From Rhizobium sp. (lineage in GTDB: Bacteria > Pseudomonadota > Alphaproteobacteria > Rhizobiales > Rhizobiaceae): a DNA stretch of 46,808 bases. Both the position numbers and the translations under genes were made by a program. The stretch lies in contig JARXAK010000048.1 of NCBI GenBank assembly GCA_029865885.1, positions 1 through 46,808 on the forward strand. The letters are read 5' to 3'. Shown here piece by piece: positions 1 to 46,808 of the stretch. Under the pieces are notes generated by a model. That model ran no database searches. It was not told the origin of the DNA and worked only from the letters and a program-made list of their open reading frames with translations. Within the stretch, counting starts at the first letter, position 1, and the number at the start of each line of letters is the position of its first letter.

Positions 1-174
1 GATCGACCAAAGGGGCGGCGGGCTGCCATCCGGAGCCGCTGCAACTGTTCTATCACAACGGGTCGAAGTTTGCTTACAAGGGGACCCGTGCTGCGGGCAC
101 GACGAACAGACCCCCTCACTTGCGATTTCAGATGTTTAGGCGGCTTGCGCTCGCCTAATTCATCGAAATCGCTT

Positions 175-195
175 TCTCCCCCACCAAGGGGGAGA
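175..195. repeat. Short intergenic inverted repeat
   Basis: Eight-base perfect arms (TCTCCCCC and GGGGGAGA) flank a 5-base loop. A second, imperfect copy of the same theme (CTCCC, ACAAA, GGGGAG) follows at about 201-216. The pair lies just downstream of the minus-strand DUF1737 gene. It may be a 3' end hairpin, but there is no T-run, so it resembles the C/G-rich intergenic palindromes common in rhizobial genomes. Nothing else was recognised in bases 1-224. Confidence 0.5.
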
Positions 196-224
196 TGAGA
201 CTCCCACAAAGGGGAGAGGAGCAT

Positions 225-431
225 TCACTGCTCACCGAGCTTCATGCTGGGATCATAGTCCTTGCCATGCACGGTCTTCACCACGGCCTGACCGCAATAC
301 ATCCGGTTTTCGGCGGCGTTGAACGTGTGGCTCGGCGATCCGTGCAGGTCCCAGCCCTTGTTGAGCGCGTCGGTCACGCGGTGGCAGAAGCTTGAATCGT
401 CGGGGCCGGTAAGGAAACGATAGACTTTCAT
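225..431 (-). CDS. DUF1737 domain protein
   Basis: A 68-residue soluble protein that begins MKVYRFLTGPDDSSFCHRV and matches the short DUF1737 family as I remember it. Motifs visible are the aromatic N-terminal strand, the FCHRV turn and a central GWDLHG. No enzymatic function is established. Its ATG overlaps the stop of the upstream lyase gene in an ATGA arrangement, so the two are almost certainly co-translated. There is no signal peptide or membrane segment. The family call is reasonably sure; the role is unknown. Confidence 0.8.
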   Translation of the reverse strand: MKVYRFLTGPDDSSFCHRVTDALNKGWDLHGSPSHTFNAAENRMYCGQAVVKTVHGKDYDPSMKLGEQ

Positions 432-1348
432 GGCTGGTCCTTTCTGGCGTCGATCAGGGCGAGCTTGGCGAGAAGGCGGGCGGCCTCCTCGGCATGCAGC
501 CGTTCGATCATCCGCCCATCGATGTTGATGACATTGAGGCCCGCATGGGCCGGGTCGGAAAAGGCGTCGACTACCAGACGAGCCTCGGCAATGGCAGTGT
601 CCGAAGGGCCGAAATGGCGATTGGCGGGTTCGATCTGCGCCGGGTGGATCAGCATCTTGCCGTCAAAGCCCATGGCCCTGCCCTGGGCGCATTCGTTCGA
701 GAAGGCCTCGAGGTCGCGAAAATCGTTCGACACGCTGTCGATCACGTCGAGCCCATAGGCCCGGGCGGCCAGCACGACCTGCATCAGATAGGGCACCAGA
801 TAGGTGCGTCCGGGCGCTGCCGGAATGCCGGTCGCCTTGCGCAGATCGTTCAGCCCGACGACGAAGGCATCCAGCCGGCTGTCGCTGGTGCGCCCGGAAG
901 AGGCAATCGCCGCAGCATTGAGGACGCCACGCGGCGTTTCGATCATTGCCCAGATCCTGAGACCTTCCGCCGCATCATGCTCGCTGAGCATGTCTGCCAC
1001 GTCCTGAACGGTCGCTGGCTCCTCGACCTTCGGAAGCAGGACCGCATCGGGCAGCACGTTCAGGACAAGCGCCATATCCTCGCGATGGAATGCGGTGTCG
1101 GCAGCATTGACCCTGATGATCCGCTCGCGGTGGCCAAGGTCTTTATCTTTGAGGAAATTCAGAAGGTTGATGCGCGCATCGGCCTTTCGGTCCTCGGACA
1201 CGGAATCCTCCAGGTCGAAGATCACGGCATCGCAGTCAAGGCCTGCCGCCTTTTCGAGAGCCCTATCGTTGATTGCCGGGACCGTCAGCACGGAACGGCG
1301 GAGCCGGGACGGATGATGTGCGCGAAAGGAAGAGGCCTCTGATGTCAT
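428..1348 (-). CDS. HpcH/HpaI (CitE-like) CoA ester lyase
   Basis: A TIM-barrel lyase of the CitE / malyl-CoA lyase superfamily, which cleaves or condenses CoA thioesters such as malyl-CoA or citramalyl-CoA with Mg2+. Visible signatures are LRRSVLTVPA near the N-terminus (CoA/substrate Arg), FDLEDSV, the metal-binding MIETPRG and a late GFDGKMLIHPAQ. I place the start at ATG 1348 (MTSEASSFRAH), giving 306 residues. A longer reading frame to 1432 adds 28 residues with no family resemblance. The exact substrate cannot be read from sequence. The gene is translationally coupled to the following DUF1737 gene and divergent from the small membrane protein at 1459. Confidence 0.85.
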   Translation of the reverse strand: MTSEASSFRAHHPSRLRRSVLTVPAINDRALEKAAGLDCDAVIFDLEDSVSEDRKADARINLLNFLKDKDLGHRERIIRVNAADTAFHREDMALVLNVLPDAVLLPKVEEPATVQDVADMLSEHDAAEGLRIWAMIETPRGVLNAAAIASSGRTSDSRLDAFVVGLNDLRKATGIPAAPGRTYLVPYLMQVVLAARAYGLDVIDSVSNDFRDLEAFSNECAQGRAMGFDGKMLIHPAQIEPANRHFGPSDTAIAEARLVVDAFSDPAHAGLNVINIDGRMIERLHAEEAARLLAKLALIDARKDQP

Positions 1349-1458
1349 TGCCGAGTTCTGGCAAGCTTTGCCCGGCCATGCAAGATGACAATTGGGTGAA
1401 AAGGCCTTGCAATGCCTGTGAATAAGGACCACCTTGGTATCTGAGAAAGGACCTGATC

Positions 1459-1689
1459 ATGCAGAATTTCCGAACCGCCGTTTACGCCCTTGCCGGCCTT
1501 GCCTTTGTCGGTCTCGCTGCCGCCTTTGCGGTTTCGCTGACCCTGCTGGTCGGTGCGCTCCTGACCGTGACGCTCGGTGCCCGCATGCTGATGGGCAAGA
1601 CGAAGCGCGCTCCGGTCTACGTCAAGGCGAAGCGTCGCGATGACGTGCGCGTCTGGAACGACGGCAAGGGCACGATCATCGATCTCTGA
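1459..1689 (+). CDS. Small one- or two-TM membrane protein
   Basis: A 76-residue protein with an N-terminal hydrophobic stretch (about residues 7-42, rich in Ala, Leu, Val and Gly), long enough for one long or two short membrane helices. A basic segment (GKTKRAP, KAKRRDD) follows, and the tail ends in WNDGKGTIIDL. The positive-inside rule suggests a cytoplasmic tail. A ribosome site (GAAAGGA) precedes the ATG. The family is not recognised. A 7-bp inverted repeat (CATCTCA at 1711, TGAGATG at 1731) lies downstream, but without a T-run. Confidence 0.65.
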   Translation: MQNFRTAVYALAGLAFVGLAAAFAVSLTLLVGALLTVTLGARMLMGKTKRAPVYVKAKRRDDVRVWNDGKGTIIDL

Positions 1690-1854
1690 TCTGGCCGCTG
1701 GCCGATCCATCATCTCAGCCGTCAATCGGGTGAGATGCCCTTGGGTGTGCGGAAGATGACGATACAGTCTCTTCAAGATTCTCCTTCAACTTTTTCCGGT
1801 TTTGCTCTATGGGCGAGGCATCACACGCGCATTAGCCAGATCGAAGGCAGACTG

Positions 1855-2460
1855 ATGGACAAGTTCGTAAAGCTCACCGGTGTCGCGGCACCGCTTCCGG
1901 TCGTCAACATCGACACGGACATGATCATCCCCAAGGATTATCTGAAGACCATCAAGCGCACCGGTCTCGGCACCGGCCTCTTCGCCGAGGCGCGCTACAA
2001 GGAAGATGGTTCGGAGAACGCAGACTTCGTTCTCAACAAGCCGGCCTACCGCAATGCCCAGATCCTCGTTGCCGGCGACAATTTCGGCTGCGGCTCCTCG
2101 CGCGAGCATGCGCCGTGGGCGCTGCTCGACTTCGGCATCCGCTGCGTGATCTCGACCTCGTTTGCCGACATCTTCTACAACAACTGTTTCAAGAACGGCA
2201 TCCTGCCGATCGTCGTCAGCCAGTCAGACCTCGACAAGCTGATGGATGATGCCAGCCGTGGTTCGAATGCCGTGCTGACGGTCGATCTGGAAGCCCAGGA
2301 AATCACCGGTCCTGACGGAGGCAAGATCGCCTTCGAAATCGACGCCTTCAAGCGCCACTGCCTGCTGAACGGCCTCGACGATATCGGCCTGACGCTGGAG
2401 AAGGCGTCGAGCATTGCGAGTTTCGAGCAGTCCAACGCCGCCCAGCGTCCCTGGGCCTGA
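1855..2460 (+). CDS. leuD: 3-isopropylmalate dehydratase small subunit
   Basis: The small (swivel-domain) subunit of isopropylmalate isomerase, which with the LeuC iron-sulfur subunit converts 2- to 3-isopropylmalate in leucine biosynthesis. Visible are the swivel motif [14 protein letters not shown] and the downstream [10 protein letters not shown]. The start at MDKFVKLTG gives 201 residues, normal for the family. The frame is open back to 1735, but those 40 residues do not look like LeuD. AAGG precedes the chosen ATG. LeuC is not in the window. leuB follows about 1.2 kb later on the same strand, separated by a minus-strand gene. Confidence 0.96.
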
Positions 2461-2487
2461 GCCCTGCTCAAGCGCTGAAGTGATGAA

Positions 2488-2510
2488 GCCGGGCTCGCGC
2501 CCGGCTTTTT
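2488..2510 (+). terminator. Rho-independent terminator of leuD
   Basis: A 7-bp GC stem (GCCGGGC / GCCCGGC) with loop TCGC, followed directly by TTTTT. It sits 27 bases after the leuD stop and just before the convergent dehydratase gene ends. Confidence 0.88.
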
Positions 2511-2518
2511 CTTTGGCC

Positions 2519-3466
2519 TTAGAGGAAACGGGCGCGCCAGGCCTCAAGCGCTGCGAGCGACACGCCGATCCCGCCGCAGACCTCGATGAGCGGTGCCTTG
2601 TAACGCGATAGCAGATCGACATGAACGTCAGCCACGGCGAGCGCTGCGCCACAGGCCGGCTCGACGAGGATCCGCTGGGCATCGGCGAATTTCAGGCAGG
2701 CCGCAACGGCCTCGGCGTCGGTCACCGTGACGCTTTCGATCGGATGCGTTTCAACCAGATCGAAGACATGTTGCGCGACCTGGCGCGCACCGAGCGAATT
2801 GGCGATCGAGGTGATGGCCGGGAGCGTCACACGTTCCCTGGCGACAACCGCGGCGTTCAACGAGGCGGCACCTTCCGTCTCGACCGCAATGACGGGGATC
2901 TCGCGCAGTCCGTTGCGCCTGAGACCCTCGACGATACCGGCGAGCAACCCGCCACCGCCAACGCTCGTCACGACGCAGTCGAACGCGACACCGGCCTTGA
3001 CCACTTCGTCGATCAGGGTCGCGTGACCTTCCCAGAGCAGCGGATGATCATAGGGGTGGACATAGGCCGCCTTGCGTTCGGCCGCGAGGGCCACCGCATG
3101 GGCATTCGCCTCGTCGAAGACGGCACCATGCACCAGGACATTGGCGCCCGTTGCAGCAATCCGGGCACGGACCTCGGCGGAGGTGGTTTCCGGCACCACG
3201 ATGGTCACGGGGACACCGAGCGCCTTGCCGGCGACGGCGGCCGCGATGCCGGCATTGCCGCCGGAGGCGCAGAAGATCTCGCGCGCCCCTTTGGCGACTT
3301 CGTGCTGGCAGAGCAGGCCGACGCCGCGCAGCTTGAAGCTGCCGGATGGCTGAAGGGCGTCGAGTTTCAGCCATAGCGGCAGGCCGCTTTTGCTGTAGTC
3401 GGCTGCGGTGCGCAGGAGTGGCGTTTCGATATGAAGCGGAGAAAGCGGCATGGGGCACTCGAACAT
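2519..3466 (-). CDS. PLP-dependent Ser/Thr dehydratase-like enzyme
   Basis: A fold-type II pyridoxal-phosphate enzyme, probably deaminating L-threonine or L-serine to a 2-oxoacid. Visible are the Schiff-base lysine motif GSFKLRG and the glycine-rich phosphate loop VGGGGLLAGI. A C-terminal ACT regulatory domain, as in biosynthetic IlvA, is absent, so a catabolic or hydroxyamino-acid lyase is more likely. ATG 3466 (MFECPMPLSP) and ATG 3451 (MPLSPLHIETP) are both possible starts, and neither has a clear ribosome site. The same frame stays open back to 4495, but there it is only antisense to leuB. It ends head-to-head with the leuD terminator. Confidence 0.85.
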   Translation of the reverse strand: MFECPMPLSPLHIETPLLRTAADYSKSGLPLWLKLDALQPSGSFKLRGVGLLCQHEVAKGAREIFCASGGNAGIAAAVAGKALGVPVTIVVPETTSAEVRARIAATGANVLVHGAVFDEANAHAVALAAERKAAYVHPYDHPLLWEGHATLIDEVVKAGVAFDCVVTSVGGGGLLAGIVEGLRRNGLREIPVIAVETEGAASLNAAVVARERVTLPAITSIANSLGARQVAQHVFDLVETHPIESVTVTDAEAVAACLKFADAQRILVEPACGAALAVADVHVDLLSRYKAPLIEVCGGIGVSLAALEAWRARFL

Positions 3467-3628
3467 GGTAGAGGGATGCCGTGTTTTGGACCTCGAAACC
3501 TTCAGGGTCAACCATCCCTGCCGCTTGGGCAAGCGCAGCAAACCGTACCGTTTCCGGCCTATCTCGCTTGAAAAGGCCCTGTCCCGCGCGTAAGAAGCCG
3601 CGACTTCTTTTTCGAGTGGAGGGTTTCC

Positions 3629-4741
3629 ATGACGGCTCGCAATCTTCTCCTGCTGCCCGGTGACGGCATCGGCCCCGAGGCCATGGCCGAAGTCCGCAAG
3701 ATCATCGCCTATATGAACGAGGCGCAGGGCGCCGGCTTCGTTACCGACGAAGGTCTGGTCGGCGGTTCCGCTTATGATGCGCATGGGGCAGCCATTTCCG
3801 AAGCCGATATGGCAAAGGCGCTCGCCGCTGACGCCGTGCTCTTTGGTGCCGTCGGTGGTCCGAAGTGGGATGACGTGCCTTACGAGGCTCGCCCGGAAGC
3901 CGGCCTGCTGCGTCTGCGCAAGGATCTCGAACTCTTCGCCAATCTGCGTCCGGCGATCTGCTATCCGGCGCTTGCCAATGCCTCGTCGCTGAAGCCGGAA
4001 CTGGTCGAGGGTCTCGATATCCTGATCGTCCGCGAGCTGACCGGTGGCGTTTACTTCGGCGAGCCGAAGACCATCACCGATCTCGGCAATGGCCAGAAGC
4101 GTGCCGTGGATACGCAGGTCTATGACACCTACGAGATCGAGCGCATCTCTGCCGTCGCCTTCGAACTGGCCCGCACCCGCAACAATGCCGTTTGCTCGAT
4201 GGAAAAGCGCAACGTCATGAAGTCGGGCGTCTTGTGGAACCAGGTCGTGACCGCGATCCACAAGGAGAAGTTCTCCGACGTCAAGCTCGACCACATGCTG
4301 GCCGATGCCGGCGGCATGCAATTGGTTCGCGCGCCAAAACAGTTCGACGTCATCGTCACCGACAATCTGTTCGGCGACATGCTCTCCGACGTTGCCGCCA
4401 TGCTGACCGGCTCGCTCGGCATGCTGCCGTCCGCTTCGCTCGGCGCGCCGGATGCCAAGACCGGCAAGCGCAAGGCGCTTTACGAGCCCGTGCATGGTTC
4501 GGCACCTGACATCGCCGGCAAGGGCATCGCCAACCCGATCGCGATGATCGCCTCCTTTGCGATGTGCCTGCGCTACTCCTTCAACATGGTCACGGAAGCC
4601 GATCGCCTCGAGAAGGCCATCGCCAACGTGCTCGACAAGGGCATCCGCACCGGCGATATCATGGCCGAGGGTTGCCGTCAGGTCGGCACGGTCGAAATGG
4701 GTGATGCGATCCTTGCAGAGTTCAAGGCGCTTTCGGCCTGA
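3629..4741 (+). CDS. leuB: 3-isopropylmalate dehydrogenase
   Basis: An NAD-dependent oxidative decarboxylase that makes 4-methyl-2-oxopentanoate, the third step of leucine synthesis. The 370-residue length is normal. Visible are the N-terminal [11 protein letters not shown], the Arg-containing substrate loop [27 protein letters not shown], the metal-binding [10 protein letters not shown] and the NAD-binding [22 protein letters not shown] precedes the ATG. The 5' region from 3467 carries a weak hairpin (AGAAG/CTTCT) with a T-run just before the ribosome site, which could be incidental. Confidence 0.97.
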
Positions 4742-4766
4742 GCCACAGCAACTGACTTTTCATGCG

Positions 4767-4793
4767 ACGGCGCGGGGCAACCCGCGCCGTTTT
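4767..4793 (+). terminator. Rho-independent terminator of leuB
   Basis: A 10-bp perfect stem (ACGGCGCGGG / CCCGCGCCGT) with a GCAA tetraloop and a short T-run, starting 26 bases after the leuB stop. Confidence 0.88.
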
Positions 4794-4966
4794 GCATTTC
4801 CGGCTCCTCCTGGCCTCGCCCGCCCGCCGCGTCTCTCACTTCCCCGTGATCACCCCTGCCTGACAGAAGGTCGCACCCCCTGCGGCAATCCGATGTCGCA
4901 CGGGCCGCGTAGTAGTGGTCAGACAAGCAGATGAGAGCGACGCAACCACCGCCCTTGCCTCACTGA

Positions 4967-5003
4967 TTGGAACCTGACCGAGGCTCAGCCGTTCAGGTTC
5001 CAA
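4967..5003. repeat. Perfect 11-bp inverted repeat before rpoH2
   Basis: TTGGAACCTGA at 4967-4977 and its exact reverse complement TCAGGTTCCAA at 4993-5003 are separated by 15 bases. The left arm contains the GGAAC -35 of the EcfG-type promoter, and the right arm begins at that promoter's final T. The symmetry is far longer than a promoter needs, so it could bind a dimeric regulator or form a hairpin at the 5' end of the transcript. Confidence 0.8.
4969..4993 (+). promoter_or_regulatory. EcfG/RpoE2-type stress promoter of rpoH2
   Basis: GGAAC (4969-4973) and CGTT (4990-4993) are separated by 16 bases. This fits the general stress response promoter consensus of alphaproteobacteria (GGAAC-N16/17-CGTT). 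It lies 68 bases before the rpoH2 start. In Sinorhizobium meliloti, rpoH2 is a known RpoE2 target, which supports the reading. Confidence 0.82.
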
Positions 5004-5060
5004 TGCCGGCAAGAAGGCCTGCGAGAGGCCAGCGGTCCCGAGAGACCATGGAGATGTTCG

Positions 5061-5933
5061 ATGAAAGCCACATCCGCTGACAGACACATCATCAAGTATG
5101 CCATGTCCCAGCCCTATCTGGAGCGCGAGGAGGAATTGGACCTCGCCATCCGCTGGAAGGAACAGGACGATCAGGGCGCACGCAACCGCATCGCCCAGGC
5201 GCATATGCGTCTGGTGATTGCCATGGCCTCGAAGTTTCGCGGCTTCGGCCTGCCCCTGAACGATCTGATCCAGGAAGGTTATATCGGCCTTCTCGAAGCG
5301 GCGGCCCGTTTCGATCCCGGTCGCGAAGTGCGTTTCTCGACCTATGCCGGCTGGTGGATCCGGGCCTCGATGCAGGACTATATCCTGCGCAACTGGTCGA
5401 TCGTGCGCGGTGGCACCAGCTCCAGCCAGAAGGCGCTGTTCTTCAACCTGCGCCGCCTGCGCGCCAAGCTTGCCCAGGGCGACAATCGCCTCTCCGACCA
5501 GGCCATTCATCAGGAAATCGCCTCGGCGCTCGGCGTCAGCCTCGCTGACGTGCAGTCGATGGATGCGCGCCTGTCCGGCAATGATGCGTCGCTGCAGACC
5601 CCTGTTGCAGGTCGCAATGGTGAAGGGACGGAACAACTCGACATGCTGGAGAGCAAAGAGGCGCTGCCGGACGAGCAGGTTACATCGATCATCGATGGCG
5701 AACGCTGGCATGGCTGGCTGAAGGACGCGATGAACCGCCTCAATGAACGCGAGAGCCGGATCATCAAGGCGCGTCGCCTGACCGAAGACGGTGCGACACT
5801 CGAAGAACTCGGCGCCGAGCTCGGCATCTCGAAGGAGCGCGTTCGCCAGATCGAAACCCGGGCGCTTGAGAAGCTCAAGATCGCTCTGAGCGACAAGGCA
5901 CCCGCGGCCGCACGCTACGAAATGGCCTATTGA
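5061..5933 (+). CDS. rpoH2: RNA polymerase sigma factor RpoH2 (sigma-32 type)
   Basis: An alternative sigma factor of the heat-shock class that directs RNA polymerase to stress genes. Region 2 is clear (LVIAMASKFRGFGLPLNDL, then EGYIGLLEAAARFDP and FSTYAGWWIRASMQDYILRNW). The RpoH-specific box reads QKALFFNLRR. Region 4.2 carries the helix-turn-helix (LEELGAELGISKERVRQIE). The 290-residue length is usual. I call it the RpoH2 paralogue because of the EcfG-type promoter upstream; rhizobia usually carry a second rpoH elsewhere. The start at MKATSADRH is preceded by GGAGATG. Its own terminator follows, so it is monocistronic. Confidence 0.92.
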   Translation: MKATSADRHIIKYAMSQPYLEREEELDLAIRWKEQDDQGARNRIAQAHMRLVIAMASKFRGFGLPLNDLIQEGYIGLLEAAARFDPGREVRFSTYAGWWIRASMQDYILRNWSIVRGGTSSSQKALFFNLRRLRAKLAQGDNRLSDQAIHQEIASALGVSLADVQSMDARLSGNDASLQTPVAGRNGEGTEQLDMLESKEALPDEQVTSIIDGERWHGWLKDAMNRLNERESRIIKARRLTEDGATLEELGAELGISKERVRQIETRALEKLKIALSDKAPAAARYEMAY

Positions 5934-5957
5934 GTTAGGTCGCCATCACCATCAAGA

Positions 5958-5981
5958 GCCGGCATGCGTGCCGGCTTTTTT
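5958..5981 (+). terminator. Rho-independent terminator of rpoH2
   Basis: A 7-bp stem (GCCGGCA / TGCCGGC) with loop TGCG, then six T. It lies between the convergent rpoH2 and M48 genes. The T-run is only on the plus strand. Confidence 0.9.
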
Positions 5982-6002
5982 GTTGGCCACAGCCTCCTGA
6001 TG

Positions 6003-7529
6003 TTACTCGGAGATGATCTTGACGCGCATGCCCGGGGTGACCGTCGAGGTCGGGCCGAGTGCATTGATCAAGCGGAAGAGTTCGAGCTTGCGATCGGTGC
6101 CCATCATGCGTGCCGACAAGGTTCCGACCGAGTCGTTAGAACCGACCGTTACCACGCGGACGCGGAGCGGCTTCAATGAGGCTGCTTCCTGCGAGGTGAT
6201 CCGGCGGAAGGATGCCCGCAGCTGTGCCGCCGTGGTTTCCAGCGCCGGGCTGCCCTTTGGCACTGCGGTCAGGAAGCGGAAGATCTGCGGGCCGATCCTG
6301 ATCACGGTGATATCGAAATCCCAGCGGTCGGCCGAGGCGCGTGCGGTTGCGGCTTCCAATCCATTGACGGTGATCGTGCGGATCGTATCGGGCAGCAGGC
6401 CGGTCACCCAGCCGCTGGAAATATAGTTCGGCAGGCTGATCTTCTGATTGTCGGCGACGCCGTCGAAGCGGATGGCAACGTCGCCCGGACCGGTGGCCAA
6501 GACCGCCTCGACCTTGTTGTCGATCTGGAAGCCCGGCGGCACGTCGAAGCGGATGCCGAGCTGGCCGTGCAGGAAGGTCTGGCCGCGTACGAAGCCTTCC
6601 TGCGGGCTGTCGCCATAGAGCAGGCCGTCCACGCCGTTCAGATAATAGTCGCGACCTGTCTCGCCATGGGTGCCTTCCGGACCAAAGGCGCGGGCATGGC
6701 GCTTGGCAAGCTCGACACGCTGCGGCGCGTTGGGGTGGCTCGAGAGGAAGTCCAGGCTCTGGTCGGCATCGGGATCGACAGAGGTGAACTGGCTGTAGCG
6801 CGCCATGGAATCAAGGAAGCGGGCGGCGGCGTAAGGGTCATAGCCGGCTTCGCCCAGCGTGCGCACGCCGATGACATCGGCCTGCAGTTCCTGCTGGCGG
6901 GAGAAGGCGGCGAGACGCAGCTTGCCACGGGCGAGCGCCTGCTTGCCGGCAAGGTCGCTGGAGAGCACTTCGGCAACGACGCGGCTGGCAATCACCTCCG
7001 CCTCTTCGCGGCGCTGCCGCTCGATGCCGTGATTGGCCGTCACATGCGCCATTTCGTGGCTGAGCACGGCGGCCACTTCCGAGGCGTCATTGGCGAGTGC
7101 CAGGAGACCGCGCGTCACGTAGAGATAGCCACCCGGCAGCGCGAAGGCGTTGATTGCCGGCGAATTGAGGATGGTGATGCGGTAGGACTGGTTCGGATTT
7201 TCCGAGACCGCCGTCAGCGCGCCGGCAATGCGGGCGACGAGGCGTTCGGTCTTTGCGTCGGAATATTCCCCGCCATAGGAGGCGACGATGCGCGGATGCT
7301 CGCGGGCACCCATCTGGGCGCGCGGGTCCCCCTTCTGCACTTCGTCGACGATCTGCGGATTGCTGGAGGGTGCGACCGACGGCTCATAGGCTTGTTCGAA
7401 CAGCGACTGACAGGACGACAGCACCAGGCCAGCGGAGATGAGCGCGGCAACACTCGACGCGAGCCTGAAAGGCCGGCGCCGCCGATCCCTTTCGGCAGCC
7501 ATAGCGCTGTTCCGGCTCAAAAACTGCAT
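6003..7529 (-). CDS. M48 family metallopeptidase, probable lipoprotein
   Basis: A zinc metallopeptidase with the HEXXH motif as LSHEMAHVTANHG, preceded by the usual M48 strand (INAFALPGGYLYVTRGLL) and followed by the third zinc ligand region ELQADVIG. The N-terminus is basic, then has a hydrophobic segment ending LVLSSCQS, a plausible lipobox, so the protein is likely anchored in the periplasm like BepA/LoiP quality-control proteases. The C-terminal 50 residues (TVGSNDSVGTLSARM to GMRVKIISE) look LysM-like, but that is inference. The start could also be the ATG at 7502. The gene is convergent with rpoH2. The 231 bases upstream show no clear control element. Confidence 0.88.
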   Translation of the reverse strand: MQFLSRNSAMAAERDRRRRPFRLASSVAALISAGLVLSSCQSLFEQAYEPSVAPSSNPQIVDEVQKGDPRAQMGAREHPRIVASYGGEYSDAKTERLVARIAGALTAVSENPNQSYRITILNSPAINAFALPGGYLYVTRGLLALANDASEVAAVLSHEMAHVTANHGIERQRREEAEVIASRVVAEVLSSDLAGKQALARGKLRLAAFSRQQELQADVIGVRTLGEAGYDPYAAARFLDSMARYSQFTSVDPDADQSLDFLSSHPNAPQRVELAKRHARAFGPEGTHGETGRDYYLNGVDGLLYGDSPQEGFVRGQTFLHGQLGIRFDVPPGFQIDNKVEAVLATGPGDVAIRFDGVADNQKISLPNYISSGWVTGLLPDTIRTITVNGLEAATARASADRWDFDITVIRIGPQIFRFLTAVPKGSPALETTAAQLRASFRRITSQEAASLKPLRVRVVTVGSNDSVGTLSARMMGTDRKLELFRLINALGPTSTVTPGMRVKIISE

Positions 7530-7760
7530 CCTGCCCCTTCACCCTGTGCCCTGATATCGCCGGCATGGCCGATATCCGGGTGCAGCATCCAATTGCCTTT
7601 TGCCGACATCGCATCTTGCCGATCCGGCAGCCCTTCACATAGTGCGAAAACACCGCATGCTCCAGAAGATAGTCACGCCGACGGAAATGACCAATGGTCT
7701 TCGTGACGGAACAACTATTCCAAACGCGCATGGCAGGCGCGGACGACCAAATTAAGGCGA

Positions 7761-8495
7761 TCAGGGTGCTATTGCCGTTGTGCCGAGGAAGTCGAGCACG
7801 GCGGTTATATCTCTCGTGGCCAGGAAGTCCGTGGTGGCTGCATTCACAAGAACATGCCCGTCTTCGATAAAGACGACATTGTCTGCCAGCCGCTCGACGT
7901 CACGCGGGTCATGGGTGACGAGGAGGATCGTGGACCTGGTTTCCGCGTGGAGATCTGCCAGCAGTTCCACCATCGAGGCGCGCAAACCGGGATCCAGAGC
8001 CGCAAAGGGCTCGTCGAGCAGCAGCACGGGGCGACGGCGCACAAGCGCTCTGGCAAAGGCCGCCCGCTGTCGCTCGCCCCCCGAAAGGGAGCCCGGCAGC
8101 CGTCGCTCGTAGCCAGCAAGCCCCACCCGCACCAGCGCGTCGGAAATCGCCTTGCGATCGGCCGGTGTCAGCCGCAGGGCGGGATGGATGCCGAGACCGA
8201 TATTGGTGAAGAGGTCGAGATGGGCGAACAGGTTGTTATCCTGGAAGACCAGCGAAACGGGACGCTCCGCCGGTGCCAAGTCGGTCACGACACGCCCCCC
8301 GATCTCGACCTGACCGTTGTCCGGCTGCTCGAAACCCGAGACCAGGTTGAGCAGGGTCGACTTGCCCGAACCCGAGGGGCCAACAATCGCCGTGATCTTG
8401 CCGCGCTCGAAGCTGCAGTCGAAGTGGAAGTCGCTGTTGCCGAGGGTAAGCCGCACCTTGTCGAGGCGAATGCCGGTCGAAGGATCATCGTGCAT
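7761..8495 (-). CDS. thiQ: Thiamine ABC transporter ATPase ThiQ
   Basis: The ATP-hydrolysing subunit of the thiamine/TPP importer. Walker A (GPSGSGKST), signature (LSGGERQR), Walker B ([12 protein letters not shown]) and switch His (LVTHD) are all intact. I choose ATG 8495 because GGGAG lies 7 bases upstream. That gives 244 residues and an 11-base overlap with the end of thiP. Upstream in-frame ATGs at 8513 and 8540 are possible. It is the last gene of the thiB-thiP-thiQ operon. Confidence 0.93.
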
Positions 8496-10143
8496 CGGGT
8501 CGCTCCCGCTCATTGGCGTTGTCCTGTGTTGCCGGGGCACCGATCAGGGCGAGGGCCAGGCATATGATGCCGAGAAGGAGGGCCAATCCATCGGCGTCTG
8601 TGCTGCGATAGCTGCCCATCTGGGCGTAGATGAGGGCAGGCAGCGTCGTGATGTTCTCTGAACCGAACAGGGCGACGGCGCCGAGATCACCGAGCGACAG
8701 CGCCATGGCGAAGGCGAGTGCCGTGCGGAATGGGCGCTGCAGAACAGGCCAATCGACGCGGCGCCAGCGTTGGGCAACCGAGAGCCCGAGGCTTTCGGCA
8801 AGACGTCCGGTGCGGGCGCGATGTTCCCGGTAGGCGGGCTCGAGCACGCGGACCGCGAAGGGCAGGGCCATCAGCGCATTGATGCCGGCAACCACGTAGG
8901 GCGCGAAGGTCGCGACGTCACCGCGCGTTCTCAGGGCAAGGAACCATCCCGTGGCCAGCACGCTGGTCGGAACGAGCAGGACAAGCGAGGATACGGTGGC
9001 GAGGGCGAGGGAGAGTGTGGCGCTGCCAGCGTTTCGCTGTCGTGCCGAAGCGATCTCGGTTCGGGCTGCCACGCTGGCATAGGCGAGCAGGGTGGCGAAA
9101 AGTCCCGATGCCAGAGCCACAGCCAGGCTGGTCAGCGCTGCCTCACGGAAGGCGGGTTGTGAGACGATCCGACCGAGATCGGCCTGCAGGCCTGACACGA
9201 CCACCTGGCCGAGCGGCAGGACGAGGAACAGACCGGCCAGAAGAAGCAGCAAGCCGTCCATCAGGCGCACCAGTGGTCTTTTCCCGTCGAAGCGGGGAAA
9301 GCGGCGGCCGCTGGTCACGCCGGTATCGGAGGCTGCGGGCAGAAGGCTCAACCCCGCGAGGATCACGGCGGTCACGGTGATCTGCAGGAGTGCGAGCGAG
9401 ACGGCCCGTTCCGGATTAAAGTCGAAGCGCAGCGCCTGATAGATGGCGACCTCGATCGTGGTTGCGGCCGGTCCGCCGCCGAAGATCAGAACCAGCGTGA
9501 AGCTCGTGACGCAGAGCATGAAGATCAGCCCTGCCGCGCCGGGAATGACGCGCGCCAGCACTGGCCATTCGATGAAGCGGAAGGTGGAGAGTGGCGACAA
9601 GCCCAGGCTTGCCGACATGCGCCAGTATTCCGCCGGCACCCGTTCGAGTGCGGACAGCATCAGCCGTGTCGCGAGCGGCAGGTTGAAGAAGACATGGGCG
9701 ACGAGGATGCCGGTCAGGCCGTAGATCGAGATCGGCTGGGAGAGGCCGAGAGAACTCAGCGCGTCATTGACGATGCCGCTGCGGCCGAAGATGCCGATCA
9801 GGCCGAGCGCGCCGATCAGAACGGGCAGGCCCATGGGCACGGCCATCAGCCGGATCAGCCAGATCCGACCGGGGAAATCCGGCTGTCGGGCAAGCGCGCT
9901 GGCAACGGGTAGGGCCAAGCCGACGGAGATGACGGTCGACAGGAAGGCCTGCCAGAGGGTGAAAGACAGGACCGATCGCACGACCGGATCGGCAAAGGCC
10001 GAGAGCAGATTGCCGGAAAGCCGGCCTGCCAGCAGTGCTGCGAGCGCCACGCCGACAAAGCTCGCCACGACCAGCAATACGAAAAGGCCGCCCGCAAGTG
10101 CGGGCAGCCTCTGGCGTCTCGACTGGTGAAGCGGACGGAGCAT
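8485..10143 (-). CDS. thiP: Thiamine ABC transporter permease ThiP
   Basis: The membrane subunit of the thiamine importer, a double-length permease of 552 residues with about 12 hydrophobic segments. Both halves carry an EAA-type coupling motif for Thi[21 protein letters not shown] in the N-terminal half and [19 protein letters not shown] in the C-terminal half. The duplication is normal for ThiP. It starts 6 bases after the thiB stop and overlaps thiQ, consistent with one riboswitch-controlled transcript. Confidence 0.95.
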
Positions 10144-10149
10144 CCGGTC

Positions 10150-11175
10150 TTACTTCAGCGTCATGGCTTGCAGCCACTCGTCGATCCAGGCCTGGCGGTT
10201 GGCAGCGACGTCTGCCGGCTCCATCAGGAAGGTGGTCTTTGGCTGGACGAGCTTGCCGAAGGCTTCCGGCAGGGGCTCGGACGTGGCGGCGACCGGCATC
10301 ATCCAGTTGTTGGTCGGGATGGTGTCCTGGAAGCCGGGCTGAAGCATGAAGGCGAGGAACTGGCGGGCGAGCTCCTTTTCCGGCGCGTTCTTCAGAAGGC
10401 CTGCGACCTCGATCTGGATGTAATGCCCTTCGGAGAATTCGGCAGCCTGGTAACGGTCGGTCTCTTCGGCGACCATGTGGTAGGCCGGCGAGGTGGTGTA
10501 GGAGAGCACCATCGGCGCCTCACCCTTGGTGAACAGGCCATAGGCTTCCGACCAGCCTGGGGTGACGGTCAGGACGCGGTCCTTGAGCTTGGCCCAGGCT
10601 TCCGGTGCCTTGTCGCCATAGACCGACTTGACCCAGAGCAGCAGGCCGAGGCCGGGCGTCGAGGTGCGCGGATCCTGGATGACGATCTTCTGGGACGGGT
10701 CGCCCTCGACCAGGTCCTTCAGGCTCGTCGGCGGTGCATTGATCGTTTCGGTGTCGTAGATCACGGCGAAATGGCCGTAGTCATAGGGCAGGAAGACTTC
10801 GTCGCTGAAGCCGCCTGGCACTTTTACAGCTGCGGCATCGACGCCGTGTGGCTCGAAGAGGCCGGTCTGCTTGGCTTCCTCGACGAGATTGGTGTCGAGC
10901 CCGAGCACGACATCGGCCTTGGATGTCTCGCCTTCCAGCTTGAGACGGGTCAAAAGCGCCACGCCATCGGCAACGCCGACGAAGTTGACGGTGCAGGCGC
11001 AGGTCTTCTCGAAGGCTTCCTTGACCTTGGGGCCGGGACCCCATTCGGAAACGAAGCTTTCATAGGTGTAGACGGTGAGTGTCTTGTCGGCAGCGGTGGC
11101 CGGCAGGGCCAGCCCGGTGGACAGGATGGCTGCCGCAAGGCCGGAGCGCAGGAATACGGATAGATATGACGGCAT
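10150..11175 (-). CDS. thiB: Thiamine-binding periplasmic protein ThiB
   Basis: The periplasmic receptor for thiamine and its phosphates. The N-terminus is a Sec signal (about residues 5-28, cleavage after LPATAA), followed by the family start [11 protein letters not shown]. The [11 protein letters not shown] motif of the family is present. The start at ATG 11175 is fixed by a strong ribosome site (GGAGGAGG). Upstream codons in the same frame run through the riboswitch and are not coding. The mature protein is about 315 residues. Transcription and translation are probably shut down by TPP. Confidence 0.95.
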
Positions 11176-11177
11176 GA

Positions 11178-11216
11178 CGCCCTCCTCCAAAAAACAATTG
11201 ATATCGGGATAGGGCG
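11178..11216 (-). promoter_or_regulatory. Possible SD-sequestering stem of the TPP riboswitch
   Basis: In the thiB leader, CGCCCT (complement of 11211-11216) can pair with AGGGCG (complement of 11178-11183), which overlaps the 3' part of the GGAGGAGGG ribosome site. This would be the expression platform hiding the ribosome site when TPP is bound. The stem is only 6 bp with a long loop, so this is inference. Confidence 0.45.
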
Positions 11217-11237
11217 CTTTGCGATCGACGCGTCTAA

Positions 11238-11327
11238 TCCCTCCGCCGGTGTTAACCGGATCAGGTTCCGCGGGTTGGCATCGCTGCCTCTCAGCATTCC
11301 GGTCGTCTAGGATCGGAAGGCACCCCG
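11238..11327 (-). promoter_or_regulatory. TPP riboswitch (THI box)
   Basis: Read on the minus strand, the segment holds the conserved TPP aptamer pieces in order: GGGGTGCC, GCTGAGAGG, AACCCGCGGAACCTGATC, then GGTTAACACCGGCGGAGGGA. The CUGAGA and ACCUGAUC cores that contact the pyrimidine and pyrophosphate are intact. It lies 62 bases before the thiB start and so controls thiBPQ. Confidence 0.96.
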
Positions 11328-11456
11328 TTAGAGCAGTTCTCAGATAGCGCGCCGGCTGTGTGAGCGCAAGGTGGGGACAATTCACCGCATCGTCACAGCC
11401 ATGAGGAAATTGACACTTTGCCTGTGTTACAAGGATATCGGGATATGTGAGAATCG

Positions 11457-13241
11457 GTGCGCATGGCAGGCTTGCAGTCGAACGGCATGAACGAAACGGA
11501 CCGCGTCGTCGCCGAGGTCGAGGCCAGTCTCAGCCGTCAGCTGGGCATGGCGCTGGACAGCTTCTGGAAATCCGATGCCCGCAACCGCATTCTCGGCTTT
11601 GCCTTTGCCCTGGTCGTCGTGATCCTCGCCACCGTCTATGGCACCGTCCAGCTCAATCACTGGAACGCACCCTTCTACAATGCGCTTGAGCGTCGGGATT
11701 TGCCGGCGTTTCTGACCGAGCTGCGCAACTTCGCGATCATTGCGGGCGTGCTGCTGGTGCTGAATGTCGTGCAGGCCTGGCTGAACCAGATGACAGCGCT
11801 TCACATGCGCGAGGGGCTGTCGCGTGACGTGGTGGACCAGTGGCTGAATGGGGCGCGGGCCTACCGGCTTTCGGTTTCGAGCCCGCTTGGTGTCAATCCC
11901 GACCAGCGGCTGCATGAGGATGCGCGCAAGCTTGCCGAAATGACGACGTCGCTGTCGATCGGTCTGTTCAATGCGACGATCCTGCTCGTCAGCTTCATCG
12001 GGGTTCTCTGGGGCCTGTCCAGCGCGTTTACCTTCAGGATTGGCGACTGGAGCTTCCAGATCCCGGGCTACATGGTCTGGGGTGCGCTCATCTATGCGCT
12101 CGCCGCGTCGCTGCTCAGCCAGCTGGTCGGACGTAAGCTTTCGCGGCTGAATGCCGATCGCTACGCCCGCGAGGCGGATCTGCGCTTTTCGCTGATGCGC
12201 GCCAACGAGAACCTCGAGGCGATCGCGGTTACGCGCGGTGAGGCGACCGAGCGGCAGCATATCCATGATTCGCTTGATGGGGTGCTGATGTCGATCCGCC
12301 ATCTGGCATTGGCGCTCACCAATCTTACCTGGGTAACGGCCGGTTTCGGATGGCTTGCGATCATCGTGCCGATCCTGATTGCCTCACCCGCCTATTTTGC
12401 CGGGACCATCTCCTTTGGCGGCCTGATGATGGCCGCTGCCGCCTTCACCCAGGTCTATTCGGCCTTGCGCTGGTATGTCGACAATTTCGGCCAGATCGCC
12501 GACTGGCGCGCAGCCCTGATGCGGGTCACTGTGCTCCGAGCCGCGCTGACCACCATGAGTGAAAACGAGGGCGGCGCGGGCCGGCTGACGCTGGCGCGGA
12601 GCGAAGATGGCACGCTCAGGCTGGACGGTCTCGAAATCTGCGTCCGCGTCAACGGCGATGCCTGTGAGAGTGCCTTTCATCTCAAGGAAAGGGATGTGGT
12701 GATTTCCGCTGGCGACCGCGTGATGGTCAATGGCGACCAGGGCGTCAACCGAAAGCTGCTCTTCCACGCCATGGCCGGGCTCTGGCCCTATGGCGAGGGA
12801 CGCATCCTGCTGCCGGAGGACGAACTCGTCTTCGTGCCGCAGGCAAGCTATCTGCCCGAAGGCCGGTTGCGCAGCCTTCTGACCTATCCATCGCTTTCTG
12901 CGCAGGTGGATGACGCAGCCCTGGTCTCTGTCCTGCAAAAGGTTGGCCTCGACGAATTTGCCCGCCGTCTCGATGAAAAGGCACGCTGGGAGCGGATCCT
13001 CGACAAGGACCAGCAGATGGCGCTGGCTTTCGCCAATATCCTGCTCCGGAAACCGCGCTGGCTGGTGATGCAGGATATTCTGGAAGGGCTGGAGCCGGAA
13101 ACCGAAAGCCGGCTCACGACAATCCTGTCGACCGATCTTGCCGGGACGACCCTGATCTATCTTGGCCGGTCCCACGCCTTTGCCAATGCAACAGGGGCGA
13201 GGGCCGTTCATCTGGAGAAGTCAGGACACGCTCAGGCCTGA
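11457..13241 (+). CDS. ABC_membrane_2-type transporter with degenerate ATPase domain
   Basis: A 594-residue full-length protein of the YddA / SbmA-BacA-related group. About six membrane segments (residues 35-340) carry the family core ([43 protein letters not shown]). The C-terminal nucleotide-binding domain keeps its fold landmarks ([20 protein letters not shown]), but every catalytic motif is altered. Walker A reads GDQGVNRKL (from residue 426) instead of GxxGxGKS/T. The signature reads LDKDQQ (from 515) instead of LSLGEQQ. Walker B ends MQD (538-540) instead of LDE, the D-loop is EGLE, and the switch His is replaced by Arg (571). The frame is intact, so this is not ordinary decay. The start is GTG 11457; ATGs at 11463 and 11487 are alternatives. 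Substrate is unknown. Confidence 0.85.
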
Positions 13242-13260
13242 TGGCCGAGACCGGAAAGCC

Positions 13261-15117
13261 TCAGCCCTCCAGTTCCTCGCGCAGCATTTCAAGCTCCAGC
13301 CATTCCTCTTCCATGCGCGTGATATCGGCGCGCAGCTTTTCCATTTCGGCGGCGAGCTTGTTGAACGTCGCCGGGTCCTTGGTGAAGAGGTTGGGATCGG
13401 CCATCTTTGCCTCGCGGGCCGCGATCTCCTTCTCTGCCTTTTCCATCTCCTTCGGCAGGTTTTCCAGCGCGAACTTCTGCTTGAAGGAGAGCTTGCCCTT
13501 GCCCTTCGCGCCTGCATCGGCCGGCTTGCCGCCGGAGGCTTCCTGGGCCTTCGCCTTCTCGGCCTTTTCGACCCGCTTACGCTCGTCCTCGACGCCCTTG
13601 CGCTGGGCGAGCATGTCGGAATAGCCGCCGGCATATTCGATCCAGCGACCATCGGGTGCGTCCGGATTGGCCGGCGCGATGGTCGAGGTGACGGTGCGGT
13701 CGAGGAAGTCGCGGTCGTGGCTGACCAGGATCACGGTGCCGGAATAGCCGGCCACGATTTCCTGCAGGAGGTCGAGCGTCTCGATGTCGAGGTCGTTGGT
13801 CGGCTCGTCGAGGATCAAGAGGTTCGAGGGCTTCGCCATGATCCGCGCCAGCATCAGGCGGGCGCGCTCGCCGCCCGAAAGGTTGCGGATCGGGGTGCGG
13901 GCCTGTTCCGGCTGGAAGAGGAAGTCCTTCATGTAGCCGGTCACATGCTTCTGCTCGCCATTGACCAGCAGATTGTCGCCACGGCCGTCGGTCAGGTAAT
14001 GGGCGAGCGTATCATCAGGGTTCAGGTCCTCGCGCTTCTGGTCGAGAACCGCAATCTCCAGATTGGTGCCGAGCTTCACCAAGCCTGCGTCCGGTTCCAG
14101 CTGGCCCGTCAGCATCTTCAGGAGCGTCGTCTTGCCGGCCCCGTTCGGGCCGATCAGACCGATGCAGTCGCCGCGATGGACACGGATGGAGAAGGGCGCG
14201 ACGATGGCGCGATCGCCATAGGTCTTGATGATCTTGTCGGCCTCGATGACGAGCTTGCCGCTTTCCTTGCCTTCGGTCGCCGATGCCTGGATCGTACCCT
14301 GCGGGCCCTTGTGGCCCCGGTAGTTGGCGCGCAGCGCCTGAAGATTGCCGAGGCGGCGCATGTTGCGCTTGCGGCGCGCGGTGACACCATAGCGCAGCCA
14401 GTGTTCTTCGCGCTCGATCTGGCGACCCAGCTTGTGCTGCTCGATCTCTTCTTCCTCAAGCACCTGGTCACGCCATTCCTCGAAATGGGCAAAACCCCGG
14501 TTCAGCCGGCGCGACAGGCCGCGATCCAGCCAGACGGTGGCGGTCGAGATCTTTTCAAGGAAACGACGGTCGTGGGAAATCAGCACAAGCGCGCTGCGGC
14601 TCTTCGACAATTCGCCTTCCAGCCATTCGATCGTTGGCAGGTCGAGATGGTTGGTGGGTTCGTCGAGCATCAGGATATCGGGCTCGGGCGCCAGCACGCG
14701 GGCAAGCGCTGCCCGGCGGGCTTCACCACCGGAGAGCCGGGTCGGATCTTCTTGGCCGGTCAGGCCTAGATGCTCGAGCAAATAGGTGACACGATAGGGA
14801 TCGTCGCCCGGTCCAAGGCCTGCCTCGGCATAGGCCTGTACCGTGGCGTAGCCCGCAAAGTCGGGAGCCTGCTCCAGATAGCGGATCGTCGACGAGGGAT
14901 GCCGAAAAACCTCTCCGGATTGCGCCTCGACGATCCCGGCGGCGATCTTCATGAGGGTCGACTTGCCGGAGCCGTTGCGGCCGACGAGGCAGATCCGGTC
15001 GCCCGGCTCGACCTGTAGGCCGGCACCGGCGAGCAGCGGCGTGCCGCCGAAGGAGAGTTGGATATCGTCGAGTTTCAGAATGGGAGGCGCCAAGGCATCA
15101 GGCTCCGGAAAGGTCAT
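13261..15117 (-). CDS. uup: ABC-F ATPase, Uup-like
   Basis: A soluble tandem ABC ATPase of the ABC-F class, which acts on ribosomes or DNA rather than in transport. Two Walker A motifs (GRNGSGKST, GPNGAGKTT), two signatures (LSGGEARRA, LSGGERARL) and two DEPTN Walker B sites are present. The inter-domain linker (residues about 240-310) is Arg/Lys-rich. The C-terminal 110 residues are charged and coiled-coil, matching the DNA-binding tail of Uup. I use the ATG at 15117 (MTFPEPDAL), giving 618 residues. It overlaps the end of the thiamine pyrophosphokinase gene by 20 bases, implying coupling. Confidence 0.88.
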   Translation of the reverse strand: MTFPEPDALAPPILKLDDIQLSFGGTPLLAGAGLQVEPGDRICLVGRNGSGKSTLMKIAAGIVEAQSGEVFRHPSSTIRYLEQAPDFAGYATVQAYAEAGLGPGDDPYRVTYLLEHLGLTGQEDPTRLSGGEARRAALARVLAPEPDILMLDEPTNHLDLPTIEWLEGELSKSRSALVLISHDRRFLEKISTATVWLDRGLSRRLNRGFAHFEEWRDQVLEEEEIEQHKLGRQIEREEHWLRYGVTARRKRNMRRLGNLQALRANYRGHKGPQGTIQASATEGKESGKLVIEADKIIKTYGDRAIVAPFSIRVHRGDCIGLIGPNGAGKTTLLKMLTGQLEPDAGLVKLGTNLEIAVLDQKREDLNPDDTLAHYLTDGRGDNLLVNGEQKHVTGYMKDFLFQPEQARTPIRNLSGGERARLMLARIMAKPSNLLILDEPTNDLDIETLDLLQEIVAGYSGTVILVSHDRDFLDRTVTSTIAPANPDAPDGRWIEYAGGYSDMLAQRKGVEDERKRVEKAEKAKAQEASGGKPADAGAKGKGKLSFKQKFALENLPKEMEKAEKEIAAREAKMADPNLFTKDPATFNKLAAEMEKLRADITRMEEEWLELEMLREELEG

Positions 15118-15751
15118 AAGGGCGGGTGAGCAGCATGGCCCGACCACGGGAAAGCGAGACCGCGATCGGTCCCTCAGCGATGTTGGATATCGTGCGCGAC
15201 GAGCCGAAGGGCAACTGGAAATCCTTCAGCGGATAGCGGGCATTGCGGATCGTGAGGCCCTCGAGTGTCGTAAATCCGAGGACGGAAAAGAGCGCGCCTT
15301 TCGGCAACTCGAGCGTGAGCTCGCTCTCTTCGGCAAAGGGATAGGCCTCTTCTTCACCCGATGTCAGCACCACTTCGTAACCGTCTTCGACAAGGCCGAG
15401 GGCGTTCAGATAGTGCTGCAGGGCGTGGTCGGAGCGTTCACCACCCAGCGCGCCCGCGAAGATCAAGCGTGTTGCACCCCGTGCAATCGCTTCGGCTACC
15501 GCGATTTCCCCATCGGTCACGGCTTTGGAAGCGGGGTAGGTGCGTCGTTCGACAGAGGGGAAACGCCCGATCAGGGCGGCATCGCTGCTATCGAAATCGC
15601 CAACCCAGAGCTCCGGCGTGAGGCCGAGCGCGATGGCATGGCGCATGCCGCTATCGGCCGCGATGACGCGGCTGCCCTGCGTCAGCGCCCGCAGGCGATC
15701 GGTGACGGTCAGGTTGCCGCCCAGCAGAAGGGTGAAAGAGTTCGCGCTCAT
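15098..15751 (-). CDS. Thiamine pyrophosphokinase
   Basis: Transfers pyrophosphate from ATP to thiamine, giving TPP. Visible are LLLGGNLTVTDRL at the N-terminus, IAADSGMRHA, the acidic metal-binding WVGDFDSSD and DGEIAVAEA, and the dimer-side GGERSDHALQH. It has 217 residues from ATG 15751 (MSANSFTLLL); a start at 15763 adds MGRR. It sits 2.1 kb from the thiamine import operon's leader, so uptake and activation of thiamine are close together, though no riboswitch was seen here. Confidence 0.92.
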   Translation of the reverse strand: MSANSFTLLLGGNLTVTDRLRALTQGSRVIAADSGMRHAIALGLTPELWVGDFDSSDAALIGRFPSVERRTYPASKAVTDGEIAVAEAIARGATRLIFAGALGGERSDHALQHYLNALGLVEDGYEVVLTSGEEEAYPFAEESELTLELPKGALFSVLGFTTLEGLTIRNARYPLKDFQLPFGSSRTISNIAEGPIAVSLSRGRAMLLTRPYDLSGA

Positions 15752-15866
15752 GCGCCTGCCCATACCGCATCTTCGGTGAAAAGGGAAAGGCGAAAGCTTT
15801 GAGATTGGGGTGCCGCAAGGACAGGTGAGGGCTGGCGAACTCCGGCGGAGCCGCCATGCCCATCAG

Positions 15867-16004
15867 TCAGCGCTTCTTGGGCGCAGCCGCTTCGGCATTT
15901 TTGATCTGCGTGGTGAAGCTTGAAACCGGAGGCGCGGAGGGCTTGGCCTTGTCCTGCTTCGGTTTTCTCACTTCGCGGTTCGAACGCTGCTGGCCTTTAG
16001 CCAT
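15867..16004 (-). CDS. Small basic hypothetical protein (MAKGQ type)
   Basis: A 45-residue, highly basic protein starting MAKGQQRSNREVRKPKQDK and ending AAAPKKR. Similar short Lys/Arg-rich proteins are commonly annotated in Rhizobiales, as I recall. There is a good ribosome site (AAGGAAA) 7 bases before the ATG. It overlaps the 3' end of the upstream gene (15968-16249) by 37 bases in another frame. No membrane segment or known motif. A nucleic-acid contact is conceivable from composition only. Confidence 0.7.
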   Translation of the reverse strand: MAKGQQRSNREVRKPKQDKAKPSAPPVSSFTTQIKNAEAAAPKKR

Positions 16005-16249
16005 GATGTGGTTTCCTTCTTCGGAGTGGCCGGTGCCCGGGCGGATGCCTTGCTGCGGCTTTGGTCGATGTCGGTTTCGCTGATGCAGCGGTCGAAGCTC
16101 TCGCTTTCGAAGCGCACGCGATATTGCCTGCTGCCGCCCGTCTCCGGCAGGGTCGCAAGCACCTTGCAGATGCCATTGCTGCGCGCGAGGCGGACGGGGC
16201 CGTCTTTGAGCATCAGCAGGTCGCCGATCGAGTATAGGTGTCTGGTCAA
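15968..16249 (-). CDS. Small hypothetical protein, probable TTG start
   Basis: A 93-residue protein reading from TTG 16249 as (M)TRHLYSIGDLLMLKDGP and continuing with YRVRFESESFDRCISETDID. This alternating strand pattern suggests a small SH3/KOW-like beta barrel. GGAGACCCCA directly before the TTG supplies a ribosome site. The frame is open upstream to 16459, but those 70 residues look non-coding. Its C-terminus overlaps the next small gene by 37 bases. Function is unknown. Confidence 0.6.
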   Translation of the reverse strand: MTRHLYSIGDLLMLKDGPVRLARSNGICKVLATLPETGGSRQYRVRFESESFDRCISETDIDQSRSKASARAPATPKKETTSWLKASSVRTAK

Positions 16250-16605
16250 TGGGGTCTCCTGCAGTGGGATGCTGCGGTCGAGAGAGCCGTCCGGCGCGAT
16301 ATGCCGGAAGGGTCCATGGGAAGGTGTGGCCTGGCAGACGGCTGGCCATGGCGGCCAAACCGATCTTTCGGCCTGCGGAATTGTGGTCGTGGAGAAGGTC
16401 GGTGATGCCCGGCGCCCGGTGTTCCGACCTCGCGGAATGGGCATTTGCAAACAAGGCACGCATCAGCTTTCGTGGAATCAGCGTGTCAGAACGCAGCAAA
16501 AACACAAGCTTTATCTGCCCGGAAGGGTGAAACTGGCTGCATCACTTGCACCGGAATGGTCCTCTGACTAGGTTTCAGCCCGTTCAAGGAAGAGGTCGAG
16601 ACATC
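16250..16605. other. 356-bp divergent intergenic region
   Basis: It separates the minus-strand small genes from moxR. It contains only frames that shadow each other and no convincing ribosome sites inside. A GGAAGAGG ribosome site for moxR is at about 16589-16596. No terminator, operator or RNA gene was recognised. Confidence 0.5.
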
Positions 16606-17445
16606 ATGCAGTTTACCGGTACCGCCGACTATGTGGCCGACAAGGATCTGATGGTCGCCGTCAATGCCGCGATCCGGCTTGAGCGGCCGTTGTTGGTCAA
16701 GGGAGAGCCTGGCACCGGCAAGACGGAACTGGCGCGTCAGGTCGCGACCGCACTCGGTCTCGACATGCTTGAGTGGAACGTCAAGTCGACGACGAAAGCA
16801 CAGCAGGGCCTCTACGAATATGATGCCGTCTCCCGCCTGCGCGACAGCCAGCTTGGCGATGCGCGCGTCAACGACGTGAACAACTATATCCGCAAGGGCA
16901 AACTCTGGCAGTCCTTTGCGGCCGGGAAGAAATGTGTCCTGCTGATCGACGAGATCGACAAGGCGGACATCGAGTTTCCGAACGATCTTTTGCAGGAACT
17001 CGATCGCATGGAGTTCCACGTCTATGAGACCGGCGAGACGGTGAAGGCGGATATAAGGCCGATCGTCATCATCACCTCAAACAACGAAAAGGAACTGCCC
17101 GACGCCTTTCTGCGCCGCTGCTTCTTTCACTATATCCGCTTCCCGGAGGCGGAGACCCTGGAGCGGATCGTCGAGGTTCACTATCCCGGCATCAAGAAGA
17201 CCTTGCTGCGCAATGCGCTCACGCAATTCTACGAGATCCGCGAGACGCCGGGCCTGAAAAAGAAGCCTTCCACCTCGGAGGCGCTGGACTGGATCCGGCT
17301 GCTGGTCGCGGAAGACGTGGACCCGGCCGATCTGCGCGGCGAGGTGAAGAATGCCCTGCCGAGACTTCACGGCGCGCTTCTGAAGAACGAGCAGGACGTT
17401 CACCTCTTCGAACGGCTCGCCTTCATGGCAAGACGCGAGCGCTGA
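16606..17445 (+). CDS. MoxR-family AAA+ ATPase
   Basis: A 279-residue AAA+ chaperone-like ATPase. Walker A is GEPGTGKTE (residues about 34-42), Walker B is VLLIDEIDKAD, sensor 1 is ITSNNEKELPDAFLRRC, and the MoxR-typical CFFHYIRFPEAE follows. These ATPases usually activate partner proteins with a von Willebrand (VWA) domain that are encoded next door. Here the next gene is an EamA transporter and no VWA gene is seen in the window. The start at MQFTGTADYV follows AAGGAAGAGG. The frame is open to 16546, but that extension is not family-like. Confidence 0.92.
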   Translation: MQFTGTADYVADKDLMVAVNAAIRLERPLLVKGEPGTGKTELARQVATALGLDMLEWNVKSTTKAQQGLYEYDAVSRLRDSQLGDARVNDVNNYIRKGKLWQSFAAGKKCVLLIDEIDKADIEFPNDLLQELDRMEFHVYETGETVKADIRPIVIITSNNEKELPDAFLRRCFFHYIRFPEAETLERIVEVHYPGIKKTLLRNALTQFYEIRETPGLKKKPSTSEALDWIRLLVAEDVDPADLRGEVKNALPRLHGALLKNEQDVHLFERLAFMARRER

Positions 17446-17617
17446 TCCACGAGGGCCCTCCCTGTTTCCGCCAGATCGTGAGTGCTGCGACATCCGGTGT
17501 CGCTGCCCTGCTTGACGGCTGCCGGGGGGATAGGATCAAATTCAAGCCTCACGATTGCAGTGCCTGATCAAGCAAGGGGCCTGGCACGCCAATCCGTCAT
17601 TCGTTCCGGAGCCTTCC

Positions 17618-18571
17618 ATGCTGCTCGGCATTCTCGCCGGTCTCCTGACCTGCGCCCTCTGGGGTTTGACCTTCGTGGCTCCCAGGCTGATCGACCCCTA
17701 TTCGGCTCTCGATCTGACTGTCATGCGTTACGGCGCCTTTGCGCTCGGCTGTCTTGTCTTGATGATCCATCCGCGTCTGCGCCCGCGGGGTTTCAGCCGT
17801 CCGATGTGGTTGATCGGCCTGGCTCTCGGGTCCGTGGGCTATATCGGCTACTTCCTCGCGGCGGCCTTTGCCGTGCTCCTGGCCGGTGCGGCCATTCCGC
17901 CCTTGATCGTGGGCCTGATGCCCGTGGTCCTGGCGGTGATTGCCAATGCGCGGGACCGGTCGCTGCCCTGGTCGCGTCTGACGCTGCCGCTCGTGCTCAT
18001 TCTCATCGGCGTGAGCGTCGTCAATGTCGACACCCTGGCGCGGACCGAACCGGCGGAACTCGGAGCTCTCTTGCTCGGGATCCTCCTGTCTTTCGTTGCT
18101 CTGTCCACCTGGGTCGCCTACGGGCTCATCAATTCCGTCGTCATGAATGGGCCGAACCCGCCGCAGAGTTTTCACTGGACGGCCGTGCAAGGCATGGGCG
18201 CCGGTATCGGGGTGCTCTGTCTTTTGCCGTTTGCTACCTTCCCCGACCTGATGGCGGCGGGGGTCGAGGGTACGGGCCGCTTCGTCTTCTGGGCCCTGCT
18301 GCTGGGGCTTGCCGGTTCACTGATGGCCACATGGTTGTGGCTGATCGCCGCGACGCGCATGCCTCTTGCCCTTGCCGCCCAGCTCATTGTGGCAGAGACC
18401 GTGTTCGGTCTGGCATTTGGCTTTCTCTACGAGGCGCGCCTGCCGACGATGTGGGAAGCAATCGGTATTGTCCTGCAGATTGCGGGGGTCGGTCTTGCGA
18501 TCGCGATCTTCAACCAGGCCCGGAAACTGCGGCTTGCGACAGAGGCCATCATTGCATCACGCAATGCCTGA
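17618..18571 (+). CDS. EamA/DMT-family transporter
   Basis: A 317-residue inner-membrane protein with about ten hydrophobic helices in two EamA repeats. The first begins LAGLLTCALWGLTFVAPRLI, and the second carries LGLAGSLMATWLWLIAATRM and ETVFGLAFGFLYEARLP. Members export amino acids, metabolites or drugs; the substrate here cannot be inferred. The start at ATG 17618 is chosen because the upstream 21 residues are hydrophilic and not family-like. The 170 bases before it contain no visible control site. It may share the hairpin at 18602 as a 3' end. Confidence 0.88.
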   Translation: MLLGILAGLLTCALWGLTFVAPRLIDPYSALDLTVMRYGAFALGCLVLMIHPRLRPRGFSRPMWLIGLALGSVGYIGYFLAAAFAVLLAGAAIPPLIVGLMPVVLAVIANARDRSLPWSRLTLPLVLILIGVSVVNVDTLARTEPAELGALLLGILLSFVALSTWVAYGLINSVVMNGPNPPQSFHWTAVQGMGAGIGVLCLLPFATFPDLMAAGVEGTGRFVFWALLLGLAGSLMATWLWLIAATRMPLALAAQLIVAETVFGLAFGFLYEARLPTMWEAIGIVLQIAGVGLAIAIFNQARKLRLATEAIIASRNA

Positions 18572-18598
18572 CGATCCGCGTCGACCTCCAAAAAATGG

Positions 18599-18621
18599 AA
18601 AAAGCCCCGCGAACGGGGCTT
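18599..18621 (-). terminator. Terminator of bfr (possibly bidirectional)
   Basis: An 8-bp stem (AAGCCCCG / CGGGGCTT) with loop CGAA. On the minus strand it is followed by TTTTTCC, making it a good terminator for bfr, which ends at 18644. The plus-strand tail (TTTCGC) is weak. Confidence 0.85.
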
Positions 18622-18643
18622 TCGCTAAGCGTGCAAATGCAGA

Positions 18644-19129
18644 TCACTCGGCCGAGTCGGCGGAATCTGCGTTGAGCTGACCGTATTTCTCTTCACCGAT
18701 CTTGGAGAGGAGCTCAAGCTGGGTCTCGAGGAAGTCGATATGGCCCTCTTCGTCGATCAGGAGCTGTTCGAAGATCTTCATCGAGACATAGTCGCCTGCC
18801 TGATAACAGATGTCACGCGAGGCCTTGTAGGAGGTGCGGGCGTCGTATTCGCCGGCGAGATCGGCTTCCAGCACTTCCTTGACGTTCTGGCCGATGCGCA
18901 GCGGTGCGACCGTCTGGAGGTTCGGATGGCCTTCGAGGAAGATGATCCGGTCGATGATCTTGTCAGCGTGCTGCATTTCCTCGATCGACTCGGCGCGCTC
19001 CTTCTTGGCGAGCTTGGTGTAGCCCCAGTCGTTGAGCAGACGGTAGTGCAGCCAGTACTGATTGACCGCGCCGAGTTCCAGGAACAGCGCCTCGTTGAGC
19101 CGTTCAATGACCTTCGGATCACCCTTCAT
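18644..19129 (-). CDS. bfr: Bacterioferritin
   Basis: A 161-residue, 24-mer-forming iron storage protein with a di-iron ferroxidase centre and haem. The canonical ligands fall at the standard numbers: Glu18, Glu51, His54, Glu94 (AGEYDA), Glu127 and His130 ([10 protein letters not shown]). The haem-axial Met52 is present (EEMQH). A hairpin terminator follows, and a sigma-70-like promoter with an adjacent Irr-type box precedes it. Its reductase partner, a Bfd-like ferredoxin gene, lies 240 bases upstream on the same strand. Confidence 0.97.
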
Positions 19130-19162
19130 TGTGTTCTTCCCTTGTGTGAATTGAATGGTGCA

Positions 19163-19191
19163 ACTCTAGCGCCAGCGCGCCGCCCTGTCGA
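19163..19191 (-). promoter_or_regulatory. Putative bfr promoter
   Basis: On the minus strand TCGACA (complement of 19186-19191) and TAGAGT (complement of 19163-19168) are separated by exactly 17 bases. They lie 34 bases upstream of the bfr start codon. The match to sigma-70 boxes is moderate, but position and spacing are right. Confidence 0.55.
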
Positions 19192-19197
19192 GCCCTT

Positions 19198-19214
19198 TTT
19201 AGAAAGATTCTAAT
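19198..19214. promoter_or_regulatory. Irr box (iron control element) upstream of bfr
   Basis: TTTAGAA-AGA-TTCTAAT is a near-perfect inverted repeat. It differs by one base from the ICE/Irr consensus of Rhizobiales (TTTAGAA-N3-TTCTAAA, from memory of published reconstructions). It lies just upstream of the putative -35, where the Fur-family regulator Irr could repress bfr under iron limitation. Confidence 0.78.
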
Positions 19215-19369
19215 TCTGGAGGAAGGCGTGAAACATTCGTCTGCAGGCGCATGATGCACGTGCAGCCTGTCTGTTTCACAAGGTTTGGCGGATTTTCAAA
19301 GGGAAAATGAAAGGGAATGGAAGGGGAAGGGGATTGCGACCGTTGCGGGGCTGCGCCTTGGAATGCGTA

Positions 19370-19693
19370 TCAGCCGGCAGCACGTTTGGCGGTCTGCATC
19401 GCCTGACGCCGCTCGGCGAGCGCAGCCTTCTGCTCTTCGTGGAACTGCTTGAGGCGTTCCATGAAGTTGATGACCTTGGATTCCTCGGTCTTGCGCGAGG
19501 CGTGATATTCTTCGGTGGTCCGAATGATCAGGTCTACGACATTCGGGAAGCAGCCACAGCAGCGTCCGCGCTTGCCCATGGCATGGTATACCTTGCCAGG
19601 CACGATCAACTGCCAACAGTCCTCATCAAGCATCTCGGTGATGACCGCCTTGATGTCTTTGTCGGTGATGTAATTGCAGCTGCAGACCAGCAT
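19370..19693 (-). CDS. bfd: Bfd-like bacterioferritin-associated ferredoxin
   Basis: A [2Fe-2S] protein that in the known system reduces bacterioferritin haem to release stored iron. The four cysteines are visible as VCSCN near the N-terminus and GRCCGCFPN about 40 residues later. From MLVCSCNYITD (ATG 19693) it has 107 residues, longer than classical Bfd of about 64. The extra C-terminal 40-50 residues are charged and helical (MERLKQFHEEQKAALAERRQ). An in-frame ATG at 19720 would add nine residues and is a real alternative. It is followed downstream on the minus strand by the Irr box and bfr. Confidence 0.85.
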   Translation of the reverse strand: MLVCSCNYITDKDIKAVITEMLDEDCWQLIVPGKVYHAMGKRGRCCGCFPNVVDLIIRTTEEYHASRKTEESKVINFMERLKQFHEEQKAALAERRQAMQTAKRAAG

Positions 19694-19811
19694 GGTCGGG
19701 GCACTCGTCAAACATGACATTCACTGTCGCCTTTTTCTTAAACCAGATGCCCTTTGTCAAGAAAAATCGCGGATAGCGCTGCAGATGTGATCGTTCCGGA
19801 ATATCGAACCA

Positions 19812-22800
19812 TCAATGGAAGTTTCGCCCCTTCGGCATGAGGTCCGCCATGGCGCTGCGACGCGGATGGCCGGGCGGAGGAGCGGCGGGCAGGGCTGGAT
19901 GCGGAATTTTCTCTCGTTTTGCCTGCCGTTGATCGACGCCTGGGCGACGAACCTCGTCGGCATGAGCCAGCGTGTCGAAGGTCTTTAGCTCTTCAAGCAG
20001 CAGGCCGAGCCTAGAACTGGCATCGACCAGATGGTCGGCCACGACATGGATGACGCCATGCGCCTTCTGCAGTCGTCCGCGCAAGGCCACCAGGCGCGCG
20101 CCCATGACGACCGGTCGGTAGCGCTCGAAGACCTTCGGCCAGACGATGACATTTGCCGTGCCGGTTTCATCTTCAAGGGTCATGAAGATCACGCCCTTGG
20201 CCGAGCCCGGCCGCTGGCGGACAAGGACCAGGCCGGCAATTTCGACCTTTGCTCCAGAAGGGAGGTTCTCCAGATCGGCTGCAGACTTCAGACCGGCTCG
20301 CTGCATGGCCTCCCGAAGAAACGAGACGGGGTGGGCCTTCAAGGAGAAGGTCAAGGTGCGATAATCGTTCAGCACCTCCTCGCCTGGCAGCATGCGGGGC
20401 AGGGCCATCTCGGCTTCCCGCTGCAGATCCTCCTGGGGTGCGGTTTCGAAGAGCGGCAGCACTTCGACAGCAGCTTCGCCATCCAGGGCCTGGGCCGCCC
20501 AGAGCGCATCGCGACGCGACAGCCCAAGGGAGGCGAAGCAATCCGCATCGGCGAGTTTTTCGATGACCGCGCGGGGGAGCCGTGTCCGCAGCCATAGGTC
20601 GCGGACGGAATCATAGCCTGAGCCGCGTCTCGAGACGAGCAGTGTGGCGGCTTCTTCCGGCATGCCCTTTATTTGGCGAAATCCGAGCCGAACCGCCTTT
20701 TCCGACCTGATGACGCCGGCCATGGATCTATGGCGGGCGGCGATGCGGGCAGGATCGAAGGCACAAGCTTCGTTCTCGCCCCCTTCCAGCAGGCAGTCCC
20801 AGCTTGCGTGATTGACATCGACGGGCCGGATATCGACGCCGTGTTCGCGCGCATCGCGGACGAGTTGTGCGGGGGCATAAAAGCCCATGGGTTGCGAATT
20901 GAGGATCGCCGCACAGAAGATGTCCGGGTAGAAGGCCTTGAACCAGCAGGAGACATAGACCAGCAGGGCGAAGGAGGCGGCATGGCTTTCCGGGAAGCCA
21001 TATTCGCCGAAGCCTTCGATCTGACTGAAGCAGCGGGCCGCGAAATCCGGATCGTAGCCGCGCCGCACCATGCCCTCGACCATGCGTTTCTGAAAACTCG
21101 AGACCTGACCGGTGCGACGGAAGGTGGCCATGGCGCGACGCAGGCGATCGGCTTCGGCGGGCGTGAATTCTGCAGCCGTGATGGCGATCTGCATCGCCTG
21201 CTCCTGGAAGAGCGGCACACCCAGGGTCCGTTCCAGGACGGTGCGCAGTTCATCGCTCGGATAGTCGATCGACCGGCCGGCCAGCTTGTCCTCGCGGCGC
21301 TTCAGGTAAGGATGGACCATGTTGCCCTGGATCGGACCCGGTCTAACAATGGCAACCTCGATGACGAGATCATAGAATTCTCGAGGCTTCAGCCGCGGCA
21401 GCATGCTCATCTGGGCGCGGCTTTCGATCTGGAAGACGCCGAGCGTATCGGCGCGGCAGATCATGTCGTAGACCTGCGGACACTGATCCTGATTGACCGA
21501 GGCCAGTGTCTCGTGACGGTCGTAATGGGTGGACAGCAAGTTGAAGGCCTTGGCGAGGCAGGTGAGCATGCCAAGCGCCAGCACGTCGATCTTCAGGATC
21601 TTCAGCGTGTCGAGGTCGTCCTTGTCCCATTCGACCATGAAACGCCCATCGGCCGTGTTCATGATCGGCACGACCTCGTCGAGACGGTCGCGGGTGATGA
21701 CGAAGCCGCCGACATGCTGTGAGAGATGGCGGGGAAAGCCCTGCATGGCCTGGGCATAGGACAGAACGCGGCGTGTCGTCGGATCCTTGAGGTCGAGGCC
21801 TGCGGCATTCGCCTGTTCCTCGGTGAAGTCGCTCGTCCACCAGCCCCAGATCGATCCGGCCAGCGCCGATTGCACGTCCTGCGACAGTCCGAAGGCCTTG
21901 GCCACTTCGCGGCCGGCAGACCGGGCACGGTAACTGATGACAGCGGCCGTCAGGGCGGCGTGTTCCTTGCCATAGGTGTCATAGATGAAGCGGATCACAT
22001 CCTCCCGCTTCTCGTGCTCGAAATCGACATCGATATCCGGTGGCTCGTCGCGTTCGGTGGAAATGAAACGGTCGAACAGCAGTGTCGTCTTCTGCGGATC
22101 CACCTCGGTGATGCCAAGGCAGAAGCAGACGGCAGAATTGGCGGCAGAGCCTCTGCCCTGGCACAGAATGCCGGCTTGGCGCGCATGGCAGACGATGCGG
22201 TAGACGGTGAGGAAATAGGGTTCGTAGCGCTTTTCCGCAATCAGCTTCAGTTCGTAGTCGAGAAGGCCGAGAACCTTGCGCGGAATGCTGTCCGGATAAC
22301 GCTTGCTGGCGCCTTCATAGGTCAGCCGCCGCAAGGCCAGGGCTGGAGATTCACCGTCGAAGATCTCGTCGGGATACTGGTGCGACAGCTCATCCAGAGA
22401 AAATTGAAGCCGGCTAAAGAAATTGATATTGTTGACCAGGGCCTCCGGCCGGGCACGCAGCAGCCGTGCCATTTCAGCGGGGCTTTTCAGGTGGCGCTCG
22501 GCATGGGCGTGCAGGCGCAAACCGGCCTGCGCAATTGTCACATGCTCGCGGATCGCCACGACCACGTCGGCCACAGGCTTGCGATCCGGTGCATGGTAGA
22601 GGGCGTCGTTCGTGGCAATCAGTGGAATGCGCAGCCGTCTGGCAATTCCATCCAGTTCCGCAAACGTCTTTTCGTCGGAACCGTCATGGCGGGGAACGAG
22701 GGCCAGATAAAGACGATCCCCGAGCCGGGGGCGGATCGATGACAGCCGGGATTCGAAAGCCTCGACGTCAGCTTTTTCAGGCATCGAATGCGGCATGGCG

Positions 22801-23180
22801 ACGAAAAGAAGCTCCTTGTCCCATGTCAGCAGATCCGTTTCCCAAAGCGTGCAGACGCCCTTCTTCGAGCGCAGATTGCCTTCGCTCAGCATGCGGCACA
22901 GATTGCCCCACCCCCTGCGGTTCATCGGATAGGCGAGCAGCTCAGGTGTGCCATCGTCGAAAACAAGACGGGCACCGGGCCGGAATTCGAGACCGTTCAG
23001 CCTGGCGGCCGCATGCAGGCGCACCACGCCGGCGACCGTGTTTCGATCCGCGAGACCAAGACCCGACAGGCCCAGAAGGAGGGCCCGCTCCACCAGTTCC
23101 TCGGCATGAGAGGCGCCGTCCAGGAAGGAAAAATTGCTGCGCAGTCCGATCTCGTAAAACGGTTGTGTATCCATGGTCAT
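19812..23180 (-). CDS. dnaE2: Error-prone DNA polymerase DnaE2 (ImuC)
   Basis: A C-family polymerase of 1122 residues that performs mutagenic lesion bypass together with ImuA and ImuB. It has the N-terminal PHP domain ([20 protein letters not shown]), the palm motifs [17 protein letters not shown] and [16 protein letters not shown] with the catalytic aspartates, the fingers region, and a C-terminal OB domain ([18 protein letters not shown]). The strand order imuA, imuB, dnaE2 and a LexA box at 25603 make it part of the SOS response. The start ATG 23180 lies 3 bases after the imuB stop; ATG 23174 is also possible. Confidence 0.96.
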
Positions 23181-23183
23181 GCC

Positions 23184-24809
23184 TCATGCGAAGAAGCCCT
23201 GCAGGAACCAGCTCGGCGTCACGGTCCGCCGCTCGTAGAGGCCCTCGCGGTAAAGCCAGAAGCGCTGGCCATCTGTATCCTCGATGCGGAAATAATCCCG
23301 CGGTGGGGCATCTTCGCCATCCACCCACCATTCCGGAGCCAGGCGCTCCGGCCCTTCTGCCCTGACGACGCGACGCTGCACACGGCGCCAGCGAAAGCTG
23401 GCCGGTGGGCCATCCGGCACCATGGACATGACCTCCACTTCTTCGGGGCGATCAAGCAGACGCAAGGGACGCAGGCCCCGGACCGGCCTCATCGGTGTCT
23501 CCGTCTGCGACAAAGGAAGATCGGCAGCTTTCAATGCATCCGCAGCCGGCGCATGCATCGTTGCCCTCTCCGGCCAATGGCTGGCGAGGGCAATGGGCAG
23601 ACGCAGCGCCCGGTCGCCCAGACGGGCCGTGACCTGGTCGAGGAAACGCGTGAGGTCTTCGCGGTTGCCCTCCTCGTCTGCAAGGTGGGGCTGGCGGACT
23701 TCGAAGGGCTGACTCAGGAGAACATTGAGGCGGATGAGTTCGAATCCGAAGCCGGCATCGAGATCATCATGAATGACGGAGAGCCGTTCCTGGAACAAGG
23801 CCCGGATGCGGGTTGGATCGCGCAAAGGATCGGATGCTCCCACTTCAATCCGAAAGACCCTGCCATCGACCCTGAAGACCAGAAGCTCGAACAGCCTGCC
23901 CCCTTCGCCACGGGCTTCGAGCGAGGCCTTCAAGCCGGCTGCCAGGCGACCCGCGAGATCCAGGATCTGGTCCTCGGTCATGATCGGTTCTGCGAGACGG
24001 CGTTCAGCCGACAAGAGCGGCAGATGCCGTCTGGGTGAGATCGGTTCGCCTTCTCGTCCGAGCGCCTGGTCGAGACGAAGCATGGGTTCAGGGCCGAAAC
24101 GGCGGGTGATCGGAGGACGCGGAGCTGCGAGAAGGTCGCCTATGGTCTTCAGGCCGACGCGGGCGAGGTTCATCACCGTTTTTGGTTCGAGCCTGAGGGC
24201 GGCGGTCGGAAGGGGCGCGAGTGCAACTGCGGTCTCGGAGGGGGCGATCCGTTGCGGACCATCAAATCGACTGCAGGCCCGGGCGAGGCCTGGGGTTGGG
24301 CCGACGGCGATCCGGGCGGTGAGGCCGAAAGCCGTCATGCGACGATTGACATCCTCGATCAACCGCTCCTCCCCCCCGAAGAGATGGGCGCAGCCGGTAA
24401 TGTCCAGCATCAGGCCGTCTTCGCCGTCGAGGGCCACCAGCGGCGTGTAGCGGTCGCACCAGTCGGCGATCGCATCGAGCAAAGCGCGGTCGGCGGCTGG
24501 GTCCGCCTCGACCACGTCGAGGTTTGCACAGATGGCGCGGGCCTCCGCCAGCCCCTGTCCGATCCTGAGGCCGAAGCTTTCCGCCATTTCGTCCAGTGCG
24601 GTGATACGCATGGCGTTGGCGGAACGACCAGCGCAGGCCAGCGGCGCCCGCTCAGGATGCGCGGTCGAGGCGGGGGGTAAACGCCAGGAGAGACCCCAGC
24701 GGCGCCGGGCGATACGGTCGGTCGGGAGCCTTGGGAAAAACAGCGACAGAATGCGGCGATCCGAGGCCTGAGGGGGCGAGTTGTTCGAAAAGGCGAAGGC
24801 GGCGGTCAT
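23184..24809 (-). CDS. imuB: ImuB, Y-family polymerase-like protein
   Basis: A 541-residue, catalytically inactive relative of Y-family polymerases. In known cassettes it bridges DnaE2, ImuA and the beta clamp. The family start RILSLFFPRLPTDRIARR is visible near residue 18, and LDITGCAHLFGGEERL marks the palm. Part of its N-terminus (24652-24809) is read in a different frame from the 3' end of imuA, a 158-base overlap. The ATG at 24809 has only a weak ribosome site (GGAAT), so translation may depend on imuA. Confidence 0.93.
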   Translation of the reverse strand: MTAAFAFSNNSPPQASDRRILSLFFPRLPTDRIARRRWGLSWRLPPASTAHPERAPLACAGRSANAMRITALDEMAESFGLRIGQGLAEARAICANLDVVEADPAADRALLDAIADWCDRYTPLVALDGEDGLMLDITGCAHLFGGEERLIEDVNRRMTAFGLTARIAVGPTPGLARACSRFDGPQRIAPSETAVALAPLPTAALRLEPKTVMNLARVGLKTIGDLLAAPRPPITRRFGPEPMLRLDQALGREGEPISPRRHLPLLSAERRLAEPIMTEDQILDLAGRLAAGLKASLEARGEGGRLFELLVFRVDGRVFRIEVGASDPLRDPTRIRALFQERLSVIHDDLDAGFGFELIRLNVLLSQPFEVRQPHLADEEGNREDLTRFLDQVTARLGDRALRLPIALASHWPERATMHAPAADALKAADLPLSQTETPMRPVRGLRPLRLLDRPEEVEVMSMVPDGPPASFRWRRVQRRVVRAEGPERLAPEWWVDGEDAPPRDYFRIEDTDGQRFWLYREGLYERRTVTPSWFLQGFFA

Positions 24810-25581
24810 CGGAATTCCACTCCAGAATGAGTTCGGGTGAGCCCGGGATGCGGGATTTCTCAGGTGTGATGCGAAAGACGGGTGAGCCGATGCTGCCGCC
24901 CAGCAGGGAGCCGTCTGCGAGATATCGCGCCGCCGCCGGCGCGGGTTCGACAGACAGACGAAGAAGGGCGCTGGAGGCCTCCTCCTCTCCTGCCTGGCGG
25001 AGGACCAACAGCCTGCAACCGGTGGCGCGCGCCTTGAGGCTCAGGCGTCTGCTTTCGGTGAGGCCGAATTTCTTCGGATTGCCGTTCACCTCCAGAAGAA
25101 CGGTGGAAAAGGCACGGGAGGCAAGGGCTGCCTCGGCGAGCCAGAGCGCATCCTCGATGCGGCGTGGCAGGGCATGCACCAGGGCGGTCGATGTCAGGCC
25201 AAAATCCAGAAGGCCGGGCGCATAGGCGAGGCCTGCCTCCCGCACGACCTGAGGATCGGCGACGAACAGCAGGCGTTGCCTGCGGGTTTTCGTCGTTTCT
25301 GCGGCCATCAGGGCCATGGCGAGGCCGAAACCGGTCACGCTTCCCGCCTGCTGCAGCTTCTGCCCGCGCAGCTCCAGCAATGCGCCGCGGGCCAGCATAT
25401 CCCGCATCAGGGTGTCGAAGAGATCCCGCTGTTCAAGCCGTTGATCAAAACCGCTCGACGCAGATCCGGGCGCCGTGCCTTGCGCTGTCAGGCGCGCGGC
25501 ATGGTCAGGCTTTCCCTCGATCCGGGCAATCGCCTCCCGCAAGGCAAAAAGGGTCTCGCGCGCCTGAGGGCTCTCGCCCAT
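24652..25581 (-). CDS. imuA: ImuA, RecA-like SOS mutagenesis protein
   Basis: A 309-residue protein of the ImuA/SulA-RecA-like group. It begins with a conserved LFALREAIARIEG and ends with the family tail GSPVFRITPEKSRIPG then ILEWNSDDRRLRLFEQ. It lacks an obvious intact Walker A. In known systems ImuA supports ImuB and DnaE2 in damage-induced mutagenesis. AGGAGA precedes ATG 25581, and a LexA box lies 22 bases upstream. Its 3' end overlaps imuB by 158 bases. Confidence 0.9.
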   Translation of the reverse strand: MGESPQARETLFALREAIARIEGKPDHAARLTAQGTAPGSASSGFDQRLEQRDLFDTLMRDMLARGALLELRGQKLQQAGSVTGFGLAMALMAAETTKTRRQRLLFVADPQVVREAGLAYAPGLLDFGLTSTALVHALPRRIEDALWLAEAALASRAFSTVLLEVNGNPKKFGLTESRRLSLKARATGCRLLVLRQAGEEEASSALLRLSVEPAPAAARYLADGSLLGGSIGSPVFRITPEKSRIPGSPELILEWNSDDRRLRLFEQLAPSGLGSPHSVAVFPKAPDRPYRPAPLGSLLAFTPRLDRAS

Positions 25582-25602
25582 GACGATCTCTCCTGATCAA
25601 TT

Positions 25603-25617
25603 GTTCTCTATTTGTTC
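25603..25617. promoter_or_regulatory. LexA (SOS) box of the imuA operon
   Basis: GTTC-N7-GTTC on the plus strand (GAAC-N7-GAAC on the minus strand) is the direct-repeat SOS box of alphaproteobacteria. GTTC falls at 25603-25606 and 25614-25617. It lies 22 bases upstream of the imuA start, so LexA would block transcription of imuA-imuB-dnaE2 until DNA damage. Confidence 0.92.
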
Positions 25618-25740
25618 TTATGGATTCCAGAGCTTCACAAAAGAGTCAACCAGATTCAGATAAGAATTTATTCCTTGGTTGAATTCACTCTCGAAATGCT
25701 GCTTTAAACATCCTATATGTGCCGGCAGTAAGGAGTATCC

Positions 25741-26184
25741 ATGGCCCGCATAGACCAGAGCGAGGATTGGCGCGAACGGCACGCCCCGACGATCAGCACA
25801 TTCGAGTCGCTGGCGATCGAGGCCTATGGGCACCTGCCCCAGGAGTTCCGCGACCTCAGCCGCGATCTCATCATCGAGATCGCCGATTTTCCGACCGATG
25901 AAGTGTTCGAAGACATGGCGCTCGAGACGCCCTTCGACCTGCTCGGCCTGTTCGAAGGACGCGGGATTTCCGAGCGCTTCTCGATGGAAACCGGCATGAT
26001 GCCGAACCGCATCATCCTCTATCGTCGGCCGATCCTCGATTACTGGGCCGAAAACGAGGAGACGCTGGGCGATATCATCACCCATGTGCTGATCCACGAG
26101 ATCGGTCATCACTTCGGTCTCTCCGATGACGACATGGAGCGGATCGAGGAAAGTGCTGAAGAGGCTGCGGCTGCCGATCGCTGA
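25741..26184 (+). CDS. Zinicin-like metallopeptidase (PF06262-type)
   Basis: A 147-residue protein with the minimal zinc-protease motif HEIGHHFGLSDDDMERIE near the C-terminus, typical of the small zinicin-like / DUF1025 family. Preceding strands ELVPNR-like (MMPNRIILYRRPILDYW) also fit the family. No signal peptide, so it is likely cytoplasmic. TAAGGAG precedes ATG 25741. It is divergent from the imuA operon. The substrate is unknown; the family is often seen alone. Confidence 0.88.
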   Translation: MARIDQSEDWRERHAPTISTFESLAIEAYGHLPQEFRDLSRDLIIEIADFPTDEVFEDMALETPFDLLGLFEGRGISERFSMETGMMPNRIILYRRPILDYWAENEETLGDIITHVLIHEIGHHFGLSDDDMERIEESAEEAAAADR

Positions 26185-26208
26185 TTTCGGCTAATTATCC
26201 TGGGTATT

Positions 26209-27231
26209 TCAGCCTTCGTGCCCGAACCGGGCCCGGTAGGCGGCGGGGCTGGTTTGCAGCCGGGTGCGGAAATGATGGCGCAGCGTCGCCGGTGTGCCGA
26301 AGCCTGAAGCGATGGCGATATCGTCGAGTGACAGGCTTGCCTTGCGCTCCAGCAAGTCGCAGGCATGGCGCAGCCGGCGGGTCATGAGAAATTCGCCGGG
26401 ACTGTGGCCTGTCAGGTCGCGAAAGCGGCGCTGGAAGGTCCGGCTGCTCATTCCGACCCGTGCGGCCATTTCGGTCAGTGTCACCTCGCGCTGCAGATTG
26501 GCCTCGATCCAGTCGATCAGCGGGCCCATCCGCTGTCCTTCGCGCTCCTGCGGCACGGGCCTTACGATGAATTGCGCCTGTCCGCCTTCCCGATGCGGCG
26601 GGACCACAAGACGACGGGCAACGCTGTTGGCGGCCTCGGTGCCGAAATCGCGGCGGACGACATGGAGACACAGATCGATGCCGGCGGCACTGCCGGCGGC
26701 CGTCAGGATTTTTCCTTCGTCGACATAGAGCACGTCGGGATCGAGATGGATCTTGGGATACCTCTGCGCAATCCTATCGGCATAGCGCCAGTGGGTTGTG
26801 GCTTTCCGGCCATCGAGGAGGCCGGTCGCGGCCAGCACCGCCACGCCGGAGCAAAGCGACATCAGGCGCGCACCCTGCCCATGGGCCGCCCGCAGCGTCT
26901 CGATCAAGGACAGCGGAACAGGCTCGTCGATCCCACGCCAGCCGGGCACGACGATCAGATCCGCCTCTGCCAAAAGATCGAGCCCGCCCGAAGCGCTGAC
27001 CGTCAGACCGCCGGCGGCCCTCAGAGGTCCTGGCTCGATCGCGGCCGTCGCGTGGCGATACCAGCGCTCTCCCATTTCCGGTCGCGAGAGGCCGAAGACC
27101 TCCACGGCAACCCCGAATTCGAAGGTGCAGAGGCCGTCATAGGCGAGCGTTACGACGCGTGGTCCTGTCAGCGGCGAGGATGGGAAAGGCGATGCTGGCG
27201 TCATTGGCGTGATCTTTACGCATGTTGTCAT
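26209..27231 (-). CDS. ftrA: GlxA/FtrA-type AraC transcriptional regulator
   Basis: A 340-residue regulator with an N-terminal DJ-1/PfpI-like domain (residues about 25-190, including the nucleophile-elbow MSLCSGVAVLAATGLLDG) and a C-terminal double helix-turn-helix of AraC type (VTLTEMAARVGMSSRTFQR; SLDDIAIASGFGTPATLRHH). This is the GlxA/FtrA family. It is divergent from the rhodanese gene at 27300, with only 68 bases between, so it probably regulates it. The start could also be ATG 27207 (MTPASPFP). Confidence 0.88.
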   Translation of the reverse strand: MTTCVKITPMTPASPFPSSPLTGPRVVTLAYDGLCTFEFGVAVEVFGLSRPEMGERWYRHATAAIEPGPLRAAGGLTVSASGGLDLLAEADLIVVPGWRGIDEPVPLSLIETLRAAHGQGARLMSLCSGVAVLAATGLLDGRKATTHWRYADRIAQRYPKIHLDPDVLYVDEGKILTAAGSAAGIDLCLHVVRRDFGTEAANSVARRLVVPPHREGGQAQFIVRPVPQEREGQRMGPLIDWIEANLQREVTLTEMAARVGMSSRTFQRRFRDLTGHSPGEFLMTRRLRHACDLLERKASLSLDDIAIASGFGTPATLRHHFRTRLQTSPAAYRARFGHEG

Positions 27232-27299
27232 TCACGCCAGTTTTCCAAAATCCTCTGAAAAGGCAAGGTCTCTTCATCAAACATCGAAAGGAGCCTGCC

Positions 27300-27698
27300 A
27301 TGCCAAGCCTCGTCAGTGAAATTCCCGCCGCCGATCCCGCCCTCGTCGCGCAGCATTATCAGGCGCGGCTTGCCTTCGAGACCGATTGCTGGGACGTGCA
27401 TGAGGCGATGAGCCGGGGCGAGGCGGACTTCGTGCTTCTCGACGTGCGCGGACCGAAGCTTTACGAACGGGGACATGTGCCAGGCGCCATCAACCTGCCG
27501 CATGGCAAGATGACCGAGCGGAAGATGGCGGAATGGCCCGAGGATACGCTCTTCGTCGTCTATTGCGCCGGGCCGCATTGCAACGGCACGGACCGCGCGG
27601 CGCTCAGGCTTGCGCGGCTCGGGCGCCGGGTCAAGGTGATGATCGGCGGCATGACCGGCTGGGCCGATGAAGGGTTCGAGATCGCAAGCGGGGCCTGA
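27300..27698 (+). CDS. Rhodanese-like sulfurtransferase domain protein
   Basis: A 132-residue single-domain rhodanese. Visible are the N-terminal CDC25-like DFVLLDVRGPKLYERGHVPG, GAINLPHGKM, and the active-site loop VYCAGPHCNGTDRAA with Cys at the catalytic position, followed by VKVMIGGMTGWADEGF. It could transfer sulfur or act as a binding domain. It starts at MPSLVSEIPA after a GAAAGGAG site. It is divergent from ftrA, a linkage that suggests a shared stress or detoxification role (inference). Confidence 0.9.
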   Translation: MPSLVSEIPAADPALVAQHYQARLAFETDCWDVHEAMSRGEADFVLLDVRGPKLYERGHVPGAINLPHGKMTERKMAEWPEDTLFVVYCAGPHCNGTDRAALRLARLGRRVKVMIGGMTGWADEGFEIASGA

Positions 27699-27716
27699 TC
27701 TTGGCTGCCGGTTCGC

Positions 27717-28250
27717 TCATCCTGCCAGATGGGCGAACTCGGCGACGACGTCTTCGTAAACGCGGCGCTTGAAAGGCACGATGAGATCAGGCAGGTCCTG
27801 TATCGGCTTCCAGGCCCAGGCGTCGAATTCCGCTTCGTGTCCACCGGGCGGCGGGTTGATGGCAATCTCGCTTTCGTCGCCTTCGAAGCGGAAGGCGAAC
27901 CAGCGTTGGGTCTGGCCGCGGAACTTGCCCCTCAAGCCGATGCCGATCAGCTCGGCAGGCAGATCGTAATTGATCCAGCGGCTGGCTTCGGCCAGCAGCG
28001 ACACCGTTTTGATGCCGGTTTCCTCGTAAAGCTCGCGCATGGCGGCCGGCAGCGGGTCTTCGCCCGGGTCGATCCCACCCTGGGGCATCTGCCAGAGCTG
28101 TGGCGAACCGTCATATTCGGAATTGCCTTCCGGGATGCGCCGGCCGGACCAGACGAGGCCCTCCCGGTTCAGCACCATGATCCCGACACAGGGGCGATAG
28201 GGCAGGTCTTCGGCCTTCACCTTGGGCTTGGTCGATTGGGGCTCGGTCAT
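27717..28250 (-). CDS. rppH: RNA pyrophosphohydrolase (Nudix)
   Basis: A Nudix hydrolase of 177 residues that in known members removes pyrophosphate from 5'-triphosphate RNA, starting mRNA decay. The N-terminus [20 protein letters not shown], the [14 protein letters not shown] segment and the Nudix box core ([10 protein letters not shown]) identify RppH/NudH. ATG 28250 (MTEPQSTKP) follows GAGG and lies 7 bases after the stop of the upstream yibQ gene, so both share a transcript. Confidence 0.94.
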
Positions 28251-28257
28251 GATGTCC

Positions 28258-29439
28258 TCAGGGTCTGTTGTCGTTGGCGAGTGCTGAGACGCCGACGAAT
28301 TCGATGCCGCGGGCAACCGCTTCATTACGCCATTCGGCGACCGCTGCAATCGTTTCGTCGAAGGCGGCGCCGACCCCGATTGCCTGACCGTTGCGCCTGG
28401 CAATCCGTTCCAGCTCGTCCAGCTTGGCCAAAATTGCCTGGCGATCGACCTGCGCGTCGATCATCACGTCGGCAAAGGCATGCGGAAAGCCGATGGCCTT
28501 GGCAAAATCGCCCGAGAGGGAACGGGCTGTCGAGCCGTCATCCAAAAACATCAGGCCGCGCTTGCCGATATCGCGCATGACCGGATCCATCGCCTTGTCG
28601 TCGGAGAGGAAGCGGGCGCCCATATAGTTCATGATGCCGGTATAATTGGTGATCTGCGCCATGGCCTGGTGGAGATTGGCGATGTTGGTCGCCGCCGTTT
28701 TCTCGGACAGAAGCGTGCCGCGTCCGGGATCATTGGCGGGATAGTCGAAGGGTTCCATCGGCACCTGGAGGACGATCTCGTGACCCTTGCGGCGGGCTTC
28801 CTGCATCCAGCGCTGCAGGCTGTTGCCGGTCGCGGCGAAGGCGAGCGTGATATCCTCCGGCAGCTCGCGGATCGCCGTCTGGCTGCCGGTCTGGCTGAGG
28901 CCGATGCCGCCGATGACGATTGCGATGCGGGTTCCGCGCGCGCCCGACCAGGGTCTGGCGTAAAAATCGATGGGACGCAGACCGGAGGCCGAGACCGTCG
29001 GCAGTTCGCCCGCGTCCGTCAGCTCGATCAGGTCTTCGTTGGGTTGGCCGGCGAGCCGCGGATCCTGGGTGGAGGTCGCGCCAATCACCACCGGACCCTG
29101 ACGGCCATTGGGGCTGAAGGTGGTGACGACATTGCCGTCTGCCGTGGTGGTGCGACGGAGCACGGCGCCGTCATTCGGGCCGCTCGTCGTGATGCCGGCG
29201 GGTTCATCCGTGGGTTCACGGCTCGTCGTGGTTTCTGAAACCGCGGCGACATCCGGTGGTGCTGGTGTGAGATTGATCGGCGGCTCCGTGCGCAGCGCCG
29301 TCGGGGCAAGTGCCGTCCAGGCCGACAGGCCGGACAGGGCGACAACGGCAAGGGCAGACGTCACCGTGGACAGGCCGAAGCGTCTTCCGCCACGCTTCTT
29401 GTCCTTTCGCTCCTTACCGAGCGGTGCATGCAGATCCAT
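28258..29439 (-). CDS. Divergent polysaccharide deacetylase family protein (YibQ-like)
   Basis: A 393-residue protein with a cytoplasmic basic start, one membrane helix (about residues 24-46), a low-complexity Pro/Thr linker, and a C-terminal NodB-like barrel ([53 protein letters not shown]). This matches the divergent polysaccharide deacetylase family YibQ. Metal ligands for deacetylation are not obvious. Its location downstream of envC and ctpA, as envC-yibQ are linked in enterobacteria, points to a cell-wall role. Confidence 0.85.
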
Positions 29440-29472
29440 GCGAAACTTCCAGTGATGCCGGCCGTCCGGAAC

Positions 29473-29512
29473 GAAAACGACCGCCCGCGTATCTGAGACA
29501 CGCGGGCGGTCG
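29473..29512 (-). terminator. Strong hairpin terminator after ctpA
   Basis: A 13-bp perfect stem (CGACCGCCCGCGT / ACGCGGGCGGTCG at 29478-29490 and 29500-29512) with a 9-base loop. On the minus strand it is followed by TTTTCG. It lies 10 bases beyond the ctpA stop, before yibQ, so yibQ-rppH probably has its own promoter or depends on readthrough. Confidence 0.88.
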
Positions 29513-29522
29513 GTTCAAGTGT

Positions 29523-30842
29523 TTACTGCAGTGCGGCCTTCTGCGGATCGGCCGGGAAGGCCGGATCGGTCTTTACGCCGCGCAGCAGGTCGAGTGCGTA
29601 GTTTAGCTGGACGTCGTCCTTGGCTTCCGGCGGCACGTAAGCGACGGAGCCGGAGCCCTCTTCGTTTTCGTTCTGGCCCTTGATGTGGCCCGGCAGCGCC
29701 GATTCACCTTCCGTGCGGACCTTGCCCTGGAGCTCTTCCGGCAGCGGCTGTTCGACCTTGATGTCGGGCGCGATGCCCGTACCCTGGATCGAATTGCCCG
29801 ACGGCGTGTAGTAGAGCGCCGTCGTCAGGCGCAGCGCGCCCTTGTCACCCATCGGGATGATGGTCTGGACGGAGCCCTTGCCGAAGGAGCGGGTGCCGAG
29901 CACGGTCGCACGCTTCAGATCCTGCAGGGCGCCGGCGACGATTTCAGAGGCCGAGGCCGAGCCGCCGTTGACCAGGACGATGACCGGCTTGCCGTCTGTC
30001 AGGTCACCTGCCGTCGCGTTGAAGCGGCGGGTATCCTGCGGATCGCGCGAGCGGGTCGACACCACTTCGCCACGCTCCAGGAAGGCGTCGGAGACGTAGA
30101 TCGCCTGATCGAGCAGGCCGCCCGGGTTGAGGCGCAGGTCAAGAACATAGCCCTTCAGCTTGTCTTCAGGGACTTCCTTCTTGATCTTCTCGATCGCAGC
30201 TTCCAGATCGTCATAGGTTTTCTCGGTGAAGGAGATGACGCGGAGATAGCCGACATCGCCTTCGACGCGGGACTTGACCGCGCGGATCGGGATGATTTCA
30301 CGGGTCACCGTGATATCGAGCGGCTTGTCGGCGCCCTTGCGCAGGATCGTCAGCTTGATCGGGGTATTGACCGCGCCGCGCATCTTCTCGACTGCTTCCT
30401 CGAGCTTCAGACCGCGAACCGACTCGCCGTTGATCTCGGAGATGAAGTCGCCGGCCAGAATGCCAGCCTTTGCGCCCGGCGTGTCATCGATCGGGGTGAT
30501 GACCTTGACCAGCTCTTCTTCCATCGTCACTTCGATGCCGATGCCGCCGAACTCGCCGCGCGTCTGGGTCTGCATGTCGGCCGCGTCCTTGGCGTTCATG
30601 TAGACCGAATGCGGATCAAGCGAGGTCAGCATGCCGTTGATGGCGCTTTCGACCAGCTTGTTCTCATCCGGCGGCGTCACGTATTGCGCGCGGATGCGCT
30701 CGAAGACGTCGCCGAAAATTGACAATTCCTTGTAGGTGGACGCACCCGCCGCCTGGGCCGGGACACCTGCGGAATAGATGACGCTCATCGCGGTTGCGCC
30801 CATGAGTGCGCCGACGAGGAGAAGAGAGACCCTACGTATCAT
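29523..30842 (-). CDS. ctpA: S41 carboxy-terminal processing peptidase
   Basis: A periplasmic serine protease of 439 residues. It has an N-terminal signal/anchor (about residues 5-30), a PDZ domain (EFGGIGIEVTMEEELVKVI to GDFISEINGESVRGL), and the S41 catalytic site with Ser in GGSASASEIVAGALQD and Lys in GTRSFGKGSVQTI. The role is C-terminal trimming of envelope proteins or peptidoglycan enzymes. The start MIRRVSLLLVG overlaps the envC stop by 11 bases. A longer frame to 31013 is not coding. A strong terminator follows. Confidence 0.95.
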   Translation of the reverse strand: MIRRVSLLLVGALMGATAMSVIYSAGVPAQAAGASTYKELSIFGDVFERIRAQYVTPPDENKLVESAINGMLTSLDPHSVYMNAKDAADMQTQTRGEFGGIGIEVTMEEELVKVITPIDDTPGAKAGILAGDFISEINGESVRGLKLEEAVEKMRGAVNTPIKLTILRKGADKPLDITVTREIIPIRAVKSRVEGDVGYLRVISFTEKTYDDLEAAIEKIKKEVPEDKLKGYVLDLRLNPGGLLDQAIYVSDAFLERGEVVSTRSRDPQDTRRFNATAGDLTDGKPVIVLVNGGSASASEIVAGALQDLKRATVLGTRSFGKGSVQTIIPMGDKGALRLTTALYYTPSGNSIQGTGIAPDIKVEQPLPEELQGKVRTEGESALPGHIKGQNENEEGSGSVAYVPPEAKDDVQLNYALDLLRGVKTDPAFPADPQKAALQ

Positions 30843-32376
30843 TCTGTGCCTTTCCAGAATCGCCTCCCACCCACCAGGGGCGGGAATCAACCGGTTTACC
30901 GTCTTTCCGAAGTTCAATGTAAAGAGTCGGCCGATCTGTTTCCAGCGCCAATGCAGTCGCGCTCGCCACTCTTTTCTCACCCATGGTCGCCAGTGGCTCC
31001 CCTGACAGCACAAATTTGCCCTGACTGGTACTGATCTGGTCCATGCCTGAGAGTACCATGTGATAGCCGTCGCCCGTGTTCAGAATGATCATCTGGCCGT
31101 AGCTTCGGAAATTTCCAGCAAACACTACCCATGCATCGGCCGGTGCCGTGACCAGCGCGCCGGGCTGAGAGGCAATGACGATGCCCTGCGCCTGGTGGCC
31201 CGTCCCGTCCGGGTCGCCGAACTGCCGCAGGGTTTCGCCGGCAACCGGCAAGTCCAGTTTCTGCTTCAGTTCAGAGAAAGGATATGCTGGCGCAATGCGG
31301 TTTTTATCGGGCAATCCGGACTGGGCGAGCTCCAGGGCACGGGCCCTTTGCTCCTCGCTCATCTGGCTGCGTTTGGCCTCTTCGGCGCGGGCGAGGTCGG
31401 CTGCCTGACGGACCGAGGTGATCTCGCTTTCGAGCGAACGAATGAGCGATTCCATGGTCGATGCGCGTTCGGCAAGTGCTTCCGATTGCTTGCGTTCCGC
31501 CTGGAGCTGGAGCGAATTGGTGCGTGCGAGACGCTCGTTTTCTGCAACGAGCAGATCCATCCGCCGCTCTTCTTCCTGACGGTTGGCGATCGCCGCCACC
31601 ATACCGTCCATCTCCTTCTTGCCGGCGTCGCGCAGCGCGATCAACTCTTCGAGATCGGCGGCCAGCTTGTCCGTCTCATGGCGGATACCCGGGACCACCG
31701 CCCCAAGCAGGATGGCCGTGCGGACCGAGCCCAACGCGTCCTCGGGACTGACGAGAAGGGCCGGTGGCGGGTTGCGGCCCATGCGCTGAAGGGCTGCCAG
31801 AACTTCTGCGAGCACGGCCCGGCGTTCGCGGAACGAGCCGCGGATCTGGTCCTCACGCAGACCGATATCAGCCAGCCGCTTCCCGCCGTCGCTGATCTGC
31901 TTTTCGATGTCCTTGCGCCGTTTTGCGGAGTCAATCAGAGCGGACTTGAGGCTTTCCGAGGTCTTGTCCAGCTCCTCAATGCTCTTCTGCAGCTCTGCGG
32001 CCTTCTCTTCCGAGAGCTTCATGCTGGTGGCAATTTCCTGCAGCTCGGAGCTCACCTGGTCACGCTTGGCACGCAATTCGAGCGCCGGATCTGGCGCTGT
32101 TTCTGCGACGATGCGGTCACTGGTCTCAGTTGCCGCTGCCGGCAGGGCTCCCGTGGTTTCGCCGGTGCCGGGTGCCGGAGCAGCCTGAGCCGGGTTCGCA
32201 CTCTGCTGTGCGAGCGTTGCAAAGGGGGATGCGGAGGCGAGCATGCCAGCCAGGACACAGGCCGTCGCCAGGCCCGCCTTTCGGCGGCGGCCTTTCAGGA
32301 GGCGGGTTATGTCTTGGGCGACGGTGGGCAAGGGCTCTATCCGGTTCGGCGGGAAAATACGCTGATTTGCGAACAA
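30832..32376 (-). CDS. envC: EnvC-type murein hydrolase activator
   Basis: A 514-residue envelope protein with a long coiled coil (residues about 95-340, rich in Glu, Lys, Leu) after an N-terminal membrane/signal segment, and a C-terminal LytM/M23 domain (VAGETLRQFGDPDG, QGIVIASQPGALV, YGQMIILNTGDGYHMVLSG, LYIELRKDGKPVDSRPWW). The zinc ligands of active M23 peptidases are missing, as in E. coli EnvC, so it likely activates amidases in septum splitting. The apparent start at 32376 is TTG; TTG 32331 is another choice. It is coupled to ctpA. Confidence 0.88.
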   Translation of the reverse strand: MFANQRIFPPNRIEPLPTVAQDITRLLKGRRRKAGLATACVLAGMLASASPFATLAQQSANPAQAAPAPGTGETTGALPAAATETSDRIVAETAPDPALELRAKRDQVSSELQEIATSMKLSEEKAAELQKSIEELDKTSESLKSALIDSAKRRKDIEKQISDGGKRLADIGLREDQIRGSFRERRAVLAEVLAALQRMGRNPPPALLVSPEDALGSVRTAILLGAVVPGIRHETDKLAADLEELIALRDAGKKEMDGMVAAIANRQEEERRMDLLVAENERLARTNSLQLQAERKQSEALAERASTMESLIRSLESEITSVRQAADLARAEEAKRSQMSEEQRARALELAQSGLPDKNRIAPAYPFSELKQKLDLPVAGETLRQFGDPDGTGHQAQGIVIASQPGALVTAPADAWVVFAGNFRSYGQMIILNTGDGYHMVLSGMDQISTSQGKFVLSGEPLATMGEKRVASATALALETDRPTLYIELRKDGKPVDSRPWWVGGDSGKAQNDT

Positions 32377-32412
32377 GGCAAAGCATTGCCTTGGCCATCG
32401 GCCTCTCTTGGC

Positions 32413-32895
32413 TCAAACGCGGTGATAGGGATGTCCCGTCAGGATGGTGACGGCCCGGTAAAGCTGCTCGGCGATCAGGATGCGCACGAGCTGGTGCGGC
32501 CAGGTGAGCTTGCCGAGATTGAGGACGAGGCGCGCCCGATCGCGCAGATCAGGGTCGATGCCATCGGCGCCACCGATGACAAACGCCATGTCGCGCTGGC
32601 CGTTATCGGCTGCGTCGCCGACAAACTTTGCAAATTCGGCACTGTCGAGGGCTTTGCCGCGCTCGTCGAGGACCACAAGGAGGGCACCGTCGGGGATCTG
32701 GCGGGAAAGCTCCTGGGCTTCCTCGCGCTTTCTGGTGTCGGCGTTGCCGGCGCGGCTTTCATTCAGCTCCACGGAGCGCGTGAATTCGAGGCCGCATTGC
32801 GGTCCGGCCTTGGCGAAGCGGTCCAGATAACGGGACGCGAGTTCCTTCTCCGGACCGGCTTTCAGCCGGCCCACGGCATAGATGCCTATCTTCAT
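32413..32895 (-). CDS. rlmH: 23S rRNA (pseudouridine1915-N3)-methyltransferase
   Basis: A SPOUT-fold methyltransferase of 160 residues that modifies helix 69 of 23S rRNA. The N-terminal MKIGIYAVGRLKAGPEKEL, the central LDERGKALDSAEFA, the SAM-binding FVIGGADGID and the C-terminal RAVTILTGHPYHR are diagnostic. It sits between rsfS and envC, as in other Rhizobiales. Confidence 0.96.
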   Translation of the reverse strand: MKIGIYAVGRLKAGPEKELASRYLDRFAKAGPQCGLEFTRSVELNESRAGNADTRKREEAQELSRQIPDGALLVVLDERGKALDSAEFAKFVGDAADNGQRDMAFVIGGADGIDPDLRDRARLVLNLGKLTWPHQLVRILIAEQLYRAVTILTGHPYHRV

Positions 32896-32998
32896 GCGGG
32901 CAGTCCCAGGTTCAGGTCACAAAACCATCTCTATCGGCAGCAAGAGCACTGCCGTGTCAATCCGGCTTCGGGACCGTCCTTGACGACGGCCGGCCGTT

Positions 32999-33409
32999 TC
33001 AGTGCAGGCGATCCTCGATGTCCGGAGCGGCCCACATCTTTTCGATGTTGTAGAACTCGCGGATTTCGGGTCGGAACACATGCACGATGATGTCTCCCGT
33101 GTCGATCAGGACCCAATCTCCAGCCTCCAGGCCCTCGACGCGGGCGGAGCCCAGGCCTTCGTCCTTCAAGTCGGAGATGAGATGTTCGCTGATCGCCGAG
33201 ACATGCCTGTTCGAGCGCCCGGACACGACCACCATGTAGTCGCCCAGCGCCGATTTTCCGGCAATGTCGATAGAGACGATGTCTTCTGCCTTCGAGTCCT
33301 CGAGACTTGCGAGGACCAGCTCAAGCGCACGGGCTGCGGCATCGGCGCCACGTTCCATGCTCTTCGGGATGGCGCGGGAAGCGCGTCCCTTGGTGTGTAC
33401 TGTTGTCAG
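32999..33409 (-). CDS. rsfS: Ribosomal silencing factor RsfS, probable CTG start
   Basis: Binds ribosomal protein L14 and blocks subunit joining in starvation. The family core is clear: LVLASLEDSKAEDIVSIDI, GDYMVVVSGRSNRHVSAI, GLEAGDWVLIDTGDIIVHVF and REFYNIEKMW. Homologous proteins in related genera start with a TTV-like N-terminus (from memory), which here begins at a CTG codon at 33409 (LTTVHTKGRAS). AAGGAAAGGA stands just upstream, with no ATG or GTG at that point. An internal ATG at 33358 (MERGADAA) would give 119 residues and is the alternative. Confidence 0.85.
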   Translation of the reverse strand: MTTVHTKGRASRAIPKSMERGADAAARALELVLASLEDSKAEDIVSIDIAGKSALGDYMVVVSGRSNRHVSAISEHLISDLKDEGLGSARVEGLEAGDWVLIDTGDIIVHVFRPEIREFYNIEKMWAAPDIEDRLH

Positions 33410-33540
33410 AGTTCGTCCTTTCCTTGGCAAAACAGAACAGCACGTCTGCGATTCCCTAACTGGGATCGCAGACAAAAGGTGGCATCGATCCGCCAATCTT
33501 TCAAGACATGGTTGCTGCGACGAGATCAAACTGCGCGCGA

Positions 33541-34167
33541 TCAGGATATATTCGCGGCGGCCCTCAGCGCCGACGAACTCAGCGTCGATCGTGGCCCGTG
33601 GATGAAGGTCCAGGCAGGCGCCTGTTTCTGCCAGAGGACCCCGGCATCCTCCTCATCGACGCGGGCATAGTCGAAGGTCCGTGCCATCTTCGAGGAGAGA
33701 TAGGCAAGCGTTGACCCCGGACGATCGATGACGGCGATCGGGAAGGTGGTGGCGATCTTCTGCCAGCGTTGCCAGCGGTGAAAACCGGCAAGATTGTCCG
33801 CGCCCATGATCCAGATGAAATGGGCCTGCGGATTGCGCACCCGGATGAATTCGAGCGTGCGCGCCGTGTAGCTCGTGCCCAGGCTTTTCTCGAATGCCGT
33901 GACCTTGATCCTCGGATCCTTGGCGAGCGCCTCGCAAGCCTCCAGGCGCTGTTGCAAGGGTGCAAGTTCCGTCTTGTTCTTGAGCGGATTTCCAGGCGTC
34001 ACCAGCCACCAGAGCTGATCGAGGCCAAGACGCCGCAAGGCAATCTCGGCGACGAGCAGATGTCCCTGATGCGGCGGGTTGAAGGAGCCGCCGAACAGGC
34101 CGATCACCATGCCGCGCTCGACATGCGGCATGACCAGATGGCGATGGGCGAGCACCGCTTCCGCCAC
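33541..34167 (-). CDS. nadD: Nicotinate-nucleotide adenylyltransferase
   Basis: Joins nicotinate mononucleotide and ATP in NAD synthesis. The nucleotidyltransferase motif GLFGGSFNPPHQGHL is near the N-terminus, and WLVTPGNPLKN and HFIWIMGADNLAGFHRW follow. From GTG 34167 it has 208 residues and begins 1 base after the proA stop. ATG 34131 and ATG 34110 are in frame and closer to the first motif. The rsfS gene follows at a distance of 131 bases. Confidence 0.94.
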   Translation of the reverse strand: MAEAVLAHRHLVMPHVERGMVIGLFGGSFNPPHQGHLLVAEIALRRLGLDQLWWLVTPGNPLKNKTELAPLQQRLEACEALAKDPRIKVTAFEKSLGTSYTARTLEFIRVRNPQAHFIWIMGADNLAGFHRWQRWQKIATTFPIAVIDRPGSTLAYLSSKMARTFDYARVDEEDAGVLWQKQAPAWTFIHGPRSTLSSSALRAAANIS

Positions 34168-34168
34168 G

Positions 34169-35452
34169 TCAGGGACGGACCTGGCCGGTGCCGCGCACGC
34201 GATACTTGAAGGATGTCAGCTGCTCGACGCCAACGGGGCCGCGCGCATGCATCTTGCCGGTCGCAATGCCGATCTCGCCGCCCATGCCGAACTCGCCGCC
34301 ATCGGCAAATTGCGTCGAGGCGTTGTGCAAGAGGATCGCGGAATCGATCTCGTTGAAGAAGCGCTCGACGACATCAGGGTCTTCGGCAATCACGGCTTCG
34401 GTGTGGTTGGACGAATAGCGGGCGATATGGTCGATCGCTCCGCCGATGCCGTCGACCACGGCAACAGAGATGATCGCATCGAGATATTCTGTGCGCCAAT
34501 CCTCTTCCGTTGCCGGCTTCAGGCCGGGAACGACCCGCATTACGGTGGCAGAGGCGCGGATCTCGCATCCGGCTTCCGCCAGGACTTCGATCAGCGGCTG
34601 CAGATGCGTGGCAATCGCTGCACTGTCGACGAGCAGGGTTTCGGCAGAGCCGCAAATGCCGGTGCGGCGCATCTTGGCGTTGACGACGATTTTCTTCGCC
34701 ATGTCCAGATCGGCGGAACCATCGACATAGACATGGCAGAGGCCTTCAAGATGGGCGAAGACCGGCACGCGGGCTTCCTGCTGGACGCGGGCAACGAGGC
34801 TCTTGCCGCCGCGGGGCACAATCACGTCTACGGACCCTTCGAGGCCCGAAAGCAGAGCTCCAACAGCGGCACGATCGGTTGTCGGCACGAGCTGGATCGC
34901 ATCGGCGGGCAGGCCGGCCGCCTCGAGCCCCTTGACCAGGCAGGCATGAATGGTGCGCGAGGAATTGGCCGAGTCCGAGCCACCGCGCAGGATGACGGCA
35001 TTGCCGGCCTTGAGGCACAGCGCTCCCGCATCGGCCGTCACGTTCGGACGGCTCTCATAGATGACGCCAATGACGCCAAGCGGCGTGCGGACGCGCTCGA
35101 TATGCAGGCCATTGGGGCGGTCCCATTCGCTGATGACGGTGCCGACCGGATCCGGCAATTCGGCAATCTCCCGCATCGACTGGGCGATGGCGGCGACGCG
35201 GGCGGAATTCAGGGTCAGGCGGTCGATGAAGGATGCGGCAACGCCCGATTCTGCGGCGTTCTTGAGATCGATCACATTGGCCGCGAGGATTTCGGCCTCG
35301 GCCTCCATCACGGCATCCGCCATGGCGAGAAGGGCCTTATTCTTCGCCTCGGTCGACGCAATGGCCAAGGGGCGCGCCGCAGCGCGGGCGCGGCGACCGA
35401 TGTCGAGCATCATGCCTTCAACGGAATTCTGGTTCGACACGGTATCAAGCAT
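34169..35452 (-). CDS. proA: Gamma-glutamyl phosphate reductase
   Basis: The second enzyme of proline synthesis, reducing glutamyl-5-phosphate to the semialdehyde with NADPH. Visible are [21 protein letters not shown], a nucleotide-site glycine segment, and the catalytic cysteine region [15 protein letters not shown]. From [10 protein letters not shown] it has 427 residues, normal for ProA. The start overlaps the end of proB by 8 bases, so proB and proA are coupled. ATG 35473 would add seven residues. Confidence 0.96.
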
Positions 35453-36619
35453 GGGCGGCATCCTTCCGCTCACCAGCAGCGATATCGCGCTGGCCGAGTT
35501 CTGTCATGACGAGGTCATCCCGGTGGATCATCGCGGCGCGGCCGGCATAACCGAGGATCTTCTCGATCTCGTTGGATTTGCGTCCGCAGATCCGGCGCGC
35601 CTCGTCGGCATCGTAACCCGCGAGGCCACGGGCGATCTCGCGGCCTTCGGCATTGACAATCGAAACGGTGTCGCCGCGATGAAAAGCGCCGGAGACGGAG
35701 CGAACACCTGCGGGCAGAAGGCTTTTTCCCGAGCGCAGCGCGCCTTCGGCACCATTATCCACCTGCACGGTTCCGGCCGGTTGAAGCTGTCCTGCAATCC
35801 AGGTCTTGCGTGCCGTGACGGGTGACTTGGAGGCTGCGAACCAGGAATGGCGGGCGCCGTTTTCGATGGCCGAGAGCGGATTCATCGTCTTGCCCGAAGC
35901 GATGATCATGGCGCAGCCGGCGCTGGTCGCGATCTTGCCGGCGTCGATCTTGGTGCGCATGCCGCCACGCGACAGTTCCGACGCTGCCCCTCCGGCCATG
36001 GCTTCGATCGATGGCGTGATTTCCTCGATCGTATCGAGGAACTGCGCGTCCGGGTCGAGATGCGGAGGCGCGGTGTAAAGGCCATCGATATCGGAGAGCA
36101 GAACGAGCAGGTCGGCACCGGCCATGGTGGCGACGCGGGCGGCCAGGCGATCGTTGTCGCCGTAGCGGATTTCGGTCGTTGCCACCGTGTCGTTTTCGTT
36201 GATGATCGGGACGGCGCCGATCTTCAACAATTGATTGAGGGTGGCGCGCGCGTTCAGATAGCGACGGCGCTCTTCCGTATCGCCGAGTGTCAGCAGGATC
36301 TGGCCAGCGACGATCTGGTGGCGCGAGAGGCTTTCCGACCAGTGGCGGGCAAGCGCAATCTGGCCGACGGCAGCACAGGCCTGGCTTTCTTCGAGCTTCA
36401 AGGCGCCCGAGGGCATGTCGAGCACGGTGCGCCCGAGCGCGATGGCGCCCGAGGAGACGACAAGCACATCGGTGCCACGCGCCTTCAGGGCTGCAATATC
36501 ATCCGAGATGGCATCGAGCCAATCCTTCCTGATGCCAGAACCGCGATCGACCAGAAGGGCAGAGCCGATCTTGATGACGACCCGCTTGACGCGGGAGAGC
36601 GAGCGCAGCCGGGTGGACA

Positions 36620-36620
<1 letters not shown>
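35445..36620 (-). CDS. proB: Glutamate 5-kinase with PUA domain
   Basis: The first enzyme of proline synthesis, phosphorylating glutamate; in other bacteria it is inhibited by proline. The amino-acid kinase domain starts [14 protein letters not shown]. It also shows [33 protein letters not shown] and a [13 protein letters not shown] loop. The C-terminal 75-80 residues form the PUA domain. It has 391 residues and overlaps the obgE stop by one base (TGATG), a typical coupled junction. Confidence 0.96.
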
Positions 36621-37783
<1,163 letters not shown>

Positions 37784-37795
37784 TCAAAGAGTATC

Positions 37796-38659
37796 GTGAA
37801 GTTCGTGAGCTACAACATCCAGTATGGCTTCGGTCAGGACGGGCGTTTCGACGCTGATCGGATCGCCGACAGCATCCGCGACGCGGACGTGATCGCTCTT
37901 CAGGAAGTCACACGAGGCTACAGCCGAAACGGTTACGCCGATCTGGTCGAGACCTTCTCGGCACTCTTTCCCGCCTATTTCGCAGCCTTCGGCCCGGCCT
38001 GTGATGTCCTGGTCGACCATGCCACGATCGACGGGAGGATGCGCGAGCGGCGCTTCCAGTTCGGCAACATGGTACTGTCGCGTTATCCGATCCGTGCCAG
38101 CCGCAACCTGCTTCTGCCGCGCAGCCGCACCTTCGACAAGCTCAATCTGCAGCGGGGCGCACTTGAAGCCGTGATCGAGGCCCCTTGCGGTGCGCTGCGT
38201 GTCTATTCCGTCCATCTCGACCATGTCTCGCCGGACGAGCGCATTGCGCAGATCGCTTTTCTCAAGGAGCGCGTCTGCGGCTATCTCGCCGAGGGCGGGT
38301 CGCTCACGGGGGCAATCGAATTCGCTGTCACCGATCCGCCGCTGCCGGAGGATTTTTTGATCATGGGGGATTTCAACATGGAGCCGGAGAGCCCCGAATA
38401 TCTCGCCATGGTCGGGCGAAACGACGCCTATTATGGACGCGCGCCCAGGGCCGGCCTTCCCACGGATGCCGAAGCGCATCTGAAGTCCCGCCCGGAAGAC
38501 GGTTATAGCTGGATCAGCGAGGACGGGTCGCGGCGCATGCATCTCGATTACTGCTTTGTCAGTGGTGGTCTCGTTTCCCGGCTCAAGACCTGCCGGGTGG
38601 ATGTATCGGCTGAGGGATCCGACCACCTGCCGGTCTGGGTCGATCTCGCGGAGGCGTGA
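37796..38659 (+). CDS. Endonuclease/exonuclease/phosphatase fold protein
   Basis: A 287-residue member of the EEP (DNase I-like) superfamily. Motifs are VSYNIQYG at the N-terminus (metal Asn), VIALQEV (metal Glu), YSVHLDH, MGDFNMEPESPEY and the C-terminal GSDHLPVWVDL with catalytic Asp-His. The substrate could be DNA, a phospholipid or an inositol phosphate; sequence does not decide. It starts at GTG 37796 with GGAGG 12 bases before, a wide spacing. It is divergent from obgE and ends in a palindrome shared with the GNAT gene. Confidence 0.9.
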   Translation: MKFVSYNIQYGFGQDGRFDADRIADSIRDADVIALQEVTRGYSRNGYADLVETFSALFPAYFAAFGPACDVLVDHATIDGRMRERRFQFGNMVLSRYPIRASRNLLLPRSRTFDKLNLQRGALEAVIEAPCGALRVYSVHLDHVSPDERIAQIAFLKERVCGYLAEGGSLTGAIEFAVTDPPLPEDFLIMGDFNMEPESPEYLAMVGRNDAYYGRAPRAGLPTDAEAHLKSRPEDGYSWISEDGSRRMHLDYCFVSGGLVSRLKTCRVDVSAEGSDHLPVWVDLAEA

Positions 38660-38684
38660 ACTCCGGGCGCCGGGCGCCCGGAGT
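38660..38684. terminator. Hairpin between convergent genes
   Basis: An 11-bp perfect stem (A-CTCCGGGCGC / GCGCCCGGAG-T) with a CGG loop sits right after the EEP stop codon and 8 bases before the GNAT stop. It has no T-run on either strand, so it is either a weak bidirectional 3' end or an RNA-stabilising hairpin. Confidence 0.6.
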
Positions 38685-38692
38685 ATTGCTGG

Positions 38693-39280
38693 CTATGCTT
38701 TGTGCTGGCGGCCGGCGAAATCGGCCTGTGACAGGCGGAATTCAACCAGTGGTGACATCGCATTGCGGGCTTTCGAAAACACCTCCTGCACGCCGATGGT
38801 ACGAAAGCCCCGCGCTTCCAGCAAGCGAAGCGAGGCCGGATTGTCGGCGAATGCACCGCCGAGGATTTCCGCCTGTGGCAAACGCCGGAAGAAGCGATCG
38901 AGCGCTGCCTCGACCGCCTCTGACATGAGGCCCTTGCCCCAGTAGAAGCGGTTCAGCCAGTAGCCGATGTGCCAAAGGCCATGGCGGACCTCCAGCGAGA
39001 CGACCCCGACATGGACCCCATCCAGGGTGATTGCGAAGTGCCAGTCCGGCTTCAGGCCCGATGTCACCATGTTCAGCCAGTCGCGTCCGTCCTCCCGATC
39101 ATAGGGAACCGGCACGCGCGTCAGCATGCGGGCGACGGCGAAATCGCCAAGCGAGTTCGCAATCGCATCCGCATCCTGCATCCGGTGTGGGCGCAGGACG
39201 AGGCGATTGGTTTCGATGACCGGGCACGGCCCAGGTGTCGATGGCGTGAGGGTCAGTCTCTCTGCCAGCATCGCGCTCAT
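38693..39280 (-). CDS. GNAT acetyltransferase (RimJ/RimL-like)
   Basis: A 195-residue N-acetyltransferase of the RimJ/RimL type. The N-terminus has ETNRLVLRPHRMQDADAIA, followed by the acetyl-CoA region WHIGYWLNRFYWGKGLMSEAV and a C-terminal NPASLRLLEARGFRTIG. The acceptor is unknown. The start ATG 39280 overlaps the stop of the upstream GNAT gene as ATGA. The two GNATs look like an old tandem duplication because the same blocks appear in the same order. Confidence 0.85.
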   Translation of the reverse strand: MSAMLAERLTLTPSTPGPCPVIETNRLVLRPHRMQDADAIANSLGDFAVARMLTRVPVPYDREDGRDWLNMVTSGLKPDWHFAITLDGVHVGVVSLEVRHGLWHIGYWLNRFYWGKGLMSEAVEAALDRFFRRLPQAEILGGAFADNPASLRLLEARGFRTIGVQEVFSKARNAMSPLVEFRLSQADFAGRQHKA

Positions 39281-39915
39281 CGCATTTCCCCCCAGCTCTT
39301 CAGGGACAGCCAGGTCTTGCGATCGAGCCTGTACCATTCGACGGGGACCGAGCCACCCATGGCGAGATTGCCGACCATGCCGGTGCCCTGAAACTGGAAG
39401 CCGCACTTCTGGATGACGCGGCGCGAGGCGATATTGGTCACCCGGCAGCGCGCATCGATGCGGCTCACCCATTCGCGGGTGCGGAAGGCCATGTCGATCA
39501 GTGCATGGGCCGCTTCCGTGGCATAACCTCTGTTCCAGTAGGGTTCGCCCAGCCAGTAGCCCATTTCCAGGATGGTATCATCTGCCGGATTGGGCTCCAG
39601 CGCGCAGCAACCGAGGAATTCGCCATTGTCCGCTTTGGTGATGGCATAGACGCACTTGCCGATCTCGCCGATATTCGTGCGTCGCACGAAGTCGGCCGCG
39701 TCTTTCGCCGTGTAGGGATGCGGCATGCGCGCCACCATGGTGGCGATGGCGGCGTTGTTGGCGAGATGGGCAAGGGCGTCGATGTCTTCGATGTGGGGTG
39801 CGCGCAGGACCAGCCTTTGCGACAATAAGACAGGGCAATCGCTCCTCGGCCGATCGGGCCTTGGCCGTTCTTCGGGCGACCGTGATTGGTCATCCCTCAA
39901 CATCAGACTTTGCAT
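39277..39915 (-). CDS. GNAT acetyltransferase (RimJ/RimL-like), upstream paralogue
   Basis: A 212-residue acetyltransferase with the same architecture as its downstream neighbour: LSQRLVLRAPHIEDIDALA, ILEMGYWLGEPYWNRGYATEAA (acetyl-CoA loop), and NIASRRVIQKCGFQFQGTG. The Arg/Gly of the R/Q-x-x-G-x-G/A motif appears as NRGYAT. Start ATG 39915 follows AAGGAGACT. It lies after the rpmA terminator, so it is probably transcribed on its own with the second GNAT. Confidence 0.86.
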   Translation of the reverse strand: MQSLMLRDDQSRSPEERPRPDRPRSDCPVLLSQRLVLRAPHIEDIDALAHLANNAAIATMVARMPHPYTAKDAADFVRRTNIGEIGKCVYAITKADNGEFLGCCALEPNPADDTILEMGYWLGEPYWNRGYATEAAHALIDMAFRTREWVSRIDARCRVTNIASRRVIQKCGFQFQGTGMVGNLAMGGSVPVEWYRLDRKTWLSLKSWGEMR

Positions 39916-39941
39916 GGTTCAGTCTCCTTCGTTGGACAAGA

Positions 39942-39975
39942 AAAAAGGGGAGATGGCGCCCCATCTCCCCTTTTT
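39942..39975 (-). terminator. Strong bidirectional terminator after rpmA
   Basis: A 15-bp perfect stem with AAAAAGGGGAGATGG / CCATCTCCCCTTTTT arms and a 4-base CGCC loop. The A-run and T-run at the outer edges make it work on either strand. It closes the rplU-rpmA transcript. Confidence 0.93.
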
Positions 39976-40042
39976 CTCTGAACTGAACCTGATGCGGCCA
40001 GCCGGGTCGATGAGACGCCGGCTGTTTTAGAGCGCTACCGGC

Positions 40043-40312
40043 TTATTCCGCTGCTTCGGCTTTCGGCATGATCGACACGTATACGCGGCCATTGGCCTTC
40101 GTACGGTAGTCCACATTGCCCGTCGTGAGTGCAAAGAGGGTATGGTCCTTGCCCATGCCGACGTTTGCGCCCGGATGCCACTGGGTGCCGCGCTGACGCA
40201 CGATGATGTTGCCCGGAATGACGACTTCGCCACCGAACTTCTTCACGCCGAGGCGCTTGGAATTGGAATCGCGACCGTTGCGCGAGGAACCGCCAGCTTT
40301 TTTGTGTGCCAT
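40043..40312 (-). CDS. rpmA: 50S ribosomal protein L27
   Basis: Large-subunit protein L27, near the peptidyl transferase centre. It has 89 residues with the normal start [20 protein letters not shown] and the core [18 protein letters not shown]. No N-terminal propeptide of the Firmicute type is present. It follows rplU by 33 bases in the usual pair. Confidence 0.98.
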
Positions 40313-40345
40313 TGGATTGCTCCTTTAAACCTAGTTATCAGCGTT

Positions 40346-40660
40346 TCAGGCTGCGACGATGTCGGTGATGCGCACCACGGTGTGGTGCTGACGATGGCCG
40401 CGCGAACGCTTCGAGTTCTGACGACGACGCTTCTTGAAGGCGATGACCTTCTTGCCGCGGGTCTGCTCGACGACTTCCGCCTTGACCTTGGCGCCGGCCA
40501 CGAAGGGCGCGCCAATGGTTGCGGTTTCGCCTTCGCCGACGATCAGGATCTCGGTGAATTCGATGGTTGCACCAGCTTCGGCTTCCAGCTTTTCGATGGT
40601 CAGCACGTCGTTGGCGTTGACGCGGTACTGCTTACCGCCGGTCTTGATGACTGCGAACAT
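40346..40660 (-). CDS. rplU: 50S ribosomal protein L21
   Basis: Large-subunit protein L21, binding 23S rRNA. The start [14 protein letters not shown] is diagnostic, and the C-terminal [20 protein letters not shown] is the usual basic tail with the family RGHRQHHT motif. It has 104 residues. The 150-base leader carries a CCCCT/AGGGG hairpin (40691-40704) and is preceded by a good sigma-70 promoter. Confidence 0.98.
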
Positions 40661-40809
40661 TTTTTATCCTTTCATGTTCGTTCCGGCTCTCCCCTTGCGA
40701 GGGGCCGTCTTTTTGCCAGTCGGAGGAGCGGGTTCGAAAACCCACCGGTTGAGCTTCGCACGTGACGAAGGACAAAAGACGCAGTTCACCCACGTTTTCA
40801 GTCGAGCGT

Positions 40810-40838
40810 CGCATACGTGAGGGCATTCGGGGTGTCAA
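40810..40838 (-). promoter_or_regulatory. Sigma-70 promoter of rplU-rpmA
   Basis: On the minus strand TTGACA (complement of 40833-40838) and TATGCG (complement of 40810-40815) are separated by exactly 17 bases. The -35 is perfect. It lies about 150 bases upstream of rplU, leaving an untranslated leader of about 140 bases. Confidence 0.8.
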
Positions 40839-40870
40839 GACAAAAGCAGGAAAAAGCGTCACATTCGCTC

Positions 40871-40899
40871 TTGCATGGGGGGTGAGTTGCCGCTATGAG
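40871..40899 (+). promoter_or_regulatory. Putative promoter of tRNA-Ser
   Basis: TTGCAT and TATGAG are separated by 17 bases and lie 35 bases upstream of the mature tRNA 5' end. It is divergent from the rplU promoter. Confidence 0.6.
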
Positions 40900-40934
40900 A
40901 CAGCCCGCGCCATCAAGCGCCGACCAATGTGACC

Positions 40935-41024
40935 GGAGAGGTGGCTGAGTGGTCGAAAGCACCGCACTCGAAATGCGGCATACTCGCAAGGGTATCGTGG
41001 GTTCGAATCCCACCCTCTCCGCCA
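40935..41024 (+). tRNA. tRNA-Ser (anticodon CGA)
   Basis: A 90-base class II tRNA with a 7-bp acceptor stem (GGAGAGG / CCTCTCC), a discriminator G and an encoded CCA. The anticodon loop is CTCGAAA with anticodon CGA at 40969-40971, reading the UCG codon. The long variable arm characteristic of serine tRNA (TACTCGCAAGGGTATC) and the T-loop GTTCGAATC are present. It marks the border between the conserved block and accessory DNA. Confidence 0.97.
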
Positions 41025-41287
41025 TACTGTTTTTGCTCCCCCATCATACTCCCCCAGTTATTCATGTTGTGCTCACTGTTTCCTGCTGGAGCCGCTCCAA
41101 GAGCGATGCATGATAAGGCTATGGCAAGTGAGCTTCGGAGGTAGTCGACCGGGAGATCAACAAGCTTCCGAGGTTTAACATCGAGGACCCCGGCACGAGG
41201 CCTTATCTCGGTTGATCGTCACTGAGGCTGGCCAATTGCGGGTGATCCTGCTCCTAAGTTGGGAGTGTCAAAGAGGAGGGCGAGTCA

Positions 41288-41821
41288 ATGAGGCCGAAGA
41301 GGGCATACTCGGAGTCAGGAGCATTAGTTCCTAGGGTTCAGGCAGAGCATCGCAGGGATGCCGTCCAGTACGCGATTGCGTCTATTCATGAAGCTGTCGC
41401 GCAAGCCGATGAGGTGTTTCCTGAGGATGAACTGTTCTCTCAGCTTTCGGTTCAACACCGAGAATGGGTTGTCGAGACCCTCTATCAAGGTGCATATCTT
41501 CGCGAATATCACCTTTGGGAAAAGGAATGTAAGGAGTACTTTTCGTCTATGGCGAAAAGGAACTACGTGGATCTAAATTTAAAATCTAATGGTTTCCCGA
41601 GTGAGGTTGAGAGAGCGCTTGTTCTGTTTAGCGCCGCATCTGTTCTACCTGAAGTACAGTACATCCGGGAGATGAACGCACGGGTCAGAATTATGAAGCA
41701 TGCCCCCGGTGTCCTCACAGAGCACTTTGTAACTACGACCGACTACGGCACTGCACATGCTGCGATAGTTCGGTTTTGGGAGGCGCTTATGGCGTTAGAA
41801 GAAGTGGACTACACTAAATAG
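41288..41821 (+). CDS. Hypothetical protein, not recognised
   Basis: A 177-residue, mostly helical and charged protein. Sequence around YHLWEKECKEYFSSMAKRNY and the C-terminal HAAIVRFWEALMALEEVDY suggests a soluble helical bundle. No signal peptide, membrane segment or catalytic motif is visible. The ribosome site is strong (AGAGGAGGG, 8 bases before ATG). Base composition is clearly lower in GC than neighbouring chromosomal genes, particularly around 41525-41600, consistent with horizontal transfer. The 41025-41287 gap before it has no recognisable gene. Confidence 0.65.
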   Translation: MRPKRAYSESGALVPRVQAEHRRDAVQYAIASIHEAVAQADEVFPEDELFSQLSVQHREWVVETLYQGAYLREYHLWEKECKEYFSSMAKRNYVDLNLKSNGFPSEVERALVLFSAASVLPEVQYIREMNARVRIMKHAPGVLTEHFVTTTDYGTAHAAIVRFWEALMALEEVDYTK

Positions 41822-41943
41822 CCGCTCCTCCTTGATCCTCTTGGCAAGCCTGGAGAGGGTGGAGAATATCCAGCCCATCCTCTGCCTTCCCATGGATGTA
41901 GAACGTAGTAGCCTCCAGCCAATTCGCTCGAAGGAGTAGCCTA

Positions 41944-42060
41944 GTGGAGTTGTCGAAGCTGGAACTGGACGCATACCATCAGACTGGTCATGCGGTGATG
42001 ATGGCGGCGTGTGGCTTCACAGTCGAACGGGTCTACATTCAAGGCAGTGAGGGAGAGGGG
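41944..42060 (+). pseudogene. Truncated M41/FtsH-type peptidase-like fragment
   Basis: From GTG 41944 (AAGGAG upstream) the frame reads VELSKLELDAYHQTGHAVMMAACG (read the first as fMet; only the motif region matters), then FTVERVYIQG. This resembles the start of HEAGH-type metallopeptidase domains. The catalytic Glu of HEXXH is Gln here (HQTGH), and homology stops near 42050, where unrelated transposon sequence begins. Only about 33 residues survive. Confidence 0.5.
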
Positions 42061-42098
42061 AAATCCCTGGCGGCGGAACTAGCAGTGGCAGGTCAACA

Positions 42099-42709
42099 GA
42101 AGAGTTCAAACGCGACGCGGTGCGTCAGATCACGGAGCGGGGCTATCCGGTCGCGGAGGTCTCTCAGCGGCTGGGGTCAGCCCGCATTCGCTCTACGAGT
42201 GGAAGAAGAAGTTCGGCACATCGAACGTCAAGGCCAGCGATGAGGCCGAGGAGATCAGGCGGCTGAAGAAGGAGCTGGCTCGCGTCACCGAGGAGCGCGA
42301 CATCCTAAAAAAGTGGCCGCGCACTTCGCCAGGGATGCAAAGTGAAGTACGCATTCATTGCCCTGCATCGCCTGCGGTTTTCGGTGCGGACGATGTGTCG
42401 GCTTCTCCATGTTCACCCGAGCGGGTTCTACGCCTGGCTGAAGAATCTGTCGAGCAAACGGGCCAGCGAGGACAAACGACAGACCGAACTCCTGTTTCAG
42501 GCTTGGGAAGAGAGCGGCAAGGTCTATGGCTATCCCTTGGTCGGCAGGCGATTGCTACGCAATCGCCGAGAGGCGCAAGCTTCATGACGACCTTCTCGAC
42601 CAAGGCGAGATGTGCTGCCCGAACCGCGTCGCGCGTCTGACAAGGCTTGCCGGGATCAAGGCTGAGATCGGTTACAAGTGTCGTCCTGGCAAATATGGCG
42701 GCAGGCCTT
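42099..42709 (+). mobile_element. IS3-family remnant 1 (IS407-like orfA and part of orfB)
   Basis: The orfA product starts at about 42099 (EEFKRDAVRQITERGYPVAE) with its helix-turn-helix. One base is missing near 42172, where LG-V-SPHSLYEWKKKFG is split into two frames. A second change at the A-run near 42309 breaks the normal slippage site and tail. The orfB frame (GTG 42342: KYAFIALHRLRFSVRTMC, SGFYAWL) is interrupted by a 40-base insertion at 42535-42574, then resumes with KLHDDLLDQGEMCCPNRVARL and PGKYGGRP before being cut. The left end is missing. No complete DDE domain remains, so it is inactive. Confidence 0.8.
42535..42574 (+). repeat. 40-bp insertion inside the IS3 orfB remnant
   Basis: The codons for GKVYGY-R-KLHDDL are split by 40 extra bases after 42534. 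The insert contains a 7-bp inverted repeat (GCGATTG / CAATCGC, loop CTACG). It could be a tiny mobile repeat or a repair scar. The call rests on comparison with remembered family sequence, not on an alignment. Confidence 0.45.
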
Positions 42710-42710
42710 T

Positions 42711-43085
42711 CACGACGGCCTGATTCACCACATGGACAGGGGCGTTCAATACGTGTCGATCAAGTATTCGGAGCGACTGGCCGAGGCAGGCATTGAGCCT
42801 TCAGTCGGAAGCGTCGGCGACTCTTACGATAACGCTCTCGCCGAAACGGGCAACGGCCTCTACAAGGCCGAGGTCATCCATCGGCGCGGACCGTGGCGCT
42901 GCTTCGAAGCGGTCGAATTCGCCACCCTCGAATGGGCCGATTGGTTCAACCATCGACGGCTTCTGGAGCCCATCGGCAACATCCCGCCAGCCGAAGCCGA
43001 GGAGCAGCATTTTGCCATGCTAGGCGAACCAGCCATGGCTGCATAACTTAAACCAAACGGCCTCCGGAAAACCCGGTGCGGTTCA
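42711..43085 (+). mobile_element. IS3-family remnant 2 (C-terminal DDE part and right end)
   Basis: At 42711 the sequence abruptly changes to a different IS3 element in the same strand: HDGLIHHMDRGVQYVSIKY, then VGDSYDNALAETGNGLYKAEV, and LLEPIGNIPPAEAEEQHFAML, ending at stop 43046. It keeps the second catalytic Asp (HMD, where HSD is usual) and the Glu (DNALAET). The first third of the transposase is absent. The right terminal repeat (CCTCCGGAAAACCCGGTGCG then GTTCA) lies at 43061-43085. Confidence 0.82.
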
Positions 43086-43420
43086 CTGCTTGATGCGCAT
43101 GCGACGTCAAACGCGCCGGACGAGGAGATCGCCACAGTCTCGCCTCGCAGGCGCGTAGCGCGTCCGAAGCGCTTTGACAGGGACGAATACGGGACTGCAT
43201 AGCTCCGTGGCTGGATCGATCGCGCGGCTGCAGATCTATCTGCGCCAAGTCGGGAAGGCGGAGCGATAGAAATAGCACACTGTCCGAAGTTCGCTGAACA
43301 GGATACAGAGAGCATATGGAGGCGGTTGTTTTGTTTAGGCTATGCCGTTATCACTCCGGACAGACGACGGAGGCATGAAACGGTGCGCTGAAGCCACGGA
43401 TCGAATTCTAGGTCAATTGC
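43086..43420. other. 335-bp region without a gene
   Basis: It holds only short overlapping frames with no ribosome site. The segment 43090-43320 is GC-rich with short runs such as GCCGGACGAGG and GCTGCAGATC; no family was recognised. It precedes the large membrane protein gene. Confidence 0.4.
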
Positions 43421-45394
43421 ATGGTCTTTCCTTTCACAATTGCTGCCCTCCTAGCCCTCCTGGCGCTGTTGTTCCTGTCAGGTCTGGTGCAGATGTATCC
43501 GACCGTCGGATGGGTCGATCCCGGGCTGTACATCCAGTGGTTCCTGACGCCGGCCGAAAACATGCTGTTTCAGCGTGCCGACTATCAGGGATCGCGCCTG
43601 CCCTTCGTCCTGATGGGCGCCTTGTTCTACCAGTCCGTTGATGCCGTTCTGGCCCATGCCCTGCTCGTGGGCTCCTTTTTTTCCCTCGGCTTCGTTTCCG
43701 TCTATGCCATGGCGTCCGGAGTGTTACAGGGAGGTGCGGCCAGGCTGACTGTGGCTCTGGCCTTCGGGCTCAATTTGATCTGGATCGCCAGTTTCGCGCG
43801 GGGATATGTCGATGGTCCGGTGATTGCGCTAGGGATGGCAGCGCTGGCGTGTCTCGTCACGCACGGGCCATCGTCGGGTTACCTGAGACTGCTGGTGTCA
43901 GGTGCGCTTTGCCTGGCTGCACTGTGCACCCATCCGCTCGGCGGTGCGACATCCTGTCTGGCCACCCTAGCCGTGCTTGTCCTGCGTGCCGAAAGCCTGA
44001 GCCACGGCTGCGCGATGGCGCTGACAATGTTTGTCGGCGCGGTGGCCTGTTTCTTGGCGCTGGCGACCGCCGGCGCGAGCATCGGACTGCCATTTTTTTT
44101 TCCCGGCATGACGCGGGACGCCGTAGGCTCGGCCTTCAGCGGCGAGGGACAAAATTTTGTGGTGCCGTTCATGGACTGGGCAACCGATACGACCCGTCTC
44201 GTAGTACTGCCGGCTATCATTCTGGGGGGCGTTGCCGTCCTGCGCTTCCGTTCGGGATGTGGAAGTGCCGATCGTGCCGAGCGTATGCTGATGGCCGCGT
44301 CCCTCGTGCCGCTGTTGCCGCTGATGTCGCTGCCGGTCGGCTCGGTCTTCTTTCTTCAATATTCGTTCTATGCCAGTTATTTCCTGCTGCCGCTTGTCCC
44401 GCTCTGCATCCTGCTCGCCCGCCGCGTTGAACAAGCTGATGCGCGTGCCTTCCAATGGCTGCTGCCTGCGGTGATCGCGGTCGGTTTGCTCTCGTTGCTC
44501 GTCGGTCAGCAACTGGATTTCACCGTGCGCAGCATGCCGTCCTTTCCCATAAGCGCCTGGAGCATTCTAACGGTGCTGCTGCTGGCATTTACTACCGCCG
44601 TGCTGCTGCGTCGCCCCGGCCCTGCCTTTCTTGCGCTTGTGCTCATGCTGGGCGCGGCCGGTGGCATGAACCGCGACACGGCGACGGTTCTGGCGCTGCG
44701 CGACGGCCCCGATCTGAAAGCGCACCAAAAAGTACTGGCACGCATGCAGGACTGGCTACGTCAGTCGGGGGTTACGAACAAACCCTATGTTATCTGGTAC
44801 GGGCGCGACCGTTTCACTACCGCCCACGCGCTTAGCAAATACGAGCGCTACGAACTGGTCTATGCCGACCAGCAACTTGAATTGAATATGCTTGATTCCC
44901 TTGCCGCCAGCCTCGGCTGGCAGGCTGTCGCCCTCGGAGCCGACATGCCTCGCGTCGACCGGCCGTTCCCGCTGCTCAACATCGCCGACGGTGTCGACAG
45001 CATTAACCTGATCAGCTTCTGTTCGGAGGCCTCCGTCTGCGATGAGGGCTATGCGCAACTGCTCGACATGGGGCTCGTCATCTCGGATATCGATCGTCTC
45101 GTGATCGACGAGGACGGGGCGCCGCGTGTGACCGTTATGGTCGCTTCGCTGATGGGCACGACGCTGCCGACACAGGATTTCGTGATGCGGTCGCTCGAAA
45201 ATCTGCTGCGCTCGGGTCCTAACAGCGAACTATTCCGCAGCGGCGAGGTGAGCCTGAAGGAGATCTTGGATCTCGTATGCAAACCGGTCGCGCGAACGAC
45301 AACCTGTAATTTCCGCTTTTCCACGAATTTTGAAAGCGACATTCCGATCGAAATGAACTTCGAGCGAACTGGGCTGCTCTGGGCGCTGCTTTAA
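43421..45394 (+). CDS. Large polytopic membrane protein, GT-C glycosyltransferase-like
   Basis: A 657-residue protein with about 10-12 hydrophobic helices in its first 410 residues and a soluble C-terminal part of about 240 residues. The first periplasmic loop holds the WVDPGLYIQWF motif, with an Asp where GT-C/PMT-type glycosyltransferases place their catalytic Asp. The later loops (YGRDRFTTAHALSKYERYEL) are not recognised. A GT-C lipid-linked sugar transferase is a reasonable but unproven guess. There is no clear ribosome site before ATG 43421. It is surrounded by transposon remnants and lacks polysaccharide neighbours. Confidence 0.7.
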   Translation: MVFPFTIAALLALLALLFLSGLVQMYPTVGWVDPGLYIQWFLTPAENMLFQRADYQGSRLPFVLMGALFYQSVDAVLAHALLVGSFFSLGFVSVYAMASGVLQGGAARLTVALAFGLNLIWIASFARGYVDGPVIALGMAALACLVTHGPSSGYLRLLVSGALCLAALCTHPLGGATSCLATLAVLVLRAESLSHGCAMALTMFVGAVACFLALATAGASIGLPFFFPGMTRDAVGSAFSGEGQNFVVPFMDWATDTTRLVVLPAIILGGVAVLRFRSGCGSADRAERMLMAASLVPLLPLMSLPVGSVFFLQYSFYASYFLLPLVPLCILLARRVEQADARAFQWLLPAVIAVGLLSLLVGQQLDFTVRSMPSFPISAWSILTVLLLAFTTAVLLRRPGPAFLALVLMLGAAGGMNRDTATVLALRDGPDLKAHQKVLARMQDWLRQSGVTNKPYVIWYGRDRFTTAHALSKYERYELVYADQQLELNMLDSLAASLGWQAVALGADMPRVDRPFPLLNIADGVDSINLISFCSEASVCDEGYAQLLDMGLVISDIDRLVIDEDGAPRVTVMVASLMGTTLPTQDFVMRSLENLLRSGPNSELFRSGEVSLKEILDLVCKPVARTTTCNFRFSTNFESDIPIEMNFERTGLLWALL

Positions 45395-45553
45395 TAACCA
45401 CTCCTCAATTTTAGCCGGAGCGCATTTTTAACAGACACCTTATACATGTTTTGTGTCGACATGAATTGTATTCTCAATTTTTAACAAGCAACATCAAAGA
45501 TTTTAATCTGATTCAATACATCGGCTGTTTTATCGCCTTGCAACGAGGTTGGT
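45395..45553. other. AT-rich spacer
   Basis: Clearly lower GC than the surroundings (for example about 45415-45520, with long A/T runs such as TTTTTAACA). No gene, hairpin or promoter was recognised. It probably marks foreign DNA between the membrane protein gene and the IS remnants. Confidence 0.5.
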
Positions 45554-45577
45554 TGAACCGCCCCGGCTTTGCCGGAG
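45554..45577 (+). repeat. Solo left-end-like IS3 terminal repeat
   Basis: TGAACCGCCCCGGCTTTGCC then GGAG is close to the reverse complement of the right terminal repeat at 43061-43085 (TGAACCGCACCGGGTTTTCC). It has the orientation of an IS3 left end and stands about 115 bases before the IS630 remnant, with no intact IS3 orfA behind it. Confidence 0.7.
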
Positions 45578-45693
45578 AACCCAACTCGTGAGAACTGGAG
45601 AACGTCCGATGAATACGGAATCGGGTTGAGGATTCCCTTACTTTCCGAATTCTGATTCCATCGCTCCGACTTGGTGATTTGGTCGGAGGCAAT

Positions 45694-46633
45694 ATGTCAT
45701 GAGCGTTCAGCGATGATCTGCGTAGCCGCGTCCTGGCCACGTCACGGAATAGCATGTCGGCGCGTTCAGCAGCAGTAAGATTTGGGATTGGCATTTCGAG
45801 AGCCATTGCCTGGATTGCGAGTGCGAGGCAGGGTCGGTTGACCCCGGCAAAACAGGGCCGATGCGGCGGCTCGCGTCTCGATGCCCACGAGGACTACATC
45901 GTCGGCATTATCGAAGAGGAGAAGGACATCACGCGCAACGAGATGGTTCTGCGATTGAGTGAGGGAGGAGCCATATCCATTGGCCGCAGCGCGCTTTACA
46001 TCTGGCTGCAAAAGCGCGGCTTGACTTTCAAAAAAGACCGCACATGCATTGGAGCAGGAGCGTCCCGACCTTCTGAAGCGTCGCAGAAATTGGTTCGACG
46101 ACTAGCTCGATCTCGATCCGGTGCGTCTCGTCTCGTCTTCATTGATGAAACCGGCCTGAACACAAAAATGTCACGGCTTCGCGGGCGGGCCCTGTGTGGA
46201 GAGCGATGCCGCTCCCCGATACCACACGGGCATTGGAAGGCGACGACATTTACGGGAGCGCTCAGGCTCTCGGGTATTGCCGCGCCCATGGTCCTCGCGG
46301 TGCAATGAACGGGGTCGCGTTCCATGCCTATGTGCAACAGGCTCTCATTACAACCTTGGTACCAGGCGATATCGTGGTCATGCACAACCTGCCCGCACAC
46401 AAGGCAGAAGGTACGCAATCGAAGGCGCGGGATGCCGGTCGCTTTATCTCCCACCCTACAGCCCGAACGTCAACCCCATCGAGAAGGCGTTCGCCAAACT
46501 GAAGGCGGTGCTGCGCGCCAAACCCGAGCGAACCGTCGAGGCGTTGTGGGACACCGTCGGCCAGATTGTCACTATGTTCTAACCGCAGGAATGCGACAAC
46601 TACTTCAAATCCTGCGGATGCAACCATGAGTAA
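45694..46633 (+). pseudogene. IS630-family transposase, multiply broken
   Basis: The reading starts at ATG 45694 but meets TGA at codon 3 (ATG TCA TGA) before continuing AFSDDLRSRVLATSRNSMSA. It carries a helix-turn-helix. A frame change near 46030 and an in-frame TAG at about 46109 precede LVFIDETGLNTKM (first Asp). Another shift occurs near 46300. The second catalytic Asp is His (DIVVMHNLPAHK), a shift follows near 46415, and TAA at 46580 interrupts before QECDNYF. SPNVNPIEKAF retains the Glu. The element is dead. A possible weak terminal repeat is AGTAAGG at 46629 with an inverse copy near 45636. Confidence 0.85.
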
Positions 46634-46660
46634 GGTGGATGCGCTCTAGGGTCTACTACA

Positions 46661-46808
46661 AGCAAAACGCCGAACATGCTGTGGTTATCCGATTTCACCT
46701 ATGTCGCCCCCTGGCAGGGCTTCGTCTACGTAGCCTTTGTAATCAATGCCTTCGCCCGCCGTATCTTCGGTTGGCGGGCAAGCCGGACGGCGCATGCAGG
46801 CTTCGTCC
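46661..46808 (+). mobile_element. IS3-family transposase fragment 3 (runs off the window)
   Basis: In frame with CCG 46670 it reads PNMLWLSDFTYVAPWQGFVY, then VAFVINAFARRIFGWRASRT and AHAGFV. This is the middle part of an IS3 DDE domain with the first catalytic Asp (SDFTYV). It belongs to the same IS type as remnant 2 at 42711-43085, but covers the portion that remnant 2 lacks. Its N-terminus is missing and it continues past 46808. Confidence 0.85.

Follow-up and report, generated by a model that had tools for sequence, protein, structure and literature searches.

The gene, its domains and its neighborhood

The window (the whole stretch of DNA analyzed, 46,808 nucleotides of Rhizobium sp. contig JARXAK010000048.1) carries at 11457–13241 (+) an ExsE/YddA-type ABC half-transporter with a pseudo-nucleotide-binding domain (pseudo-NBD). 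The frame runs uninterrupted over 594 codons from a GTG start, with ATG codons at 11463 and 11487 as alternative starts. The transmembrane domain (TMD; residues 40–360, 11574–12536, +) is under strong purifying selection and matched the Pfam families ABC_membrane_2 (PF06472; E 1.3e-36, 126.9 bits, cut-off 24.4) and SbmA_BacA (PF05992; E 2.4e-23, 83.5 bits, cut-off 24). An earlier note on this DNA had claimed both the unbroken 594-codon frame and a membrane half of the ABC_membrane_2/SbmA-BacA-related group, and the open reading frame and the Pfam matches bear it out. The C-terminal domain (residues 406–588, 12672–13220, +) gave no match to Pfam ABC_tran at E≤1. NCBIfam ABC models aligned inside residues 411–570, Rv1819c aligned with residues 79–569 (E 3.9e-51), and ABCD-family structures aligned with the C-terminal part as well. 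Rv1819c was also the best Foldseek match of the predicted monomer, with residues 23–590 aligned, and the two proteins are 25% identical over 551 aligned residues. These alignments and the confidence of the structure prediction (AF2 pLDDT 78–91) place an ABC-fold NBD on the same chain as the TMD, and the domain is predicted to keep its fold. Judged by its sequence, the window protein is an intact half-transporter of the YddA/BclA/ExsE type, from the ExsE branch.

A TPP riboswitch (Rfam RF00059, 65.5 bits) lies at 11221–11337 (−), before apparent thiBPQ genes on the minus strand (names from translations). The transporter gene starts divergently 120 bases from the riboswitch and has an ABC-F gene and an apparent thiN on its opposite flank. 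A thiamine function was considered and rejected as unproven; thiB stands directly beside the gene only in the near genus, and none of the window neighbors searched for stays adjacent to the transporter throughout the relatives. The genome from which the window derives comprises 4.0 Mb and is 86.7% complete. The closest named genome is that of Peteryoungia aggregata, whose protein is 96% identical (from a comparison of the top 80 of 94 loci found in GTDB species).

Loss of the ATPase motifs

Alignment of the NBD revealed substitutions at nearly all positions on which ATP hydrolysis depends. The former Walker A motif (12732–12761, +) does not fit the pattern GxxGxGK[ST], as R432 replaces the Lys and K433 the Ser/Thr, while G426, the old Walker A Gly, is kept. 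The place of an LSGGQ-like signature is taken by LDKDQQ (12999–13016, +) with acidic D516 and D518. The former Walker B reads LVMQD (13062–13076, +), with Q539 for the Asp, at a position that drifts among relatives, and D540 for the catalytic Glu. The former D-loop reads EGLE (13083–13094, +), with E546 for its Asp, and the former H-loop reads YLGRS (13158–13172, +), with R571 for the His. The Q-loop Gln, Q462 (VPQ; 12840–12842, +), is retained. The claim of the earlier note that all motifs had been lost thus stands for Walker A, the signature, Walker B, the D-loop and the H-loop, and not for the Q-loop; for Walker B it had rightly named the lost Glu and missed the loss of the Asp.

When the gene was scanned in all three forward frames, no match to the Walker A, signature, Walker B or H-loop patterns emerged. 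An alternative alignment that restores the motifs, which the earlier note had named as an argument against its own reading, was therefore set aside. Sequencing error or a frameshift was ruled out by the same losses in independent genomes: three proteins that are 96, 95 and 94% identical (L032, L033 and L034) share R432, K433, D516, D518, Q539, D540, E546 and R571. Canonical motifs in close relatives, a second counterargument raised at the outset, occurred in none of the 33 same-genus sequences fetched whose NBD is complete.

It is established in ABC biochemistry that hydrolysis is very unlikely without the Walker A Lys, the Mg-binding Ser/Thr, the signature, the catalytic Glu and the H-loop His. 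ATP hydrolysis by the window protein is accordingly judged very unlikely on its residues. Since a single chain lacks either half of the composite site, a homodimer would have no functional site at all. We place the protein in the YddA/ExsE branch by descent, although it lacks the sequence features that define an ATPase. Nucleotide binding may persist despite the loss of these motifs, and the Q-loop Gln is still present.

Selection on the two domains and conservation of the old motif positions

The ratio of nonsynonymous to synonymous change (ω) was estimated per domain from NG86 counts; the pairs are not independent, and values for distant pairs are rough because dS above 1 is near saturation. 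In the group of the window protein, the median ω was 0.037 for the TMD and 0.115 for the NBD in nine close pairs (dS<1), and ω was 0.077 and 0.166, respectively, in 57 more distant pairs. Two further groups of proteins with the same replacement motifs (hereafter neo-motif proteins) gave comparable figures, the second with 0.027 (TMD) and 0.057 (NBD) in 43 close pairs and 0.064 and 0.075 in 48 distant pairs, the third with 0.039 and 0.129 in 91 pairs. Canonical Paraburkholderia proteins gave 0.078 and 0.071 (136 pairs). The ratio of NBD dN to TMD dN was 3.75, 2.39 and 4.06 in close pairs of the three neo-motif groups, and 2.54 and 1.47 in distant pairs of two of them, against 1.11 in the canonical control. 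The NBD is thus under weaker constraint than the TMD, yet far from neutral. Elevated dN/dS had also been named as grounds for doubt, and the values found were low (NBD ω about 0.06–0.17).

The altered motifs themselves are well preserved. N425, G426, D427, R432, D516, D518, E543, E546, Y568, G570, R571 and S572 (11 replacements plus the retained G426) all occur in 30 of the 33 same-genus sequences with a complete NBD, L224, which is cut, standing outside this set. The other three carry conservative swaps: E516 in L004, D543 and A572 in L006, and E518 in L007. A motif set common to the genus, together with the low NBD ω, argues that the loss is not recent decay. Mean column entropy within the genus (29 rows) was 0.45 at the old motif positions and 1.05 in the rest of the NBD (p 0.0002), and within the neo-motif clade (35 rows) 0.98 and 1.62 (p 0.0004), compared with 1.32 and 1.54 (p 0.10) in 26 partly degenerate proteins, all p values being from a permutation that ignores phylogeny. 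Eight canonical proteins gave 0.44 at the motif positions and 1.20 elsewhere. The exceptions in the genus were Walker B, with an entropy of 1.23, and the Q-loop, which was intermediate (0.83).

The pattern suggests that the old motif sites underwent loss, drift and then re-fixation as a new surface. The description of the domain as vestigial in the earlier note fits poorly with this result. Apart from Walker B, the former catalytic sites vary less than other NBD positions, which speaks for a domain put to new use and against a leftover. Its broader contention, that a kept fold implies selection for a role without ATP hydrolysis, is likely to be right, given the predicted NBD fold and purifying selection on a domain without hydrolysis motifs.

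Distribution and possible partners

A match to the gene or a relative at E≤1e-20 was found in 169 of the 394 genomes of the family, the source genome included. Among same-genus genomes, 56 of 63 (again including the source genome) had a match at E≤1e-8; in G772 and G780 this was only a weak BacA-type match, leaving 54 carriers. The gene is cut at a contig end in three carriers (G803, G806 and G816) and broken in a fourth, G781, where pieces matching residues 2–186 and 381–589 are left on contig C18 (164194–165338) and the middle is missing. Since the gene was not found in nine of the 63 genomes and is broken in one, it is dispensable. Elsewhere in the family, small genomes of 1.9–2.4 Mb (loci L132, L133 and L163) retain full-length, strongly degenerate copies of the transporter.

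The earlier note had also suggested that the protein may need a separate ATPase partner. The source genome (86.7% complete) shows no full-length paralogue and no free-standing NBD of the family. With the best 21 candidates scored per genome, 47 of the 54 same-genus carriers likewise have no full-length paralogue at E≤1e-60, while seven have one or more with 28–33% identity; G790 and G802 have weaker paralogues with 24% identity. The suggestion is thus unsupported in the form given, as far as paralogues and NBDs of this family go.

A graded series of motif loss in Hyphomicrobiales

The window gene is not alone in having lost the motifs; such losses are common across the ExsE-like family in Hyphomicrobiales. 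Trees were built from 101 non-redundant TMD rows and again from 104 rows including other families of the order. The base consists of canonical proteins from Paraburkholderia, Acetobacteraceae, Roseicella, Prosthecomicrobium, a Bdellovibrionaceae MAG and the order-mates L180 and L181. The 90 full-length rows of the first tree comprise seven canonical proteins, 36 neo-motif proteins (the window protein included) and 47 otherwise degenerate proteins, where the 36 were defined by locus and three full-length proteins nested in the neo-motif clade (L148, L151 and L172) were counted among the 47.

In the 47 otherwise degenerate proteins, the Walker A Lys persists in 34, the following Ser/Thr in 39, the Walker B Asp in 39 and the catalytic Glu in 26, with all four present in 18. 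Ser516 and Gly518 of the signature are both present in one of these proteins, and a His stands at the H-loop position in two. These counts suggest that the signature and H-loop were lost first, followed by Walker A and Walker B. The neo-motif proteins are far more uniform: the Walker A Lys is Arg in 36/36, position 433 is K, R or H in 36/36, the H-loop His is Arg in 36/36, and the signature is acidic at 516 in 35/36 and at 518 in 36/36, with Q462 kept in 32/36. L148, L151 and L172 have Q or H in place of R432 and of R571, and two of the three group with the second lineage of TMD-only proteins (see below) in both trees. Scores against Pfam ABC_tran follow the same gradient, from 73.8 and 67.8 bits for the canonical L085 and L095, through 33.9, 33.2 and 33.5 bits for the partly degenerate L174, L076 and L089, to 19.6 bits for L057 of the neo-motif clade, which is below the 25-bit cut-off, and no match at E≤1 for L045, L003 and P0001.

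Another family of the order (L197, L201 and L205–L207) has lost all six scored features in a different manner, with Ser516 still in place. The Walker A position of L197 reads DRTGSGHGAL, and the loss in these five loci is apparently independent of that in the clade of the window protein.

Deletion of the NBD

Seventeen fetched loci (L115–L131) encode a TMD alone, of 351–385 residues, and their existence shows that the TMD can be maintained on its own. A search with an NBD profile gave no NBD-like frame of at least 40 residues at E≤1e-3 in any of these loci over a search span of 2.6–3.7 kb downstream, or only 138 bases before the contig end for L116. As a control, the same profile did detect the frameshifted NBD of L114. 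This locus (3222–4592, −, in the same-family genome G057) encodes a partly degenerate NBD, interrupted by a frameshift close to the Q-loop. No free-standing NBD of the family was found at E≤1e-12 in the 13 genomes with TMD-only members; five of them had no match to the NBD query at this threshold, and the matches in the others sit in open frames of 572–714 residues.

The TMD-only proteins occupy two places in the tree, one group branching with the partly degenerate proteins and the other from within the neo-motif clade, and parsimony requires two changes for NBD loss. A single TMD-only clade was not rejected by the AU test with seven rows on a quick tree (p 0.126) and was rejected with 13 rows on a careful tree (p 0.0005), where the second set of 57 rows was hand-picked after the first result and the second TMD-only group has long branches. 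Two losses of the NBD are likely, if not proven. The sequences as a whole point to a series from canonical proteins, through loss of the signature and H-loop and then of Walker A, to the neo-motifs of the window protein and to deletion of the NBD, probably twice. We found no prior account of such an erosion series, of a doubly degenerate homodimeric ABC transporter or of degenerate ExsE NBDs in the titles and opening lines of abstracts of the open-licence PMC matches listed, and the word 'degenerate' is absent from the main text of PMC13316013 and PMC12003926.

The glutamate ladder

The glutamate ladder of SbmA, as set out in PMC13316013, consists of E193, E203, E269, E276, E287 and E378. Alignment places E154 (11916–11918, +), T164 (11946–11948, +), N232, E239 (12171–12173, +), N250 (12204–12206, +) and D349 (12501–12503, +) of the window protein at these positions, and E239 is Glu in 171/171 aligned proteins. 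The ladder is thus incomplete, as in YddA, and acidic only at E154, E239 and D349. SbmA, which belongs with BacA to the proton-driven SLiPT family, has a full ladder and no NBD, whereas the window protein has an NBD and three non-acidic ladder positions; it scored 50.6 bits against the NCBIfam SbmA equivalog model (NF008306), for which the cut-off is 492. With three of six positions acidic, the proposal that the protein is driven 'as SbmA/BacA are' could not be upheld in that form.

Gain of an SbmA-like ladder along with NBD loss was not found either: the 17 TMD-only relatives have A, N, T or V at position 164 and S, N, I or V at 250, and the equivalent of E154 is lost in nine of them. No proton path is therefore evident. 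The source genome separately encodes a TMD-only protein of the BacA/SbmA type (L002; genome G000, contig C243, 4997–5914), which has five of the six ladder glutamates and N at the E269 position. Positions D124, R134, H153 and H268 are acidic or basic in the degenerate groups and not in the canonical reference, which comprises only seven divergent proteins, and nothing was drawn from them.

Comparison with related transporters

A gene on pSymB of Sinorhizobium meliloti encodes a protein 46% identical to the window protein over residues 23–594. It is flanked by exsH, a PAS protein and regulators on one side and by queE/D/C, galE and exoZ on the other. The annotation says only ABC transporter; the gene is taken to be exsE from the exsH-to-exoZ gene order. 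This ExsE shares the architecture of the window protein and likewise has no canonical signature or H-loop His (LGDDEQ and IGR), but it retains both Walker A (GAGKT) and Walker B (IDE), which have been lost in the window protein, a member of the neo-motif clade. YddA, BclA and Rv1819c resemble the window protein in TMD family, domain order and fold. E. coli YddA, in contrast, has all six scored motif features, and transport by BclA requires ATP hydrolysis, according to PMC12003926. The same study reports that ExsE of P. zundukense complemented to an intermediate degree for gentamicin resistance and barely or not at all for NCR247, and describes it as partly restoring gentamicin sensitivity (PMC12003926). 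This result was set aside as evidence for the degenerate type, as the one P. zundukense homologue analyzed here (L236, on a plasmid of strain A18/3m), which may or may not be the gene used, has canonical motifs.

The individual substitutions have parallels in exporters with one degenerate site. TAP, TM287/288, MRP1, CFTR and ABCG5/G8 show losses of the same types in Walker A (K to R in ABCG5/G8), the signature, Walker B and the H-loop, as reviewed in PMC7756269. These transporters keep one canonical site, at which they hydrolyze ATP (same review), whereas the window polypeptide has lost motifs of both site halves.

A model for transport without ATP hydrolysis

We put at about even the chance that the window protein forms a homodimeric transporter that no longer hydrolyzes ATP and acts as a gradient-driven carrier or a facilitator, with the pseudo-NBDs rebuilt as a non-catalytic dimer; the mechanism is inferred. 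Transport would be gradient-driven or facilitated, with no claim of protons, and the two pseudo-NBDs would persist as a cytoplasmic dimer by which the transmembrane halves are held or gated. In ABC dimers, the Walker A and H-loop of one subunit face the signature and D-loop of the other across the interface. In the window protein, R432 and K433 of the old Walker A and R571 of the old H-loop would present basic side chains to an acidic signature (D516, D518) and D-loop (E543, E546), and such opposite charges suggest that salt bridges between the subunits may stand in for the ATP sandwich. The charge complementarity of the old Walker A and signature seems to be mostly explained by one ancestral transition. 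Several observations count against the model, namely the incomplete ladder, the relaxed NBD, the deviation of L148, L151 and L172, the dispensability of the gene and the retained Q-loop Gln.

That Gln, kept in most neo-motif proteins, also fits a nucleotide-gated facilitator, in which the NBDs would bind ATP or another phosphorylated ligand through R432 and K433 without hydrolyzing it, and binding would open or close the path. The invariance of R432 and of a basic residue or His at 433 in the 36 neo-motif proteins (L148, L151 and L172 not counted), the strong conservation of the old motif positions, and the Walker A GKT and Walker B DE retained by S. meliloti ExsE and by 18 of the 47 partly degenerate proteins are all in keeping with this reading. 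A precedent exists in a D-loop mutant of TAP that becomes a nucleotide-gated facilitator, as reviewed in PMC7756269. However, the window protein has neither the Mg-coordinating Ser/Thr nor the catalytic Glu, its acidic signature would stand at the γ-phosphate site, and Walker B position 539 drifts, so we regard nucleotide gating as credible but unlikely.

A role outside transport, as a membrane sensor, scaffold or regulator in the manner of the sulphonylurea receptors among ABC proteins, is quite unlikely. Loss of the catalytic residues with re-fixation of the same positions, and low ω in both domains, would be compatible with it, but the TMD is the more constrained domain (ω 0.03–0.08), TMD-only forms survive, and no searched neighbor remains adjacent throughout. 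We consider it very unlikely that the protein works as a heteromer, joined to a canonical half-transporter or to an NBD encoded separately, like the exporters with one degenerate site: the paralogues in seven same-genus genomes, the weaker ones in G790 and G802 and the existence of canonical Rhizobiales relatives (L236, L237) leave room for such a heteromer, against which stand the lack of a full-length paralogue in the source genome and most carriers, the lack of free-standing NBDs in genomes with TMD-only members, and the loss of former motifs on both faces. Ordinary decay under way, with a pseudo-NBD that has no role and a gene drifting to NBD loss, would accommodate an NBD dN 2.4–4 times that of the TMD in close pairs, the NBD deletions in two sister lineages, the renewed departure of L148, L151 and L172 from the neo-motif and the missing or broken gene in some same-genus genomes, but is highly improbable in view of the low NBD ω, the near-complete retention of the twelve checked residues and the greater conservation of the old motif positions.

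Evolutionary implications

SbmA has been argued to derive from a YddA-like ABC transporter, with separation of TMD and NBD as a speculated step (PMC13316013). The same paper mentions one Rhizobium genome in which a YddA gene encodes the TMD alone and its operon contains no NBD, as well as separate TMD and NBD genes elsewhere. We tentatively suggest, while holding it to be somewhat short of probable, that in the ExsE-like family of Hyphomicrobiales an ATP-driven ABC importer has been turned, for a second time and independently, into a transporter that works without burning ATP, with the steps still visible today. The conversion would have passed through loss of the signature and H-loop by point changes, loss of Walker A, a charged, ATP-free NBD dimer interface as in the window protein, and deletion of the NBD in two lineages.

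The family bears on how primary (ATP-driven) and secondary (gradient-driven) transporters interconvert. If the model holds, the window protein would be a homodimeric ABC-type carrier without any working nucleotide site, and its living intermediates would show a possible route to secondary transporters of the SbmA/BacA type. The family offers another route than separation of TMD and NBD, in which the ATPase would be eroded in place, and the dead domain reused and then lost. Genes annotated as ABC transporter ATP-binding protein/permease, that of S. meliloti ExsE included, need not encode the full catalytic machinery, or any of it, and the motif series supplies natural variants for direct tests.
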